Shown here piece by piece: positions 1 through 64,000 of a stretch of DNA of 64,000 nt. Below the pieces are notes generated by a model. It did no database searches, was not told where the DNA came from, and saw only the letters and a list, made by a program, of their open reading frames with translations. Source of the stretch: Gloeocapsa sp. PCC 7428 (GTDB lineage: Bacteria > Cyanobacteriota > Cyanobacteriia > Cyanobacteriales > Chroococcidiopsidaceae); contig NC_019745.1 of assembly GCF_000317555.1 (NCBI RefSeq), positions 868,001 through 932,000 on the forward strand, read 5' to 3'. Position 1 is the first letter of the stretch; every line of letters starts with the position of its first letter. A program made the position numbers and the translations under genes.

Positions 1-1
1 A

Positions 2-1012
2 AGTTTAGAACTCGCGCACAAAATTCAAACGATTGTTTTAGATAAAACAGGAACGATTACCGAAGGTAAACCGACAGTGACAGATTTTGTGACTGTCAAC
101 GGTACAGCCAATCGTAACGAATTAAAACTGATCGAGCTTGCTGCGTCAGTTGAACGGAACTCGGAACATCCGCTAGCAGAAGCAGTTGTAAGGTACGCCC
201 AAACGCAAGAAGTTGCGCTTAGAGATGTGCAAAACTTTGAGGCGATCGCGGGTAGTGGCGTGCAAGGAATCGTGGGCGATCGCTTGGTACAAATCGGTAC
301 GCAGCGCTGGATGGAAGAATTAGGCATTGATACCCGCGCCCTTGTAGAACGCAAAACAACGTTAGAACATACAGGGAAAACGGCGGTTTGGCTCGCAGTT
401 GATGGCAAAATGCAAGGACTCATGGGCATTGCAGATGCGCTTAAACCTTCTTCCGCACACGCTGTGAGCGCATTAAAACGCTTAGGTTTAGAAGTCGTTA
501 TGCTCACGGGCGATAACCGAGCCACCGCAGATGCGATCGCGCAACAAGTCGGAATTGATCGTGTCTTTGCTGAAGTGCGCCCTGATCAAAAAGCGGCAAT
601 TGTCAAGTCACTGCAAACAGAACGCGGTAGACATTCAAAATCTAAGACGGTTGCCATGGTAGGAGATGGTATCAACGATGCACCTGCATTAGCGCAAGCT
701 GATGTCGGAATTGCAATTGGTACAGGAACTGATGTGGCGATCGCAGCGAGCGATATTACTTTAATCTCTGGCGAACTCCAAGGAATCATAACCGCAATTC
801 AACTTAGTCGAGCCACGATCCGCAACATTCGTCAAAATCTCTTCTTCGCCTTTATCTATAACGTTGCAGGTATTCCCATTGCGGCGGGAATTCTTTTTCC
901 GATCTTTGGCTGGCTACTCAATCCAATTATCGCTGGAGCAGCAATGGCGTTTAGTTCTGTATCTGTTGTTACTAATGCTTTGCGTTTACGTAACTTTCAG
1001 CCTGAAGTTTAA
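2..1012 (+). CDS. copA: Copper-translocating P-type ATPase, C-terminal part (5' end outside window)
   Basis: Exports Cu(I) across a membrane using ATP. The frame is open from the window edge, so the metal-binding N-terminus and the first membrane helices are missing. Visible in order: phosphorylation motif DKTGTIT (Asp codon at 41-43), the SEHPL motif of heavy-metal ATPases, TGDN, the hinge [10 protein letters not shown] near 660-690, and the last two membrane helices. Those helices carry YN and MAFSS, the signature of the Cu(I) subgroup in helices 7 and 8, so copper is a better call than Zn/Cd. About 336 codons remain of a family usually 740-800 residues long. A membrane-anchored cupredoxin gene follows 36 bp downstream on the same strand and a MerR regulator lies beyond it on the other strand, which supports a role in copper handling. 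The promoter is outside the window. Confidence 0.95.
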
Positions 1013-1048
1013 TTGAGCAGAGGAAGCAGAGGGGCAGAGGGGTAAATC

Positions 1049-1555
1049 ATGTTTAGTCGAAGTCAAATTTGGGGAAGTTTTGTTGGATTGGGGTTACTGT
1101 TGGGAACTGCGTCAGCACAAATGCCTCATGAAATGCCAAGTGAAATTGCCCCAACAAATCAATTTCGTCGTATTGAACAACCTTTAGGGTTAAGAGTTGG
1201 TGTAACGCTGGGTGGTATTGCCTTGATTGGGTTAGAGTTGTGGTGGTTTTTGCTAAGTAAAACGAAAGCGCAGCAAGCAGAAGCGCATCAAGGAATTCAA
1301 GAGTTAACAATTACAGTTGATGGCGGTTATCAACCCGATCGCATTGTCGTCAAGGCAAATCAACCTGTACGACTTAACTTTTTGCGTCGCGATCCGAGTA
1401 GCTGTCTAGAAAAGGTGTTATTCCCTGACTTTCATATTGCCCAAGATTTAGAGGTAGATCGCGTCACTTCTGTTGAATTTACACCTGCAAACCCAGGGCA
1501 ATATCAATTTACCTGTGGGATGAATATGTTTCGCGGTGTGGTTGAAGTGAAATAA
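1049..1555 (+). CDS. Membrane-anchored cupredoxin-domain protein
   Basis: 168 residues. A hydrophobic N-terminal segment (about 7-24, ending near ASA) looks like a signal peptide, a second hydrophobic stretch (about 50-68) is a likely membrane anchor, and residues 85-168 form a cupredoxin-like beta domain (Cupredoxin_1 type). Candidate copper ligands are a Cys in SSCLEK, a His in DFHIA and the terminal CGMNMF cluster. The gene lies 36 bp after copA in the same direction, so the two are probably one transcript. I infer that it binds or passes on copper at the membrane or in the periplasm; it is not plastocyanin (different ligand spacing, anchored). The spacer is a run of AGCAGAGG-like repeats that also occurs elsewhere in the window. 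Confidence 0.8.
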   Translation: MFSRSQIWGSFVGLGLLLGTASAQMPHEMPSEIAPTNQFRRIEQPLGLRVGVTLGGIALIGLELWWFLLSKTKAQQAEAHQGIQELTITVDGGYQPDRIVVKANQPVRLNFLRRDPSSCLEKVLFPDFHIAQDLEVDRVTSVEFTPANPGQYQFTCGMNMFRGVVEVK

Positions 1556-1634
1556 GTTAGTGTTGATTTGTTGTTAAATTTAGTAATGGGTAATTGTTGA
1601 TGAAGCTTTCCTATTACCAATGACCAGTGACCAA

Positions 1635-2057
1635 TTACCAATGTTTCTCTTTTTGAATATTAGGACAAATTGTGTCTTCGTGTTGTGCCGGAAAATCTTC
1701 CCAACCTGAAAGCAAGCCATTTAGCTCAGCGCGTAAAGTTAATAATTGCTTGACTTGGTGGTCTATTTGTGCTAGTTTTTCCTCTAATTTTTCCTTCACT
1801 TCACCACAGGGGAGTTCACCGCGATCGTGAACGTTGAGAATCTCGCCAATCTCTTCGAGGCTAAGACCAAGACTTTGGGCGCGTTTAATAAAAGACAGGC
1901 GCGTTAGTACGTCATGCGAAAATTGCCGAAAACCGCCTTCGGTTCGCCCTGCTGATTGCAGTAAACCTAAGCTTTCGTAGTAGCGTATTGTTCTAATCGG
2001 AATACCACTCAGCGCTGTTACCTGTCCAATTAGCAAAGGCTTGTCTTGAATTAACAT
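1635..2057 (-). CDS. MerR-family metal-responsive regulator
   Basis: 140 residues. The N-terminal winged helix-turn-helix (about 9-75, with IRTIRYYESLGLL and a GGFRQF wing) is typical of the MerR/CueR/ZntR group. A long dimer helix follows, then two cysteines (in LPCGEV and in the tail TICPNI) that could bind a thiophilic metal. It converges on the cupredoxin gene and is divergent from the methyltransferase at 2166; the dyad at 2117-2134 sits in the 108-bp divergent spacer. MerR proteins usually act on such a dyad between an over-spaced -35 and -10, so the divergent gene and the regulator itself are the most likely targets. The metal cannot be told from sequence: Cu, Zn, Pb/Cd and Hg are all possible. 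Confidence 0.88.
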   Translation of the reverse strand: MLIQDKPLLIGQVTALSGIPIRTIRYYESLGLLQSAGRTEGGFRQFSHDVLTRLSFIKRAQSLGLSLEEIGEILNVHDRGELPCGEVKEKLEEKLAQIDHQVKQLLTLRAELNGLLSGWEDFPAQHEDTICPNIQKEKHW

Positions 2058-2111
2058 TGAACGCCTCCAAATTTATTAAGCTGATGACTAGCACCAAAAG
2101 ATGGTTATACC

Positions 2112-2142
2112 TTAATTCTCTAGTCAGCTAGAGATTCATTAT
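2112..2142 (+). promoter_or_regulatory. MerR-type operator/promoter in divergent spacer
   Basis: A perfect dyad TCTCTAG-TCAG-CTAGAGA occupies 2117-2134. It lies between a weak -35-like TTAATT (2112-2117) and a -10-like CATTAT (2137-2142), a 19-bp gap, which is the over-long spacing MerR activators work on. It points at the methyltransferase start at 2166, where AAGG (2155-2158) can serve as ribosome binding site. Confidence 0.65.
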
Positions 2143-2165
2143 AACGTTCCTTCAAGGTATCTCAA

Positions 2166-2801
2166 ATGCAACGTACTCCAAGTTGGTATCAGCGCTTTTT
2201 CGCATGGACGATGGCGCATGGAAATGCAGATTATGAAGCAGCGGTACGCGATCGCAAACAAAAGTTATTTGCTGGAGTACACGGCAAAGTTTTAGAAATT
2301 GGACCAGGAACCGGACCTAATTTGGTTTACTATCCTCGCGATACGCACTGGATGGGAATTGAACCAAATCCTTATATGCATTCTTATTTGAAACAAGCAG
2401 CCGAACGTGTTGGGTTAGATATTGAAATTCGCAATGGTACTGCTGAACGACTCGAAGTCGAAGATAATAGTGTCGATGCCGTTGTGAGCACGCTGGTTCT
2501 TTGCTCAGTGGATAATTTAGAAGCAACACTCAAAGAGATTTTGCGCGTACTCAAACCTGGTGGGCGTTTCTACTTTCTCGAACACGTTGCGGCTCCTCAA
2601 GACACGCGATTGCGTAAAATTCAAAATTGGATCGCTCCACTTTGGCAAGTTTTGGGCGACGGGTGTCATCCCAACCGAGAAACTTGGAGTGTATTAGAAA
2701 AGGTAGGTTTTGAAAAGTTAGATTACGACCATTTTCAAGCAGATGCAGTCCCAGCGCTTGTGAAACCGCAAATTATTGGTGTAGCAACAAAGAAGTCTTA
2801 A
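2166..2801 (+). CDS. Class I SAM-dependent methyltransferase (METTL7-like)
   Basis: 211 residues. The Rossmann methyltransferase core is clear: motif I VLEIGPGTGPNL near residue 41, an acidic SAM-ribose region (GIEPNPYM), the post-I segment with NGTAERL, motif IV DAVVSTLVLCSV and LRVLKPGGRFYFLEHV. The overall pattern resembles the UbiE/METTL7 branch, whose members methylate small molecules including thiols. The substrate is not visible. Its gene is divergent from a MerR metal regulator and has a MerR-type dyad directly upstream, so expression is probably metal- or drug-induced; a detoxifying methylation is an inference from context only. The start ATG is supported by AAGG 8-11 bp upstream and by the position of the promoter. 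Confidence 0.85.
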   Translation: MQRTPSWYQRFFAWTMAHGNADYEAAVRDRKQKLFAGVHGKVLEIGPGTGPNLVYYPRDTHWMGIEPNPYMHSYLKQAAERVGLDIEIRNGTAERLEVEDNSVDAVVSTLVLCSVDNLEATLKEILRVLKPGGRFYFLEHVAAPQDTRLRKIQNWIAPLWQVLGDGCHPNRETWSVLEKVGFEKLDYDHFQADAVPALVKPQIIGVATKKS

Positions 2802-3166
2802 TTTTTGCAAGATGAGTTGGAGTTTACAAAAGGTTTCTTCCGTTTCCTTTGAATATTGATCGTGGCAGACGAAGTAGAATTTGCAGGCATAATTTCTGGA
2901 TCGGTAAAGAACTATAGCAATGGTCAATATAGTTAGGACATTACAGAGGCTCAGAATTATTGAGCAAACTAACTTGTAATCCTAAGCTTTGATCTCTGAC
3001 TTTTGACCTCTGTTATACCAATAATTTATGGTTCTTTTTTGCATAAAACTGAGAAAAAGAAAGCACCTTGGCTTTCTGCTTGAAGTCAACAAAAAGCTAA
3101 TAGGTGCCTCAGCTTAATAGAAATGCTAAAATTCGCTGTTTGTTTGCGCAAAACTCGAATTTAGAG
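2802..3166. other. Intergenic region with a MITE-like repeat
   Basis: 365 bp between two convergent genes. No convincing gene. It holds the 105-bp MITE-like unit at 2913-3017; the rest is AT-rich and unremarkable. Confidence 0.6.
2913..3017. repeat. MITE-like repeat, copy 1
   Basis: Starts TATAGCAA and ends CTGTTATA, an imperfect terminal inverted repeat. It shares the block ATAGTTAGGACATT just inside the left end, and GACCTCTG before the right end, with the copy at 14554-14639. The inner sequence differs and no reading frame is present. Confidence 0.55.
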
Positions 3167-6100
3167 TTAAACAGCAACAAACATATTGGCTGTGAAATCG
3201 TTTGCGTTTACGCCATTCACAACTGCTAGAATTTCTTCTCCTAGGGCAATGAGTGACGAAGAAGCACTTTGCCCAATTGACAAATCGCGGAAGGTTAATC
3301 CATTGGTTAAACCAATTTTATCGCGTTCAGCATGAAAATCAATAATTGTATCTATTCCTTCCCCTGCTGCTAATACAAAGGTATTGTTGCCACTGCCACC
3401 AGAGAAGTTATTGCCAATTAGGGTATCATTACCCAGTCCACCCAAAAGTAAATCATCGCCATCATCGCCCCAAATGATGTCATCACCAGCTTCGCCATAA
3501 AGCGTGTCATTACCTGATTTACCGCTAATCCGGTCATTACCAGTACCACCGTAGATGAGATCGTCGCCTCCACGCCGATAGTTCTGAGAAGCGCGAAGGT
3601 TGAGGTCACCTCGGAGAAGATCGTTTCCCTCGCTGCCATAGAGGATATCATCGCCAAGTCCACCAGCGACGGTATCATCGCCGCCAAAGGCAACAATCAC
3701 ATCTCTACCATCACCACCAACGAGTTCATCGCTCTCGTTAGTGCCATCTTGGTAATCTGGCAAAGAGTTTAAGCCGAATAGAGTTTGATACATGATCTGA
3801 TAAATCTCAGTGTTATCCACCGTTGAGTTCAGCAGATCTGCGTTCATACCATAGGTTTTAGCAACAATACTGCCAGAGAAATCAGTTTGTCCAGCCCAGG
3901 CTGTCACAAAGTTACCCATTTCTCCATCGAGGCTAGGCTGTGCTTGAAAGGTAGTTAACGGGGGAATCCGACCTTCACTACCGTCTACCGGATTTTGGAA
4001 GGTTTCGGTATCAGTGGGATTGGTGGGCAGCGTCAACGCCGTTTCTACAGTTTCAGGAAGCGCAGGCGCAAACGGAGTAGGTTGCCATACTTGAATACCA
4101 CCGGCTTCGCTATCAGCAGCAGTAATCAGCAAAGTATTGGGATCTTGTTCGCGGATAAAATCCATGGCGACGCCAAAAGCTGCATCTGCTCGTAGCGTTG
4201 CTTCTAAGGCACCGCGAGAGTTATTGTCGTTTGCGAGGTTGTCAGTGCCTTCTTCTTCGGCAACAACCATAAATCCATCTGGATCTGCCGAGAGAATGGG
4301 TAAAGCAGCTGCCAACATTTCTGAGATCGTCGGCGGATTGGTAGGAGTGCCATCTGGCAGAAACTGACCGTAGCTATCCAAGCCCAGGGACTGATTCAAC
4401 TCTTCAGGGTTATCGTTGTAGGTATCTTCCGCTGCAAAGATACCTAAAAGCTTGGTTGTGCCTTTGGGAAGATTTTGCAGTTCCTCTTCGCTGAAGACTA
4501 CTGTGTAACCGGCTGCTTCTGCTTCTTCAATTAAGTTACGTCCATCTGTGCGGATTCCTTCTTGACCGAAGCGACCTACTGTACCCACAGGCAGATAGTG
4601 GATTTCGCCACCACCCAGAATAATATCTACTCCAGACTCCAGGATTTGTTTTGTAATCTCAGTGACATCGCTACGGTTTTCTACCTCTGCAAGAAATGCA
4701 CCTGTTCCAGGTTCTGCGATGAAACCAGAGTTAATGACAGCGGTAGCTTTACCCGCTGCGATCGCCTCTTCCAGAACCGTGACACCACGCTTACCAGAGC
4801 GAGATACTACAGGGTCTCCAAATTCGTCGAGTCCAAACGAGCCTGCTTGAGCTTTAACGCCTGTAGCATGGGTAACCGCCCCCGCATTAGAGGTACCGAC
4901 AATTTGATCCCTCATGTGACCTAGATACACTCCAGAATTCGAGAACTGGTCGTAATGAAGGCGACCGTCAGGTCCTTCGGACACAACACGAGCAAAGCCA
5001 TACATTGACGGGCTAGTGCCGTCGGGGTGAATGAAGATGACGTTTCCCGTGTCTTTCGTAGCTTCTGGTGCAGGAACAAACTCAGGAACATCGCGATCGG
5101 GCAAATCAACCTCGAATAGAGTTTCATACATTGCCCGATAGATGTCGGTATTGTCGAGGGTAACTGGCAACTTGTCTGCGTTAAGTCCATGAGCTTTGCT
5201 GACAATTGCCCCAGCAAAGTCAGGCGTACCAGCCCAGGCAGCACCAAAGTTATAAGTATTACCACTAGCGGATGGCTGCGTAACGAATGCTTCAGTTCCG
5301 ACTCCGTTTTGACCATCGCCTGGATTTTCAAAGTCAGGGAACTCAGGTAAATCTAGTCCTGTTGGATTAGTGCCGAAGGTGCCAACAATCTCATCTGTAT
5401 CATCAATCTGTAAACCGCCTGCATCGCTATCAGCAGCTGTAATGATCAGCGTGTTCGGGTGTCTTTCATAAAATTCTTTCGCTACGCCGATCGCTTCATC
5501 CGTGCGCAACAGTGCTTCTAGCGTACCAGAGGCGTTATTAATGTTGCCAAAATTGTCCGTTCCTTCTTCCTCTAATACTGTGAACGAACCGTTCTCAAAC
5601 TTTGGATTGCGCTCTAAAATGGTTTGGGCTGCCTTGAGCATTTCACCGACAGTCGGAGCAGTCGGTACGTAGGGTTCTGTCTCTGTTGCTAAAAGATTTT
5701 CTTCTACACCGCGCAGGTTTCCCTCTGGGGTAGGAATATTGTCATTAAAGGTGTCTTCGTTGGCAAAGATCCCCAACACTTTGAGGACATTAGGATTAGC
5801 CGCTACTGCCTTGAGTTGCTCTTCTGTATAAACGACGGTATAGCCGAGGTTCTCTGCTAACTCAATGAGGTTAATGTCAGGACGAATGTTGCTATCAGTA
5901 GAGATTGCATCAAGCTGCTGGGCAGATTCAGCATAGACAGCTTCTGCTGGTGGCTTTGTCCCCACAGGTAGGTAGTTGACCAAACCGCCACCCAGAATCA
6001 CATCAATGCCCGACTCAACCACCTGACGCGTAATTTCTGCAAACTGACCTCGCGGAAATGCACTAAACCCTGTGGCTCCTGCGGGCACATCAGCTTGCCC

Positions 6101-6523
6101 CACTTTCGCAGCAAAAGCACCCGAACCAGGCTCTGCAATCACGCCAGAGTTGATTAACGCTGTCGCTTTATTGGCAGCAACTGCTTCCTGCATAATGGTT
6201 TGGTTAGTGCCAGAGAGTGCCGTCAGTTCTTCTTCGACGACTCGCCCACTAGCTTCATCAATAACAGGATTTCCATTCTCGTCGCGAACAACCTCAAACC
6301 CAAACGATTCAGCATACACCTTCACACCCGTTGCGTGGGTAACTGCACCACCATTAGAAGTCCCAGTCAACTGGTCTTCCATATGACCGAGATAAACGCG
6401 GGCTTCATCTAATGTGTCCCAATTGAGGCGGCCATCTGGTCCTTCTTTGACTAAGCGAGCCATTGTGAAGTGAGCCGGACTAGCACCATCTGGATGAATA
6501 AAGATAACGTGATTGTTAGCCAT
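3167..6523 (-). CDS. Tandem alkaline-phosphatase-like protein with C-terminal RTX repeats
   Basis: 1118 residues. Two homologous PhoA-fold domains lie in tandem (about 1-485 and 490-925), each starting with the IFIHPDG metal-binding segment and carrying the nucleophile motif TSN(G/A)[10 protein letters not shown] (Ser56 in the first). They are followed by about ten GGxGxD-type calcium-binding repeats (about 930-1060) and a short hydrophobic tail. There is no N-terminal signal peptide; RTX repeats near the C-terminus indicate type I secretion and folding in external calcium. Relative to E. coli PhoA, the Asp before Ser is Thr, and positions of several metal-binding His carry Asn or Ser (EEGTDN...N and TAADS) in both copies, so the metal set, or activity, may differ. 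A possible Pho box lies upstream. Phosphomonoesterase acting outside the cell is the likely role; no transporter gene is adjacent. Confidence 0.85.
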
Positions 6524-6948
6524 ATTTAGCGAGGTAACGACATCAAGAAAGCATCCAAAAAGCTTTATCCTAGTAAATATGCCGAGTTCTCAAGCTATAA
6601 AGAACCCTCATGCATTTTGACCTTGAAGTATTTCAACAAAAACCTATCCAAAAGCCTTTCACCTTAATGTGAAGCTTTTGAATTTGGCACAGGCGTGATG
6701 CAGCACAACTAACACTAGGTTTTCATTGATATGAAATTTTGTCGGAAGCTAATGCTACGCAAGAGTCAACATAGATCGCGGTGGTTCTCCAAAGACTAGG
6801 TAAGAAAAGCACATAATCTTTGAGATACTTTCGGTCAAGCTTATTGGTAGCTGCTTTCAAGTAGAGCATCTCACTATTAGTTAAAGATTTAACTCTCGAA
6901 GAGGTTAAGCTTGCGTTAAACCAAAAGTAGGTTTACCTTATATGACAT
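6524..6948. other. Divergent intergenic region upstream of the RTX phosphatase
   Basis: 425 bp between divergent genes. No gene seen. It contains the possible Pho box at 6902-6920 and additional TTAAC-type words around 6879-6893. Confidence 0.5.
6902..6920 (-). promoter_or_regulatory. Possible Pho box (PhoB-type direct repeat)
   Basis: Read on the minus strand: TTTAACGC-AAG-CTTAACCT, two 8-bp units separated by exactly 3 bp. The second unit fits the cyanobacterial consensus PyTTAAPyPy(T/A) fully and the first in six of eight positions. It faces the RTX alkaline phosphatase, although about 380 bp from its start, and is close to the cytochrome gene on the other strand. Confidence 0.4.
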
Positions 6949-7581
6949 ATGACTGATAATGATTCAGGACAAGCGCGATTGAGCAAAGCCCAGCGCCAAG
7001 CGCGATCGCCGCTTATCCCGCGCCAAAATCTCCCTGCTAAAGTTTTTCACTGGGTCAATATCATTAGCTTGCTATTAATGATTACCAGCGGATTACAAAT
7101 TTACAACGCAAATCCCGTCTTTGGCGGACGTAATGGCATTCCTTTTCCACCAATATTTTTGTTAGGAGGTTGGCTAGCAGGCGGAAGACACTGGCATTTT
7201 GCGGCAATGTGGCTGTTTGCACTCAATTTGCTGTGGTTCGGTATTTATATTTTGGTAACGCGCCGCTGGCGACATCGATTTGTGAGTGGTAAGGATGTCA
7301 AAGCATTACAGCGTACTCAAAACCAAAAGCGACGCAACTATGCTTGGCATCGCATTGCTTACACAGCAATTATTCCCATCTTGCTACTAGCAATATTTAC
7401 AGGATTAGGAATGTATAAACCCGCTCAATTTCACTGGATTGTCGATTGTTTTGGCAGTTGGCAAGCTTTAAGAATTGTTCATTTTGCAACAGTACCATTA
7501 GTCGTTGTCTACGCTGCAATTCACTCATGGTTAAGCTTAAAAGTTGGCGGTTCGCGCCTCGTTGAATCGATGTTCTGGTAA
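6949..7581 (+). CDS. Cytochrome b561-type membrane subunit, partner of molybdopterin oxidoreductase
   Basis: 210 residues with four hydrophobic segments (roughly 33-52, 84-103, 131-152 and 172-192). Histidines in KVFHWVN, GRHWHFAAM, RIVHFATVP and AAIHSWL are candidate ligands for two b hemes, as in the cytochrome b561/Ni-Fe hydrogenase b-subunit family. The following gene, 90 bp downstream, is a molybdopterin oxidoreductase, and such pairs form a two-component periplasmic redox enzyme where the cytochrome exchanges electrons with the quinone pool. The spacer carries a fragment of a dispersed hairpin repeat (7585-7665). The start ATG follows the short word ATGACAT; no strong ribosome binding site is seen. 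Confidence 0.82.
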   Translation: MTDNDSGQARLSKAQRQARSPLIPRQNLPAKVFHWVNIISLLLMITSGLQIYNANPVFGGRNGIPFPPIFLLGGWLAGGRHWHFAAMWLFALNLLWFGIYILVTRRWRHRFVSGKDVKALQRTQNQKRRNYAWHRIAYTAIIPILLLAIFTGLGMYKPAQFHWIVDCFGSWQALRIVHFATVPLVVVYAAIHSWLSLKVGGSRLVESMFW

Positions 7582-7584
7582 AGA

Positions 7585-7665
7585 AATATTGTGAGTCCAC
7601 GCACCATCTGGACTTCGTTTCTATAGCCGCGACTTCAGTCACCAGGCGTCCCATCAAATTCACGT
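7585..7665 (+). repeat. Dispersed multi-hairpin repeat, copy C (partial)
   Basis: Contains GAGTCCACGC...TCTGGACTTCGTTT and then TAGCCGCGACTTCAGTC..AGGCGT. The same modules occur at 25603-25665, 34546-34667 and, inverted, at 47530-47655. Confidence 0.55.
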
Positions 7666-7671
7666 AAAAAA

Positions 7672-8376
7672 ATGCATCAATTTCCATCACGTCGCCGTTT
7701 TTTAGAATTATCTGGGCTGTCAAGCCTAAATTTGCTCCTTGGTGGGTGTGCGCTAAGTTTAGTAGAAGGTGTTGTCGGTAAAACTTTTGAACCCTTCAAT
7801 CAAAGTGTTGAAACTCTACTATTTAATCCTCAAAAGCTGATACCAGAATTTCCAGAAAGTGAGATTGAACCAGAAGCACTGATCGTTAATACCTACAGAT
7901 TTACACCCGTTATCGATCCACTGACGTTTCGATTAGTTATCGACGGTGAGGTCAATAATCCTTTGAGCTTGAGTGTTACAGAAATTCAGCAGCTACCGCA
8001 TCAGACAATGACAATTCGTCATGTTTGTGTTGAAGGATGGGCGGCGATCGTGCAATGGGGTGGTGTTCGTATGCGCGATCTGGTAGCGCTAGCACAACCT
8101 AAATCAGATGTCCGCTATGTTTACTTTGAATCGGCGGATGGCTATTACGAAAGTTGGGATTTAGCTTCTGCGGTTCATCCGCAAACACTACTTGCGGATC
8201 AAAAGAATGGAGAACCGTTACCAATTGAAAACGGTGCGCCTTTACGTCTTGCTTCACCGATTAAACTAGGGTACAAGCAAAGTAAGTGGGTAACGCGAAT
8301 CACATTAGTTAATCAACTGCGGCGCTCTAAGGGGTATTGGGAAGATCAAGGTTATGAGTGGTATGCAGGGCTGTAA
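7672..8376 (+). CDS. Molybdopterin-dependent oxidoreductase, sulfite-oxidase fold, Tat lipoprotein
   Basis: 234 residues. The N-terminus has a twin-arginine motif (SRRRFLELSG) and a lipobox-like LLGGC, so export by Tat and lipid anchoring are likely. The rest is the sulfite-oxidase-type molybdopterin domain; the Cys in RHVCVEGWAA is the expected molybdenum ligand, and the segment LASPIKLGYKQSKWV is typical of the YedY/MsrP and SUOX-like group. It follows a b561-type cytochrome gene, which probably supplies or takes electrons. Candidates for its reaction are reduction of oxidised methionine or other S- or N-oxides, or oxidation of sulfite; the sequence does not decide. Family members are often near 200-330 residues, so this one is compact. 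Confidence 0.85.
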   Translation: MHQFPSRRRFLELSGLSSLNLLLGGCALSLVEGVVGKTFEPFNQSVETLLFNPQKLIPEFPESEIEPEALIVNTYRFTPVIDPLTFRLVIDGEVNNPLSLSVTEIQQLPHQTMTIRHVCVEGWAAIVQWGGVRMRDLVALAQPKSDVRYVYFESADGYYESWDLASAVHPQTLLADQKNGEPLPIENGAPLRLASPIKLGYKQSKWVTRITLVNQLRRSKGYWEDQGYEWYAGL

Positions 8377-8405
8377 TGTAGCACCTGAAGGCGTAAAATC
8401 AGGGA

Positions 8406-10835
8406 ATGACACAGCATCAATTCTCAAACATCCCTCCGCATACTTGGAATCGTCCCATCGGTCTTGGTTGGGATAAACCTTATACTGTCCGCATGGCGAG
8501 TAATATAGATGATGGTCCTTGGCATGGAATGCCTTTAGGCGGCTTCGGTGCAGGGTGTATTGGTCGCGCTTCGCGTGGCGATTTCAATTTGTGGCATATT
8601 GATGGTGGCGAACATACTTTTAAAAGTCTTCCAGCGTGTCAATTTAGTATATTTGAGCAGCAAGCATCGACGTCACAGGCTTTTGCATTATGTACACTAC
8701 CGCCTGCTGATGGCACTTTGACAACATGGCAGTGGTATCCACAACATTGCGAGAATGGTGTTTATCACGCGCTGTATCCTCGCAGTTGGTTTGTTTATGA
8801 AAATGTCTTTCAAGCGCATCTATCTTGCGAGCAGTTTTCACCAATTTTGCCGGAGAATTATCAGGAGACAAGTTATCCTGTTGCTGTGTTTGTGTGGAGG
8901 GCGCACAACCCTACAAATGCGCCACTAACGTTGAGTATTATGCTAACTTGGCAAAATACAGTAGGTTGGTTTCAAAATGCCATCAAAAATCCTGAAATCC
9001 GAATGCGCGATGATGGTAGTCCGGTTTATGAGTACGAGCCTTGTTTAGGTAATAATCTCGGTAACTTCAATCGGTTGATTGCTAAGGATAATCTTTGTGG
9101 TTGCGTGTTAGAACGCGTTGCGAGTGATTTACAAGATGGTATCGGACAGTGGGCGATCGCAACTCCAAAACAACCAAACATCGAAGTTTTCTATCACACT
9201 CGCTGGAACCCTAGCGGGGATGGCGCAGAGATTTGGCACAGTTTCGCCCGTGATGGATCTTTACCAAATACGGAAGATAAAACTTCTGCAAGTGAACAAG
9301 AACAACTTGCAGCGGCGATCGCGGTGCGGTTTACACTGCAACCAGGAGAAACTCGCGAACTACCTTTTGCGATCGCGTGGGATTTTCCTATCACTGAATT
9401 TGCACCAGGAGTTAAGTATTTTCGCCGTTACACCGATTTTTTTGGTCGAGGTGGCGATAATGCAGTGGCGATCGCGCAAACCGCATTACAAAACTATCAA
9501 TCTTGGCAACAACAAATTCAAGCTTGGCAGCAACCTATTTTAGATCGGGACGATCTCCCCAGTGTTTTTAAAATGGCACTGTTTAACGAACTGTACGACC
9601 TCACGAGTGGTGGTACATTGTGGAGTGCCGCAGACGATCGCGATCCGGTTGGTCAATTTGCGGTTTTAGAATGCTTTGATTACCGCTGGTACGAAAGTTT
9701 AGATGTCAGGCTGTATGGTTCTTTTGCCTTATTGATGCTCTGGTCTAAACTGGAAAAATCAGTGATCCGCGCCTTTGCAAGAGCAATTGGGCAACGCGAC
9801 GATCGCACTCGCGTGATTGGTTACTATTACACTCAGGGGCTAGAAAGTCCCACAGCTTTACGCAAAGTTGCTGGTGCAACACCGCATGACTTAGGCGCAC
9901 CAAATGAGCATCCTTGGGAAGCGACTAACTATACAAGTTATCAAGATTGCAACTTGTGGAAAGATTTGTCGTGTGATTTTGTCTTGCAAGTTTACCGCGA
10001 TTTTGTGCTGACTGGTGGAACTGATTGGGAGTTATTGTGGGATTGTTGGTCTGCGGTTGTGCAAACGCTGACGTATTTAAAGACGTTTGATTTAGATGAA
10101 GATGGAATTCCAGAAAATTCAGGCGCACCAGATCAAACCTTTGACGATTGGCGCTTGCAAGGTGTCAGTGCTTATTGTGGCGGATTGTGGTTAGCTGCAT
10201 TAGAAGCGGCGATCGCGATCGGTAAAACTTTACTCAGTTACCCTGACGATCATCCTGCAAGTAAAATTCTGGCTTCTGCGCCCGATTACCCACCCATTCC
10301 TGAAACGCTTGATGTATTTCAATCTTGGTTAATGCGATCGCGCCCAATATATCAAGAAAAACTGTGGAATGGTCAATACTATCGCCTCGATAGCAAGAGT
10401 GGTTCAGATGTCGTAATGGCAGATCAACTGTGCGGACAATTTTATGCACGATTACTCGGTTTACCTGACATTGTGCCTCCAGAATGTGCTACGCAAGCCT
10501 TGAAGACAGTTTATGATGCTTGCTTTGTGAAATTTCATAATGGTCAATTTGGCGCGGCTAATGGCTTAAAACCCGATGGTTTGCCAGAAAACCCCAACGC
10601 GACGCATCCTCTGGAAGTTTGGACAGGAATTAACTTTGGACTGGCGGCGTTTCTGATGCAAATGGGTATGAAATCTGAAGCATGGCGAATTACGCAAGCT
10701 GTTGTACAGCAAGTTTACGACAACGGATTACAGTTTCGCACTCCCGAAGCGATTACCGCCAAAGGAACATTTCGCGCGTGTCACTACCTGCGCCCTATGG
10801 CAATTTGGGCAATTTATCGCGTATTGACTTTTTAA
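8406..10835 (+). CDS. GH116-family glycosidase (GBA2/beta-glucosidase-like)
   Basis: 809 residues, the usual size for the family. The N-terminal beta domain has the signature GIGR-like stretch PLGGFGAGCIGRASRGDFNLWHID, followed by an (alpha/alpha)6 catalytic domain. The Glu in FNELYDL and the Asp in APDQTFDDW correspond to the nucleophile and acid/base regions described for GH116. No signal peptide, so it acts in the cytoplasm. GH116 enzymes hydrolyse beta-glucosides, glucosylceramide or xylosides; which one applies here cannot be read from sequence. It starts 29 bp after the molybdopterin oxidoreductase in the same direction but has no obvious functional link to it. Confidence 0.87.
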   Translation: MTQHQFSNIPPHTWNRPIGLGWDKPYTVRMASNIDDGPWHGMPLGGFGAGCIGRASRGDFNLWHIDGGEHTFKSLPACQFSIFEQQASTSQAFALCTLPPADGTLTTWQWYPQHCENGVYHALYPRSWFVYENVFQAHLSCEQFSPILPENYQETSYPVAVFVWRAHNPTNAPLTLSIMLTWQNTVGWFQNAIKNPEIRMRDDGSPVYEYEPCLGNNLGNFNRLIAKDNLCGCVLERVASDLQDGIGQWAIATPKQPNIEVFYHTRWNPSGDGAEIWHSFARDGSLPNTEDKTSASEQEQLAAAIAVRFTLQPGETRELPFAIAWDFPITEFAPGVKYFRRYTDFFGRGGDNAVAIAQTALQNYQSWQQQIQAWQQPILDRDDLPSVFKMALFNELYDLTSGGTLWSAADDRDPVGQFAVLECFDYRWYESLDVRLYGSFALLMLWSKLEKSVIRAFARAIGQRDDRTRVIGYYYTQGLESPTALRKVAGATPHDLGAPNEHPWEATNYTSYQDCNLWKDLSCDFVLQVYRDFVLTGGTDWELLWDCWSAVVQTLTYLKTFDLDEDGIPENSGAPDQTFDDWRLQGVSAYCGGLWLAALEAAIAIGKTLLSYPDDHPASKILASAPDYPPIPETLDVFQSWLMRSRPIYQEKLWNGQYYRLDSKSGSDVVMADQLCGQFYARLLGLPDIVPPECATQALKTVYDACFVKFHNGQFGAANGLKPDGLPENPNATHPLEVWTGINFGLAAFLMQMGMKSEAWRITQAVVQQVYDNGLQFRTPEAITAKGTFRACHYLRPMAIWAIYRVLTF

Positions 10836-11175
10836 CTTTTAGTTGTTGCTAAACAGCAAGAACGTGCGATCGCATTTCCCTGCTATTCAATAACTACATA
10901 ATTATATCATTTTTAATTGTATAATCGAACTATTGGTATCGTTGCTAGTCCCTATTCACTCATCGACCAAATTTGATAGTTTTCACCGAAAAATTATATA
11001 AATACCAATTAAATTAAAGTTTCTGTAAAGTTTCATTCAAATCTGCGTAATTCTTGATTGTGTCACGGACAAATCTATATAGGTTCATAGTTTCACTTGT
11101 TGCAATCTGAACTTATGCTTTAGCTGCTCGCGCAGCCAACTTGCACAAACGCAACAAACAGCAAGTTTTATAGCC
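10836..11175. other. Intergenic region
   Basis: 340 bp, AT-rich. No gene, tRNA or clear hairpin seen. Confidence 0.5.
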
Positions 11176-11628
11176 ATGCCAGTCAAGAATTTTCTCAAGC
11201 CTCAACAAAAAGAACAATTGCAGCAAGCGCTGCGGGAAAGCCAATGCCCATATTTCAGGGAACGGGTGCTGATGCTACTTTTAATGAACGATGGAAAAAC
11301 ATACCAAGAAATCGCTGATTTTATCGGTTGCTCGTATCGTACCGTTGCTTACTGGTGTACGCATAGTGAACCAGATAATCTAGATAGCATGAAAGACCAG
11401 CGACAAAATGGTAACTATCGCAAAGCAACAGCCGAATATCTCGATCGCTTGATGGAAATTGTGCAAAAGAAGCCGAGTGAATTAGGATTACCCTTTGAAA
11501 ATTGGAGTGGCGAACGCCTCGCAACTTATCTCGCCCAAGTGACAGGAATTGACCTGACAGGCGCACACGTTAGAAAGCTGTTAAAAAAACAGCGAGACAC
11601 TACACCAAGAAAGTGCTGCACTCGATGA
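11176..11628 (+). CDS. IS630-type transposase N-terminal HTH protein without catalytic domain
   Basis: 150 residues. The first 70 form a helix-turn-helix of the HTH_23/IS630 kind (KTYQEIADFIGCSYRTVAYW), followed by a second, winged-helix-like segment (GLPFENWSGERLATYLAQ...HVRKLLKK). This corresponds to the DNA-binding half of IS630-family transposases. The DDE catalytic half is absent: the frame closes at 11628 and the next 400 bp contain no continuation in any frame that I can see, nor terminal inverted repeats. It may be the remnant of an insertion sequence or a domesticated DNA-binding protein; the intact frame and a terminator at 11678-11701 argue that it is still expressed. Confidence 0.6.
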   Translation: MPVKNFLKPQQKEQLQQALRESQCPYFRERVLMLLLMNDGKTYQEIADFIGCSYRTVAYWCTHSEPDNLDSMKDQRQNGNYRKATAEYLDRLMEIVQKKPSELGLPFENWSGERLATYLAQVTGIDLTGAHVRKLLKKQRDTTPRKCCTR

Positions 11629-11677
11629 TTTTTTAGTGTTTCATTCTGAATTGGTTTTGACCATAATTATAGAACTT

Positions 11678-11701
11678 AAGGGCAGTTTTTAAACTGTCCT
11701 T
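11678..11701 (+). terminator. Hairpin terminator after HTH gene
   Basis: AAGGGCAGTTT-TT-AAACTGTCCTT, an 11-bp stem with one G-U pair and a two-base loop, followed by a T/A-rich tract. It lies 50 bp after the stop codon at 11628. Confidence 0.6.
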
Positions 11702-12012
11702 TAAAATATATTTCTACAAAGTTTTTAAATTTTCCATTTTAAAGTTTTTATTCTGGATTGAAATAACAAAATCTAACTTTTCAATTAATCAAATTTATAC
11801 TAACTCAATTATAGAAATAATTTTTGAATGACTTGTTATAAATAATGTACGCGTTTTTTATGTATGATTTTTGAATTAAATCATTTTGAATAAATTGAAT
11901 TTAAAAAAGTTTGCGTATAGCAGCGAACAATAAATCTTTCCTTCACTAAAATTAATAATTTGGTGAAATCTCCGATTCTTGACTCACGATAGAAAACGAA
12001 CCAATCTGTATT

Positions 12013-12027
12013 TGATAATGGTTATCA
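12013..12027 (+). promoter_or_regulatory. Zur-type operator upstream of cobW
   Basis: Perfect dyad TGATAA-TGG-TTATCA, 28 bp before the ATG of the CobW-family GTPase. The pattern resembles cyanobacterial Zur boxes (TGATAATNATTATCA). A Fur site is possible, but the CobW target makes zinc control more likely. Confidence 0.7.
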
Positions 12028-12055
12028 TTAATTGTAGAGCTTAAGGAATGAACAT

Positions 12056-13027
12056 ATGGTAACTGCAACAACGAATGACGTTGTACCTGTAACAGTTCTT
12101 ACGGGATACTTGGGAGCAGGTAAGACAACGTTACTCAATCGTATCCTCACGTACGAACACGGAAAAAAGGTCGCTGTGATTGTCAACGAGTTTGGGGAAG
12201 TGGGTATTGATAACCAATTGGTGATCGATGCAGATGAAGAAATCTTCGAGATGAATAACGGCTGTATCTGCTGTACTGTGCGTGGCGATTTGATTCGGAT
12301 TATTGGCAATTTGATGCGGCGGCGCGATAAGTTCGATCATTTGGTGATTGAAACAACAGGACTTGCTGACCCTGCGCCTGTGATTCAGACATTTTTTGTG
12401 GATGAAGATATGCAGACGCAGTTGAGTTTAGATGCGGTTGTAACGGTTGTAGACGCTAAGCACATATGGCAACACTGGGAGGCAGATGAGGCGCAAGAGC
12501 AGATTGCGTTTGCCGATGTTATTTTGCTTAATAAAGTTGATTTGGTTTCAGAAGATGTTTTAGAAGAGTTAGAACGGCGAATTCGGGGGATGAATGCGAT
12601 CGCCAAAATTTACCGCACTCGCAATGCTGAGTTAGAAATGGACACGCTACTAGGTGTCAACGCGTTTGACTTAAGTCGCGCCTTAGAAATTGACCCAAAT
12701 TTTTTAAAAGAAGATGCGCACGAACACGATGAAACTATTGGTTCAGTTGCTTTAGTAGAAAGTGGCGCTTTAAGCATGGAGAAGTTGAACGAATGGATGA
12801 GCTATCTTCTACAGACGCGCGGACCTGACATTTTCCGCATGAAAGGAATTTTAAATATTGCTGGAGAAGATCACCGCTTTGTATTTCAAGGCGTTCATAT
12901 GCTGTTTGAAGGTACGCGCGATCGCCGTTGGAAACCGAATGAAACGCGTAAAAACGAACTTGTGTTTATCGGTCGCAATCTTGATGAAACCGAGTTACGC
13001 GAAAATTTATTAGCGTGTATGGCGTAG
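12056..13027 (+). CDS. CobW/COG0523-family GTPase, probable zinc chaperone
   Basis: 323 residues. Walker A GYLGAGKTTLLNRIL near residue 17, the switch segment NEFGEVGID, the family signature CICC (Cys-x-Cys-Cys) near residue 66, ETTGLADP, and the G4 motif NKVD near 158. The C-terminal CobW_C domain ends with a conserved KNELVFIGR segment. COG0523 proteins with CxCC deliver metal to target enzymes by GTP-driven transfer; a Zur-type box directly upstream points to zinc starvation as the inducing condition rather than cobalamin synthesis. AAGGA lies about 10 bp before the ATG. A WD40-repeat gene follows 159 bp downstream in the same direction and may be co-transcribed. Confidence 0.92.
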   Translation: MVTATTNDVVPVTVLTGYLGAGKTTLLNRILTYEHGKKVAVIVNEFGEVGIDNQLVIDADEEIFEMNNGCICCTVRGDLIRIIGNLMRRRDKFDHLVIETTGLADPAPVIQTFFVDEDMQTQLSLDAVVTVVDAKHIWQHWEADEAQEQIAFADVILLNKVDLVSEDVLEELERRIRGMNAIAKIYRTRNAELEMDTLLGVNAFDLSRALEIDPNFLKEDAHEHDETIGSVALVESGALSMEKLNEWMSYLLQTRGPDIFRMKGILNIAGEDHRFVFQGVHMLFEGTRDRRWKPNETRKNELVFIGRNLDETELRENLLACMA

Positions 13028-13186
13028 ATTGTAGACAAAGCAGAGGAGCAGAGGAGTTAAGAAAATTCTGTAAACTCAAAACGCATCACTAGTCACTAGC
13101 CACTGTTTTCCTCACTTAAGTTTTCCTAGTTCAAGTATTGGTTACTTTAACGTGTCAGTTCGATGTTTTTCTAATTTGCAAGATCC

Positions 13187-14278
13187 ATGAAATCTAAAAC
13201 AGTTAATTCTCAGCAGTTTGATTTGTACTTTGCACAAATGCTTGAGGATTATGTCACAGCGATCGCGTGGTCGCCGCAGGGTAAATTCTTGGCTACGAGT
13301 TCTGCGGCTGGAGAAGTTATCTTGTGGGAACATACGCCTGATCGTCAAGAAAAGTGGCAACGAATACCACTGCAAACAACTCACGCGCAATCAGTAGATT
13401 GTCTGGCGTTTTCTAGCGATGGTCATTTTTTAGCAGCGGGCGGTCAAGCAGGAGTCAAAATTTGGCAAAATCAAGATGTTGAGGTCAATCAGTGGCAACC
13501 GCTTAATATAACGCATTCCTCCGCTTGGGTCGATCGACTCGCGTGGAATCCGGTTAGTAACCAGCTTGCTTTTAGTTTAGGGCGTACTATTCAGATTTGG
13601 GATGCGACAACGCCGGACACTTCCACGACACTCAACTTTGCGGCGTCTTCGGTACTGGGCTTAGATTGGAGTTCTGATGGTCAGTATCTTGCGATCGCAG
13701 GGTATCAAGGTGTCAAAATTTGGGAAAGTCGCGACTGGAACGAAGACCCTTATGTTTTCGATCTGCCAACTGCGAGTGTTGCGATCGCATGGGCTGGCGA
13801 TAGTAAATACTTTGCGATTGGTAATATGGACCGCACAATCGCTGTGTTTGAATGGAATAATCCTAACCCTTGGGTAATGCGGGGTTTTCCTGGAAAAATT
13901 CGTCAAATTACGTGGTCAACCGCGAATCAAAATCCACCTTTGTTTGCAGCGGCTAGTGTTGAAGGGGTCGTAGTGTGGTCTAAGCATCCTGACGAGTTGG
14001 TTGGTTGGGAAAGCCAAGTTTTACAGCATCATCTCGGTGTTATACAAGCGATCGCGTTTCAACCCAACAGCTTACTTTTAGCTTCTGCTGCCGAAGATGG
14101 TTTAATTTGCTTGTGGCATAAAGCTCAACGTCTTGCCCAGATTTTAGAAGGCGCACCGCAAGGCTTTTCGTGTCTTGCTTGGCATCCTCAAGGTCAGCTA
14201 CTCGCGGCTGGCGGTAAAAATGGTGAATTATGCATCTGGACACAATCGCGTCGCGGTCAAGGGTTTAATCTTCGCTAA
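13187..14278 (+). CDS. WD40-repeat beta-propeller protein
   Basis: 363 residues, built almost wholly of WD40-type repeats: recurring AIAWSPQGKFLATSS, CLAFSSDGHFLAAGG, LDWSSDGQYLAIAG, IAFQPNSLLLASAA and CLAWHPQGQLLAAGG blocks, each closing with a xxxIW or xxLW. About seven blades are visible, enough to close a propeller. No signal peptide, enzyme domain or membrane segment. Such proteins are protein-interaction platforms. Its position directly after the Zur-controlled CobW GTPase suggests a function in zinc homeostasis, possibly as a partner of the GTPase, but this is inference from neighbourhood. Confidence 0.88.
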   Translation: MKSKTVNSQQFDLYFAQMLEDYVTAIAWSPQGKFLATSSAAGEVILWEHTPDRQEKWQRIPLQTTHAQSVDCLAFSSDGHFLAAGGQAGVKIWQNQDVEVNQWQPLNITHSSAWVDRLAWNPVSNQLAFSLGRTIQIWDATTPDTSTTLNFAASSVLGLDWSSDGQYLAIAGYQGVKIWESRDWNEDPYVFDLPTASVAIAWAGDSKYFAIGNMDRTIAVFEWNNPNPWVMRGFPGKIRQITWSTANQNPPLFAAASVEGVVVWSKHPDELVGWESQVLQHHLGVIQAIAFQPNSLLLASAAEDGLICLWHKAQRLAQILEGAPQGFSCLAWHPQGQLLAAGGKNGELCIWTQSRRGQGFNLR

Positions 14279-14304
14279 AAAGTGCAGGAAAGATGTGAAA
14301 TTAA

Positions 14305-14468
14305 AAGTTTCATCCTTATCTTCTTCCCCAATCTTGGAGGCTACCGTGTACACACAAATAGTCGATATCTAGCACGCGTCCCTGGCGAACCGCCCCCCAA
14401 TCCCCACTAGGTGGGAACTCCGAGTCTCCCGTTGTAGCAACTGGCGTGGATTTAGGGGGCTGATACGA
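14305..14468. repeat. G-rich dispersed repeat, fragment
   Basis: Contains AAGTTTCATCCTTATCTTCT (shared with 18865-18884 apart from flanks), then CCCCCCAATCCCCA and GGATTTAGGGGGCT, the typical words of a family also seen at 18841-18965, 34681-34735 and 39026-39108. Confidence 0.5.
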
Positions 14469-14553
14469 GTGCGGTTACTTAACGATTCATACATTGATTA
14501 AGCAATGCCGATGATTTAATTGGGTGCAACTATTTTCTATTGGTATGAATAGG

Positions 14554-14639
14554 TATAGCAGTCTCGTTGGGATAGTTAGGACATTGAAGGTATGAATAAC
14601 CATTACCCTAACTCATTTTCAACCCTGACCTCTGCTATA
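14554..14639. repeat. MITE-like repeat, copy 2
   Basis: 86 bp bounded by perfect terminal inverted repeats TATAGCAG and CTGCTATA. Inner block ATAGTTAGGACATT and right-end block GACCTCTG are shared with the unit at 2913-3017. Confidence 0.6.
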
Positions 14640-15178
14640 AATCCTAGCTTGAATCGGTTTATACAACCCTGATATCCATAAGTCCACGAAAGTAGACTTA
14701 GTTTTTAAACAATGACTTTAATTGCTAGCTAGGCTCCTAATTTTCTCTTCGACAATTGTTTCTTCTATAGTAAAAATAGATTAATCACTTTAATTAATAA
14801 AACTACTGTTGAAACAAATAAACACTATCAAAGTGCAATTTTGAATTTCTCATTTAGAATTTTATATATCTTCTTTGTTGCCGATTGGCTGCTTTACAAA
14901 AAAAATGAATGTTTTTACAAATTTATAACTTTCCAAATTAGCGAATAAGATTTTACATCATGCTTAAGTTTATCCGTTAATTACTATTTTCCTAGCTTAA
15001 GTTTAGAAGTTACTGATCTATAAAACTTAACAAAAGATAAGCTGGTGATTTATGATGTTTCGCTTAAAAATACATAACTTTTATAGCGTAAGATATATAG
15101 CAAAAGGTATAGAGAAGATTAATAAATCGTAGTAAAATATAAAAAATAATTATGTGTTTTTCCAGCTAAAACTAGTGT

Positions 15179-15532
15179 ATGCGAGATACTTCTCCTATGG
15201 CTTTAGCACAGGTTGCAGAGTACTTCAAAGTTTTATCAGAAGTGAGCAGACTCCAAGTATTAAGCTGTTTGCGTACAGGACCTAAAAATGTAATGGAAAT
15301 TGTAGAGGTAACTGGGTTAGGTCAAGCAAATGTTTCCAAGCATCTTAAAATGTTGATGCATTGTGGCATGGTTTCGCGTCATCCCCAAGGAGTGAGTGTT
15401 TTTTATAAAGTTTCCGATCCAGTGATTTTTAACTTGTGTGAAATTGTTTGCGATCGCATCTCAACGCGCCTGCTTGCACAAGCAAATCAAATCGAAACCT
15501 TAAAAATGCCAGAGCAAACGCAAATTCCGTAA
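15179..15532 (+). CDS. ArsR/SmtB-family transcriptional regulator
   Basis: 117 residues. Winged helix-turn-helix with LSEVSRLQVLSCLRTG, recognition helix GQANVSKHLKML and wing VSRHPQGVSVFYKV. The ELCVCD metal motif of ArsR/SmtB is absent; cysteines occur in LSCLR, MHCGM and NLCEIVC. The first and last lie near the positions of the redox cysteine pair in SqrR/BigR-type persulfide sensors, though alignment by eye is off by one for the first, so a thiol-redox role is only a possibility. It stands alone, with a long AT-rich upstream region, and its target is not apparent. Confidence 0.82.
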   Translation: MRDTSPMALAQVAEYFKVLSEVSRLQVLSCLRTGPKNVMEIVEVTGLGQANVSKHLKMLMHCGMVSRHPQGVSVFYKVSDPVIFNLCEIVCDRISTRLLAQANQIETLKMPEQTQIP

Positions 15533-15580
15533 TTTGCACGTTCCTGCTAGGCAATAAATCTCAGCAGGGTCAATTGAAAG

Positions 15581-15952
15581 CTACTTTTTTTGCAATATCA
15601 GCGGGCGTTGTCCTGGTTCAAACCGATTACTTTGTTCTCGCATTACAGATTGTGCTTGCTGGGGGTCGAAGTAGCGATTAAGGTCGGCGCGCAGACCTTC
15701 TACGCGTCCTTCAACTGATTGAACTTCAGCTTGAATTTCGTGAAGTTTTTGTTGTTGTGACAAGTAGTAAGGTAGAAGTTTGGCGATCGCCGAGCCAGCT
15801 GCGAATAAAAGCAGCAGATTGACAACCAATTTTGCCGTAGTATGAATCGCTGTCGCTCGATACGGATGACGACGACGCTGGGTTCGCTTGCGAGCAACTC
15901 GGCGAGGATCTTGAGGTTTGAGTGAGGGTCCAGACGGTTGAATAGCGTTCAT
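15581..15952 (-). CDS. Conserved small membrane protein with coiled coil, unknown function
   Basis: 123 residues. A basic, proline-rich N-terminal tail (about 1-33) precedes one membrane helix (about 40-62) and a predicted coiled coil (about 66-98), then a Gln-rich tail. This layout (cytoplasmic tail, one helix, coiled coil) is that of FtsB/DivIC/FtsL-like division proteins, but there is no sequence motif that proves kinship, so I leave it unnamed. It is convergent with the ArsR-family gene. Confidence 0.65.
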   Translation of the reverse strand: MNAIQPSGPSLKPQDPRRVARKRTQRRRHPYRATAIHTTAKLVVNLLLLFAAGSAIAKLLPYYLSQQQKLHEIQAEVQSVEGRVEGLRADLNRYFDPQQAQSVMREQSNRFEPGQRPLILQKK

Positions 15953-16560
15953 AACGGCTTAAAAGCTGCCCTAGAAAAAGCTAGATTGACAATACCAAGC
16001 TATTACGCTGGTTTTAGACAAATTTTTGCTGTAAATCTGTAATCAAGTAAAGATGATTCTTTGCTCAATTAATTCTGCTTTAAACAAGAATTCAGAATTT
16101 ACAAGGGAAAGATAAATGTTACTGCTTGATGACCCTAAAGCAATGAGCCATCTTCGGTTAGCTAAGGATTTAGGGTTGCAAGCCTCACGATGAGCGATCA
16201 AAAAAAGCATGGTATCTTTGTTCAAGAAATTTAGCTAGAAGCTAATCGCTTTTTTGACTTGCTCGGTGATGTCACGTAAACTCGCGCTGCTTCACAAGCA
16301 AGTTACCGCTAGTTTGCAAAACTTTCAACAGTAATTATACTGAAAAAATCTGAACTTTACTGAATTATGTACTGAGTAGAGGTCAGAACAAGCCTCACAG
16401 TCCTTCGGCTTAGGGATAAATTAAGTTACCGATTGCCATGGTAACTGAAAGGATGAAGAATCAACCGACAAAGAGTAGCAAGCTAACGGTATTTTTGCCT
16501 GCAACTACTCTAAGTGGCAATACCTTCATCCTTTCGAGGTTTATGCTGTTTTAAATGGTG
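15953..16560. other. Intergenic region downstream of psaM
   Basis: 608 bp. The left 470 bp hold nothing I can support as a gene. The right part contains the nested hairpins at 16424-16535. Confidence 0.5.
16424..16535 (-). ncRNA. Strongly folded element 3' of psaM (terminator, 3' UTR or small RNA)
   Basis: Perfect 12-bp inverted repeat GAAAGGATGAAG (16447-16458) / CTTCATCCTTTC (16524-16535). Inside it, AGAGTAG (16472-16478) pairs with CTACTCT (16505-16511), and the loop words GGTATT and GCC (16488-16499) are complementary to GGC-AATACC (16516-16524), which would form a pseudoknot that competes for one base with the outer stem. A further 7-bp hairpin AGTTACC/GGTAACT (16424-16446) follows on the minus strand and is trailed by TTAATTTAT, like a terminator. 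It starts 26 bp after the psaM stop. Strand and status as a separate RNA are unproven. Confidence 0.45.
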
Positions 16561-16656
16561 TTACTTGTAAAGCTCTGTTGCTAAACGGAAAGCAAGCACA
16601 CCAGGAATCAGTGCGACCACAAGTGCTACAAAAACTTGGGTATCTGATATAGACAT
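16561..16656 (-). CDS. psaM: Photosystem I reaction centre subunit XII (PsaM)
   Basis: 31 residues, exactly the usual length. One membrane helix runs through nearly the whole protein; it begins MSISDTQVF and ends FRLATELYK, the conserved ends of PsaM. It sits in the thylakoid membrane at the trimer-forming edge of photosystem I. A longer frame extends 39 codons upstream, but a perfect GGAGG lies 9-13 bp before the chosen ATG at 16656, and the extension has no resemblance to PsaM. No other photosystem gene is adjacent. Confidence 0.95.
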
Positions 16657-16939
16657 TTGAGGAAACCTCCTTGATGCAAAATGAATCGAACCATCACTAC
16701 TTTTGACCAAATTGTTCAGTTGATGGAATAAGTTTTTACAATATGAAACAAATTGAGAGAGGTCAAAGGTCACAGATCAAAGGTCAGGGAAGCTTTATAC
16801 TGATACAAAAGGATATTTTGAATCTCGCTACCAATCTTCCGTCATTTCCATCGATGAGTCCGCACCGGTTAAAATCAGCAACGTCTTGAGATTGTATTAA
16901 CCGTTGTAAAACCCTGATCCCCGACCTCTAATTTTCACA

Positions 16940-18250
16940 GTGTTTGACACCGTAAAAGATAATTACACACTTGGGATAGATTTTGGTACCTCTGGTGCAA
17001 GAGCAGTAGTTATCGATGATCTAGGAGTAGTGCAAGCCGAAACGAGAAAGTCGCTGACAGGAGAGGACATTACGCAGGTAAAGGCTTGGGAAAACGCTTT
17101 ATTTAGCTTAATTGCGGAAATTCCGCCAAAAATACGCCAACAAATTCATGCGATCGCCATTGATGGAACTTCTTCAACGGTTCTATTGTGCGATACAACA
17201 GGAACGCCAGTGACAACACCACTGATGTACAACGATACGCGCGGAGTCGCAGTACGAGAACAATTAAAAGCGATCGCACCGCCGAATCACACAGTATTGA
17301 GTGCGACATCGAGTTTAGCAAAGCTGTTGTGGCTATCACAGCAACCAACATTTAGCGATGCGAAATATTTCTTACATCAAGCTGATTGGTTAGCGTTTCT
17401 GCTTCACGGGAAACTTGGGATCAGCGACTATCACAATGCGTTAAAACTCGGCTACGACGTCGAGCATTTTTGCTATCCTGCGTGGCTGACACAACCAGCG
17501 ATCGCCTTTGGCGCTGGGCTTCGCCCAATCGCGCATTTATTACCGCAAGTTGTCGTTCCTGGTACGCCTGTTGCAGAAGTCACAGCAAGCGTTGCAACAC
17601 GCTTTCGCTTGCGCCGTGATTGCTACGTATGTGCGGGAACAACCGATAGTATCGCCGCGTTTCTTGCAAGTGGTGCAACTTCCCCAGGAGAAGCTGTAAC
17701 ATCACTCGGTTCAACTTTGGTACTCAAGCTTTTAAGTCATACACGCATAGAGAATAGCCTGTATGGCGTTTATAGCCATCGCTTAGGTGACTTATGGTTA
17801 ACAGGAGGGGCTTCTAATACAGGGGGCGCAGTACTGAAGCAATTTTTTTCCAACACCGAGTTAGAACAATTTAGCCGTCAGATTGATCCCCAACAAATCA
17901 GCCCACTTGATTACTATCCGTTATTGCAAAGTGGCGATCGCTTTCCAGTCAACGATCCCAACCTACAACCGCGCCTCGAACCACAACCAAATAATCGCGT
18001 CGAGTTTCTGCACGGATTATTAGAAAGCATTGCCCGTATCGAATACCAAGGTTATCAACTACTGCAACAACTCGGTGCAACTCCTCTCATCCGAATTTAC
18101 ACGGCGGGCGGCGGTGCGGCGAATACAACCTGGACTGCGATTCGTCAGCGTTACTTTGATGTACCGTTAGTGATGTCGCAGCACACCGAGGCGGCTTATG
18201 GTACTGCCTTACTCGCGATGCGCGGTATCAATCACAACAGGAACTCATAA
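16940..18250 (+). CDS. FGGY-family carbohydrate kinase (ribulokinase/xylulokinase-like)
   Basis: 436 residues, shorter than the approximately 500 of classical xylulokinases and matching the short FGGY kinases of cyanobacteria, one of which (from Synechococcus elongatus) has been reported to phosphorylate D-ribulose. Visible: the phosphate-1 loop GIDFGTSGARAVV near the start, IDGTSSTVLL, the Asp in HQADWLAFLL, the phosphate-2 segment GTTDSIAAFLASG, and the adenosine segment TAGGGAANTTW. Cytoplasmic. The start is GTG at 16940, consistent with the position of the phosphate-binding loop. Pentulose is the most likely substrate; glycerol or xylulose cannot be excluded. Confidence 0.88.
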   Translation: MFDTVKDNYTLGIDFGTSGARAVVIDDLGVVQAETRKSLTGEDITQVKAWENALFSLIAEIPPKIRQQIHAIAIDGTSSTVLLCDTTGTPVTTPLMYNDTRGVAVREQLKAIAPPNHTVLSATSSLAKLLWLSQQPTFSDAKYFLHQADWLAFLLHGKLGISDYHNALKLGYDVEHFCYPAWLTQPAIAFGAGLRPIAHLLPQVVVPGTPVAEVTASVATRFRLRRDCYVCAGTTDSIAAFLASGATSPGEAVTSLGSTLVLKLLSHTRIENSLYGVYSHRLGDLWLTGGASNTGGAVLKQFFSNTELEQFSRQIDPQQISPLDYYPLLQSGDRFPVNDPNLQPRLEPQPNNRVEFLHGLLESIARIEYQGYQLLQQLGATPLIRIYTAGGGAANTTWTAIRQRYFDVPLVMSQHTEAAYGTALLAMRGINHNRNS

Positions 18251-18333
18251 AGAGTAAACGACCGTCTAAAAAGAGCATAGCTAATCGCTACTTGTTATCA
18301 GCTTTGAATTAGATTGATTTTTAGCCACGTACG

Positions 18334-18789
18334 ATGAAACTTATAGCCTTTATTAAACCTCGGCGAATTGTTTGCGTTGTGTTGTTAAGCAGTATTTTAT
18401 CTAGTGGTTTTACGACAATGACAGCCGCGAATGCAACCCCTAGAAATTTACTGACGCAAAGGTGTAAACCAACACGCCAACGACAAAGCGATCGCGCGCT
18501 GCAAATTCCTCGTCAAGTTGCGGATGCGGTACGGCAAGATATTGCGCAACGCGAGAATATTCCTGTAAGTAGACTGCGAGTCACTCAATCAAGTCAACAA
18601 ACGTGGTCAGACGGTTGTTTAGGCTTGGCGCAAGCTGACGAATTTTGTACGCAAGCTTTGGTAGAAGGTTGGCGCGTCACGGTATCTGATGGTCGGTCTA
18701 CTTGGGTGTATCGTACCGATTCGTCGGGAAGAGTTTTACGCCGCGAAGAACCGCAAACAACATCGAGCGTCAGGAACCTCTTCAACTGA
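18334..18789 (+). CDS. Exported protein of unknown function
   Basis: 151 residues. The N-terminus has a signal peptide (basic KPRR followed by a hydrophobic stretch to about residue 34, with ANA cleavage-like end). The mature part holds QIPRQVADAVRQDIAQRE and then a compact domain with three Cys (one near position 43, and the pair in SDGCLGLAQADEFCTQA) that may form a disulfide, and ends with WVYRTDSSGRVLR. This pattern recurs in secreted cyanobacterial proteins without assigned function. It stands between the FGGY kinase and the ROK gene with no clear link to either. Confidence 0.65.
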   Translation: MKLIAFIKPRRIVCVVLLSSILSSGFTTMTAANATPRNLLTQRCKPTRQRQSDRALQIPRQVADAVRQDIAQRENIPVSRLRVTQSSQQTWSDGCLGLAQADEFCTQALVEGWRVTVSDGRSTWVYRTDSSGRVLRREEPQTTSSVRNLFN

Positions 18790-18840
18790 TTCCGTTCTTG
18801 TGGTGAAATAAGAAACAGGACTTACGCAGTTGAATCAATT

Positions 18841-18965
18841 CTGCCCCCCTAGCCCCAAACACACAAGTTTCATCCTTATCTTCTCCCCCATGCATTGGGG
18901 GAGAGTGAGAGGGGGCGGGGGAAATTCTGAGTTGAAGTCCCCCATGAATGGGAGATTTAGGGGCA
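18841..18965. repeat. G-rich dispersed hairpin repeat
   Basis: Contains CTCCCCCATGCATTGGGGGAG (a 7-8-bp stem), the block AAGTTTCATCCTTATCTTCT and CCCCCATGAATGGGAGATTT. Related fragments occur at 14305, 34681 and 39026. It lies within the upstream extension of the ROK gene frame, which argues that this extension is not translated. Confidence 0.55.
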
Positions 18966-19039
18966 AGTACGTAACTCCTAAAGAGAATTCTTGCAATGCA
19001 ATTGCAAGCAGTTTAAATCACCGTAAGTTGAACCACATG

Positions 19040-19957
19040 ATGAGCGCAGCATCAGATTCACCTCAGCCCCAAGTTATCGGTATTGACTTGGGTGGAACCG
19101 CAATTAAATTAGGAAAATTTGCGCAAGATGGTACTTGTCTAGGATCGTTAATTGTCGCCACTCCTCAACCCGCAACACCACAGGCGGTTGTTGATGTGAT
19201 GGTAGATGCGATCGCGCAAATTGATCCTGACAATCAATGTCTCGCGATCGGTGTTGGTACGCCAGGTCCTGCGGATGTTTCTGGACGAATTGCGCGAGTG
19301 GCAATTAATCTTCACAACTGGCGCGATGTTCCTTTAGCCGATTGGCTAGAAGCGAAAACAGGTCGGCTTGCGGTTCTGGCTAACGACGCTAACTGTGCTG
19401 GGTTGGGTGAAGCATGGTTAGGCGCAGGACGCCGCTTTCGTCACTTAATTCTGCTTACTTTGGGAACGGGTGTCGGCGGTGCAGTGATTCTCGATGGTCA
19501 TCTCTTTGTCGGACATCAGGGAACCGCTGCTGAACTCGGATTAATAACTTTAAACCTTGATGGTCCACCTTGTAATAGTGGCAATTACGGTTCTTTAGAG
19601 CAATACGTCTCAGTTCAGGCAATTCGTCGCCGCACTGGACTCGAACCCGCACAACTCTGTGCGCTTGCCAAAGCAGGAGACACGGAGGCATTGACTTTTT
19701 GGCGGCAGTATGGTAAAGAATTGGGTGCGGGTTTAGCGAGCTTGATTTACGTTTTAACGCCTGAAGCCATCATTATTGGTGGTGGGGTGAGCGCCAGCGC
19801 AGAGTTTTTCTTTCCCAGCGTTCATGCGGAAATTGAATGCCGCGTACTACCGAGTTCTCGCACAGGATTAGAAATCCTCACAGCTGAACTCGGCAACCAA
19901 GCCGGAATGGTAGGAGCCGCGCGGCTTGCGTGGGACAAAATAAAGAATCAGGATTAA
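19040..19957 (+). CDS. ROK-family sugar kinase (glucokinase-like)
   Basis: 305 residues. ATP-binding motif IGIDLGGTAIKLGKF at the N-terminus, GVGTPGPAD, catalytic-region NDANCAGLGEAWLG, and LLTLGTGVGGAVI. The frame is open back to 18830, but that part is encoded by a dispersed repeat, so I start at the ATG at 19040 (19037 is equally possible). The zinc motif usual in ROK proteins (GH...CxCGxxGCxE) is altered here: His is Leu and two of three Cys are Ser (CNSGNYGSLE). No DNA-binding domain, so it is an enzyme of the glucokinase or related hexose kinase type rather than a repressor. Substrate not proven. Confidence 0.85.
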   Translation: MSAASDSPQPQVIGIDLGGTAIKLGKFAQDGTCLGSLIVATPQPATPQAVVDVMVDAIAQIDPDNQCLAIGVGTPGPADVSGRIARVAINLHNWRDVPLADWLEAKTGRLAVLANDANCAGLGEAWLGAGRRFRHLILLTLGTGVGGAVILDGHLFVGHQGTAAELGLITLNLDGPPCNSGNYGSLEQYVSVQAIRRRTGLEPAQLCALAKAGDTEALTFWRQYGKELGAGLASLIYVLTPEAIIIGGGVSASAEFFFPSVHAEIECRVLPSSRTGLEILTAELGNQAGMVGAARLAWDKIKNQD

Positions 19958-20004
19958 AATCGCTCCTCAGCCTCAGTACGGGTAAGGCAGTGCCTTACCA
20001 CTCA

Positions 20005-21648
<1,644 letters not shown>

Positions 21649-21727
21649 TTAATGAGGAACTTGTGCAGATATACCCCGTCAATTGTGCCACAGTATTGAG
21701 GGAGTAGGAGCGAGGAGCGAGGGGCGA

Positions 21728-23518
21728 GTGGCTAAATGCTATTCTAATTGTAATGCGATCAGATTAAGTTTATTTATTTCTGTCATGGCGTCTGCGCCAG
21801 CCTGGGCGAATCAATCGCTTTCGGTTGTGTATCCACCCAACGAGCATCAAACTACATCCGATCGCATTTTCTTGATTGGAACCGCACCGCTAGACGGAGA
21901 AGTATCGATCAATGGTAAGGCGATCGCTCGCAGTCGAGCAGGACATTTTGCTCCGAGTTTTCCTTTACAAGTGGGCGATAATGTGTTTACGCTGCGCTAC
22001 CAGAATCAACAAGTTCAAGTTAAAGTGACGCGGCTATCCACAACGCCGGAAATTCCAGCCGGATTAGCGTTTGCGAAAGATTCTCTCACTCCAGCAGTTG
22101 ATGTCGCCCGATTACCAGGAGAATTAATATGTTTCGGGGCGATTGCTCCTCCTAATGCTACAGTAACAGTTCAGATTGCGAATCAAAAAGTTCCCTTACT
22201 GCCACAACCGCAATTTCTTCAGCTACCACCCAACTCTGCCGCGTTAACGCAACAAAATCAACCGACAGTTTCATCTGTTACCGGACAATATCAAGGTTGT
22301 ACCACATTGCCAGCTTTGGGTACTAACACGGCGATCGCCCATTCGATTCAACCGCAGTTTCAGCTAACAATTAACGGTAAAACGACAACGCAACTCAGTC
22401 CAGGGAAAATCTCAATTTTGTCCCCCGCGCAGCTAGAAGTTGCTGAAGTGGTTGCGGATGCTGGTATTGCGCGGACAGGTCCTAGTACTGATTATTCGCG
22501 CCTCACACCGTTACCGAAAGGAACCCGCGCGAGTATTACCGCTAAAGAAGGGGAGTGGTTGCGTCTTGATTACGGCGGTTGGATTAACGCGAAAGAAACA
22601 AGAATTATTTCTGGTGTCGTTCCACCGCGATCGCTGATTCGGAGTGCGATCGCGCGTCAAGTTGCAGGTGCAACCGAGATGATATTTCCATTGCAAGTTC
22701 CTGTACCCGTAAGCGTACAGCAAGGCGATCGCACATTAACGCTGACGCTCTACAACACCACTGCTCAAACCGATGTTATTCGTTTAGATGATAACCCGTT
22801 AATTTCGCGTCTAGATTGGCAACAGATCGCGCCAGAACAAGTGCAATACACCTTTAACCTCAAATCTGCCCAACAGTGGGGCTACAAGCTGCGATACGAC
22901 AATACAAGCTTAGTCTTAACTTTACGCCATCCTCCTGCGAGTCAGGCTAAGCAGAACGTACCTTTAGCAGGAATTAAAATTCTTCTCGATCCAGGACACG
23001 GCGGGGCAGAATTAGGAGCAAGAGGACCAAATGGCTATCCTGAGAAAGAAATTAATTTGGTGATATCGAAATTAGTGCGCGATCAACTCGTGGCGCGGGG
23101 TGCGACGGTGTATATGACGCGCGAGGAAGATACTGAATTATCGTTAGGCGATCGCGTTGCGATGATTGATAAATTAGAACCGGCGATCGCGCTTTCACTG
23201 CATTACAATGCTTTACCTGATAGTGGTGATGCGATGAATACGCAAGGATTTGGTGCATTTTGGTATCATCCCCAAGCGCATAATCTCGCGGTATTTTTAC
23301 ACAACTACGTCGTGAATAAACTGCGTCGTCCTGCGTACGGAGTCTACTGGAATAACTTAGCACTCACCCGCCCAGCATCAGCGCCTTCGGTATTACTCGA
23401 ACTAGGATTTATGATCAATCCCACCGAGTTTGAATGGATAGTCGATCCGCAAGCCCAAAGAAACTTAGCTGCTGCGATCGCTGAAGGAATTACCGAATGG
23501 TTTCGTGAGGTTCGATAG
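21728..23518 (+). CDS. N-acetylmuramoyl-L-alanine amidase (Amidase_3) with SH3-like domain
   Basis: About 596 residues. An N-terminal signal peptide ends near APAWA. A beta-rich region follows, then a bacterial SH3-like segment (VVADAGIARTGPSTDYSRL..LPKGT) around residues 240-300, and the catalytic Amidase_3 domain in the last 190 residues. Zinc ligands and catalytic residues are visible: His in DPGHGG, Glu in PEKEINL, His in SLHYN, and Glu in LLELGF. It cleaves peptide stems from murein in the periplasm. The frame opens at 21683, but that stretch is a purine-rich repeat; the GTG at 21728 gives a normal signal peptide. A second amidase with AMIN domains lies at 55972. Confidence 0.88.
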   Translation: MAKCYSNCNAIRLSLFISVMASAPAWANQSLSVVYPPNEHQTTSDRIFLIGTAPLDGEVSINGKAIARSRAGHFAPSFPLQVGDNVFTLRYQNQQVQVKVTRLSTTPEIPAGLAFAKDSLTPAVDVARLPGELICFGAIAPPNATVTVQIANQKVPLLPQPQFLQLPPNSAALTQQNQPTVSSVTGQYQGCTTLPALGTNTAIAHSIQPQFQLTINGKTTTQLSPGKISILSPAQLEVAEVVADAGIARTGPSTDYSRLTPLPKGTRASITAKEGEWLRLDYGGWINAKETRIISGVVPPRSLIRSAIARQVAGATEMIFPLQVPVPVSVQQGDRTLTLTLYNTTAQTDVIRLDDNPLISRLDWQQIAPEQVQYTFNLKSAQQWGYKLRYDNTSLVLTLRHPPASQAKQNVPLAGIKILLDPGHGGAELGARGPNGYPEKEINLVISKLVRDQLVARGATVYMTREEDTELSLGDRVAMIDKLEPAIALSLHYNALPDSGDAMNTQGFGAFWYHPQAHNLAVFLHNYVVNKLRRPAYGVYWNNLALTRPASAPSVLLELGFMINPTEFEWIVDPQAQRNLAAAIAEGITEWFREVR

Positions 23519-23647
23519 CATTGCAAAATGATTGGACAATGGGTAACAGGTAATAGGTAATCAATATTTAACAAAATTCTCGATGCGCCGATTACCAGTT
23601 ACCAATTACCCGTCTTCGATGTATCTGAATTTTTACCACTTACAGAT

Positions 23648-24292
23648 ATGGTTTCCTCTCCAGCGTTAGCCGAACAAAGAGTTGTCTTAAGAAATATTAG
23701 TTGGCAAACATTTACAGCCATGCTCGATGAGATGGGTCAAGAACGAGCAACGCGTGTGGCTTATATTGATGGAATGTTAGAAATTATGACTCCTTTAGGA
23801 GAGCATGAAAATACGAATAGATTTGTTGAGCGACTGATTCACGCATTAGCAGAAGAAATGAATTTGAATATCAAAAGTTTTGGCTCCCTTACCTTAAAGC
23901 GCGAAAACATGAAACGTGGCGCTGAGCCTGATTCTTGTTACTATATTCAAAATGAGCCGCGTGTCAGAAATAAACGCAATATCGATCTAAATATCGATCC
24001 GCCGCCTGATTTGGTTCTAGAAATTGATATTACAAGTAGCTCGATTGATAAACGCCCAATTTATGCGGCTGTGGGTGTACCAGAGATTTGGCGGTATGAT
24101 GGGCGATCGCTTCAGGTTTTTTTATTATCTCAGCTTGATTCAAGCTACACGCTTACTCAACAAAGTCCGACGTTTTCTATACTTGACTTGAACCTAGTTC
24201 CACAGCTAATTGCACAAAGTCTGATTGACGGCGAAACTCAAACGCTGCGTTCATTTCGGACATGGGTACAACAGCAGTTGTCATCTAAGTAA
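23648..24292 (+). CDS. Uma2-family (DUF820) putative endonuclease
   Basis: 214 residues. The PD-(D/E)xK-like Uma2 fold is seen from ISWQTFTAMLDEMG at the start to GAEPDSCYYI and the PPDLVLEIDITSSSIDK core, followed by VGVPEIWRYD. The Asp of EPD and the Glu-x-Asp with a following Lys are the presumed metal and catalytic residues. The family is hugely expanded in cyanobacteria and its biological role is unknown. The gene stands alone between an amidase and a small membrane protein; the spacer before it consists of GGTAATAGGTAAT-type repeats. Confidence 0.85.
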   Translation: MVSSPALAEQRVVLRNISWQTFTAMLDEMGQERATRVAYIDGMLEIMTPLGEHENTNRFVERLIHALAEEMNLNIKSFGSLTLKRENMKRGAEPDSCYYIQNEPRVRNKRNIDLNIDPPPDLVLEIDITSSSIDKRPIYAAVGVPEIWRYDGRSLQVFLLSQLDSSYTLTQQSPTFSILDLNLVPQLIAQSLIDGETQTLRSFRTWVQQQLSSK

Positions 24293-24302
24293 GAATGGAT
24301 AA

Positions 24303-24782
24303 TTACAAATTACGAATACGTTGTTGTCGCAGTTGTTGGGGTAAGCTTCGGAACCACAACCCAAGCGGAAATTGATAAAACTCAATCACCAACCAACCAA
24401 CAATCGCTAAATGTGCGATGAAACCCAAGCTAGCCCATACATAAGGTAGCCAAGCTAAAGGCGTATCAGGAGTGGGAGGATGAATCAAAATCACCAGCCC
24501 AATTAAAGAGGGTGGAAGTAATACCAAGGCGATCGCTGCGAAAACGTACCCCCAACCAAGCTCAACGCCTTCCAAACGTGCGCTGTCCCAGTGTTTACCA
24601 TTCCAGTTCCATATCAATGCTGGTTGGCGTGATGGCATTTTGATCTGCTGTTTTTCTAGATTAACTTCAAAAATTTGTTGACACAGGTTACACGCCATCG
24701 CATCCATCAAGGGTAAAGCTGCAATTTGCCCTAAACGACAGACGGGACATGAGTAAGAGTCGTGTAAATTCAACGGATTCAT
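24303..24782 (-). CDS. Zinc-ribbon membrane protein of unknown function
   Basis: 159 residues. An N-terminal zinc ribbon (CPVC near residue 12 and CNLC near 33) is followed by a conserved-looking WNGKHWDSARLEG segment and two membrane helices (about 82-103 and 116-138). The C-terminal tail is basic. I do not recognise a function; zinc-ribbon plus two helices suggests a membrane-bound accessory protein. It is convergent with the Uma2 gene, only 10 bp apart. Confidence 0.65.
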   Translation of the reverse strand: MNPLNLHDSYSCPVCRLGQIAALPLMDAMACNLCQQIFEVNLEKQQIKMPSRQPALIWNWNGKHWDSARLEGVELGWGYVFAAIALVLLPPSLIGLVILIHPPTPDTPLAWLPYVWASLGFIAHLAIVGWLVIEFYQFPLGLWFRSLPQQLRQQRIRNL

Positions 24783-24804
24783 GAAAATATGTCAATGATG
24801 TTAA

Positions 24805-25590
24805 TTACACAATGCGATATTGCTTGAGTGCGATCGCTTTCTCACCCGAATTCCCAGCACTCATCACCGAACCACATACTTCTACCCTAGCTTGATAAAT
24901 ACCAGTCGCGCCACTATCAGGTTCTGCAAACTCTAAACGAACTTCAGCCCAATGTGGATTCCACGTATCATTAACGGTATCTTGTGCCAAGATTTGCCCA
25001 GATTTATGATAGTTTAACCAATTCCAACCACGGTGCATCCAAAGCTCTCGCTCGACTATTTGCTCAAATTTCGTTAGTCCTGCCTAACCCCGATAAAATA
25101 GTCGGAGAACGGTAACGGGAGAATTGCGCAAAATAAGTGTAAAGAAAATTTGCCGTTCAAGGTGTCCCCAAACTTGTCCTGTGGGGAAATCAATCAAAGT
25201 TGTTGCAAACTGATGTCCGCCAAGGTACGAACAGCGCCAGACGCGCAGGTTTTCAAGCGTAGCAAATTCTTTCCGTAACTTCTCGTAAATCGAGCGCAAG
25301 CAACATCAATGTTTCCATGCGTACAAACCAAGATTTCGCGAATGTTTTGCGTTGATTGGCGATATTTCTCAAATTCGTTTAACGTTGTTTGCTGCAATAA
25401 AGCCGCGATTAATGGCTCAAGATCGCACGCTGGAACGAAAAATTCTTGTTTGTCAAATTGCGCAAAAGATTGACTAGGACGTTGGTAATAAAATACGCGG
25501 GTACATCCTGGAATCGAATATTGACGATCTGGGGCGATCGCAATTGCTATCAGTGCTAGCTCAATGCTATCCCCACCGTGAAACCACTAC
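24805..25590 (-). pseudogene. Decayed sucrase/ferredoxin-like (Suc_Fer-like) gene
   Basis: The pieces follow one another on the minus strand: HGGDSIELALIAIAIAPDRQ and a VFYYQRP segment (near 25580-25480), ILVCTHGNIDVACARF (about 25330), then in another frame IYEKLRKEFATLENLRVW and GGHQFATTLIDFPTGQVWGH (about 25290-25140), then after an in-frame TAG at 25084-25086 the tail MHRGWNWLNYH...ALKQYRIV ending at 24805. The THGN-D-ACAR and GGH-FA motifs are those of the Suc_Fer-like family (thioredoxin-like, ferredoxin-type Cys). Lesions: the N-terminal part is gone, there is a frameshift near 25290-25305, and one amber stop sits where the family usually has Trp (YRG-stop-AGL). The pieces are still clearly readable, so the loss is recent. 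Confidence 0.8.
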
Positions 25591-25602
25591 TAAAATGCTT
25601 CT

Positions 25603-25665
25603 CTAAGTGTGCGCTCGTCAACTTAGTTTCTCTAGCCCCGACTTTAGTCGGAAGGCGTCTACGTT
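25603..25665 (+). repeat. Dispersed multi-hairpin repeat, copy D (partial)
   Basis: Contains AAGTGTGCGCTCG, then CTTAGTTTCTCTAGCCCCGACTT TAGTC GG.AGGCGTC, the same modules as at 7585-7665, 34546-34667 and 47530-47655. Confidence 0.55.
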
Positions 25666-25796
25666 TCATATCAAATGTGAGAAATTTGACAATTGATTCT
25701 GTCTGCGAGTAGATGTTTGTAAATTGTTGTATTTTGTATCTTAAGCTACAGAAAATATATAATTAAACTTAAACAACAAACATCTTTCGAGGAATC

Positions 25797-26165
25797 ATGG
25801 CAGTACTTTACAAAGACTCTTCGCACGTAGATAGGCACCTAGAAAGCATGATGGCTTCCTTGGCGCATCGTCTAGAAGTTGCCAAAGCAACAAACAATAT
25901 TCAACTTGCGAGATTATTAGAGCGCGAAGCGCAACAACTGACAATTGTTGGTACATCAAGTCAGCGATTTAAGTTAAATGCTTGGTTAAAAAACTTGAAA
26001 CAGAATGTTGCGGCGCTTTTTGCGAGTTCTACGCCGCAAGTACATGAATTTGTCAATGGTAGCGATCGCTGGTGGTACACCATTAACCCGCGCACAGGTG
26101 AATTTGTGTATGCGGATTCAGAAGCTGAACTGCGTCTATGGATTAAGGATTGCACTCACTCATAA
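25797..26165 (+). CDS. Conserved protein of unknown function
   Basis: 122 residues, soluble. The N-terminal half is helical and charged (VDRHLESMMASLAHRLEVAKATNN); the C-terminal half has a short beta-rich segment with GSDRWWYTINPRTGEFVYADSEAELRLWI. GAGGAATC gives AGGA 8-11 bp before the ATG. I see no catalytic motif. It ends 11 bp before the convergent RND pump gene. Small proteins of this kind occur in cyanobacteria without assigned function. Confidence 0.65.
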   Translation: MAVLYKDSSHVDRHLESMMASLAHRLEVAKATNNIQLARLLEREAQQLTIVGTSSQRFKLNAWLKNLKQNVAALFASSTPQVHEFVNGSDRWWYTINPRTGEFVYADSEAELRLWIKDCTHS

Positions 26166-26176
26166 CTGAGAGACGC

Positions 26177-29100
26177 TTAACCATCAGTTGCATCAGATTT
26201 AGACCAACCGAAGCGATCGCGCACGCTTTCCTCAAGTGAAACAACGACAACGTAGAGTACAGGAATGATAAACAACGATAAAAACGTTGCTACTAGCATT
26301 CCGCCAAAAACCGCAGTTCCTAATGACTGACGGCTACCAGCGCCCGCACCTGTCGCCACAACCAAAGGAAAGATACCAACCAAGGTAGAAATTGCTGTCA
26401 TCAAAATTGGGCGCAAGCGTTCCCGCGCCGCTTCAATCGCAGCTTTGACGAGTGGTAATCCCTCAGCGCGCAGTTGGTTCGCGAACTCGACGATGAGAAT
26501 CGAGTTTTTACTTGCTAAACCAATCAACATGACTAACCCCACCTGACAGTAAACATCATTAATTAAACCGCGCAACGACTGGGCAATTAATGCACCTAAA
26601 ATTGCGAGTGGCACTGCCAGCATGATAATAAAGGGGTCGATAAAGTTTTCGTACTGCGCTGCCAAGACTAAGAAGACAAAGACTAATCCTAAACCAAAGA
26701 TAATCGGGGCTTGTCCGCCAGATTCAATTTCTTCCAACGATGTCCCTGACCATTGATAGTCTAATCCAGGCGGTAAGACATTCGCTGCGACGTCTTCCAT
26801 CGCTTGAATCGCATCACCTGAACTATATCCTTGTGCAGGTGAACCCGTAATTTCAATCGACCGGAATAAATTAAAGTGATTAATCGTTTGCGCACCTGTT
26901 TCCGGAGTCAGCGAAACAAGATTACTTAGTGGAATCATTTCTCCTAATGCCGATCGCACGTACAAACGACTAATATCTCCTGGACTCGAACGGAATTGCT
27001 GATCGGCTTGTACGTAAACTCGATAATTGCGCTGTCCTAAGGTAAAGTCGTTGACATATTGTGAGGCGATCGCCGTCTGTAGTGTATTTAAAATATCATC
27101 AACTGAAACTTGCAGTGCTTTAGCCGTATTGCGGTCGATATCAATCGATAATTTAGGCGTACTCGCGGCGAAAGTTGTAAATACTTGCTGCAAACCTGGA
27201 GTTTGGTTGGCTTGCGCCATGATTTGTCCAGCCGCTTGCACGAGTGCGTTAAGGTCATTTACACCACGGCGATCTTGCAATTGAAAGCTGAATCCGCCGA
27301 ATGTTCCTAATCCTTGAATCGCTGGGGGATTGAGTGGCAAAATTCTTGCTTCGGTAATTGTGGCAAATCGACCAAACAGTTGACCAATAATTGCATCAAC
27401 CGATTGTCCTGGTTCGCGGCGTTCTTCCCACGGTCTGAGACTAGAAAATACAATTCCGTTATTGGCACTACTACCAGTAAAACTAAAGCCTGCGACCGCA
27501 AAGCTAGATGTAATTTCAGGAATTTGCTGAAGTTCTTTTTCTACACGCGCAATCACATCACTCGTGTAGTTAAGCGAAACGCCTTCGGGTGCTTGCACAA
27601 GCGTAATAAAGTAGCCTTGGTCTTCCTCAGGTAAAAAGCCTGAGGGGACGCGCGCAAACATCCATGCGGTCAAGCCTAACGATAAGATAAATATACCCAG
27701 CACGATCATTTTGAACCGCATGAGCGTACGGAGCGATCGCGCATAACTGCGTTGCGAACTATCCAAAAAACGATTGAAGCGATCGAAAAACCATGCTAAC
27801 CAGCGTGGGGGATGTTGCCCTTGTCGCAATAGTTTTGCCGACATTGAGGGTGTAAATGTCAGTGCGAGGAAGGTTGATACGGTGATGGAAAACGCAATTG
27901 TTAGCGCAAACTGACGATACAGCGCGCCTGTAGAACCAGGAAAAAACGCCACAGGCACAAACACTGCCATCAACACCAGCGAAGTTGCAATAACCGCACT
28001 CGTTAACTCGCGCATCGACTCAATCGCAGCCGCGCGCGGGTTCATTCCCTTATCTTGAATTAGACGGGAAATATTTTCGACAACGATAATTGCGTCATCA
28101 ACGACCATCCCTGTCGCAAGCGTTAAACCGAATAGCGTTAAGGTATTAATCGAAAATCCAAAAACTTGCACGAAGATGAATGTACCGAGTAGCGAAGCGG
28201 GAATTGTGATTGCCGGAATCAGGGTAGTACGCCAGTCTTGCAGAAAGATGAAAATGATTAAAACAACAAGTGCGATCGCCTGAATCAACGTCGTGGCAAC
28301 TTCAGTGAGCGATTGCTGTACGAATGCTGTTGTATCAAACGCAATTTGGTACTCCATCCCTGGTGGAAACCGCTGCGCAAGTTGTGCTAATTCGGCTTTT
28401 ACCGCTGCGGCAACTTCGAGCGCGTTACTTCCAGGAAGTTGAGAAATTCCTAATCCTGTTGCCTCAATTCCCTGAAATCGCAAAATGGTGCTGTAGTCTT
28501 GTGCGCCAAGTTCAACGCGCCCCACATCGCGAAACCGCACGAGTGAACCATTTTCTTCAGTTCGCAAAATCAAATCCTCGAACTGCGAAACATCGTTAAA
28601 CTGCGTGCGCGCTTCTAAATCTAACTGATACTGTTGTTCGTTGGGAATTGGCGGTTGTCCGAGTTGCCCTGCTCCTACTTGGATATTTTGCTCATTAAGT
28701 GCGTTAACGACATCCTGCATTGTCAACGCCCGACTTGCCAATCGTTCCGGATCGACCCACAATCGCATTGCATAACGGCGTTCTCCAAAAACTTGCACGT
28801 CACTCACGCCTTGAATGCGTCGGAGGGCATCGACAATATAAAGGTCAGCGTAGTTACTCAAGAAGGTATTCGTATACTGACCGTTGTCTGAGAAAAGCCC
28901 GATCGCCATTAAGAACCCCGTTGACTGCTTCAGTACCCTGACTCCGGTGCGCTGCACACTTTCGGGTAGTTGGGGTTGTACAGTCGCGACGCGGTTTTGT
29001 ACGTCTACAGCAGCAAGGTCGATATTGCGTCCCGTTTCAAACGTGAGATTAATCGAGCTATTGCCGTTGTTACTACTCGATGAGGAAATGTAACGTACGC

Positions 29101-29323
29101 CTTCTGCGCCGTTGACTGCCTGCTCTAGAATGTTTGTTACTGTATTTTCAACAACTTCGGCACTCGCTCCGATGTAGTTCGCTGTGACTGTTACTTGCGG
29201 TGGGGCAATCTCTGGATACTGCGCGATCGGTAAGTTCGGAATACTCGCCGCGCCCAATAAGACAACAATGATGGCGCAGACGATCGAGACCACAGGGCGT
29301 TTGATGAACAGTTCGACAAACAT
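26177..29323 (-). CDS. RND efflux transporter, HAE1/AcrB type
   Basis: 1048 residues, normal for the family. The start MFVELFIKRPVVSIVCAIIVVLLG, two large periplasmic loops and twelve membrane helices follow the AcrB pattern. The helix-4 proton relay (two Asp in GMVVDDAIIVVENI) and the Lys in helix 10 (SKNSILIVEFA) are present. It pumps hydrophobic compounds out, using the proton gradient, in a tripartite complex with an adaptor (next gene, 49 bp upstream on the same strand) and an outer membrane channel. No TolC-like gene lies in the window, so the channel is probably shared. Divergent TetR regulator and operator upstream of the adaptor probably control both. Confidence 0.95.
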   Translation of the reverse strand: MFVELFIKRPVVSIVCAIIVVLLGAASIPNLPIAQYPEIAPPQVTVTANYIGASAEVVENTVTNILEQAVNGAEGVRYISSSSSNNGNSSINLTFETGRNIDLAAVDVQNRVATVQPQLPESVQRTGVRVLKQSTGFLMAIGLFSDNGQYTNTFLSNYADLYIVDALRRIQGVSDVQVFGERRYAMRLWVDPERLASRALTMQDVVNALNEQNIQVGAGQLGQPPIPNEQQYQLDLEARTQFNDVSQFEDLILRTEENGSLVRFRDVGRVELGAQDYSTILRFQGIEATGLGISQLPGSNALEVAAAVKAELAQLAQRFPPGMEYQIAFDTTAFVQQSLTEVATTLIQAIALVVLIIFIFLQDWRTTLIPAITIPASLLGTFIFVQVFGFSINTLTLFGLTLATGMVVDDAIIVVENISRLIQDKGMNPRAAAIESMRELTSAVIATSLVLMAVFVPVAFFPGSTGALYRQFALTIAFSITVSTFLALTFTPSMSAKLLRQGQHPPRWLAWFFDRFNRFLDSSQRSYARSLRTLMRFKMIVLGIFILSLGLTAWMFARVPSGFLPEEDQGYFITLVQAPEGVSLNYTSDVIARVEKELQQIPEITSSFAVAGFSFTGSSANNGIVFSSLRPWEERREPGQSVDAIIGQLFGRFATITEARILPLNPPAIQGLGTFGGFSFQLQDRRGVNDLNALVQAAGQIMAQANQTPGLQQVFTTFAASTPKLSIDIDRNTAKALQVSVDDILNTLQTAIASQYVNDFTLGQRNYRVYVQADQQFRSSPGDISRLYVRSALGEMIPLSNLVSLTPETGAQTINHFNLFRSIEITGSPAQGYSSGDAIQAMEDVAANVLPPGLDYQWSGTSLEEIESGGQAPIIFGLGLVFVFLVLAAQYENFIDPFIIMLAVPLAILGALIAQSLRGLINDVYCQVGLVMLIGLASKNSILIVEFANQLRAEGLPLVKAAIEAARERLRPILMTAISTLVGIFPLVVATGAGAGSRQSLGTAVFGGMLVATFLSLFIIPVLYVVVVSLEESVRDRFGWSKSDATDG

Positions 29324-29328
29324 ATAGT

Positions 29329-29370
29329 AGGGTTCAAGGGTCAGAGGTCAGGGGTCAGAGATCAGGAGGG
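29329..29370. repeat. Short GGTCAGA-type tandem repeat
   Basis: CAAGGGTCAGAGGTCAGGGGTCAGAGATCAGG lies between the adaptor and pump genes. The same seven-base theme occurs at many gene borders here (about 16771, 41764, 47472, 51948 and, inverted, 36001 and 47765). Confidence 0.55.
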
Positions 29371-29372
29371 TA

Positions 29373-30785
29373 CTACGGTGTATTGGCTCCTACAGGTTGA
29401 GACATAGCGGTAGTCGGTATGATGGGCGCACCATCCATAAGATTGAGAATTCCAGAAACCACAACTTGATCTCCTGGTTCTACACCCGAAAGAACTTGAT
29501 AACTGTTACCTTGCAGACTACCGAGCTTCACGGGGCGTTGTCGAGCAATAAGTTTTGGTGCGGCTGGTGCATCACCCCCTGGTTGTGGAGTTTCAGCAAC
29601 GAAGACGAAAGGTTCTCCGGCTAAGCGCGTGATTGCCGTTGTCGGAATCAAAACTCCTGGTTGTTCCGACCAAATTACTCTAGCGCGCACAAATTGACCG
29701 TCTCTGAGTTGTCCTTCTGAATTACTAAAAGTTGCTTTTGCCAAAATGCTTTGCGCGTTGGGATCTACTCGCGGTGCAATAAAGCTAATTTCTCCAGTAG
29801 TAATGATGTCTCCCTGCGTGTCAGTTAATTCTACTTGTTGACCTTGGCGTAAGTCTGGCGCGCGTTCTAGAGGAATTGATAGCCGCAGTTCTAGCGGATT
29901 ATTTTGAGTTACTGTGGTGAGTGTATCACCACTTGTTACAACATCGCCAAGACGTACAGGAATATCGCCGACAATGCCGCTAAACGGTGCCGTGATTGTC
30001 GTTTCTTGAAGTTCGGCGGTGGCGCGTTGAGCATTCGCTTGTGCCTGCTGTAATCCCGCCTCGGCTTCTTGCAAGCTTGCCCGCGCCGCTTGAATGCGAC
30101 GGTTGATCGCGTTGAGGTTTGCTTGCGCCGTGCGGCGATCGCGGACAACACTATCTAATTGCTGTCTTGGTAACGCGCCTTGATTCACTAAAACTGAAAT
30201 TCGCCGAAATTCTTCGTTTTGAAGGTCAACTTCTGCCTGTTGGGCGATGCGCTCGGCTTCTAGTGCCTCAATTTGTGACTGCGCGTTAGCACGAATCGCC
30301 CGCGCTGAATTAATGCTTGCTTGGACGCTTGCCAAGTTTGCTTGCTGTTGATCGGGTCGCAGTTGAACAAGTGGTGTTCCTGCACTGACGCGATCGCCAG
30401 AGGAGACAAGAATTCTACTAACTCGCCCTGTCACTTCGGGACGCAAGACAACCGCGCGCTGTGATTCGAGTGAGCCAATAAAGTCCGTAGCGTTTTCTAC
30501 GGTTGTTGTTTCCAACGTTTCTAACCTGACAGGAATTCCCTGCGGTTGTCCGGCTGCGGGACCTTGAACATCGCTGCGGCTACTCACCCACCACCGCCAG
30601 CCAAACCCCAAGCCAGTTAATAAAATAACTGCACTCATAATTGCAATCCAGCGATTACGACGTTTTGATCTCGACCGAGTCGGTTTTGTTCTTCGTGGTG
30701 ACTCAGAAGTTTGCTCAGGTGCTCCTGGGTAATCGGAATTAGATTGCGCCATACGTTGTGCTCTATCCCTTGTTTTCAGAATCAA
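29373..30785 (-). CDS. RND efflux periplasmic adaptor (membrane fusion protein)
   Basis: 470 residues. A basic cytoplasmic tail (about 1-48) and one membrane helix (about 49-66) anchor it. A biotinyl-lipoyl-like half domain (VVLRPEVTGRVSRILVSSGDRVSAG) flanks a long coiled-coil hairpin (about 145-265, rich in Ala, Gln and Arg), followed by the beta-barrel (ELRLSIPLERAPDLRQGQQVEL) and the membrane-proximal domain. It links the AcrB-like pump to an outer membrane channel. The alternative start at MAQSNSDYP (30749) is equally plausible; the upstream 12 codons look less conserved. Confidence 0.93.
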   Translation of the reverse strand: MILKTRDRAQRMAQSNSDYPGAPEQTSESPRRTKPTRSRSKRRNRWIAIMSAVILLTGLGFGWRWWVSSRSDVQGPAAGQPQGIPVRLETLETTTVENATDFIGSLESQRAVVLRPEVTGRVSRILVSSGDRVSAGTPLVQLRPDQQQANLASVQASINSARAIRANAQSQIEALEAERIAQQAEVDLQNEEFRRISVLVNQGALPRQQLDSVVRDRRTAQANLNAINRRIQAARASLQEAEAGLQQAQANAQRATAELQETTITAPFSGIVGDIPVRLGDVVTSGDTLTTVTQNNPLELRLSIPLERAPDLRQGQQVELTDTQGDIITTGEISFIAPRVDPNAQSILAKATFSNSEGQLRDGQFVRARVIWSEQPGVLIPTTAITRLAGEPFVFVAETPQPGGDAPAAPKLIARQRPVKLGSLQGNSYQVLSGVEPGDQVVVSGILNLMDGAPIIPTTAMSQPVGANTP

Positions 30786-30915
30786 AATTGTCCAACGAAT
30801 GCAACGAAATCGCGTTACCCATTGGTCGATCTAGACACGATCGCCGCTGAGTACAAAGACTGCTTAACACCTGTGGTGACAGCGGCAACTAAACTTTAAA
30901 AAACTTTTAAAATTA

Positions 30916-30938
30916 TAATACGATACGGCATCGTATTA
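30916..30938. promoter_or_regulatory. TetR-type operator between adaptor and regulator
   Basis: Perfect dyad TAATACGAT-ACGGC-ATCGTATTA (9-bp arms, 5-bp centre) in the 270-bp divergent spacer. The size and the context, between an RND operon and a TetR-family gene, suit an autoregulated repressor site. Confidence 0.7.
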
Positions 30939-31055
30939 CAATAAAAATGTTGACAGAGGATTAGCTAGCGATTATCAAGCTGTGCAATATCGTCTGATAA
31001 GATAACGTTATGAGAGGTTATCCTTGAGCGACATGAGATACGAATACTTTTGATT

Positions 31056-31661
31056 ATGATCAGTCAAACAACAAAAAGCTCACCAGGACGACCCCGAAGT
31101 ATTGAAGTACATCAAGCAATTTTACAAGCGACGCTCGATTTGTTGGCAGAAGTCGGATATCAGGGCTTAAGTATTGAAGCGATCGCAGCGCGTGCCGGCG
31201 TTGGAAAAGCAACTATTTATCGTCGTTACGATTCTAAAGAAGAGTTAATTGCCGAAGCTATTGAATGTAATCGACCGCAACTTACTATACCAGATACAGG
31301 AAGCCTTTGGACTGACCTAGAAGAGGTACACAAACAAGCTGCGGAACTTGACCTCTCACCCCTCGGTCGTCAAACGATTGCCATGATTATTAGCCTGGCG
31401 TCAACAATCCCACAGTTCGCTGAAATTTATTGGAAAAAATATGTCATACCTCGGCGAAAAGCCGCCTCGATCATCTTTAAGCGTGCCAAAGCAAGAGGTG
31501 AAATGTCTCCAGATGTTGACCCCGACTTGATTTGTGATTTGATGACAGGATTGCTGTTTAAGTCAATTCTTTTCCAACCTGAAACCGAGGAAATCGAAAG
31601 TTATATGCGTCGTGCTTTGGATTTTCTGCTTCAAGGTGTCACCTCAAAGCCATCACAATAA
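31056..31661 (+). CDS. TetR/AcrR-family transcriptional regulator
   Basis: 201 residues. The N-terminal DNA-binding domain is classic (ILQATLDLLAEVGYQGLSIEAIAARAGVGKATIYRRYDSKEELI). The C-terminal helical domain (TetR_C-like, with LMTGLLFKSILF) should bind the inducing compound. The frame begins with a TTG two codons earlier, but the ATG at 31056 is preferred. It is divergent from the RND adaptor/pump operon, with a 23-bp operator-like dyad in between, so it most likely represses that operon and itself until a pump substrate binds. Confidence 0.9.
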   Translation: MISQTTKSSPGRPRSIEVHQAILQATLDLLAEVGYQGLSIEAIAARAGVGKATIYRRYDSKEELIAEAIECNRPQLTIPDTGSLWTDLEEVHKQAAELDLSPLGRQTIAMIISLASTIPQFAEIYWKKYVIPRRKAASIIFKRAKARGEMSPDVDPDLICDLMTGLLFKSILFQPETEEIESYMRRALDFLLQGVTSKPSQ

Positions 31662-32092
31662 CTATTTAACACTCGCACTCAGGGTTCTCAAGAAATATTA
31701 AATTTCATCATAATTCTTAATATTTAGAAAGTTTGTTTCTAGCTGACAAAACATACAAAATCTTCTACGCTAGTTTAGATAACTCTGAATAAAATAATAT
31801 TTTTACACTTAATTTGTTTAATGCCACTAAGGATTTTAATAGCTTTAACAATAGTCTGATAATCAATACTAAAATAGCAATACACTTATTTGATTTAGTA
31901 AAAGCTGAGATATCCTTGCGGCGGATAGCCACTTGATCAAAGCATAATCAATTAATCTTGAAAAGAAAGATCGCTTGAACTAAGGAAATCTCAGATATCA
32001 GTAGATTACGTTATTATTAACTTCCATTATTTATGTTTGAAGCATTCTTTCAACTTATTTGTTTGTGTAATAATTATCACCTTAAATAAGTA
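31662..32092. other. Intergenic region
   Basis: 431 bp, AT-rich. Nothing beyond short A/T runs seen. Confidence 0.5.
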
Positions 32093-32629
32093 ATGACTAT
32101 AGATACAAATACTTCTTTAGCAGAGCTAGAGTATCTTGCATATATTGACGCTAATGGTCAATTACCAGAAGGATTTCAAAATCAAGTCGGCGTGTATGCA
32201 ATTTTTGACCGCGATCGCGTGTTGCAATTTGTAGGATACTCGCGCGATGTATATCTAAGCCTTAAGCAACATTTGGTACGTCAGCCAGAAAAATGCTACT
32301 GGCTGAAAGTTCAAACCATTAATCGTCCTAGTCGGACAGTTTTAGAAGAAATTAAGGAAGCTTGGATAGCAGAAAATAGCTCAATTCCTCCAGGTAACGT
32401 AGCTAATACAACACCGTGGAATGAACCAATTGATGCTAAATTAGCGATGACCGCTGATGAGCAAACTAGCTATCAAGCAAGCGACGAATTGATCCAAATA
32501 AAACTCCTAAAAAGCGTAGCCCGCCGAGTAGAAGCAACAGTACTATCAAATCTAGAATCGCGTGGTGTAAAAGTACCGATTCGCTTTAACCCAAAACTCA
32601 AGGAAAAAGGGATTTTAGATTTAACCTAA
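32093..32629 (+). CDS. GIY-YIG domain protein
   Basis: 178 residues. Residues about 30-105 show a GIY-YIG nuclease-like core (VGVYAIFDRDRVLQFVGYSRDV, then LEEIKEAWIAENS). The usual GIY and YIG are VGVYAIFD and FVGYS; the Arg (GYSRD) and the Glu of the active site (about E93) seem present, but nuclease activity is not certain. The C-terminal part (about 130-178) is a helical region ending in NPKLKEKGILDLT. No neighbour suggests a process; such proteins are widely conserved in cyanobacteria. Confidence 0.78.
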   Translation: MTIDTNTSLAELEYLAYIDANGQLPEGFQNQVGVYAIFDRDRVLQFVGYSRDVYLSLKQHLVRQPEKCYWLKVQTINRPSRTVLEEIKEAWIAENSSIPPGNVANTTPWNEPIDAKLAMTADEQTSYQASDELIQIKLLKSVARRVEATVLSNLESRGVKVPIRFNPKLKEKGILDLT

Positions 32630-32757
32630 CTAAGTTAATGGCAAAAGGTAATTGAACGATATTATAAGTTTTCCGCCTGCTCTAGCCAAGCTTACCGTTG
32701 TATGGCAGCTTCCAGCCAAAGCAGTTTATTGTATTGTGGAGGATAGAAGCTCAATCT

Positions 32758-32779
32758 TAACTGTAAGTGAACTTACGGT
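32758..32779. promoter_or_regulatory. Imperfect dyad before kinase gene
   Basis: ACTGTAAGT-G-AACTTACGGT, near-perfect 9-bp arms (one mismatch), 30 bp before the kinase start. Could be an operator; unsupported otherwise. Confidence 0.3.
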
Positions 32780-32809
32780 TAAGCTAAGTGATCGCTTGAA
32801 ACAAACTCC

Positions 32810-34528
32810 GTGATGACAACGCTGTTAAACAGTCGCTATCAAATTATTCAGGTGCTAGGTTCGGGTGGGTTTGGCGAAACCTTTCTAGCAGAAGATACGT
32901 ATATGCCTTCACGCCGCCGATGTGTGATTAAGCAACTCAAGCCGGTAGTGAACGATCCTAGTATGTATCAAGTGATTCAACAGAGATTTCAGCGCGAAGC
33001 GGCAACGTTGGAAGCTTTAGGTGAAGGAAGTTCGCAAATTCCTAACTTGTATGCTTATTTCTCAGAACACGGTCAGTTTTTTTTAGTTCAAGAGTGGATT
33101 CCTGGTCAAACGCTTGCGAGTAAGGTAGCAACTGAAGGACCACTTAGCGAAGATGTTGTTCGCAAAATCTTAGTTAGCTTGCTGCAAGTACTAAATTATG
33201 TACACAGTCAAGGAATTATTTACCGCGATATTAAACCTGACAATATTATTTTGCGCGAGTCTAACAACCAGCCAGTGCTGATTGATTTTGGTGCTGTCAA
33301 AGAAACAATGGCGACAGCGATCAATTCACAAGGCAAAGTGACTCAGACAATGGTGATTGGAACTCCTGGATTTATGTCGCCAGAACAAGCAGCGGGAAGA
33401 CCTGTGTATGCTAGCGATATTTATAGCTTGGGCTTAACTGCAATTTATCTACTTACAGGAAAACTACCTCAAGAGTTAGAGACATCGTCGAATGAAGAAA
33501 TTTTTTGGCAGCGCGATGTTCCTCATGTGAGTCCAAAGCTAGCAGCAGTCATCAGCAAAGCAGTTCAGTATCATCCGCGCGATCGCTACACGACTGCAAT
33601 GAAAATGTTGGAAGACTTGCAGTCGATTAGCCATATTGCCAATACGCATAAGCAAAAGGCAACGCTATTTATTCCTAACATGACTCGTCAGCGTACGGTC
33701 ATAAATCCTGCGCAAACATCGCCCGTTAGCGCGTATCCATCGCGAAAAAACAATTGGTTAATCTTGGCAGTTGGTGGTTTACTTGTAGGAGGTTTAGCCG
33801 CGATCGCACTTTTTACAAGTTTTCGCCAACAACCCGAAGCAGCATTTGATGACACAACACCGCCAGAAGTTATTCCTGAACCTTCCATTGCAACAAATCC
33901 GATACCAGAACGATCGCCATCACCAACCGCGCCAATTGCAGCATCACCGATACTTCCACCTGTAAAGTCTCCTACGCCACCTCCGCCGCTATTTCCATCA
34001 CCCACCGAGGAGGAACCTCTTTCCCAAACGCCAGTTCCAACCCAAGAACCACAACAACCAGAGGTAACACCACCCCCAGCGCCTTCACCATCACCAGTTG
34101 CGCCCCCTCCACAAGAAAATGTATCGGGAATTCCTGGATTTCCTACAGGTACCTCCGAAAGCCAAGTTCGAGCAAAACTCGGCAATCCAACGAAAACGGC
34201 TAGAGGTATTTGGGGTAATACGCGTGCCGCAATTTATGACATCAAGCCTAACCAAGTTACCTTAGGCTATCTATTCGATCGCAATTCTGGACGTCTGCGA
34301 CAAACCGAAGTTTCTTTTGCTCAATCAGTCGATACGCAAGTTATGCAAGAAACTTTGCAGCAAATGTTAGATGGTAATGCTTCTACTGAGATTAATGAAG
34401 GACTACAGCAAGTTTATCAACGCCGTATCAATCGTTACTCGTTTAATACGGGTGGATTGAAAGGAGTCATCGAACGCAACGATCGCGATCGCATTTATAT
34501 CGGCGTATGGGATGCTGACTTACACTAG
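32810..34528 (+). CDS. Serine/threonine protein kinase with membrane anchor and C-terminal sensor-like domain
   Basis: 572 residues. Hanks-type kinase domain about 8-275: Gly loop LGSGGFGETFLAED, catalytic Lys in CVIKQLK, HRD-like YRDIKPDNIIL, DFG in LIDFGAVKE, and GTPGFMSPEQAAG. One membrane helix about 315-335, then a long Pro/Ser/Thr-rich linker (to about 440), and a C-terminal domain of about 130 residues starting GIPGFPTGTSESQVRAKLG, which is found after kinases in cyanobacteria and may sense an extracytoplasmic cue. The Tyr in place of His of HRD is common in this subgroup. Start is GTG at 32810 or the ATG directly after it. Confidence 0.92.
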   Translation: MMTTLLNSRYQIIQVLGSGGFGETFLAEDTYMPSRRRCVIKQLKPVVNDPSMYQVIQQRFQREAATLEALGEGSSQIPNLYAYFSEHGQFFLVQEWIPGQTLASKVATEGPLSEDVVRKILVSLLQVLNYVHSQGIIYRDIKPDNIILRESNNQPVLIDFGAVKETMATAINSQGKVTQTMVIGTPGFMSPEQAAGRPVYASDIYSLGLTAIYLLTGKLPQELETSSNEEIFWQRDVPHVSPKLAAVISKAVQYHPRDRYTTAMKMLEDLQSISHIANTHKQKATLFIPNMTRQRTVINPAQTSPVSAYPSRKNNWLILAVGGLLVGGLAAIALFTSFRQQPEAAFDDTTPPEVIPEPSIATNPIPERSPSPTAPIAASPILPPVKSPTPPPPLFPSPTEEEPLSQTPVPTQEPQQPEVTPPPAPSPSPVAPPPQENVSGIPGFPTGTSESQVRAKLGNPTKTARGIWGNTRAAIYDIKPNQVTLGYLFDRNSGRLRQTEVSFAQSVDTQVMQETLQQMLDGNASTEINEGLQQVYQRRINRYSFNTGGLKGVIERNDRDRIYIGVWDADLH

Positions 34529-34545
34529 ATTTTGTATCTAAAAAA

Positions 34546-34667
34546 TTGCGAATAAATTCACCACTAAATAAACAAAGTCCACCTGCGTGGACTTACTCAT
34601 GAAAATATAACTCATATTGTGCTACCTTGCACACTTCGTTTGGATAGCCCCGAAGAAAATTGTAGGG
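34546..34667 (+). repeat. Dispersed multi-hairpin repeat, copy A
   Basis: Order: GCGAATAAATTC, the perfect hairpin AAGTCCAC-CTGC-GTGGACTT (34575-34594), CTCATGAAAATATAACTC, TTGCACACTTCGTTTGGATAGCCCCGAAG. The inverse copy at 47530-47655 has the same module order. Confidence 0.6.
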
Positions 34668-34680
34668 CATCTGTAATTCA

Positions 34681-34735
34681 GAATCTTCTCCCCCAGAATT
34701 GGGGGAGACTGAGAGGGGGCTAGAGTGGGGCTAGA
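34681..34735 (-). repeat. G-rich hairpin repeat; possible terminator of rplL
   Basis: CTCCCCCA-GAAT-TGGGGGAG (34688-34707) followed on the minus strand by AAGATTC. Starts 15 bp after the rplL stop codon. It belongs to the same family as 18841-18965 and 39026-39108. Confidence 0.5.
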
Positions 34736-34749
34736 GTCGATCAGATTAA

Positions 34750-35148
34750 TTACTTGACAGTAACTTTAGCACCTGCTTCTTCAAGCTGCTTCTTCGCGTC
34801 TTCAGCCGCATCTTTGGCAATAGCTTCTTTCACTGGCTTGGGTGTAGATTCTACCAAGTCTTTGGCTTCTTTTAGACCTAAACCAGTCAATGTACGTACG
34901 ACTTTAAGAACTGCAATCTTCTTATCCGCAGGTACTTCGTCCAGAATGACGTCAAACTCGGTCTGTTCTTCGACTTCCTCCGCAGGTGCAGCCGCAGCAG
35001 CACCAGGCGCAGCCATCATCATCATTCCACCAGCAGGCGCAGCAGCGCTGACACCAAAAGCTTCTTCAATTTGCTTGACTAACTCAGCAGCTTCTAGCAG
35101 AGTTAAAGACTTGAGTTGTTCTAAAATTTGATCGGTTGCAGCAGACAT
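34750..35148 (-). CDS. rplL: Ribosomal protein bL12 (L7/L12)
   Basis: 132 residues. N-terminal dimerisation domain, the Ala/Met/Gly-rich hinge typical of L7/L12 (around 34-58), and the C-terminal factor-binding domain ending [14 protein letters not shown] with the conserved [10 protein letters not shown]. Part of the stalk of the large ribosomal subunit that recruits elongation factors. It follows rplJ, 52 bp downstream, on the minus strand as the last gene of the ribosomal cluster. Confidence 0.98.
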
Positions 35149-35200
35149 TAATTAACTCCTGTAATGTTTAGTTGTTTCCACAAAACGCAATAAGCTCTAG

Positions 35201-35752
35201 CTATGCAGCATCGCTTTGCGCACCATCGTTTTGGTCTTTCTCTGAGACTGCTTGGATACTGCGACCCAGCGAAGCAGGAACTTCGTTGATTCCCACAGCA
35301 ATCTTGGTTGCTAGCGCATTAATTGCTCCAGCAATTTGAGCAATAAGCTGTTCTTTTGATGGCAGGTCTGCAAGTGCTTTGATATCAGGCTCTTTTAAAA
35401 CCCGACCTTCCATAACGCCGCCACGCAATTGCGTTTTTTTGCTGGCTTTTTGGAAGTCCTGATACGCCTTAATTGCACCACTAACGTCTTCTTTGACTAG
35501 TAAAAAAGCAGAAGCACCTTGGAGCAATTCTGACATCGGTTGCCAGTTTTCCTGACCATCGATCGCAATACCCATGAAGGTATTTTTGGTCACTTTGCAC
35601 GTTGTGCCTGTAGGACGCAATCGCCGCCGCAGATCGGTAATCTCAGCAACGGTAAGTCCTTGGTAATCTATAACAAGCGCTAACTGCGACTGACTCAAAC
35701 TTTCCTTAAGTTCAGCAACAATTTCTTGCTTGTTTTCTAGCGTTCTACCCAT
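35201..35752 (-). CDS. rplJ: Ribosomal protein uL10
   Basis: 183 residues. N-terminal NKQEIVAELKESL, the rRNA-binding YQGLTVAEITDLRRRLR, and a C-terminal helix for L7/L12 dimers. GGAGG is found 7-11 bp before the ATG (read on the minus strand). Its upstream region is the L10 leader with an attenuator-like hairpin, so L10-L12 excess probably reduces its own synthesis. Confidence 0.98.
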   Translation of the reverse strand: MGRTLENKQEIVAELKESLSQSQLALVIDYQGLTVAEITDLRRRLRPTGTTCKVTKNTFMGIAIDGQENWQPMSELLQGASAFLLVKEDVSGAIKAYQDFQKASKKTQLRGGVMEGRVLKEPDIKALADLPSKEQLIAQIAGAINALATKIAVGINEVPASLGRSIQAVSEKDQNDGAQSDAA

Positions 35753-35789
35753 CTTTGTCTCACCTCCTTAACTTGTGCGTGCCGATACT

Positions 35790-35945
35790 CAAAGCAAAAA
35801 CCCCAGCTTTATCAGCCAGGGTTCAGCAGGTTATACCTCTGCTGCCATGCCACTTTGTCGTTCACACGAGTGACATTCGAGCAATTGAGTTACAAACCTC
35901 GGCAGGGTATTAAGCTTTGAAAGCTCCTGCTGTCTCTGGCTTTGT
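35790..35945 (-). ncRNA. Ribosomal L10 leader RNA
   Basis: On the minus strand upstream of rplJ: GACAGCAGGAGCTTTCAAAGC, TTAATACCCTGCCGAGGT, then TGGCATGGCAGCAG. These words in this order and position resemble the cyanobacterial L10 leader, the binding site of L10-L12 complexes. Confidence 0.7.
35796..35823 (-). terminator. Attenuator-like hairpin in L10 leader
   Basis: On the minus strand: AACCCTGGCT, loop GATA, AAGCTGGGGTT, then TTTTTG. This is a typical intrinsic terminator placed 44 bp before rplJ, so it could set the level of read-through into rplJL. Confidence 0.6.
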
Positions 35946-36023
35946 CTATTTAATTTGAAAGGGTCAGGGATTTAAGCTGACGCTTACATGAACATTCTCT
36001 GACCTCTAACCTCGGATCTCTCA

Positions 36024-36737
36024 TCAAGCAGCTTCAGATTTCATATCGCGCAGGGCATTGATATCCACTTGGATTGATGGTCCCATTGTTGCCGATACGA
36101 ACATTGTCCGCCAGTAACGACCTTTGGCACCTGAAGGACGATTGCGGTCAATAGTCTCCTGCAAAGCCTTGAGATTCACCAATAAATCTTCTGGTGAGAA
36201 GGACGCCTTACCAAACATAACATGAACAATTCCTGTGCGATCGGCACGAAACTCTAATTTACCTGCTTTGAAATCGGCGATCGCTTGTGTCACGTCAAAA
36301 GTCACAGTCCCACCTTTAGGGGAAGGCATCAAGCCGCGCGGACCTAGAAGTCTTCCAAGTCTTGCTACCTGCGGCATCACATCAGGTGTCGCAATTAACC
36401 GATCGAAGTCCATGCGACCTTGTTGAATTTCATCAATCAGTTCTTCCGATCCAACCACATCAGCACCCGCGTTGGTTGCTTCGGTGACTTTTTCTCCTCG
36501 CGCAATCACTGCCACCCGTACCACTTGCCCAGTACCTTTGGGTAGCGCTACTGTTGTCCGTAGTTGCTGGTCAGTGTATTTAGGATCAATTCCCAAGCGA
36601 ATGTGAGCTTCTGCGGCTTCAGCAAACTTCGCTGTCGCAGTTTCTTTTAATAAGCTCAGCGCTTCTATTGGTTGATAAGGTCTATCTTCAACTTTTGTTC
36701 GCAGTTCTTGCATCCGGCGAGATTCTTTTTTCGCCAT
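36024..36737 (-). CDS. rplA: Ribosomal protein uL1
   Basis: 237 residues, normal length. Recognised by [23 protein letters not shown], the LPKGTG strand, [15 protein letters not shown] and the C-terminal [15 protein letters not shown]. It binds 23S rRNA at the exit-site stalk. It is preceded by rplK (99 bp) and followed by the L10 leader region (about 270 bp). Confidence 0.98.
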
Positions 36738-36836
36738 TTTTTTCTCCCTTGGGGTCTATTAGCGAAGCGCGGCTTCTCCCCCGCTATACGTGTACATTAA
36801 AGCTTTAAATCTAATGCTAGAGAACGATCCTAGCAA

Positions 36837-37262
36837 TTAATCTACAACCGTCACACCCATATTGCGGGCAGTTCCGGCAACGATCTTCATTGCTGCCTCA
36901 ATATCATTTGCGTTGAGGTCTGGCATTTTTGTTTGGGCAATTTCTTGCAATTGTGCGCGGCTAATCTTACCAACTTTCTTTTTGTTTGGTTCGTTTGAGC
37001 CTCGCTCGATACCAGCAGCTTTGCTAATCAATACTGAAGCTGGTGGCGTCTTGAGTACAAATGTGAAACTACGGTCTTCATAAACCGAAATTTCAACGGG
37101 GATGACCATTCCGGCTTGATCTGCGGTTCTGGCGTTGTATTCTTTGCAGAACATCATGATATTAACGCCATGCTGACCAAGCGCTGGACCCACCGGAGGT
37201 GCTGGGTTTGCTTTTCCTGCGGTCAGAGCCAGCTTAATGACCGCAACAACTTTTTTTGCCAT
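36837..37262 (-). CDS. rplK: Ribosomal protein uL11
   Basis: 141 residues with start at the ATG at 37262; the frame continues 21 codons upstream, but those overlap the end of nusG and are not part of L11. N-terminal [35 protein letters not shown] and C-terminal [15 protein letters not shown] are diagnostic. Part of the GTPase-associated centre. Confidence 0.98.
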
Positions 37263-37269
37263 TCTCTCG

Positions 37270-37908
37270 TTAGCCTTGTTTCTGAACCTGATTAAACTCC
37301 AATTCAACTGGCGTGTCACGTCCAAAGATTGAAAGTAGCGCTTTCAGCTTACTCCGTTCTGGACTAACTTCGACCACTTCACCCTCAAAGTCTTTAAATG
37401 GACCTGAAAGTACGACAATTTTATCGCCAGCTGCCATATCAATTTTAACGACTGGCTCTTGCTCAGTTGTCTGTTTAAATATCCGTTCGACTTCTGTATG
37501 ACTCAGCGCTACTGGTTTAACGTGACCGCGTCCTCTACCCGTACCTTTTCTTTGCTCCGCGCCGACAAAGTTGATGACGTGAGGTGTATTCTTGACAACC
37601 TGCCAGGTGTCATCATCCATTGCCATCTTCACGAGTACGTAGCCAGGAAACACTTTTTCTTCGGTATGCTGTCTGCTACCGTCTTTGCGGATTTTGACTG
37701 CGGGGGTTTGTGGAATTTCGACGCGAGCAATCCGCTCGGCAACATCAAAAGTTTGCGCCCGTCGCTCAATGTCTGCTTTGACTCGTTTTTCACAGCCTGA
37801 AGCGACCTGAACTGCATACCAGCGCGCAGCAATATGAGGCAAATTTTCTGTTGCCTCTACTGTATCCTGTACTTGATTGGGATTACCTAGTTCGTCTTCT
37901 AATGTCAT
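37270..37908 (-). CDS. nusG: Transcription elongation/antitermination factor NusG
   Basis: 212 residues from the ATG at 37906-37908. The NGN domain ([22 protein letters not shown] ... [13 protein letters not shown]) binds RNA polymerase; the C-terminal KOW domain is [22 protein letters not shown]. The frame runs eight codons further upstream, but the ATG at 37908 overlaps the secE stop by ATGA, which indicates translational coupling. Ends 7 bp before rplK. Confidence 0.97.
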
Positions 37909-38147
37909 CGAAACACCTGTCCTGCTGCCCAAGCAAAGAAGCCATTAACCAGATAAATAAAAGTCGCGGATAAGACTACCATCGACAATACAGCGGCTGA
38001 TTCGCTGACAAGTTGCTGTCTGCTAGGCCATACAACTTTGTCGAATTCTTCTTTAGTTCCACGAAAGAAGTTGCCAAGATTACCTCCATTTTTGGATTCT
38101 TGGACTTCGACTTCATTTTTCTTGTTCACGAGCAATCGTCTCCCCAA
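37905..38147 (-). CDS. secE: Preprotein translocase subunit SecE
   Basis: 80 residues, one membrane helix near the C-terminus (about 51-75) and the conserved cytoplasmic FFRGTKEEFDKVVWPSRQQL preceding it. Essential subunit of the SecYEG channel. It overlaps nusG by four bases. The exact start is uncertain: the GTG at 38129 (VNKKNE) may be used instead of 38147. Confidence 0.95.
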   Translation of the reverse strand: MGRRLLVNKKNEVEVQESKNGGNLGNFFRGTKEEFDKVVWPSRQQLVSESAAVLSMVVLSATFIYLVNGFFAWAAGQVFR

Positions 38148-38346
38148 TCACAATGCAGCTATGACATGAATTCCTGCAATTACAAACACTACAATTGTCT
38201 GCTTCGCGAGACGCTCTTAGTCATACTTACCAAAATAATTTTACCCGAAAGTTATACTTCTTGGCGCTAGAATAGCACTGCATACTGCTTTCGGGTTCTG
38301 CATAAGGATAAATGTGCTACACCTAGCAGGGGTAGATCCTGCGCAG

Positions 38347-38419
38347 CGCGCCCTGGAGGACTTGAACCCCCGACATCAGGTTTTGGAGACCTGCGTTCTA
38401 CCAACTGAACTAAGAGCGC
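38347..38419 (-). tRNA. trnW: tRNA-Trp (CCA anticodon)
   Basis: Reads GCGCTCT...AGGGCGC with all seven acceptor pairs (one T-G), D-arm TTCAGTTGGTAGAA, anticodon loop CTCCAAA (CCA), and T-arm GGTTCAAGTCC. G is the discriminator base, as in tRNA-Trp. It is located between rplS and secE, the common cyanobacterial order. Confidence 0.97.
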
Positions 38420-38513
38420 ACAATTTGCTGTAGCTATAGCCACTAACTTATAGTGTAACGCAATTTGAGTCCGAATGCACAAAATTGTGACTTGAATTCA
38501 AATTTGCTGCTAT

Positions 38514-38876
38514 CTACAAAGCACGGTCGAACCGTTGTTTGACGCGAGTCGCTTTACCAACGCGATCGCGTAAGTAGTATAACTTGGCGCGACGTACTTT
38601 ACCACGACGTAGCACCTTGATGCTTGCAACACGCGGTGAATGTAAAAGAAAAACTCGCTCTACGCCTACTCCTTGAAAGATTCGCCGGACAGTTATTGTC
38701 TCGTTAATTCCGCCATTGCGTTTAGCAATGACTATCCCTTCGTAAGGTTGAGTACGTTCTTTGCCGCCCTCTTGAATGACGACTCCCACCCTAACCGTAT
38801 CGCCGACATAGATATCAGGTACATCCGACTTCAATTGCTCCGCTTCGATCGAGCGGATGATTTCTTGCGCGTTCAT
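38514..38876 (-). CDS. rplS: Ribosomal protein bL19
   Basis: 120 residues. [42 protein letters not shown] and the [38 protein letters not shown] tail identify L19, which lies at the 30S-50S interface. First gene of the minus-strand cluster, before tRNA-Trp and secE. Confidence 0.98.
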
Positions 38877-39473
38877 AGCCTTATGAAAAACTCACAATCA
38901 TCCATATTAGCTCGACATTTGTGTTTGAGTCTAGTGAGCGAGCGATAGTTCGTGTCAGATGATTAAATTCGGCTATTACAGAAGGGCATTGCCTAATCAA
39001 TGTATGAATCGTTAAGTAGCTGCACTCTTAGCCCCCTAAATCCCCCACGCTTGGGGGACTTTAAAAGAATTTGGTTCCCCCCAATTCTGGGGGGCGAGGG
39101 GGCAAATCATACTTCTGTTCAGCAACGCCTACAGAAGAAAGGCACAAGGCAAGATAGCAGAAGGTTTTGACACCATAGTAAAAAATAACTCTTCTCACTG
39201 CTTTCAGTGTTTGCAGCGTCTGAATTCGAGCAACAAGATAATCTGTATCTCCCGACACATTGCGCCAAAAATATGGTGCTGCGGTACAAAGCATTGCCTT
39301 GCACGCACAGATGCCTTCTTTATCTTGCTTGATTTTGTAAAACTATGACACAGTTCTTCTTTTTGTCGCTATATTATTAGGTATAATTTACAGTATTAAA
39401 AATAGTAACAAGGTATTGCAATTAATCGTTTGATACCCTTTGTTGCTTTAACTTTCCATGAGGCTTGCTGATA
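38877..39473. other. Intergenic region with G-rich repeat
   Basis: About 600 bp between rplS and the bilin lyase. Holds the G-rich repeat at 39026-39108. No support for a gene; short open frames here overlap the repeat or resemble nothing. Confidence 0.55.
39026..39108. repeat. G-rich hairpin repeat, double unit
   Basis: CCCCCTAAATCCCCCACGCTTGGGGGACTTT followed by GTTCCCCCCAATTCTGGGGGGCGAGGGGG: two adjacent hairpins of the same family as at 18841 and 34681. Confidence 0.55.
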
Positions 39474-40013
39474 GTGACATCACCGCGACAACTGACCCCA
39501 AACACAGAAGCTTCGCTACTAGCTGCGGAATTTTTCAGACGCTCCGCTGGGAAATGGCGCTCAGAAAGGCGATACTATACTTTGCCCGACGGCGAAACTA
39601 AAGAAATGGTCAGTATGATTACCATTCGCTTTTTAGCGCCAGGGTGTCCTGAACTCGAACAACTTGCTCAACTACACCAACTCGATGACGCTGCCATTTT
39701 AACTTGTGGAGCAGAAGTGAGTTGGGAGAGTACGAATTCAGTATCAGGAAAAAAAGAGTCTAAGGGCGCGACCCTTTTTGGTGTAGGGGGGACAACGTTG
39801 TATCGCGATCGCGGTTTTGCCACAACAAAGCCAGTGACGGCTGAGTATTATTTCTCCAATCCACAAACGATGTGTCTGCGTACAGAATACAAAGGTTCTG
39901 TTTTTGAAGAAGAATTGAAGCTGATTGGTAACAATTACCGCACTCGGCAAACCATCATCTCTCGTGCAGGCGAACAGCAGATGATCGGTCAGTATTTAGA
40001 GAAGAGACAGTAG
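39474..40013 (+). CDS. Phycobiliprotein lyase, CpcS/CpeS-like
   Basis: About 179 residues. The lipocalin-like CpcS/CpeS fold is indicated by the FFRRSAGKWRSERRYY start, ETKEMVSMITIRFL and GTTLYRDRGFATTKPVTAEYYF. These lyases attach phycocyanobilin to a cysteine (Cys84-type site) of phycobiliprotein subunits. It may be CpcS, CpcU or CpeS; the sequence does not tell me which. No ATG is in frame nearby; a TTG at 39465 or the GTG at 39474 must be used, and I chose the GTG. Confidence 0.82.
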   Translation: MTSPRQLTPNTEASLLAAEFFRRSAGKWRSERRYYTLPDGETKEMVSMITIRFLAPGCPELEQLAQLHQLDDAAILTCGAEVSWESTNSVSGKKESKGATLFGVGGTTLYRDRGFATTKPVTAEYYFSNPQTMCLRTEYKGSVFEEELKLIGNNYRTRQTIISRAGEQQMIGQYLEKRQ

Positions 40014-40051
40014 GAAGGGGTGAGTTCTGCTTCCTCTGCTCCTCTTTGCCT

Positions 40052-41755
40052 CTAGTAATGGTTTCCTGACTTACGATGGTGAACCGCAGTCACTCCATCA
40101 GGAGCGAGAACTTTACCGTTATCAACACTTGCATAGACTATCCAATGATCGCCGGCTTCCATGCGATTTTGAATTGAGCATTCTAGATACGCCAGCGCGT
40201 CGGAGAGGATAGGACAGCCATTATCTGCGCTTTGAGTCGCTACACCGCTAAAGCGGTCTTCTCCAGGTGCAAAAGGCTTCATGAAGTGCTTGCGTAATTG
40301 CTTGCCCTCAGCGAGTACATTCAGCACAAATTTGTTGCCAGTGTGCATAAGTGATTCAATTGCACGGTCTTTAGCAACCGCTACAGTTAATCCAGGAGGA
40401 TTAAAAGTTGCTTGAGAAACCCATGACGCTAGCATTGCACTAGAAACATCTCCCTGTTTAGTTGTCACGACACTTAGCGATCCAACAACTCGCCCAACGG
40501 CTTGTTCAACACTGGTAGCTGGTTGTCGCGGGGCGCGGACTTTTTTGGCTTTTTTCAAGCTTTGAGCAAAGTCAGTTCCTGCTTCTTCACACAGTTGGAG
40601 AGTGACATCAGTAGGTTTAAACTTGACGCGCATCGTGTCAAACCCAAATCGATAACCAGCATCTTTGAGTTTGCTCTCGATTACGTCAATCGCTTCACCA
40701 CTCCAGCCGTAAGAACCAAACACTCCTGCAAGTTTATTGTTAGTCGCAGTCGAGAGGACAATGCCTAATGCGGTTTGGATCGGAGTCGGCGCATGACCGC
40801 CAAGCGTAGGTGAACCCATGATAAATCCAGCAGATTTTTCTACCGCAGTGCGAATCTCTTCAGGAGCAGCAATTTCACAGTTGATCGATTCGACCGCAAC
40901 ACCTGCTTTGGTAATGCCACGCGCGATCGCCTGTGCTAGTGTTGCCGTATTTCCATAAGCGGAAGCATAAATCAAAGCGACAGTCGTATCTTGAGACGTC
41001 TGCTGCTGACTCCACTGTCGGTAAGCTTCGGTGAGTTGTAACAGTCCATAACGTACTAATGGACCGTGCGCTGTCGCGTACATTCGCACAGGAAAATCAG
41101 CAAGCTTATCGAGTGCGGTTTCTACTTGACGCGCGTGCGGTGCCATTAAGCAATCAAAGTAGTAGCGCCGATCTTCTTGGAAACTTTCCCAGCCCTCATC
41201 AAATACTTGGTCGCCGCAAATATGCGCGCCGAATAACTTATCTGTGTAAAGAATTTCTGTGAGAGGATCGTAGGTGCAAAGATGATCGGGATAGCGCGGG
41301 TTAGGAGTAGGAATAAATTGCAGATGATGACCTTTGCCTAAATCGAGCGTTTCCTCGCCGCGCATCACCCTAATTTGTAGTTCAGGGTGTTCTAGTGCGC
41401 TACGGAGATTGATTGCACCAGGGTTAGAGCAGACAAAGGTAATGTGTGGGGCAATTTCTAGTAGCGCTTTTAACGTTGCAGCACGGTTAGGGTTAACGTG
41501 TCCGAGAATGACATAATCGAGCTTTTGTAAATCGATGCGCTGCTGTAAAGCTGCTAAATAAATTTGGGTAAAAGTTTCTCCAGGAGGATCGATAATTGCT
41601 AGCCGATCGCCTTGAATGATGTAACAGTTAGCAGTCGTACCGCGCGCCAAGGCATATTCAATTTCAAATCGTAACCGCGTCCAACTGCGCGATCGCAGCA
41701 CGGTGGTATCGGTACCAACGGGAAAAAACTGTACGTCGCGTGGCTTTGATTGCAT
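40052..41755 (-). CDS. flv1: Flavodiiron protein, Flv1-like
   Basis: 567 residues: beta-lactamase-like domain (about 30-250), flavodoxin domain (about 262-400) and the C-terminal flavin reductase domain (about 420-567) characteristic of phototroph proteins. The canonical di-iron motif HxExDH is changed to HVNPNR, and the next His (LHW in the partner) is Arg (PRY), as known for the Flv1/Flv2 type; AHGPL is kept. Flv1/Flv3 pairs reduce O2 to water at the acceptor side of photosystem I during light changes. It follows the Flv3-like gene by 115 bp on the same strand and the two are likely co-expressed. Confidence 0.92.
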   Translation of the reverse strand: MQSKPRDVQFFPVGTDTTVLRSRSWTRLRFEIEYALARGTTANCYIIQGDRLAIIDPPGETFTQIYLAALQQRIDLQKLDYVILGHVNPNRAATLKALLEIAPHITFVCSNPGAINLRSALEHPELQIRVMRGEETLDLGKGHHLQFIPTPNPRYPDHLCTYDPLTEILYTDKLFGAHICGDQVFDEGWESFQEDRRYYFDCLMAPHARQVETALDKLADFPVRMYATAHGPLVRYGLLQLTEAYRQWSQQQTSQDTTVALIYASAYGNTATLAQAIARGITKAGVAVESINCEIAAPEEIRTAVEKSAGFIMGSPTLGGHAPTPIQTALGIVLSTATNNKLAGVFGSYGWSGEAIDVIESKLKDAGYRFGFDTMRVKFKPTDVTLQLCEEAGTDFAQSLKKAKKVRAPRQPATSVEQAVGRVVGSLSVVTTKQGDVSSAMLASWVSQATFNPPGLTVAVAKDRAIESLMHTGNKFVLNVLAEGKQLRKHFMKPFAPGEDRFSGVATQSADNGCPILSDALAYLECSIQNRMEAGDHWIVYASVDNGKVLAPDGVTAVHHRKSGNHY

Positions 41756-41870
41756 AAGTCAAATGAGGGGTCAGAGGGCGGAGGTCAGGGTTTTTAGAGC
41801 AGAGGAGCCAGTTCGCTCAACGGAGGACACCTCCGCACCTTTCGACTGGCTCTTCCTCACTCCTTGCCCC

Positions 41871-43598
41871 TTAGTAGTGATTGCCGACTTTGCGATGGTG
41901 AACGGCGGTGAGGGCTTCGGGATTGCTGACTCTACCGGTTTCGATGGTGGCATAAACAATGTGGTGATCGCTTAGTTCCATCCGGCTTGTGACTTCGCAC
42001 TCCATGTAAGCTAGCGCTTCGGTAAGAATTGGCGCGCCATTTTGGGAAGGTTGGGTTTTAACGCCCTCGAAACGATCGGCACCAGGCGAGAAACGCTTGA
42101 GGAAGTGTTTCATTAAGTGCAGGTGATTGCCTTCTTCTAAGACATTGAGCACAAAGCGATCGCCGACTTGCATTAACGATTCAATCGCGCGGTCTTTCGC
42201 AACTGCAATTGTCACTCCGAGGGGCTTGAAACTTGCTTGTGTTACCCACGACGCCAACATTGCGCTTGATGCGTCGCCTTTTTTGGCAGTGATGATGTAA
42301 AGTCCACCGCTGATTCTACCTAAAGCTTTGTCGAGATCGGCATCTAAAGATTTCATAACTTTGATGCTGCGATCGCGCGTTAGCCATTGTCCTAAGTCAG
42401 TTCCTGCTTCTTCACACCGCTTGTAGGTTGCTTCGGTGGGTGCTTCTCTAATTTGAATTGCGGGAAAAGCAATCGAAAGTCCTAAATCGCGGAATTTGTT
42501 CAACAGTGGGTAAACTGGCTCATCGTCACTACCACCCGATTCAAAAATACCGACTGCTTGCTTTGCTTTAGCGGCGGCTAAGATGGTACTTAACACAGTT
42601 TGGGTGGTTTCCGCTGCATCTCCTGACGCGGGAGGCATTCCGATTACGATTCCTGATACGCGGCTAATGAGTTCCTGAACTTCTTGGAGATCTGCGGATC
42701 GCAAGTCTACAGTTTCAACCGCAACGCCTGTTTTGGTGATACCTTGAGCAATTGCTTGTGCGAGGCGATCGCTGTATCCATAATCGGAAGTATAAACAAC
42801 CGCAACGGTTGTTTCTGCCTTTGCTTGCGATTGACTCCAGACGCGATAACGGCGCGTGAGTTCTTCAACGTTGTGATACAGTAGTGGACCGTGACCTGTT
42901 GCGATCGTGGTCACTTTGCCTAGTTCGCCCATCCGTTTGAGTGCGGATAACACTGAACGTGCATTTGGAGCCATTAAGCAGTCGTAATAAAAGCGGAAAT
43001 CAGCTTCGATCGCGCCGAGGTCTTCATCAAAGGTATAATCGTCGCAATAGTGCAACCCAAAGGCATCACACGTGTAGAGAACTTGCGTTTTGCGATCGTA
43101 AGTGAACATCGTATCAGGCCAGTGCAAATTCGGGGCGCTGATGAACTCTAATTCATGCCCGTTACCTAAATCTAAGCGATCGCCGTTTTTCACAATTTGC
43201 CGCTTAAACGGCTGATGCACCATGTCTTCGAGAAACTGAAGCGCGACTTTTGAGCCTACGACTGTTGCTTCGGGAACAAGCTGTAATACGTCTTTGACTA
43301 AGCCGCTATGATCCGGTTCTGTGTGGCTGATAATGATATAGTCAATTTCTGCTGGGTCAATGACATGACGCAGCGTGTCTAAATAAAGTTGGCGAAATTT
43401 CTCATGAGAGGTATCGACTAAAGCCGTCTGCTCACCTCGAATGATAAATGAGTTGTATGTTGTGCCATTTTGCAAGCCAAACTCGATATCAAAGCGATCG
43501 CGATCCCAGTCGAGCGAGCGAATTGCGGTTGTATTGGGAGCAATGTCGGCAGTTTGCATTGTTAGCCGATTCTGGGCTTTATCGGTGAGCACTACCAT
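41871..43598 (-). CDS. flv3: Flavodiiron protein, Flv3-like
   Basis: 575 residues with the same three domains as its neighbour. Here the di-iron ligands are intact: SHTEPDHSG, the His of NLHWPD, the Asp in CDAFGLHY, and the His in GHGPL, which is typical of Flv3/Flv4. Paired with the Flv1-like protein it would form the heterodimer that uses NAD(P)H or ferredoxin-derived electrons to reduce O2 to water. GGAGG lies 10-14 bp before the ATG. Confidence 0.93.
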   Translation of the reverse strand: MVVLTDKAQNRLTMQTADIAPNTTAIRSLDWDRDRFDIEFGLQNGTTYNSFIIRGEQTALVDTSHEKFRQLYLDTLRHVIDPAEIDYIIISHTEPDHSGLVKDVLQLVPEATVVGSKVALQFLEDMVHQPFKRQIVKNGDRLDLGNGHELEFISAPNLHWPDTMFTYDRKTQVLYTCDAFGLHYCDDYTFDEDLGAIEADFRFYYDCLMAPNARSVLSALKRMGELGKVTTIATGHGPLLYHNVEELTRRYRVWSQSQAKAETTVAVVYTSDYGYSDRLAQAIAQGITKTGVAVETVDLRSADLQEVQELISRVSGIVIGMPPASGDAAETTQTVLSTILAAAKAKQAVGIFESGGSDDEPVYPLLNKFRDLGLSIAFPAIQIREAPTEATYKRCEEAGTDLGQWLTRDRSIKVMKSLDADLDKALGRISGGLYIITAKKGDASSAMLASWVTQASFKPLGVTIAVAKDRAIESLMQVGDRFVLNVLEEGNHLHLMKHFLKRFSPGADRFEGVKTQPSQNGAPILTEALAYMECEVTSRMELSDHHIVYATIETGRVSNPEALTAVHHRKVGNHY

Positions 43599-43784
43599 TC
43601 GTCAGCCTCCTGCGCAACTTATAACTTTTTTTTATCTAGTTTTATTGTCTCATGCTTTTTTTGTAAAGGTTTATTAATAAATTTATATTTCAGTTTAAAA
43701 AACTAAAAGTGTTTCAAGGGGTAAAGCAATGCCTTATCCGTACAAAGTAACTGCTAGCAAAAGATTAAGAATCGCGATTGATGT

Positions 43785-44570
43785 ATGAGTGAATCGCACT
43801 GGCTAGCATTAGTTATTGGTAATTCGCGATTGCACTGGGCATGGTTTAATGCAAAAAGGCTGCAAGCGGCTTGGGATACTGAGTATTTACCTGCATCAGT
43901 TGTGCAAAAACTCGCAAGCTGTCAAAATATTACCGATTTTTCTCAAGAAATTTTAGCTCCTAGAGCAATTAATATCACCTCACCACCTATTTACTTAGCT
44001 TCAGTTGTTCCCAGCCAAACGGCAATTTGGCGAACATATCCCAATCTTCACGAAATAATATTAGCGCAAGTTCCACTACAAGGAGTTTATCCGACGTTGG
44101 GAATTGATCGCGCCTTAGCGTTATGGGGCGCAGGCGCAACATGGGGTTTCCCTGCACTCGTTATTGATGCTGGAACTGCGTTAACTTTCACAGGTGCAAA
44201 CGGCGATCGCATGCTGGTTGGTGGTGCGATTCTTCCAGGTGTTCGCTTACAATTTCAAGCCCTAGGCGAACGAACTGCTGCATTACCGCTTGTCGATCCT
44301 CAAGAATTACTTCCTCCGCGCTGGGGTTTAAGTACGCCTACATCAATTCAAAGCGGGGTAATGTATACGCTGATAGCTGGAATCAAAGACTTTGTTAATG
44401 CCTGGTGGCAAGAATTTCCTGCGAGTTGTGTTGCGATAACAGGAGGCGATCGCACTTTACTTCTCAATTGTTTTCAATTGCAACACCCAGATATCGCCGC
44501 AAAGATCACTTCCGCCCCACATTTAATTTTTCAAGGAATACGCTGTTACTGGGCAAGCCGAGAGGAATAA
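43785..44570 (+). CDS. coaX: Type III pantothenate kinase
   Basis: 261 residues. WLALVIGNSRLHWAWF is the phosphate-binding start, then GIDRALALWGAG and the catalytic Asp in LVIDAGTALTFTGANG, LVGGAILPGVRLQFQALGERTAALP, and the C-terminal AITGGDRTLLL. It makes 4-phosphopantothenate, the first step of CoA synthesis, and needs a monovalent cation. Divergent from flv3; ends 76 bp before a convergent NUDIX gene. Confidence 0.93.
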   Translation: MSESHWLALVIGNSRLHWAWFNAKRLQAAWDTEYLPASVVQKLASCQNITDFSQEILAPRAINITSPPIYLASVVPSQTAIWRTYPNLHEIILAQVPLQGVYPTLGIDRALALWGAGATWGFPALVIDAGTALTFTGANGDRMLVGGAILPGVRLQFQALGERTAALPLVDPQELLPPRWGLSTPTSIQSGVMYTLIAGIKDFVNAWWQEFPASCVAITGGDRTLLLNCFQLQHPDIAAKITSAPHLIFQGIRCYWASREE

Positions 44571-44646
44571 GCACCGAGGGTGTAAAGTGGTAGAGGAAGC
44601 AGAGGAAGAATAGTGTTTTACATAACTCACCACTCTTCACCCCTTC

Positions 44647-45144
44647 TTAGGCTACAGTAGTCAACCCAGCAAAATAATCTTGTAGTTGCTGCGTGTGGTC
44701 GTGTGAAAGTTCACCAGGCGGTAACGATGTCGGCGGAAAAGCTTTGATGTCGATCACTTCTAAAGAATCGCGAATTTTCATTTCGCCTTTTACTTCGGCT
44801 TCTACCAGCACGCAAATAGAATGTACGCGCGGATCGCGATCGGGTGCGGAATACACTCCAACCAAGCGGCGAATTTTAACAAGTTCAAGTCCTGTTTCCT
44901 CGGCTAACTCTCGACGCACGGCTGTCGGAATATCTTCTCCCCAGTCCACCATACCTCCTGGCAGAGACCATTTGCCATTATCACGGCGACGAACCAAAAC
45001 GATCTGACCATCAGGCAGAATTGGAATAATGCTAGTACCAGGAATTGGATGCCGAAAGATAATTCCTAAGACGGTTTGACCAATTTGCCACAAACGGCTC
45101 ATATAGCGAAAAGCTGGAACGCGAGAAAGACTAATATTATTCAA
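44647..45144 (-). CDS. NUDIX hydrolase
   Basis: 165 residues. A full Nudix box is present: GGMVDWGEDIPTAVRRELAEETGLEL fits Gx5Ex7REUxEExGU. The N-terminus (about 1-30) is hydrophobic and basic. The substrate (NDP-sugar, ADP-ribose or a damaged nucleotide) cannot be assigned from sequence. Stands alone. Confidence 0.88.
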   Translation of the reverse strand: MNNISLSRVPAFRYMSRLWQIGQTVLGIIFRHPIPGTSIIPILPDGQIVLVRRRDNGKWSLPGGMVDWGEDIPTAVRRELAEETGLELVKIRRLVGVYSAPDRDPRVHSICVLVEAEVKGEMKIRDSLEVIDIKAFPPTSLPPGELSHDHTQQLQDYFAGLTTVA

Positions 45145-45698
45145 CCTTACAATTTTTGGAATAAACTGCCGTCAGTAATATCATCGAATACAGCTTGAGG
45201 GTAGTCGGCTCTTTTGTAGAAAAGGAGACACTATGTTTTACCACGCTTGTTCCCTTTATTCAATAATGAATTGACTAGCACCTCATATATTGAGCTAGTG
45301 TTCATGCTAGCACCTCACATTAGGAAGCAATAGCGCTAAGCGTAAGCCTGGAGTCGATGACTCACTGCGCTTGCCCAGAGAGATATCAGTTAGCTTATAA
45401 TGAACCCTAAAGTGGCATAATAGTCGTTTGACTTAGTAATTGGCATTTTGTCTAATCTTAATGCTCAGTCTATGGCAGCATAGTCTAGCAATAAGGTAAC
45501 TCAAGCCTACTGTCAGAAACCTGTGTCATACACAAGTTGATGCGTAGCTACCAGTAGCCAGCATACTTTTCGAGTCGAGGCGTGCGACTATCAAGTTAAA
45601 TTCGCTAGGCTGGAGGTATACCGTTTATTAGTGGTAGCTTATATTGCCTCTCTAAAAATTTTAGAGGCTTAAATTGTTGTTTATTCATTGAGGTGAAC
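45145..45698. other. Intergenic region, possible structured RNA
   Basis: 554 bp. Contains the hairpin AAGCG...GAGTC-GAT-GACTC...CGCTT (45338-45372), direct repeats of CTAGCACCTCA (about 45279 and 45314) and a hairpin CTCTAAAA-A-TTTTAGAG (about 45648-45665) that falls just before the small gene at 45699. No gene seen; a small RNA or a long 5' leader is possible. Confidence 0.4.
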
Positions 45699-45863
45699 AT
45701 GGCTAAGCGCCGTAACCCAAAAAAAGAAAAGGCGCTACGGAATCAGGCGTACGCCCGAAAGTTTCGTAAGAGAACAACTACAGGGCGTTTCCAGAGAAGA
45801 TATCAGCAAAATCCGCAGCAGCAACGAGAAGAAGAAGATACAGCAGCAGCCGCCGACACATAA
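45699..45863 (+). CDS. Small basic protein of unknown function (54 aa)
   Basis: 54 residues, missed by simple length cutoffs. It starts MAKRRNPKKEKALRNQAYAR, and is strongly basic for the first 35 residues, then Gln-rich, then acidic (QQREEEDTAAAADT). The perfect AGGTG ribosome binding site lies 7-11 bp before the ATG. The charge pattern suggests an RNA- or ribosome-binding role, but no family is recognised with certainty. It is convergent with argH. Confidence 0.75.
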   Translation: MAKRRNPKKEKALRNQAYARKFRKRTTTGRFQRRYQQNPQQQREEEDTAAAADT

Positions 45864-45921
45864 GCGTTTAACCGCACTTGTTAAGGCTTTATCCGGCAGT
45901 TACCATCCAAATAACTCGGCG

Positions 45922-47364
45922 CTAATTTGACGAAGTAGCAGTGGTTGCGGAGGTATGCTCCGCAATCAATAGCTGACGAGCAGCAGTAATTGCTTGGCTT
46001 ACTTGTTCAAAGCCGGTTCCACCGTAGCTGTTACGCGCGGCAACGACCTGTTGAGGAGCGATCGCTTGATAAATATCTTGCTCAAAGGCAGGATGTAAAG
46101 CTTTCCACTCCTCTAAGCTCAAATCTTTGAGGAGTTTTCCCGCCGCGATGCAAGTTTTGACAACTTTTCCAACCAGGTTGTAAGCTTCGCGGAAAGGAAC
46201 TCCGCGTGCTGCTAAATAATCGGCAACATCGGTTGCGTTAGAAAAATCTTCGGCGACTGCTGCGGATAGGCGCGGAGTAGAAAATTCTAATCCCTCCCGC
46301 AGCAGAATTGTCATCGCTTCTAGACAAGCTTTGACCGTGTGGACGCTATCAAAAATAGCTTCTTTGTCTTCTTGCAAGTCTTTGTTATAAGCCAAGGGTA
46401 AACCTTTCATTAAAACAAGTAGTGCTTGGAGATGACCGCATACTCTCCCCGTTTTGCCCCGTACCAGTTCTGGCACATCGGGGTTTTTCTTTTGTGGCAT
46501 AATGCTCGAACCTGTGGCGCAGCTATCTTTAAGCTTGACAAAGCTAAATTCTTGCGACGACCACAAAATCACCTCTTCTGAAAGACGGCTGAGGTGAACC
46601 ATGATGAGACTTGCGCTAGCAAGAAATTCAATCGCAAAGTCGCGATCGCTCACTGCGTCCATGCTGTTAGTATAAATCTTTTCAAATTGCAAGAGTTTGG
46701 CGGTGTAATGTCGATCAATCGGGAAAGTGGTACCAGCTAACGCCCCACTTCCCAAGGGCGAGATATTGACGCGCTGATAAACGTCTCCTAAGCGTTCCCA
46801 GTCGCGTTGTGCCATTTGAAAGTACGCCATGAGGTGATGCGCTAAACTCACAGGTTGGGCGCGTTGTAGGTGCGTGTAGCCAGGGATCAGCGTTTGAACA
46901 TTTGTTTCGGCTAGATCGAGAAGAACGCCTTGAAATTCGCGGATGGCTTGGCGAATTTGGTGAATTTGGTCGCGCAGATAAAGCCGAATATCAGTTCCGA
47001 CTTGATCGTTACGCGATCGCGCGGTATGGAGTTTTTTGCCGACATCGCCAACAATTTCGGTTAAGCGTCGTTCGACGGCGAAATGAACGTCTTCCGCATC
47101 GATTCCTGGTGTAAATTTTCCTTGTCGATATTCTTGACGAATTTGTTCTAAACCTGTAGCCAGTTGCGCGGCTTCTTCGGGTGTGACGATCCCTGTATGT
47201 CCGAGCATTTTTGCGTGGGCGATCGAACCCGTGATGTCGTATTCGATTAATTCAATATCAAAGTTGATACTAGCATTGAAGCGAGCGATCGCAGGGTGTA
47301 GCGCTGATTCAAATCGCTGACTCCATGTTTGTTGTTGATTCACAGCTAATTTACGTTCCTTCAC
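45922..47364 (-). CDS. argH: Argininosuccinate lyase
   Basis: 480 residues. Last step of arginine synthesis: argininosuccinate to arginine and fumarate. [19 protein letters not shown], the [18 protein letters not shown] segment, and the catalytic Ser loop [20 protein letters not shown] are intact. The start may be GTG at 47364 or the GTG at 47343 (VNQQQTW). Follows the PP2C-type phosphatase gene on the same strand, with a repeat-bearing gap between. Confidence 0.97.
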
Positions 47365-47790
47365 TCAAAGTCAATTCCCATCAAAGCAAGATTTTGACGG
47401 AAAATTAAATGATATGAGTAATTAATTTTAAATCGCTGTTACCAAATCTGCTTTTTGCACACAATTTAGGAGAGGTCGGAGGTCAGAGGACGCGCTTTTT
47501 TTCAAACCTACGGTTCGGAGGTCGAGGAAAAAGCCCTGCAACTAAAGTCGGGGCTACCCAAACAAAGTGTGCCGACGCACACGCTTCACTTAGAGTTTTA
47601 TGAATGAGTCTACCTGGGTGGACTTTGTTTGTTAAGCTGCGAATAAATTCGCAATTCTTTTCATGCCGCAAGTTTAATCTTTTTGCCTTTTAGATGGATA
47701 AATCAGCGATCGCTTGAAACCATCAAAAAGTTTAGGCTTCCCACCTGTCAAACCCTAAAAACCCTAACCTCTGACCTCTGAATCCCTTTA
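47365..47790. other. Intergenic region with dispersed repeat
   Basis: 426 bp. Contains copy B of the multi-hairpin repeat (47530-47655, minus orientation), a GGTCAGA-type repeat at about 47472-47490 and, at 47765-47782, its inverse. No gene seen. Confidence 0.6.
47530..47655 (-). repeat. Dispersed multi-hairpin repeat, copy B (most complete)
   Basis: Read on the minus strand: perfect palindrome GCGAATTTATTCGC, hairpin AGTCCACC-CA-GGTAGACT, then ATTCATAAAACTCTAAGTG, GCACACTTTGTTTGGGTAGC CCC, and a last hairpin GCCC..ACTTTAGT..GGGC followed by TTTTT, which would act as a terminator. Confidence 0.6.
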
Positions 47791-49191
47791 TTAATTTGCC
47801 TGCAAGACAACAAGTGTCATGTCATCTTTATTTTGGTTTGCAGAGCCAGTAAAGCGATACACTTGCTCAAACAGATATTCGAGGATGGCTTGCGGTTCTT
47901 GACAGTGCTGACAAGCCCAGTAGAAGTGACGAATGAGGTTTTCTTCATCAAAGCGATCGCCGCTTTGATTCGCTGCATCAGTAAAACCATCCGTGTAGTA
48001 AATAATCGTATCTCCTGGATGCAGTTGAATATGAGCGTCTTCATACTGACTTTGTGCATCTAACCCAATCAGCATTCCCCACGTATCCAAGCGTTTGACA
48101 TTTCCTGTTGCGGCTTGCCAAAGTAATGGTGGGTTGTGCGCAGCATTACTGTAATACAGCGTTTGAGTTTGGGGATCGTAGGCAGAGCAAAATAAAGTGA
48201 TAAAGCGGTGCGAATTTTCTAAATGCGCATAAATTACTTGATTTAATTTTTGGAGAATCTGGGCTGGTGAATTGCCGTTAGGGACTTCTGCACGTAATAT
48301 TCCCTGTGTCATCGTCATCAATAAACCTGCGGGAACACCTTTTCCCATGACATCTCCAATCACAATTCCCCAACGACACGGAGTATCGCCACTTTGCTTT
48401 GCTTCGCTGGGATGGCAGTTGGTAGGAATAAAATCATAATAATCTCCTCCGATATGACTTGCTGGTTGACAGCGCGCGGCTAAAGCGATTCCTGCAATTT
48501 TTGGACACTGGCGGGGTAGCAGTCGTAGTTGAATTTCTGCACCGATTTCCAGTTCTCGATTCATGCGTTCTTTTTTGCGCAGTTCGGCTGTCAATTCATC
48601 GTTTTCAATGGCAACTGCGGTTTGATCGGCAACTAAGCGGACTAACTTTTGTCGATTTTCTGTCCAAGTGTATTCGGGTTTGCTGCTAAAGACATAAAGT
48701 CGTCCGCGTTCAGATTGTTTGACAAAAATTGTCGTGCCAAATAGTTGAATGTCTGATCCCAGGTAGCGGCTAACTTGGTCGTCTAAAGCCGCCGTCGCAG
48801 CTGCGGGAACAATTTTAGGCGCGGTCGTTAAAGAAGCTGTCACCGCGCCGATCGCCGTTTCTAGTGCCTTGCGGATGTTTTGGCTTTGACGACTATCTTG
48901 ACAGTGCAGTCGTTCTAAGCGCACTTGACCGTTAGGCTTAAATAAAACTAATGCCCCGCCATCAGCATCTGTAACGCGTGTTGCCATCAAGGGAATGAGT
49001 TCCAAAAACTGATTGAGATTATTAAAGCTTCGCAGGGCGAACCCAAGAGAACTCAATAGATCGTGGATCTTGTGCTGCTCTTTGTGCAGACGCGCTACAA
49101 GTTGTTTGAGCGCCAAAATAGGAGTGCTATCAGTGTTGGCGTTGCTATTGCGGTCAGCAGTAGGTTGCGAGGAAGATTGAGACACAGGCAC
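47791..49191 (-). CDS. GAF-domain SpoIIE/RsbU-type PP2C phosphatase
   Basis: 466 residues. A coiled N-terminal segment is followed by a GAF domain (about 60-205) and a SpoIIE-type PP2C domain (about 235-464). Metal ligands are seen in HIGGDYYDF, IGDVMGKGVPAGLLM, TIIYYTDGFTDA and DDMTLVVL. Enzymes of this kind dephosphorylate anti-sigma-factor antagonists or other regulators in response to a signal sensed by the GAF domain. No STAS or anti-sigma gene is adjacent. The order DUF502-nusB-ftsY-phosphatase-argH is one I recall as conserved among cyanobacteria. Confidence 0.88.
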   Translation of the reverse strand: MPVSQSSSQPTADRNSNANTDSTPILALKQLVARLHKEQHKIHDLLSSLGFALRSFNNLNQFLELIPLMATRVTDADGGALVLFKPNGQVRLERLHCQDSRQSQNIRKALETAIGAVTASLTTAPKIVPAAATAALDDQVSRYLGSDIQLFGTTIFVKQSERGRLYVFSSKPEYTWTENRQKLVRLVADQTAVAIENDELTAELRKKERMNRELEIGAEIQLRLLPRQCPKIAGIALAARCQPASHIGGDYYDFIPTNCHPSEAKQSGDTPCRWGIVIGDVMGKGVPAGLLMTMTQGILRAEVPNGNSPAQILQKLNQVIYAHLENSHRFITLFCSAYDPQTQTLYYSNAAHNPPLLWQAATGNVKRLDTWGMLIGLDAQSQYEDAHIQLHPGDTIIYYTDGFTDAANQSGDRFDEENLIRHFYWACQHCQEPQAILEYLFEQVYRFTGSANQNKDDMTLVVLQAN

Positions 49192-49577
49192 AATTGTTAT
49201 TCTCTTATCTGAGGATTTGATCCATCAAGTGGCAGCAAAAATCATTTTGTTTTGTGACGAGAAGGTATCGCCAGCTACATAAGCTAGAAACTGTAAAGCC
49301 TTTTGTGTAACCTGGTGATGGCAACGGTAAAATACGGTTTTTTACTTTAGTTTTTTGTTTGGATTCTAGCAAAGAACTGCTATTTACCCTTGGCACTATG
49401 CCTCCTGCTGCCTGCCACACTTATAGCATCTAAGCGTAAATTTAGCAGTAGGGGATAATGCTAGGAGCAAGTTTTATTTTTTTCCTTAGATTAAAGATTA
49501 TTTAATTGGAAATGTTGAAGTATTTTAGCTGAAAAAATGTATTTTCAGCTGAACTCGTTTGATATTTTGTGTCTAAA
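49192..49577. other. Intergenic region
   Basis: 386 bp between ftsY and the phosphatase gene. AT-rich; nothing with support. Confidence 0.5.
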
Positions 49578-51206
49578 TTAACTACTAAGCAGTGCTTCCA
49601 CAAATTCGTAGCTAGAAAACGGGCGTAAGTCTTCAATTCCCTCACCTGCACCGATAAAGCGAATCGGGAGATTGAGTTGCTGTACGACCGCTAGTGCAAC
49701 TCCTCCTTTCGCCGTACCATCGAGTTTTGTTAAGACAACACCACTCAGTTGAGCCGCTTGGGCAAAAACTTCCGCTTGACGTAAACCGTTTTGCCCCAAA
49801 GTTGCATCGAGAACAAGTAGCGATTCAATTTTAGCGTTGGGAGCTTTTTTATCAACAATACGACGAATTTTACTAAGTTCGTCCATGAGATTTTTCTTAT
49901 TTTGGAGTCGTCCCGCAGTATCAACTAAAAGTAATTCAATGTTGCGTGATTGTGCAGCTGTAATTGCATCAAATACGACCGCCGCAGGATCAGTATTTTG
50001 TCCTGGATTGGCAATTACATCAACTTCACTACGTGAACCCCAAATTTTAACTTGCTCGACCGCCGCCGCGCGGAAAGTATCCGCCGCAGCAATTAAGCAT
50101 TTGTAGCCGGACTTTTGGGCAATATGCGCGATTTTGCCAATCGTTGTTGTTTTACCCGCGCCATTGACTCCGGTCATCAACCAAATATTGAGCGTGTCTT
50201 TTTCGGGAGCAAATGTAGCGTTATGCACTTTTAAAGGTTGATCGAGCATATCTCGTAGAATTTCTTTGAGATAGGCGATCGCAACTTCTGGGGGTAATGC
50301 CTCTTGTTTAATTCGCTCTTGTAGGGCGTTAATTACATAGTCTGTGGCTGCAACACCAACGTCCGCTTGCAATAGTAGTGCTTCAATTTCTAGTACGGCT
50401 GCTTGGTTGAGTGGTCCTTGCCCTACGATCGCCTTGAGTTGATTGACAATATTACGGCGAGTCTTATCTAAACCTTGGCGTAGCTTTTTGAGCCAAGTAA
50501 TTTCTTCAATCGAAATATCTTCGGGTTTGCGTCCTTGCGCGGCTAAAATTTCGGCTGACCACAAGAAACCCTCATCAAATGCCAAACCAGGAATTGATAG
50601 TGCTTCGTCTGCGACTTGTGGAGTTTCCGCCACTGTAGCAGCAACTGGTTCAGGTTCCTCGATTGCGGTTGCTTTGAGTCTTTCTAATCGCGCTTGGCGT
50701 TCAGCTTCTGCCCTTGCCCAAAATGGTAGTGATTCGGTTGTCGCGTCAGTTACTGTTGTTTCGTCACTGATTAATGGCTCATCTTCTGTCGTGACGGGTT
50801 CACTTTCTGCTGCGAGTGGTTCGCTTTGCGGAGTTTCTGGCGCTAAAGAAGGTTGTACCTCATCTTCTGTCGTGACGGGTTCACTTTCTGCTGCGAGTGG
50901 TTCGCTTTGCGGAGTTTCTGCTTCTGAGTAAGTCGTTTCCGATTCTACTACTTCGATTGAAGTTTCTTCATCGGTCGTAGCGGCATCTTGTGCTGGCTCA
51001 ACAACTGATTGCGCTTGTCGTTGTTGAATATTTTTGTAGGCTGCCTTAGCAAAACTTAAGTAGTCAGCTGCATCTTGTGATGGTTCGCGCTGTTCTTCTT
51101 CAGGTGTCGGTTCTGGTACAGGTGGTGTAGCTGTAGACTGTTCCTCGGTTGCGGGAGCAGCTTGCTCATTACTACTAAATTGACGACGGAACCAATTAAA
51201 AACCAT
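49578..51206 (-). CDS. ftsY: Signal recognition particle receptor FtsY
   Basis: 542 residues. The last 300 are the NG GTPase domain: MTGVNGAGKTTTIGKIA (G1), DTFRAAAVEQVK, LLVDTAGRLQNKKNLMDEL (G3), LTKLDGTAKGG (G4) and the end GEGIEDLRPFSSYEFVEALLS. The N-terminal 220 residues are acidic and low complexity, as usual for FtsY, and include two identical copies of a 20-residue block (AETPQ/PETPQ SEPLAAESEPVTTEDE) caused by a perfect 62-bp DNA repeat. It receives the SRP-ribosome complex at the membrane. Lies 3' of nusB in the same direction. Confidence 0.97.
   Translation of the reverse strand: MVFNWFRRQFSSNEQAAPATEEQSTATPPVPEPTPEEEQREPSQDAADYLSFAKAAYKNIQQRQAQSVVEPAQDAATTDEETSIEVVESETTYSEAETPQSEPLAAESEPVTTEDEVQPSLAPETPQSEPLAAESEPVTTEDEPLISDETTVTDATTESLPFWARAEAERQARLERLKATAIEEPEPVAATVAETPQVADEALSIPGLAFDEGFLWSAEILAAQGRKPEDISIEEITWLKKLRQGLDKTRRNIVNQLKAIVGQGPLNQAAVLEIEALLLQADVGVAATDYVINALQERIKQEALPPEVAIAYLKEILRDMLDQPLKVHNATFAPEKDTLNIWLMTGVNGAGKTTTIGKIAHIAQKSGYKCLIAAADTFRAAAVEQVKIWGSRSEVDVIANPGQNTDPAAVVFDAITAAQSRNIELLLVDTAGRLQNKKNLMDELSKIRRIVDKKAPNAKIESLLVLDATLGQNGLRQAEVFAQAAQLSGVVLTKLDGTAKGGVALAVVQQLNLPIRFIGAGEGIEDLRPFSSYEFVEALLSS
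50778..50920. repeat. Perfect 62-bp direct repeat inside ftsY
   Basis: The two copies, 50778-50839 and 50859-50920, are identical over 62 bp with an 81-bp period (27 codons), so the reading frame is kept. It is a recent internal duplication in the acidic tail. Confidence 0.9.
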
Positions 51207-51302
51207 TGCACTACTGTAAATTGCCAGCTAAGACTTACTTTATTAAATAGCAGAGATGTTTAGTTTACCAACTCTCAACCAAAGCAGGCGATATACCTGC
51301 TG

Positions 51303-51938
51303 CTAAGATTTTGGGTAAGCAGCTTGTGTTTGCTCGCTGATGCGGCGGAGAACACCATTAATAAAGCGGTGTCCGTCATCTCCACTGTAACGCTTAGCAA
51401 GTTCTACCGCTTCGTTGATGGCTACGCGATCCGGAACGCCTAAGTATAATATCTCTGCAACTGCGATGCGGAGTAAGTCGCGGTCGATGCGTGCAAGACG
51501 CGATACTTGCCAATCGACTAATGCAGCATTTAGCTGTTCGTCAATTTCTGGGCGATGAATATTGACGGCGCGGACAATTTGTAGCGCGTAGGTACGAACG
51601 TCAAATTCAGGTTGATTTGCTAGTTGAATGAGTTCGGGTAGTTCTAGTGCTGTACCAATTCGGTTAATTGCGCTTTGAGTAAGTTGGATGGACTCATCGA
51701 CCATTGACCGAGAGGTACGTAAGTCGCTAGCACGTGTTTCGCTACTTAATAAGCGATCGCTCGCGCGTTGTAGTTCGGCTGCGGCGGTCGTCAGTGTATC
51801 TTGAACTTCGGTTGTCAAAGTCCTGACGGCTGCCAATACCATATTTGACAGTTGCTGTGTTTCTAGTTTTTCGGGTGAACTTGGTAGTTGGCTCAAGCTG
51901 AGTAGAGCCAGTTCGCGGGCAATTCTACGAGGTTGCAT
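51303..51938 (-). CDS. nusB: Transcription antitermination factor NusB
   Basis: 211 residues, longer than the 140 of E. coli because of an insert (about 30-95) that is normal in cyanobacteria. Starts [20 protein letters not shown], and the C-terminal helix bundle with [20 protein letters not shown] and [18 protein letters not shown] is diagnostic. With NusE it binds boxA RNA in rRNA antitermination. Transcribed with the DUF502 gene upstream and ftsY downstream. Confidence 0.93.
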
Positions 51939-52069
51939 AATGAGAGGTTGGGGGTCAGAGGAAGTAGAAGACGGGGAGTTATGAGTGCTGAGTTATAAAT
52001 TTTTTTAATAAATGCTTTCGGTACGCTACGCCCACCATTCAAAACTCAAAACTCACCAGTCACTCCTTT

Positions 52070-52750
52070 TTACTGTAGTGGTGATTCGAGTGTACGCTCT
52101 TTAGGAACAACTAAAGGTTGTATGGGAGGGCTAGCAACGATACCTCCAGAGATTATCACCTTGAAGGCATCTTCTATCGACATTTTTAAGGTAATAACTT
52201 CATCTTCAGGGACAATTGCGTACCAACCAGTTGTTGGATTTGGAGTTGTCGGAATAAAAATACTCAATACAGGACGAGCTAATTGCGACTGGATATCACT
52301 GCTGATGTTGCCTGTCACAAATGCGATCGCCCACATTCCTTTGCGGGGATACTCTACTAAGATAACGCGGCGAAACTTGCCGTTGCTATCTCTTAGCAAA
52401 GTTTCTAGCAACTGTTTAAGTGTTTTATAAACTGAGCCTGCTAAGGGAATTGCTTGCAAAAGTTGCTCTCCCACATCGAGCAACCACCGTCCCGCAATAT
52501 TGCGAGCCATCAAACCGATGAGCAAAATGCTAAATAACGGTACGGTTAACCCTACTGCTAAACTTAACAGATCCACTAAAAGTGGATGCATACCATCAAA
52601 GGGATTTAGTTGCTTAGGAATTTGTGTGAGAAAGTCGATAACCCATGTTGCGATCGTAACGGTTAGCCAAATTGTAGTAGCCAGCGGAATGACTACTAAT
52701 AGCCCTGCGATCAAGTCGTTTTTTAAGTCTTGTTTAAGGCGTTCAAACAC
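52070..52750 (-). CDS. DUF502-family membrane protein
   Basis: 226 residues. Two N-terminal membrane helices (about 13-35 and 58-82), then a conserved soluble domain with RNIAGRWLLDVGEQLLQAIPLAGSVYKTLKQLLETLL, VILVEYPRKGMWAIAFVTG and IFIPTTPNPTTGWYAIVPEDEVI. This is the DUF502 family (also found in plants), function unknown; inner membrane. Located just upstream of nusB in the same direction, with 130 bp between. Confidence 0.9.
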   Translation of the reverse strand: MFERLKQDLKNDLIAGLLVVIPLATTIWLTVTIATWVIDFLTQIPKQLNPFDGMHPLLVDLLSLAVGLTVPLFSILLIGLMARNIAGRWLLDVGEQLLQAIPLAGSVYKTLKQLLETLLRDSNGKFRRVILVEYPRKGMWAIAFVTGNISSDIQSQLARPVLSIFIPTTPNPTTGWYAIVPEDEVITLKMSIEDAFKVIISGGIVASPPIQPLVVPKERTLESPLQ

Positions 52751-53013
52751 AAATCGCCCACTCTCCTTGTAACTGGCACTTGACTTTTGAGTTGTTTGCG
52801 GTGAGTCAGTAAATTAGGATACGACACACTGAGGGAAACTGTTATCTCATATACTGACACGTAACTTTATTATCCTCGCACCCTCTCCCTGCCTTAGTTC
52901 AGGTCATTTGCAATTGGTTGCATATTCTATTGTATTCTTTGAAAAGCTGTAAAGATTTGTTTCAATTATTGTAGCACTACTCATTAAGTCGTGGAGTGCA
53001 GCGCATCACCTCG

Positions 53014-53823
53014 TTAATAGTCGGTGTAATTTGGGCGATCTGGTGGTAGCGAGTTCATGTTTCTTAATCCTGTCCAGCCAATTAGAATGTAACCAATCGA
53101 CAGCAGCAAACTACGAATACCACTGCCAATTCCCGATTGCACTTGTTCTTGCGCGCGTTGTTCGACTTCTTGTCTGCGCTGCTGAATCTGTTCTAAAGCT
53201 TGATTGCGAACGGTATCTGCATTCAGTTGTTGGTCGATGATTTGATCGAGGGCTTGCGGGTTTTCTCTAGCTTGTTGGAGTATGTTTCTAATTTGCTCTG
53301 GGATTTGTGGGCTTTGGAGTGCGGCATTCACTTGCTGTTCGTCTTGCAAGATAGCGGAAATTTGAGTGCGGATTTGGGTTCGCTGCGCGGCGATTTGGCT
53401 TTGGATTTGAGTTTCGGCTTGCGATACTTCTTGATTGATTCGGGCGATCGCTTCTGACCTTGCTTGTAAAATATTATTAATGTGTAGCGGCGCAAGTAGT
53501 AGAAAAAGTAGCCCTAACAAACTTGCCAACACCAATACAAGAAATCTTAAGTTGAGTCCTGCTTGGCGACTCCAAGTAGCGTCTGTGCCAATGGTTTCGA
53601 TCCAATAACCAGCTAAAAGTAAGGCTGTCCCTACCATAGGAATTGTCCCACGGTCAATAATTTGAGTGGCGAAGTTAATTTGCCATGCTTGAGTTTGCGC
53701 TCGAAACGGAAATAACAATAAGACAAAATCAAGTAAAAAAGCCAAGATGAGGATGATTCCTACGATTTTCAAGGTTCGGGATGCCAGTGAAGAAAATAAT
53801 ATGTTGTTATTAAGTGCTTTCAT
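53014..53823 (-). CDS. HpsJ-like membrane protein
   Basis: 269 residues. Helices at about 17-39, 55-74 and 92-115, then a long Gln-rich coiled coil (about 120-235) and a last helix (about 240-258). Layout and pieces such as RFLVLVLASLLGLLFLLLAPLHINN match the cyanobacterial HpsJ family, whose founding member is associated with hormogonium polysaccharide secretion. In most species paralogues of this family have no known role, so polysaccharide export is only a possibility. Confidence 0.72.
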   Translation of the reverse strand: MKALNNNILFSSLASRTLKIVGIILILAFLLDFVLLLFPFRAQTQAWQINFATQIIDRGTIPMVGTALLLAGYWIETIGTDATWSRQAGLNLRFLVLVLASLLGLLFLLLAPLHINNILQARSEAIARINQEVSQAETQIQSQIAAQRTQIRTQISAILQDEQQVNAALQSPQIPEQIRNILQQARENPQALDQIIDQQLNADTVRNQALEQIQQRRQEVEQRAQEQVQSGIGSGIRSLLLSIGYILIGWTGLRNMNSLPPDRPNYTDY

Positions 53824-54135
53824 TGTTTTGATCTTTTCAGTGCCAGGTGCAAGGAACGAGCATTAGAAGAGTATTTTATCTTCATTTGGTTCGCAATGAA
53901 TTATTTTTCCAACTGTCGAGTTTTATATAAGGTAGTTGATATTAGTGAAAGTTGCAAAAAGTACATATATTCTTATTTAAGAAGACAGCTATGTATCTCT
54001 GTAAATGAATAGTTTACAATCGCGAAGGCAAGAAAACAAATTCTCATCTTTTAGAAAAATACACTCTAAGCTCTGTTTTTTTTGTCAACGTAGGATACTT
54101 AACTTATTATTTTGATAGTGTCATTGAGCAATTTT
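53824..54135. other. Intergenic region
   Basis: 312 bp, AT-rich. Nothing seen that can be supported. Confidence 0.5.
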
Positions 54136-54745
54136 TTAAGGTGTAACGCCACTCAAGTAAGCGATAATTGCTAGTTGATTAATTATCGTTGTTCGCCAAA
54201 CTCTTAAGCGCAACAAACGACGTGCTGAGGCGATCGCAGATGCTGAGATAGTCGTAATACGCCCTTAATGTCGCAACCGCTCATCATTCAAAATCTTCCA
54301 TAATCAGTAACTGAGGAAAGCCACCAATCTGCTAAAAAGCCGCTGACTTCATAAAAATAGCTCGATCGGCATAAAGCATTTGTAGCTAGCGCGATCGCCA
54401 ATCTATTCCGTACTCAATGATCCTTAAACTCAGTAGCAATACATTAATGCATAGCGCAAAAGCCCCAGCAATTGGTAATTTGTCGTGTTTAAGGCTTGAT
54501 ACAAGGTATCGTAACCTTTTAGAAGGCGAGTAACAGCGTGCAAGAACAATAAAATATTACCTGTAGCTAATAAAGCGCCCAAATTCATCTGAACCGCAAG
54601 AGTCGTCACAGGCGCAGACAAAACTTTCGCACCGAATGATTGCGCAATTTCTACCGTGCGATCAGGCTGAACACTTGCTAGGCTTTGTCGCAGTTCACGG
54701 CTTCATTAATAACAGGGACAATAACAGAAATCAGTTTTTTGTAAT
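54136..54745 (-). pseudogene. Decayed GT2-family glycosyltransferase (TIGR04283-like)
   Basis: On the minus strand, in order: ISVIVPVINEA, then after a loss ASVQPDRTVEIAQSFGAKVL, AVQMNLGALLATGNILLFLHAVTRLLKGYDTL (54630-54510), LRIIEYGIDWRSR-stop-LQMLYADRAIFMKSAAF-stop-QIGGFPQLLIMEDFE-stop, then in another frame GRITTISASAIASARRL, LRVWRTTIINQLAIIAYLSG and a stop at 54136. This follows the intact family in order. In-frame stops lie at 54386-54388, 54332-54334 and 54284-54286; frameshifts occur around 54690-54720, 54440 and 54270. Some normal catalytic Asp residues (in the LHAD motif) are already lost (LHAV). Confidence 0.82.
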
Positions 54746-55606
54746 AAGTATATCCTGATAAATCTAAGCAAAGCCTTACTACAAATCGAAAATCAAAAAA
54801 TATACTTCCTACTAGAGCAATTCGGCAGTGTATGTAATTATATGGAAGTGTACATCAAACTGTTTTATCCTGATACTTCTGCCGCTGATTATATATCTAA
54901 AAAATGAAGCTAATGCTAATTTTTACTCATAAATTTATTGTTTGATTTTAGTAATTATTGTATAAATATTTGCTTGATTCATTTTTTAACCTTCGTTAAA
55001 CCATGGATTAAGCTTGCCAGCGACTGCTAGCAGCGATCGCAGGAAGCCACAATTATTTTTTTAGAGTATTAGAGAAAAGCGCATGGCCGTAATGTTTTAG
55101 TGTATTTTTATACACGTAGTTATTCAGTATAAGAGATAAAAATTCATGCTTGCGTATGATAAAAAAACTCGCTTGCAAGGCATCCTGCAAAATTGTACAT
55201 ATTTTTAACAGGGTTGGACTTTGAATTGAGAGTATCGTCTGAAATTAGCATTAAAATTATCAGGTCTTGTGCCAGAATAGCGTTGCAGAATGTGCCAGTT
55301 TTTTTTTCAGTGCATCAACCTGCAATGTGGCAGCTATCACTCGTTGCGAAGCAGTAGAGAACCGAGACAGCTTTTTTGTACGTAGCCAAACCTGAAAAGA
55401 ATTTTTGGCAAATAGTTTTCAATTCACCTGCTTAAGTAATTGATTTTAGACAAAACTGAAGTTAAATTTATTCCAAGTTTATTCTCTGTTAAATTTTGTA
55501 GGTGACAGCGGAAACTTCAATCTCTCAATCTCCGTCCGCAGTTTTAATAAATTTGCTGAACTAAAATTCTCATCTGAGGGGATTTCGCCACCAAAGTTGA
55601 GAATCT

Positions 55607-55631
55607 AGGTTACTTTTCGTAGAAGTAACCT
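55607..55631 (+). other. Perfect hairpin upstream of amidase
   Basis: AGGTTACTT-TTCGTAG-AAGTAACCT, 9-bp arms, followed by TTGAG. May be a terminator-like or leader structure. Confidence 0.45.
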
Positions 55632-55712
55632 TTGAGCAGCAAAGGATGCATCTCAAACCTTTGGCTCAATCAAGACGAAATCTCAGCGTTACAGTCGCGG
55701 TTGTACTAGTTA

Positions 55713-55779
55713 TTGACTTGAAGCCAGCTACTGTTGATTGTGGTTCACGACTTGGTGTATGCTCTCGGCTTTAAGTCAA
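55713..55779 (+). other. Stem-loop in leader region of amidase
   Basis: TTGACTTGAAGCC pairs with GGCTTTAAGTCAA over 13 bp with one G-U, with a 41-nt loop. It is 190 bp before the amidase start. Confidence 0.45.
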
Positions 55780-55971
55780 GATTGAGTCTTTAAGCTCACT
55801 GCTCTTAAATCGTGAAGTGGGTTTTGTCGCTGCCATACGCGTTGTGTCCTGATCCTCAGGTATACTCAAGGGCGGCATATCAGATATATCAGTGTGTGAT
55901 GGAGTGAATAAGAGCAGATCAAGGAGACGTAGACTGCGCGAAATGAATGCGATGAATTAGGAGAAAGCATT

Positions 55972-57885
55972 GTGAGATTTCACTGGCTACTACCCAGTAC
56001 TTTAAGCATTTTTCTGTTATCGTCTCCCGCAGAGGCGGCGAAACTTAGATCGTGGAATTTTGATGCTAATCGCAATCGATTGGACTTCAAGACAGAGGGT
56101 GCTGTTCAGCCCAAAGCACAACTTATCTTTAATCCTGTGCGATTGGTCATCGACTTACCAGGAACCACATTACAGCGTCCCACGGTAAAACAAGAGCTTG
56201 GCGGAACAATTCGCAGTATCCGAGTTGGTCAATTTGACGAACAAACAACTCGCGTCGTGATTGAATTAAGTCCTGGCTACAAGCTCGATCCAGAAAAGGT
56301 AAAATTTCAAGGAACAACACCGAGTCAGTGGAGCGTACAGTTACCCCAACCGGAACGAGTTGCGCTGAGCCCACCACCAACACCATTATCCCCAACGCCA
56401 CAAACAAGGGCTAACACCTCGGCTTCCCAGCCATTGCTATCAGCGATTGTGCCAGGGCGTAGTACGACAAACAACACACCCCCAGCCCTAGAAAAGCTAA
56501 CAACGACTGCAACGGTACAAGTCGAAAATATTCAGGTGACAGGAGACGGACTTTTTGTCCGCACTCGTGGTGGTGGAACGCCGCAGATTAGAGTGAATCG
56601 CAGTAGCGATCGCGGTACGATTGATGTCGATTTAGTCGGTGCTTCGCTATCACCACAGCTAACTAAAAAGCCTACGGTGACAATTAACCGCTACGGTGTT
56701 AACCGGATTCAATTCAATCAAGTGCAAAAGTCACCGCCCGTAACGCGGATGACAATGCGGGTAGACCGCAATGGACCTGATTGGCAAGCAACGGTTAGCC
56801 GTTTTGGTGGTTTAGTCGTCCTTCCACAGGGAAGAAGTACTGCTAATACTGTTATCAATACTCTGACGCCAAACACAAATACCAATACACCTTCGTCAGG
56901 ATTAGCAACAATTCAAGCCGCCGAACTGACGATTGATGGCGCGCAATTATTGATTCGCGCGAGTGAAAAGGTTAACTATACAAGCGGTTGGGACCGCTCG
57001 ACAGGACTGTATCGTATTACAATTCCGAATGCGCAGCTAGCAAGTAATGTCCGAGGACCCTCGCTGACTTCTAATAGTCCAGTACTACGCGTGCGTTTGC
57101 AGCAGGCTGACCCGCGTACCGTCACAATTTGGGTACAACCAGCAACAGGAATTCGGATTGGCGAACTGAATCAACCAGGACAAGACATCCTCGCGTTACA
57201 ACTTTCCCGCGCTAACTCGATCTTACTACCGCCTGCGAATGCGCAAACACCGCCACCAGAGCCGCAGCCTGTCGCAGTACCAGTACCCCAGCCAACGACA
57301 CCCCCAAAACCGGCTACATCTCCTCCGGCGAAGCCTAATCCTCCTAAACAGCGCGCTGTCGTCGTTATCGATCCAGGACACGGTGGGAAAGACCCTGGCG
57401 CGATTGGCATCGGTGGAGCGCAAGAAAAGCAAGTCATTTTACCAATATCAAAACAAATCGCTGCGATTCTGGAGAAAGAAGGCATAAAAGTCGTCATGAC
57501 CCGCGATTCGGATTATTTTCTAGACCTCGCCCCTCGCGTAGCGATCGCCGAACGCGCTAATGCGGATATCTTCGTGAGTATTCATGCGAACTCGATGGGG
57601 CTTAGTCGTCCTGATATCAATGGTTTAGAAACGTACTATTTCTCTAGCGGTCAGCGTTTAGCACAGGTAATTCATCGCAATATTGTGCGGCGCGTGACTG
57701 TGCGCGATCGCGGCGTACGACGCGCCCGATTTTATGTCTTGCGCAAATCTTCGATGCCTTCGGTTCTCGTTGAAGTTGGTTATATGACTGGTCGTGAAGA
57801 TAATCCCAGACTGCGAAATCCTGCTTACCAAACACAAATGGCAGAAGCGATCGCGCAGGGGATTCTAGAGTACCTTGGGCGCTAG
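55972..57885 (+). CDS. amiC: N-acetylmuramoyl-L-alanine amidase with AMIN domains
   Basis: 637 residues. Signal peptide (to about residue 22, ending AEAA), a first AMIN domain (about 25-125: LRSWNFDANRNRLDFKTEGAV..), a second AMIN-like domain (about 175-290 and 310-400), a Pro-rich linker (about 410-445), then the Amidase_3 domain: zinc ligands in VVIDPGHGGKDPGA, QEKQVILP, and FVSIHANSMG, and catalytic Glu in VLVEVGYMTG. It cleaves peptidoglycan between daughter or neighbour cells in the periplasm. GTG start with GGAG at 8-11 bp upstream. Followed by murI at 85 bp; amidase-murI-sds is a recurrent cyanobacterial order. Confidence 0.93.
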   Translation: MRFHWLLPSTLSIFLLSSPAEAAKLRSWNFDANRNRLDFKTEGAVQPKAQLIFNPVRLVIDLPGTTLQRPTVKQELGGTIRSIRVGQFDEQTTRVVIELSPGYKLDPEKVKFQGTTPSQWSVQLPQPERVALSPPPTPLSPTPQTRANTSASQPLLSAIVPGRSTTNNTPPALEKLTTTATVQVENIQVTGDGLFVRTRGGGTPQIRVNRSSDRGTIDVDLVGASLSPQLTKKPTVTINRYGVNRIQFNQVQKSPPVTRMTMRVDRNGPDWQATVSRFGGLVVLPQGRSTANTVINTLTPNTNTNTPSSGLATIQAAELTIDGAQLLIRASEKVNYTSGWDRSTGLYRITIPNAQLASNVRGPSLTSNSPVLRVRLQQADPRTVTIWVQPATGIRIGELNQPGQDILALQLSRANSILLPPANAQTPPPEPQPVAVPVPQPTTPPKPATSPPAKPNPPKQRAVVVIDPGHGGKDPGAIGIGGAQEKQVILPISKQIAAILEKEGIKVVMTRDSDYFLDLAPRVAIAERANADIFVSIHANSMGLSRPDINGLETYYFSSGQRLAQVIHRNIVRRVTVRDRGVRRARFYVLRKSSMPSVLVEVGYMTGREDNPRLRNPAYQTQMAEAIAQGILEYLGR

Positions 57886-57903
57886 TTGTCTGATTTTTTG
57901 GCG

Positions 57904-57926
57904 ATTTTGGTGTTTTATGCCAAAAT
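57904..57926 (+). terminator. Weak hairpin after amidase
   Basis: ATTTTGG-TGTTTTATG-CCAAAAT, 7-bp arms, 19 bp after the amidase stop and 44 bp before murI. It may act as a weak terminator or processing site. Confidence 0.35.
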
Positions 57927-57969
57927 TCATACTCAGCATCTATGCTTCGTTCAATTTAGTTAATAACCT

Positions 57970-58815
57970 GTGGCTGATACTTCTGTCTCTTCACATTCAC
58001 ATCAAATACAAAACGCTCCCATCGGCATTTTTGATAGCGGCTTAGGCGGTCTGACGGTACTACATCAGCTTTACCGCCAACTGCCTCAAGAGTCTATTAT
58101 TTATTTTGGAGATACAGCGCGAGTTCCTTATGGCACTCGTTCGCCAGGTGAAATTGTTCAATTCATGCGCGAAATTCTCACCTGGATGCTTCAGCAGCAA
58201 GTCAAAATGGTTGTCACAGCTTGTAATACAAGTTCGGCGCTGGCCCTCAATATCGTACAAAAAGAATTTCCTATCCCGATTATCGATTTGATTCTGCCAG
58301 GGGCAAAAGCAGCAGTACAGCAAGGTAAACGAATCGGCGTGATCGCAACTCCAGCAACTGCGGCGAGTAATGCTTATAAACGTGCAATATTAGAAATCGA
58401 TCCGAGTGTCCAAGTGTGGCAAGTAGGGTGTCCTGAATTTGTGCCACTTATCGAGCAAAATCGCATTCACGACCCCTACACAAAGGAAGTTGCACGCGAT
58501 TATTTAACTTTCTTATTACAACAGCGCATCGATACGTTGGTGTATGGCTGTACGCATTATCCTCATCTTGCACCAGTACTGCGATCGCTTTTACCACAGT
58601 CCGTTAAACTTATCGATCCAGCTGAGTATGTCGTTGCAGCGACGGCGCAAGAACTAGAATTATTAGGATTAAAAAATACTCATCCCCCTTCACCAACACG
58701 CTTTTGTGTCACTGGTTGTCCTCGACAGTTTGCCCAGTCTTCCTTGCCTTGGTTAGGTTATACTCCTGACGTTGAAGCGGTTTGCCTAGCACCAGCCCAG
58801 TCAAGATTAGTCTAG
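57970..58815 (+). CDS. murI: Glutamate racemase
   Basis: 281 residues. Makes D-glutamate for peptidoglycan. IGIFDSGLGGLTVLHQL, the first catalytic Cys in VTACNTSSALAL, the second in LVYGCTHYPHLAP, and the substrate loop DTARVPYGTRSPGEI are all present. The GTG at 57970 starts the frame ahead of the conserved first strand. Located between amidase and the prenyl transferase gene. Confidence 0.96.
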   Translation: MADTSVSSHSHQIQNAPIGIFDSGLGGLTVLHQLYRQLPQESIIYFGDTARVPYGTRSPGEIVQFMREILTWMLQQQVKMVVTACNTSSALALNIVQKEFPIPIIDLILPGAKAAVQQGKRIGVIATPATAASNAYKRAILEIDPSVQVWQVGCPEFVPLIEQNRIHDPYTKEVARDYLTFLLQQRIDTLVYGCTHYPHLAPVLRSLLPQSVKLIDPAEYVVAATAQELELLGLKNTHPPSPTRFCVTGCPRQFAQSSLPWLGYTPDVEAVCLAPAQSRLV

Positions 58816-59023
58816 AGCAGAAGGAGAGGCAGCAAAGGACGTAAAGCAAAAAGAATGTATACGAACTGACTCTTAAGGCTAACCAATCACCCCTCACTCC
58901 TATTTGACGATGCAATACAATTTCTACGGATTTCCTCATAAAACTTCCCCCACGCCAAGGCTTAGCTTAAAATGAGTACAGATTATGTAAATTTTCTTAA
59001 CTAAAGCTTGAGTCGGCTTATAC

Positions 59024-59995
59024 ATGACCTCAGCCACCTTCCTTTTTTCCCCCGTTGAAGCAGACCTACAGATACTGTCAGAAAACTTAATTCAGTTAGT
59101 AGGTACGCGCCATCCCAAACTCTTCGCAGCGGCAAAGCACTTATTCGGAGCCGGAGGAAAACGGCTGCGCCCAGCAATTGTGCTACTTGTATCGCGAGCA
59201 ACAATGTTGGATGAAGACATTACGCTGCGTCATCGTCGCTTAGCTGAAATTACAGAAATGATTCATACCGCAAGTCTGATTCATGATGACGTGGTGGATG
59301 AATCCGCAATGCGGCGAGGTGTTCCGACGATTCATAGTCTATTTGGTAATGGTGTAGCGGTACTTGCAGGAGATTTCTTTTTTGCTCAATCCTCCTGGTA
59401 TTTGGCTAACTTAGACAATTTAGAAGTCGTTAAGCTCTTATCAGAAGTGATTATGGATTTTGCGGCTGGAGAAATTCAGCAAGGCGACACTTTATTTAAC
59501 ACAAGTTTATCTATCGAAGCTTATTTGAAAAAGAGCTACTATAAAACAGCAACTTTGTTTGCAAATAGCTGTAAAGCCGCAGGTGTACTCAGCGGCGTAT
59601 CAAACGAAGTTGCAGAGCATTTGTATTGTTATGGGCGTGATATTGGTTTAGCGTTTCAGATTGTCGATGACATTTTTGACTTCACTGGTTCAACCGACGT
59701 CTTAGGTAAGCCCGCTGGTTCGGATCTTAAAAGTGGCAATTTAACGGCACCAGTGCTATTTGCTTTGGCAGAAAAACCGTATTTAGAAGTCTTAATCGAA
59801 CGCGAATTTGCCCAAGAAGGCGATTTAGAACAAGCGATCGCGCTTATTCAAGATAGTAAAGGTCTCGAACAAGCACGCGAATTAGCTAAACAACACGCAA
59901 CTCAAGCCGTTGAGCATCTCAATGTTTTACCACCTTCTGAATCGCGCCAAGCTTTGATTAATATGGCTGATTACGTTTTGACTCGATTGTATTAG
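59024..59995 (+). CDS. sds: Solanesyl (nonaprenyl) diphosphate synthase
   Basis: 323 residues. Trans-prenyltransferase with both Asp-rich motifs: LIHDDVVDESAMRRG (first) and FQIVDDIFDFTG (second), as well as GGKRLRPAIVLL. Polyprenyl product is likely for plastoquinone side chains. It is the last gene of the amidase-murI-sds group; 208 bp separate it from murI. Confidence 0.94.
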   Translation: MTSATFLFSPVEADLQILSENLIQLVGTRHPKLFAAAKHLFGAGGKRLRPAIVLLVSRATMLDEDITLRHRRLAEITEMIHTASLIHDDVVDESAMRRGVPTIHSLFGNGVAVLAGDFFFAQSSWYLANLDNLEVVKLLSEVIMDFAAGEIQQGDTLFNTSLSIEAYLKKSYYKTATLFANSCKAAGVLSGVSNEVAEHLYCYGRDIGLAFQIVDDIFDFTGSTDVLGKPAGSDLKSGNLTAPVLFALAEKPYLEVLIEREFAQEGDLEQAIALIQDSKGLEQARELAKQHATQAVEHLNVLPPSESRQALINMADYVLTRLY

Positions 59996-60091
59996 TGGTT
60001 AGTGGCTAGTAGCTAGTTACCAGTGGTTAGGAGTAGTGAAGAAGTTCTCTGTAGTATTTCTCCTCTACACCCCTGCTTCCTCTACTGTTTA

Positions 60092-60580
60092 TTAGGCGAT
60101 ATTTGGAGGAATGTGGTTAGAAGGTGTATTTGACAAAGGAGATTGCTGCAACTGAACTTGAACTAATCGCTGCATATCTTCACGACGAATTTCAATGCCG
60201 TTGGTTGTATCACCTGGCATTTCAAAGAAGATGATACTGTCAATAGTTTCTAAAGCAATTAGCTGAAAGAGGATAAGAGTTATCGGAATTGGGACAGCAA
60301 TTAACTCTGGATCAATATCAGTTGCATCAGAAGCTGTAGCAACATCTTCTAACGTGGGAAAAGCATAAATAACACGTTTCTCCTGATCGGGTTCATCACG
60401 ACTGCGTAAAGTTGTCACTACCCATTCTTGTTCTAAGCTTTGTACAATGTAGTACTGTAAGTGATGTAACTTCTCAGCGAGCAGTTTTAATCCAGGTGCG
60501 ATCGCTGCAACAACTTTGGGTGTAATGCCATCCTGGGGGGCATCATCAATCAATAATTGAATTTGCGTGTCTAAATTCAT
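60092..60580 (-). CDS. Conserved protein of unknown function
   Basis: 162 residues, soluble, no signal peptide. Two parts: an N-terminal alpha/beta segment (LAEKLHHLQYYIVQSLEQEWVVTTL...KRVIYAFPTLEDVA) and a C-terminal part with AVPIPITLILFQLIALETIDSIIFFEMP. The C-terminal 15 residues are low complexity (SPLSNTPSNHIPP). No active-site motif is recognised. Convergent with sds. Confidence 0.65.
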   Translation of the reverse strand: MNLDTQIQLLIDDAPQDGITPKVVAAIAPGLKLLAEKLHHLQYYIVQSLEQEWVVTTLRSRDEPDQEKRVIYAFPTLEDVATASDATDIDPELIAVPIPITLILFQLIALETIDSIIFFEMPGDTTNGIEIRREDMQRLVQVQLQQSPLSNTPSNHIPPNIA

Positions 60581-61105
60581 AATCGAGCGCGAAAAAGCTC
60601 TTGCTACCCTTTGAGTTTAGCCCAAAGCGGATAGTTGCTTGATGCGACCATTCGCTAGTATGAAACCGTAGTTTTACTGAATCTTTTATCAAGACTTTTT
60701 TCTAATCACAATTTCAGTACATTTACGCAATTGTTTTACCAAAATTATTTAAATAACAGCAAATTGATCAGTGGGATTGCGCTAGTTTACTTATCTTGTT
60801 ATTCGTTAACTTATAAGTAAGTGGGCATAATTAAATATCACACGTAACATTGTCAGGTAACGGGTAATAGGGAATAGAGACTCTTTCCAATGACCAATGA
60901 CCAGTTACCGCCGTTCCTTCTTTAGAAGCCTCTTTAGGCGTGCGGCGGCTTCGCCAATTACCAGTCCTTAAGTTATGTTTATTTTTACCCACTTACTTTT
61001 TTTACTTTATTAACAATACTCGCTTAGAAAAGCTTCACGCTCTATAAATTTTGTAGTTCGTTAAAAATATTACATAAATTCAATTAACTTACTAGCGAAA
61101 ACAGT
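60581..61105. other. Intergenic region with short repeats
   Basis: 525 bp. At 60853-60915: TAACGGGTAATAGGGAATAG and CCAATGACCAATGACCAGTTACC, typical repeats that also occur near 1584 and 23530. The rest is AT-rich, no gene. Confidence 0.55.
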
Positions 61106-63469
61106 ATGACGAAATCATCCAGAATGCGACAGCGAAATCGAATCAAAGCATCGCTAGCGCTATCTGGTTGGAGTCAGTGGCGACAGCCTAGAAAGACAGA
61201 AATCACTGAAGTAGAAGAATCGCGACTTTTGCGATCGCTTGTCCAAGCATTAGTCACTGTCGGAATTATTGCAACTGATGTTGCAGCAGAAACGCAGTTT
61301 AGCTTATGGGCAGTACCCTTAAGTATTGTTGGGGCAATTTGGAGTTGGTATCGCCGTCACGACCGCAACATTCCGACCAAGTTTTGCATTGCGATCGCGA
61401 TGTTAGCAGCACTCGCCGCATTTTTTGGGCGCTTGTTGGGTGAATTAAACGATACCAGAGTTCTTCTCGCTGAACTTTTAATTCAACTTCAAGTCTGTCA
61501 TAGCTTTGATTTACCTCGTCGCAAAGATTTAGGCTATTCCATCGTCATCGGGTTAATTTTACTTGCAGTCGCAGGCACACTGAGCCAGACTTTAGCGTTT
61601 GCACCAATGTTACTGCTTTTTTTGGCGATCGCTTTACCTGTATTAGTTTTAGATTATCGTTCGCGATTGGGTATTGAGGGGCGAAGGGTAAGGAATGAGG
61701 GGCGAGGGGAGAAGTTTTCCTTCGTTACGCTCAAAAGCACAGGGATACTATTTTTAGTCACTGTGGGGCTAGGCTTAACGGTTTTTGCGGTTTTACCTCG
61801 GTTTCCAGGTTATCAGCTACGAACATTTCCCGTAAGTGCGCCGATTGATATTCAAGAAAACTTTGATGGGCGCAGTATTGTCAACCCAGGTTACGTGCGC
61901 GAGGGAAGCGGTGGAGGGACAAGTGGCGGTAGTGGTAGCGACGCCCAAGGGGGAACAGGTGTAGACGAAACTTTTTACTACGGGTTTAATAGCGAGATTA
62001 ATCAAAATTTACGCGGCGAGATGAAACCCAAAGTTGTCATGCGGGTGCGATCGCAAGCGGAAGGATTTTGGCGCGTCTTAGGATTCGATCGCTATACAGG
62101 TAAAGGCTGGGAAATTTCGCGTAATGAACAAGTCGTCAACCTCAAACGTCCAACTTGGTCGTATCAAATATTTTTATCACCACCGGCGATCGCTGGGGCG
62201 ACGCGAGAAGTTGTTCAAACGTATACCATCGTTTCTGAATTACCAAATTTAATTCCAGCGTTAGCTTATCCTAAACAAATATTCTTTCCTGCACCCGAAA
62301 TCGCGGTCGATCCAGAAGGCGGTTTGCGATCGCCTGTAGGATTATCGAAAGATCTCACTTATACTGTGATTTCGCAAGTTCCTTACCGCGATCGCACTTT
62401 ATTAGGACAAGCGTCAACAAATTACCCGAAAAATATTAGTAATTATTATCTACAAGTTCCGCCAGAAATTGCCGCACAGGTACAACAACGCACTCAAGAA
62501 ATCTTAGCAAACTACAATCAACAACGTGTAGGACAATCAGAAAAAGCACTCACATCGCCTTACGAGCAAGCTTTATACCTTGCGCAGTACCTCAAGCAAA
62601 ATTACACTATTCCAGAAAATCCTTTAGATCTTCCGTATCTTGCAGAAAATGAAGATTTAGTCGCAGCTTTTCTCTTTAAACACAAAGGTGGTTATCCCGA
62701 TCACTTTTCTACTGCATTAACAATTATGCTGCGTTCGATTGGGATTCCGGCGCGGCTATCGGTGGGCTTTAGTCCTGGAGAATTCAATCCGTTTACAGGT
62801 TTGTATATTGTACGTAACACGGATGCGTATGCATTGACCGAAGTATATTTTCCTGAATATGGCTGGTTTGCTTTCGATCCAATTCCAGGACACCCGCTGA
62901 TTCCACCTTCAGTCGAAGAGGCACAAACGTTTGGTGTTTTGCAAAAATTCTGGCAGTGGGTTGCTGGGTGGTTACCAAGCCCTGTATCGGGTTTTCTCAA
63001 TGCGCTATTTACAATACTTTTGGATGGAATAACAGCAGCGATCGCATGGTTTATTGCGCTGTTTTCTCAAGGTTGGCTGGGTGTTTTAACGGCGTTAATT
63101 GTTGCTACTGGAATCAGCTTTTTATGTTGGCTAGGTTTACAACAATGGCGAATTTGGCGCAGAAAGCAGACTTTAGCCAAATTACATCCAATTGAGAGAT
63201 TGTACCAACAAATGCTTGATTGGACAGCAACACAAGGCTTGCGCAAACACGCTGCTCAAACACCACTAGAATATGCACAAATATTGCATCAGCATTATCC
63301 TACAAGCGTTGCTAAAGTCATTGAGGAAATTTGCCAAGCTTACCTAAGTTGGCGCTATGGTGGACAATTACGTGATGTCGAAGAATTAACAATGCAGTGG
63401 CAAACTTTGAAAAAATATCAACTATCCAATAGAAAAATCTCCCAAAGAGGTTACAAAGCAACAATGTAA
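61106..63469 (+). CDS. Membrane protein with DUF3488, inactive transglutaminase-like and DUF4129-like domains (TgpA type)
   Basis: 787 residues. N-terminal membrane domain with six to seven helices (about 45-240), extracytoplasmic domain with a transglutaminase-fold region (about 480-610), another helix (about 650-700), and a C-terminal cytoplasmic domain (DUF4129-like, about 715-775). Compared with TgpA-like enzymes, the catalytic Cys of GxCxxF is replaced (GGYPDHFSTAL), the His of HAWVEV is Tyr (AYALTEVYF), and only the Asp (FDPIPGHP) remains. It is therefore unlikely to be a protease or transglutaminase; a binding or structural role in the cell wall is possible. A short insertion from a dispersed repeat lies at residues about 190-205. 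Confidence 0.85.
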   Translation: MTKSSRMRQRNRIKASLALSGWSQWRQPRKTEITEVEESRLLRSLVQALVTVGIIATDVAAETQFSLWAVPLSIVGAIWSWYRRHDRNIPTKFCIAIAMLAALAAFFGRLLGELNDTRVLLAELLIQLQVCHSFDLPRRKDLGYSIVIGLILLAVAGTLSQTLAFAPMLLLFLAIALPVLVLDYRSRLGIEGRRVRNEGRGEKFSFVTLKSTGILFLVTVGLGLTVFAVLPRFPGYQLRTFPVSAPIDIQENFDGRSIVNPGYVREGSGGGTSGGSGSDAQGGTGVDETFYYGFNSEINQNLRGEMKPKVVMRVRSQAEGFWRVLGFDRYTGKGWEISRNEQVVNLKRPTWSYQIFLSPPAIAGATREVVQTYTIVSELPNLIPALAYPKQIFFPAPEIAVDPEGGLRSPVGLSKDLTYTVISQVPYRDRTLLGQASTNYPKNISNYYLQVPPEIAAQVQQRTQEILANYNQQRVGQSEKALTSPYEQALYLAQYLKQNYTIPENPLDLPYLAENEDLVAAFLFKHKGGYPDHFSTALTIMLRSIGIPARLSVGFSPGEFNPFTGLYIVRNTDAYALTEVYFPEYGWFAFDPIPGHPLIPPSVEEAQTFGVLQKFWQWVAGWLPSPVSGFLNALFTILLDGITAAIAWFIALFSQGWLGVLTALIVATGISFLCWLGLQQWRIWRRKQTLAKLHPIERLYQQMLDWTATQGLRKHAAQTPLEYAQILHQHYPTSVAKVIEEICQAYLSWRYGGQLRDVEELTMQWQTLKKYQLSNRKISQRGYKATM

Positions 63470-63514
63470 CTTCTCAGGAAGGCAGGTTGCTATAAACTTC
63501 TAAATAAATTAGCT

Positions 63515-64000
63515 TTAGCTAGTAACGTAGATACTACTAGATGTTAAGTCAGGAACACCGACTAAAATTGCTAACTGGACTTGCGAACCAGTACCTAATA
63601 CACCATCAACATCAAAATACAACGCGCCAGAAGATGTATCGTAAATAAAGCGATCGTCAGCTTCGGTTGCTGAGGTTCCAAATTGTAACTGTCCTGGTAA
63701 CAATTCTCCTTCTACAAGTCCACCACCAAAACCACTTGCAGAAACATAAATTTTGTGATATCTGTCTGCTGCGAAGTTAGTAATTGTATCTATTCCATCA
63801 GTTGGTTTACTAAAAATAAAGCCGCTATCCCAATCGCCTCCGATCAGAGTATCATTTCCCTGACCACCTTCCATTCCAGCAATTCCACTTAAAACATCAT
63901 CACCATCACCACCATAGAGGCGACTGTAACTACCTGTTATAGTATCGTTGCCTTTGCCACCGTAAATTGTACTTTCATCACCATCAAGTAAATCGTCGCC
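63515..64000 (-). CDS. RTX calcium-binding protein, C-terminal part (5' end beyond window)
   Basis: The frame stays open to the end of the window (161 residues visible). It contains GGxGxD repeats (GDDLLDGD, YGGKGNDTITG, YGGDGDDVLSG, EGGQGNDTLIGG) and the downstream domain common after such repeats in cyanobacteria (DGIDTITNFAADRYHKIYV ... RFIYDTSSGALYFDVDG). This part carries the C-terminal, uncleaved type I secretion signal. The function of the whole protein cannot be inferred, because its N-terminal domain lies outside. Related in type, but not in sequence, to the end of the RTX phosphatase at 3167. Confidence 0.85.
   Translation of the reverse strand, partial: GDDLLDGDESTIYGGKGNDTITGSYSRLYGGDGDDVLSGIAGMEGGQGNDTLIGGDWDSGFIFSKPTDGIDTITNFAADRYHKIYVSASGFGGGLVEGELLPGQLQFGTSATEADDRFIYDTSSGALYFDVDGVLGTGSQVQLAILVGVPDLTSSSIYVTS

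Follow-up and report, generated by a model that had tools for sequence, protein, structure and literature searches.

A single-copy, covarying hairpin behind psaM of Gloeocapsa sp. PCC 7428 as a candidate structured 3' terminus of psaM mRNA

What is the large folded stretch that follows psaM in this cyanobacterial genome, i.e., is it the stable end of a message, a terminator, a small RNA or a mobile repeat? We analyzed it within a window of 64 kb, by which we mean the whole stretch of DNA under study. psaM was identified by a Pfam match (E 2.9e-17, at G000:C1:884564-884650, where G000 is the window's genome), and 25 nt separate its stop codon from an 89-nt element (Table 1). Two further stretches lie nearby. 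Upstream of psaM, positions 16760-16786 carry the near-tandem AGGTCAAAGGTCA/AGATCAAAGGTCA, with similar letters there in G002 and in genus g3. On the minus strand beyond the hairpin, genera g1 and g3 share a conserved block at 16266-16345, around TTCAGTATAATTACTGTTGA...GGTAACTTGCTTGTGAAGCA, which may contain a promoter or the 5' region of the transcription unit that follows (open reading frame 15581-15952).

Table 1. Features of the psaM 3' region in the window, and example members of the psaM 3' RNA of family f33.
Feature	Position	Strand	Basis
psaM, photosystem I subunit XII, 31 aa	16561..16656	minus	Pfam PF07465 match and reading frame
Whole 3' hairpin element, 89 nt	16447..16535	minus	fold z −6.4; kept in six genomes; nested fold
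Outer stem 5' arm, GAAAGGATGAAG on the psaM strand	16524..16535	minus	perfect 12-bp inverted repeat
Outer stem 3' arm, CTTCATCCTTTC	16447..16458	minus	perfect 12-bp inverted repeat
Inner stem 5' arm, AGAGTAG	16505..16511	minus	7-bp complementarity; consensus register in relatives about 2 bases off
Inner stem 3' arm, CTACTCT	16472..16478	minus	7-bp complementarity
GGTATT, proposed pseudoknot strand (unsupported)	16519..16524	minus	54.2% of cells paired, 0 two-sided
AATACC, proposed pseudoknot partner (unsupported)	16488..16493	minus	relatives' alignment and shuffled interiors
Small 7-bp hairpin beyond the element, interrupted T-rich tail TAATTTAT	16424..16446	minus	inverted repeat, reading
f33 RNA, example members of alignment A4	L111:539-638, L064:1373-1468, L052:1341-1439		extended hairpin and U-tract behind psaM

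The perfect 12-bp outer stem claimed in an earlier, sequence-only reading of this DNA is present. It is the sole perfect 12-bp inverted repeat with a loop of 3–80 nt in the 64-kb window, and repeats of this type occurred in 30 Markov-1 random sequences at a mean of 0.13 and a maximum of one. Folded as RNA of the psaM (minus) strand, the element reached −39.8 kcal/mol (z −6.4), and none of 200 shuffles was as good; the plus strand gave z −5.5. Among the 6392 frames of the window, six were more stable than the minus-strand element; five of these have a higher G+C content, and the sixth is a frame over the element itself. The fold behind psaM is real. Other very stable frames of the window lie at 39021-39115, 18841-18935 and 41781-41875, with the lowest energy (−48.6 kcal/mol) at 39021 on the minus strand.

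To describe how the fold has changed among relatives, we used an alignment of the element from six genomes, the window's included (A2). In the nested fold, standard pairs filled 94.5% of 164 cells and two-sided changes occurred at four pairs, so the covariation that the sequence-only reading had proposed to look for is present. The outer helix had 94.9% of its cells paired, with a two-sided change at two pairs. The covariation score of the nested fold was equalled by 3 of 500 shuffles; two other measures lay within the shuffle range, i.e., the count of two-sided pairs (44/500) and further pair types (429/500). When the fold was slid by 1–3 columns, 41.5–55.5% of cells remained paired. The proposed 7-bp inner stem held up as complementarity in the window but not in its exact register, as 73% of its cells were paired in the relatives and the inner helix of the consensus sits about two bases away from where the window's own fold places it. 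The six sequences support the outer stem, and they support that an inner helix exists.

A hairpin of DNA can be read on either strand. On the nested fold we counted 18 G-U cells on the psaM strand versus four would-be G-U cells on the other, with a fold that was itself derived on the psaM strand. The consensus energy was −21.6 on the psaM strand versus −19.8 on the other strand; mean single-sequence energies were nearly equal (−35.1 versus −34.8), and two of the six sequences (G002 and G010) folded slightly better on the other strand. Together this is a modest lean, not proof, toward an RNA that would be transcribed together with psaM.

We propose, at about even confidence, that psaM mRNA ends in this structure. 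The element would form a single long hairpin with internal loops on the minus strand and serve as an exonuclease barrier or a non-canonical terminator. Pointing this way are the z score of −6.4, the 94.5% pairing with its covariation, the lean toward the psaM strand, the single copy, the place next to psaM in all six carriers, a stem that bears no U-tract and the frequency of long hairpins behind other psaM genes of the order (see below). The strong, covarying fold at a fixed place thus agrees with two suggestions of the sequence-only reading, namely that the structure is too elaborate for a plain terminator and that it may be a stable 3' end. RNA polymerase would probably pass psaM without meeting a classical U-tract terminator, and its stopping points would be scattered or lie at a weak site a little farther on. 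Trimming by 3'-5' exonucleases would then shorten the transcript until the 12-bp base of the hairpin halted them, and the short psaM message would gain a defined, stable end. Transcription of the element, an mRNA end at this place and protection of that end are each steps that we infer. Rho is missing from cyanobacteria, where many mRNA ends have no U-tract (PMC13289151), and stable structures halt PNPase (PMC10989914). PMC13289151 also reports, however, that in S. elongatus such ends mostly lack stabilizing hairpins, which counts against a general protective role. Further points against our proposal are the modesty of the strand lean, the two covariation measures within the shuffle range and the 13 of 19 family genomes that do not carry the element.

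An unusually long intrinsic terminator would release the polymerase directly, either by the long stem or by the stem together with the small hairpin and its interrupted T-rich tail. A stable hairpin does lie at the putative end of the transcription unit (z −6.4, 25 nt behind psaM). The first eight nucleotides behind the stem, however, hold only 2–4 T in the six genomes of the window's clade, too few for a U-tract; in the window the tail directly behind the big stem is AGTTACCATG, with two T in the first eight. The additional hairpin and T-rich tail noted earlier are both there: arms AGTTACC/GGTAACT (16424-16430/16440-16446) are followed on the psaM strand by TAATTTAT, which has five T in eight and is interrupted. 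By reading, this second hairpin occurs in two of the six genomes, being common to G001 alone among the five relatives, and a tail with five T in eight follows it in the window alone. A terminator scan, which allows loops of up to 8, called no site here; it is blind to both hairpins because of this loop limit.

Long hairpins at this place also follow psaM in other families of the order, which speaks for a structured 3' end. We sampled 99 psaM 3' regions, one per genome, for a single unbranched hairpin of at least 20 pairs, spanning 70–125 nt and starting no more than 45 nt from the stop codon. The window's element, with start 25, span 89 and 30 pairs, lies within this rule and within 80–100 nt of span. 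A first control set (47/99 psaM regions versus 23/174 gene ends) included gene-dense ends, and we therefore made a stricter one, which required 160 nt free of any open reading frame of 60 aa behind each gene end. Against these controls, the hairpin was found behind 41 of the 99 psaM genes versus 5 of 43 gene ends (P = 0.0004, or 0.002 when the window's clade, with its six genomes, is left out; both values are optimistic because related genomes are not independent). By family, hairpins were found in 11/17 regions of the window's family, 15/30 of f33, 5/8 of f2 and 10/44 of all others, the last including one Scytonema record that we counted as f33-like. Within 400 nt behind psaM, the motif TAAATTGTCTGGTA (up to three mismatches) also occurred in 22 of the 99 regions versus 2.45 expected from mononucleotide shuffles. 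Its carriers are L015, L047, L009, L136, L007, L050 and others, none in the window's clade; the sites lie partly beyond the hairpins, and the motif may be part of a promoter.

Family f33 has a covarying psaM 3' hairpin of its own; since this RNA also occurs in records of Scytonema and Tolypothrix, we take the family to be Nostocaceae. We aligned 18 regions (A4), hand-picked for shape and likeness, so that 13 of 31 f33 or f33-like regions were left out. Their fold had 86.5% of 482 cells paired and two-sided changes at 17 of 27 pairs; there were 62 two-sided cells versus 28 in shuffles, and the covariation score was reached by none of 500 shuffles. The consensus energy was −7.7 on the psaM strand versus −2.4 on the opposite strand. 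At least five T in eight were found within 3 nt of the stem in 17 of the 18 sequences, and the f33 RNAs hence resemble terminators built on a long, conserved hairpin.

A covariance model of the f33 RNA (R1), searched over 291 genomes of the order, matched at least 18, all of f33; the count is a lower bound because the search was a coarse first look with strict filters. psaM was directly upstream of the match in 18/18 (in G259 by reading). Five matching genomes lay outside A4 (G201, G217, G239, G247 and G259). Two named records outside A4 matched as well, i.e., Scytonema hyalinum, with psaM directly upstream, and Tolypothrix campylonemoides, with psaM about 240 nt upstream. In the latter (L059:2465-2700) the distance from psaM to the hairpin is about 240 nt versus a few in two Scytonema records, and the extra spacing is possibly an insertion.

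The f33 hairpin resembles the window's element in place (about 20–40 nt after the stop codon), in size (about 80–100 nt), in being an extended hairpin with internal loops and in its covariation. It differs in its outer stem, CCTGG/CCAGG, in the U-tract behind it and in its letters throughout. With filters off, R1 gave no match at the element within 15900-17000 of the window and nothing at the hairpin of L005, which belongs to the window's clade. It matched the hairpin behind psaM weakly in L009 (E 0.012) and L022 (E 0.26), and at that place more weakly still in L047 (2.4) and, on the opposite strand, in L024 (3.9). A covariance model of the six sequences of the window's clade (R2) found none of the f33 RNAs. 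The matches in L009 and L022 are suggestive of a wider family; common descent of the clade's element with the f33 RNA is unproven despite the like place and size. One might go further and suppose that a structured 3' RNA of about 80–110 nt, ancient and quick to change, accompanies psaM in this order, and that the f33 RNA and the window's element would be two diverged forms of it. Shape rather than letters would then be selected, since a cellular factor would read it to form the message end or to tune stability to light, without Rho. We consider this broader idea unlikely as it stands. As for the window itself, a long terminator is possible in view of the f33 hairpins at the same place and of like length, and of the second hairpin with its T-rich tail, but the few T behind the clade's stems and the patchy occurrence of that second hairpin leave it with a lesser, tentative share of our confidence.

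The structured end could instead belong to a small RNA, either released from the 3' end of psaM by cleavage or transcribed there, and acting on other messages as ApcZ behind apcC does. The compact, stable fold and its conserved place would suit such an RNA, and cyanobacteria do have small RNAs derived from 3' ends (PMC8136909, in its available part). Yet the letters vary freely while the pairing stays, no conserved open seed was apparent by eye in A2, and the element itself lacks a U-tract; we hence regard a small RNA as improbable.

Perfect terminal inverted repeats around an interior that itself holds inverted repeats could also be what is left of a mobile element whose terminal repeats measured 12 bp, as the sequence-only reading had considered, and the element is indeed absent from other genera of the family. 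The genome search proposed in that reading, however, returned one copy in the window's own genome (next best match E 0.5) rather than many dispersed ones. In the family, the element was found in 6 of 19 genomes, always behind psaM, three of them from genus g1 (the window's included) and three from g3; the 13 genomes without it include those other genera, and psaM itself was identified in 17 of these 19 genomes. The exact two-arm pattern was present in five of the 19 genomes, four times at psaM and once, in G006, away from that genome's psaM. Over the 291 genomes of the order, R2 found no new member, its six strong matches being its training sequences. Five further R2 matches (E 0.01–0.04) had no psaM by motif in their loci and were taken as chance. 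Single copy, the same site in two genera and compensatory changes later than the supposed insertion strongly disfavor the mobile repeat, which we hold to be very improbable from these comparisons.

The loop pairing had been described as pseudoknot-like. Its letters are present in the window, read on the forward strand as GGTATT (16488-16493)/AATACC (16519-16524) and GCC (16497-16499)/GGC (16516-16518), and genus g3 has a 6-nt match built on UUUU/AAAA at a like place. The pseudoknot version of the fold had 82.8% of cells paired overall in the six genomes because it shares the outer stem with the nested fold. In the relatives, the GGTATT/AATACC helix had 54.2% of cells paired and zero two-sided changes; the GCC/GGC helix had 91.7% paired, but with gaps at two of its three pairs in three of the six sequences. 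The AATACC segment (16519-16524) moreover overlaps the outer stem at base 16524, and the longest match between the two segments, 6 bp, was reached or exceeded in 526 of 2000 shuffled interiors. A pseudoknot is not supported by these sequences because of the poor GGTATT/AATACC pairing, the lack of two-sided change and the shuffle-like helix length, and that the working form is a true pseudoknot with this helix seems to us hardly credible.

We therefore return to the structured 3' end and ask how it relates to what has been described. Rfam 15 had no match at the element; the two matches of the window are a tRNA and a ribosomal protein L10 leader (RF00557, 35786-35957, minus strand, 61.8 bits), both elsewhere. 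A scan of 16 psaM loci, of which ten are from f33 or Scytonema, likewise gave no family at E values up to 1. The literature searched, outside which lie most subscription journals, held no paper on a psaM 3' structure or on the f33 RNA, and within it the latter seems undescribed. In the available text of three papers, 'psaM' stands for plasmid names with no psaM 3' structure (PMC6166021), psaM does not occur (PMC4734099), or psaM appears as a small protein with no 3' structure described (PMC5126843).

How mRNA ends are formed and protected in cyanobacteria, which lack Rho, is an open question according to the available part of PMC13289151. psaM is a very short gene with a 3' hairpin kept by covariation while the letters change. 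Its natural versions differ in the U-tract, which f33 has and the window's clade does not, and swapping them behind one reporter would part termination from protection.

Known systems, as far as the accessible parts of the papers describe them, resemble the element in different respects. The psaA motif (RF01752, PMC2864571) likewise links a structured RNA to a photosystem I gene of cyanobacteria; unlike the psaM 3' element, it lies in psaAB 5' UTRs and has three hairpins. ApcZ (PMC8136909), derived from the 3' end of the apc operon, is also a structured RNA behind a photosynthesis gene with an elongated stem-loop. It differs in its established features: a length of 137 nt, a short Rho-independent terminator, a dedicated promoter and a known target. 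The defined 3' ends of S. elongatus (PMC13289151) share with the proposed psaM end that they do without a U-tract, but they mostly lack strong structure. The REP hairpins of E. coli (PMC13289151) are repeated elements, unlike the single-copy psaM element, and they protect 3' ends without terminating transcription, which is the likeness to the role that we propose for the psaM hairpin.
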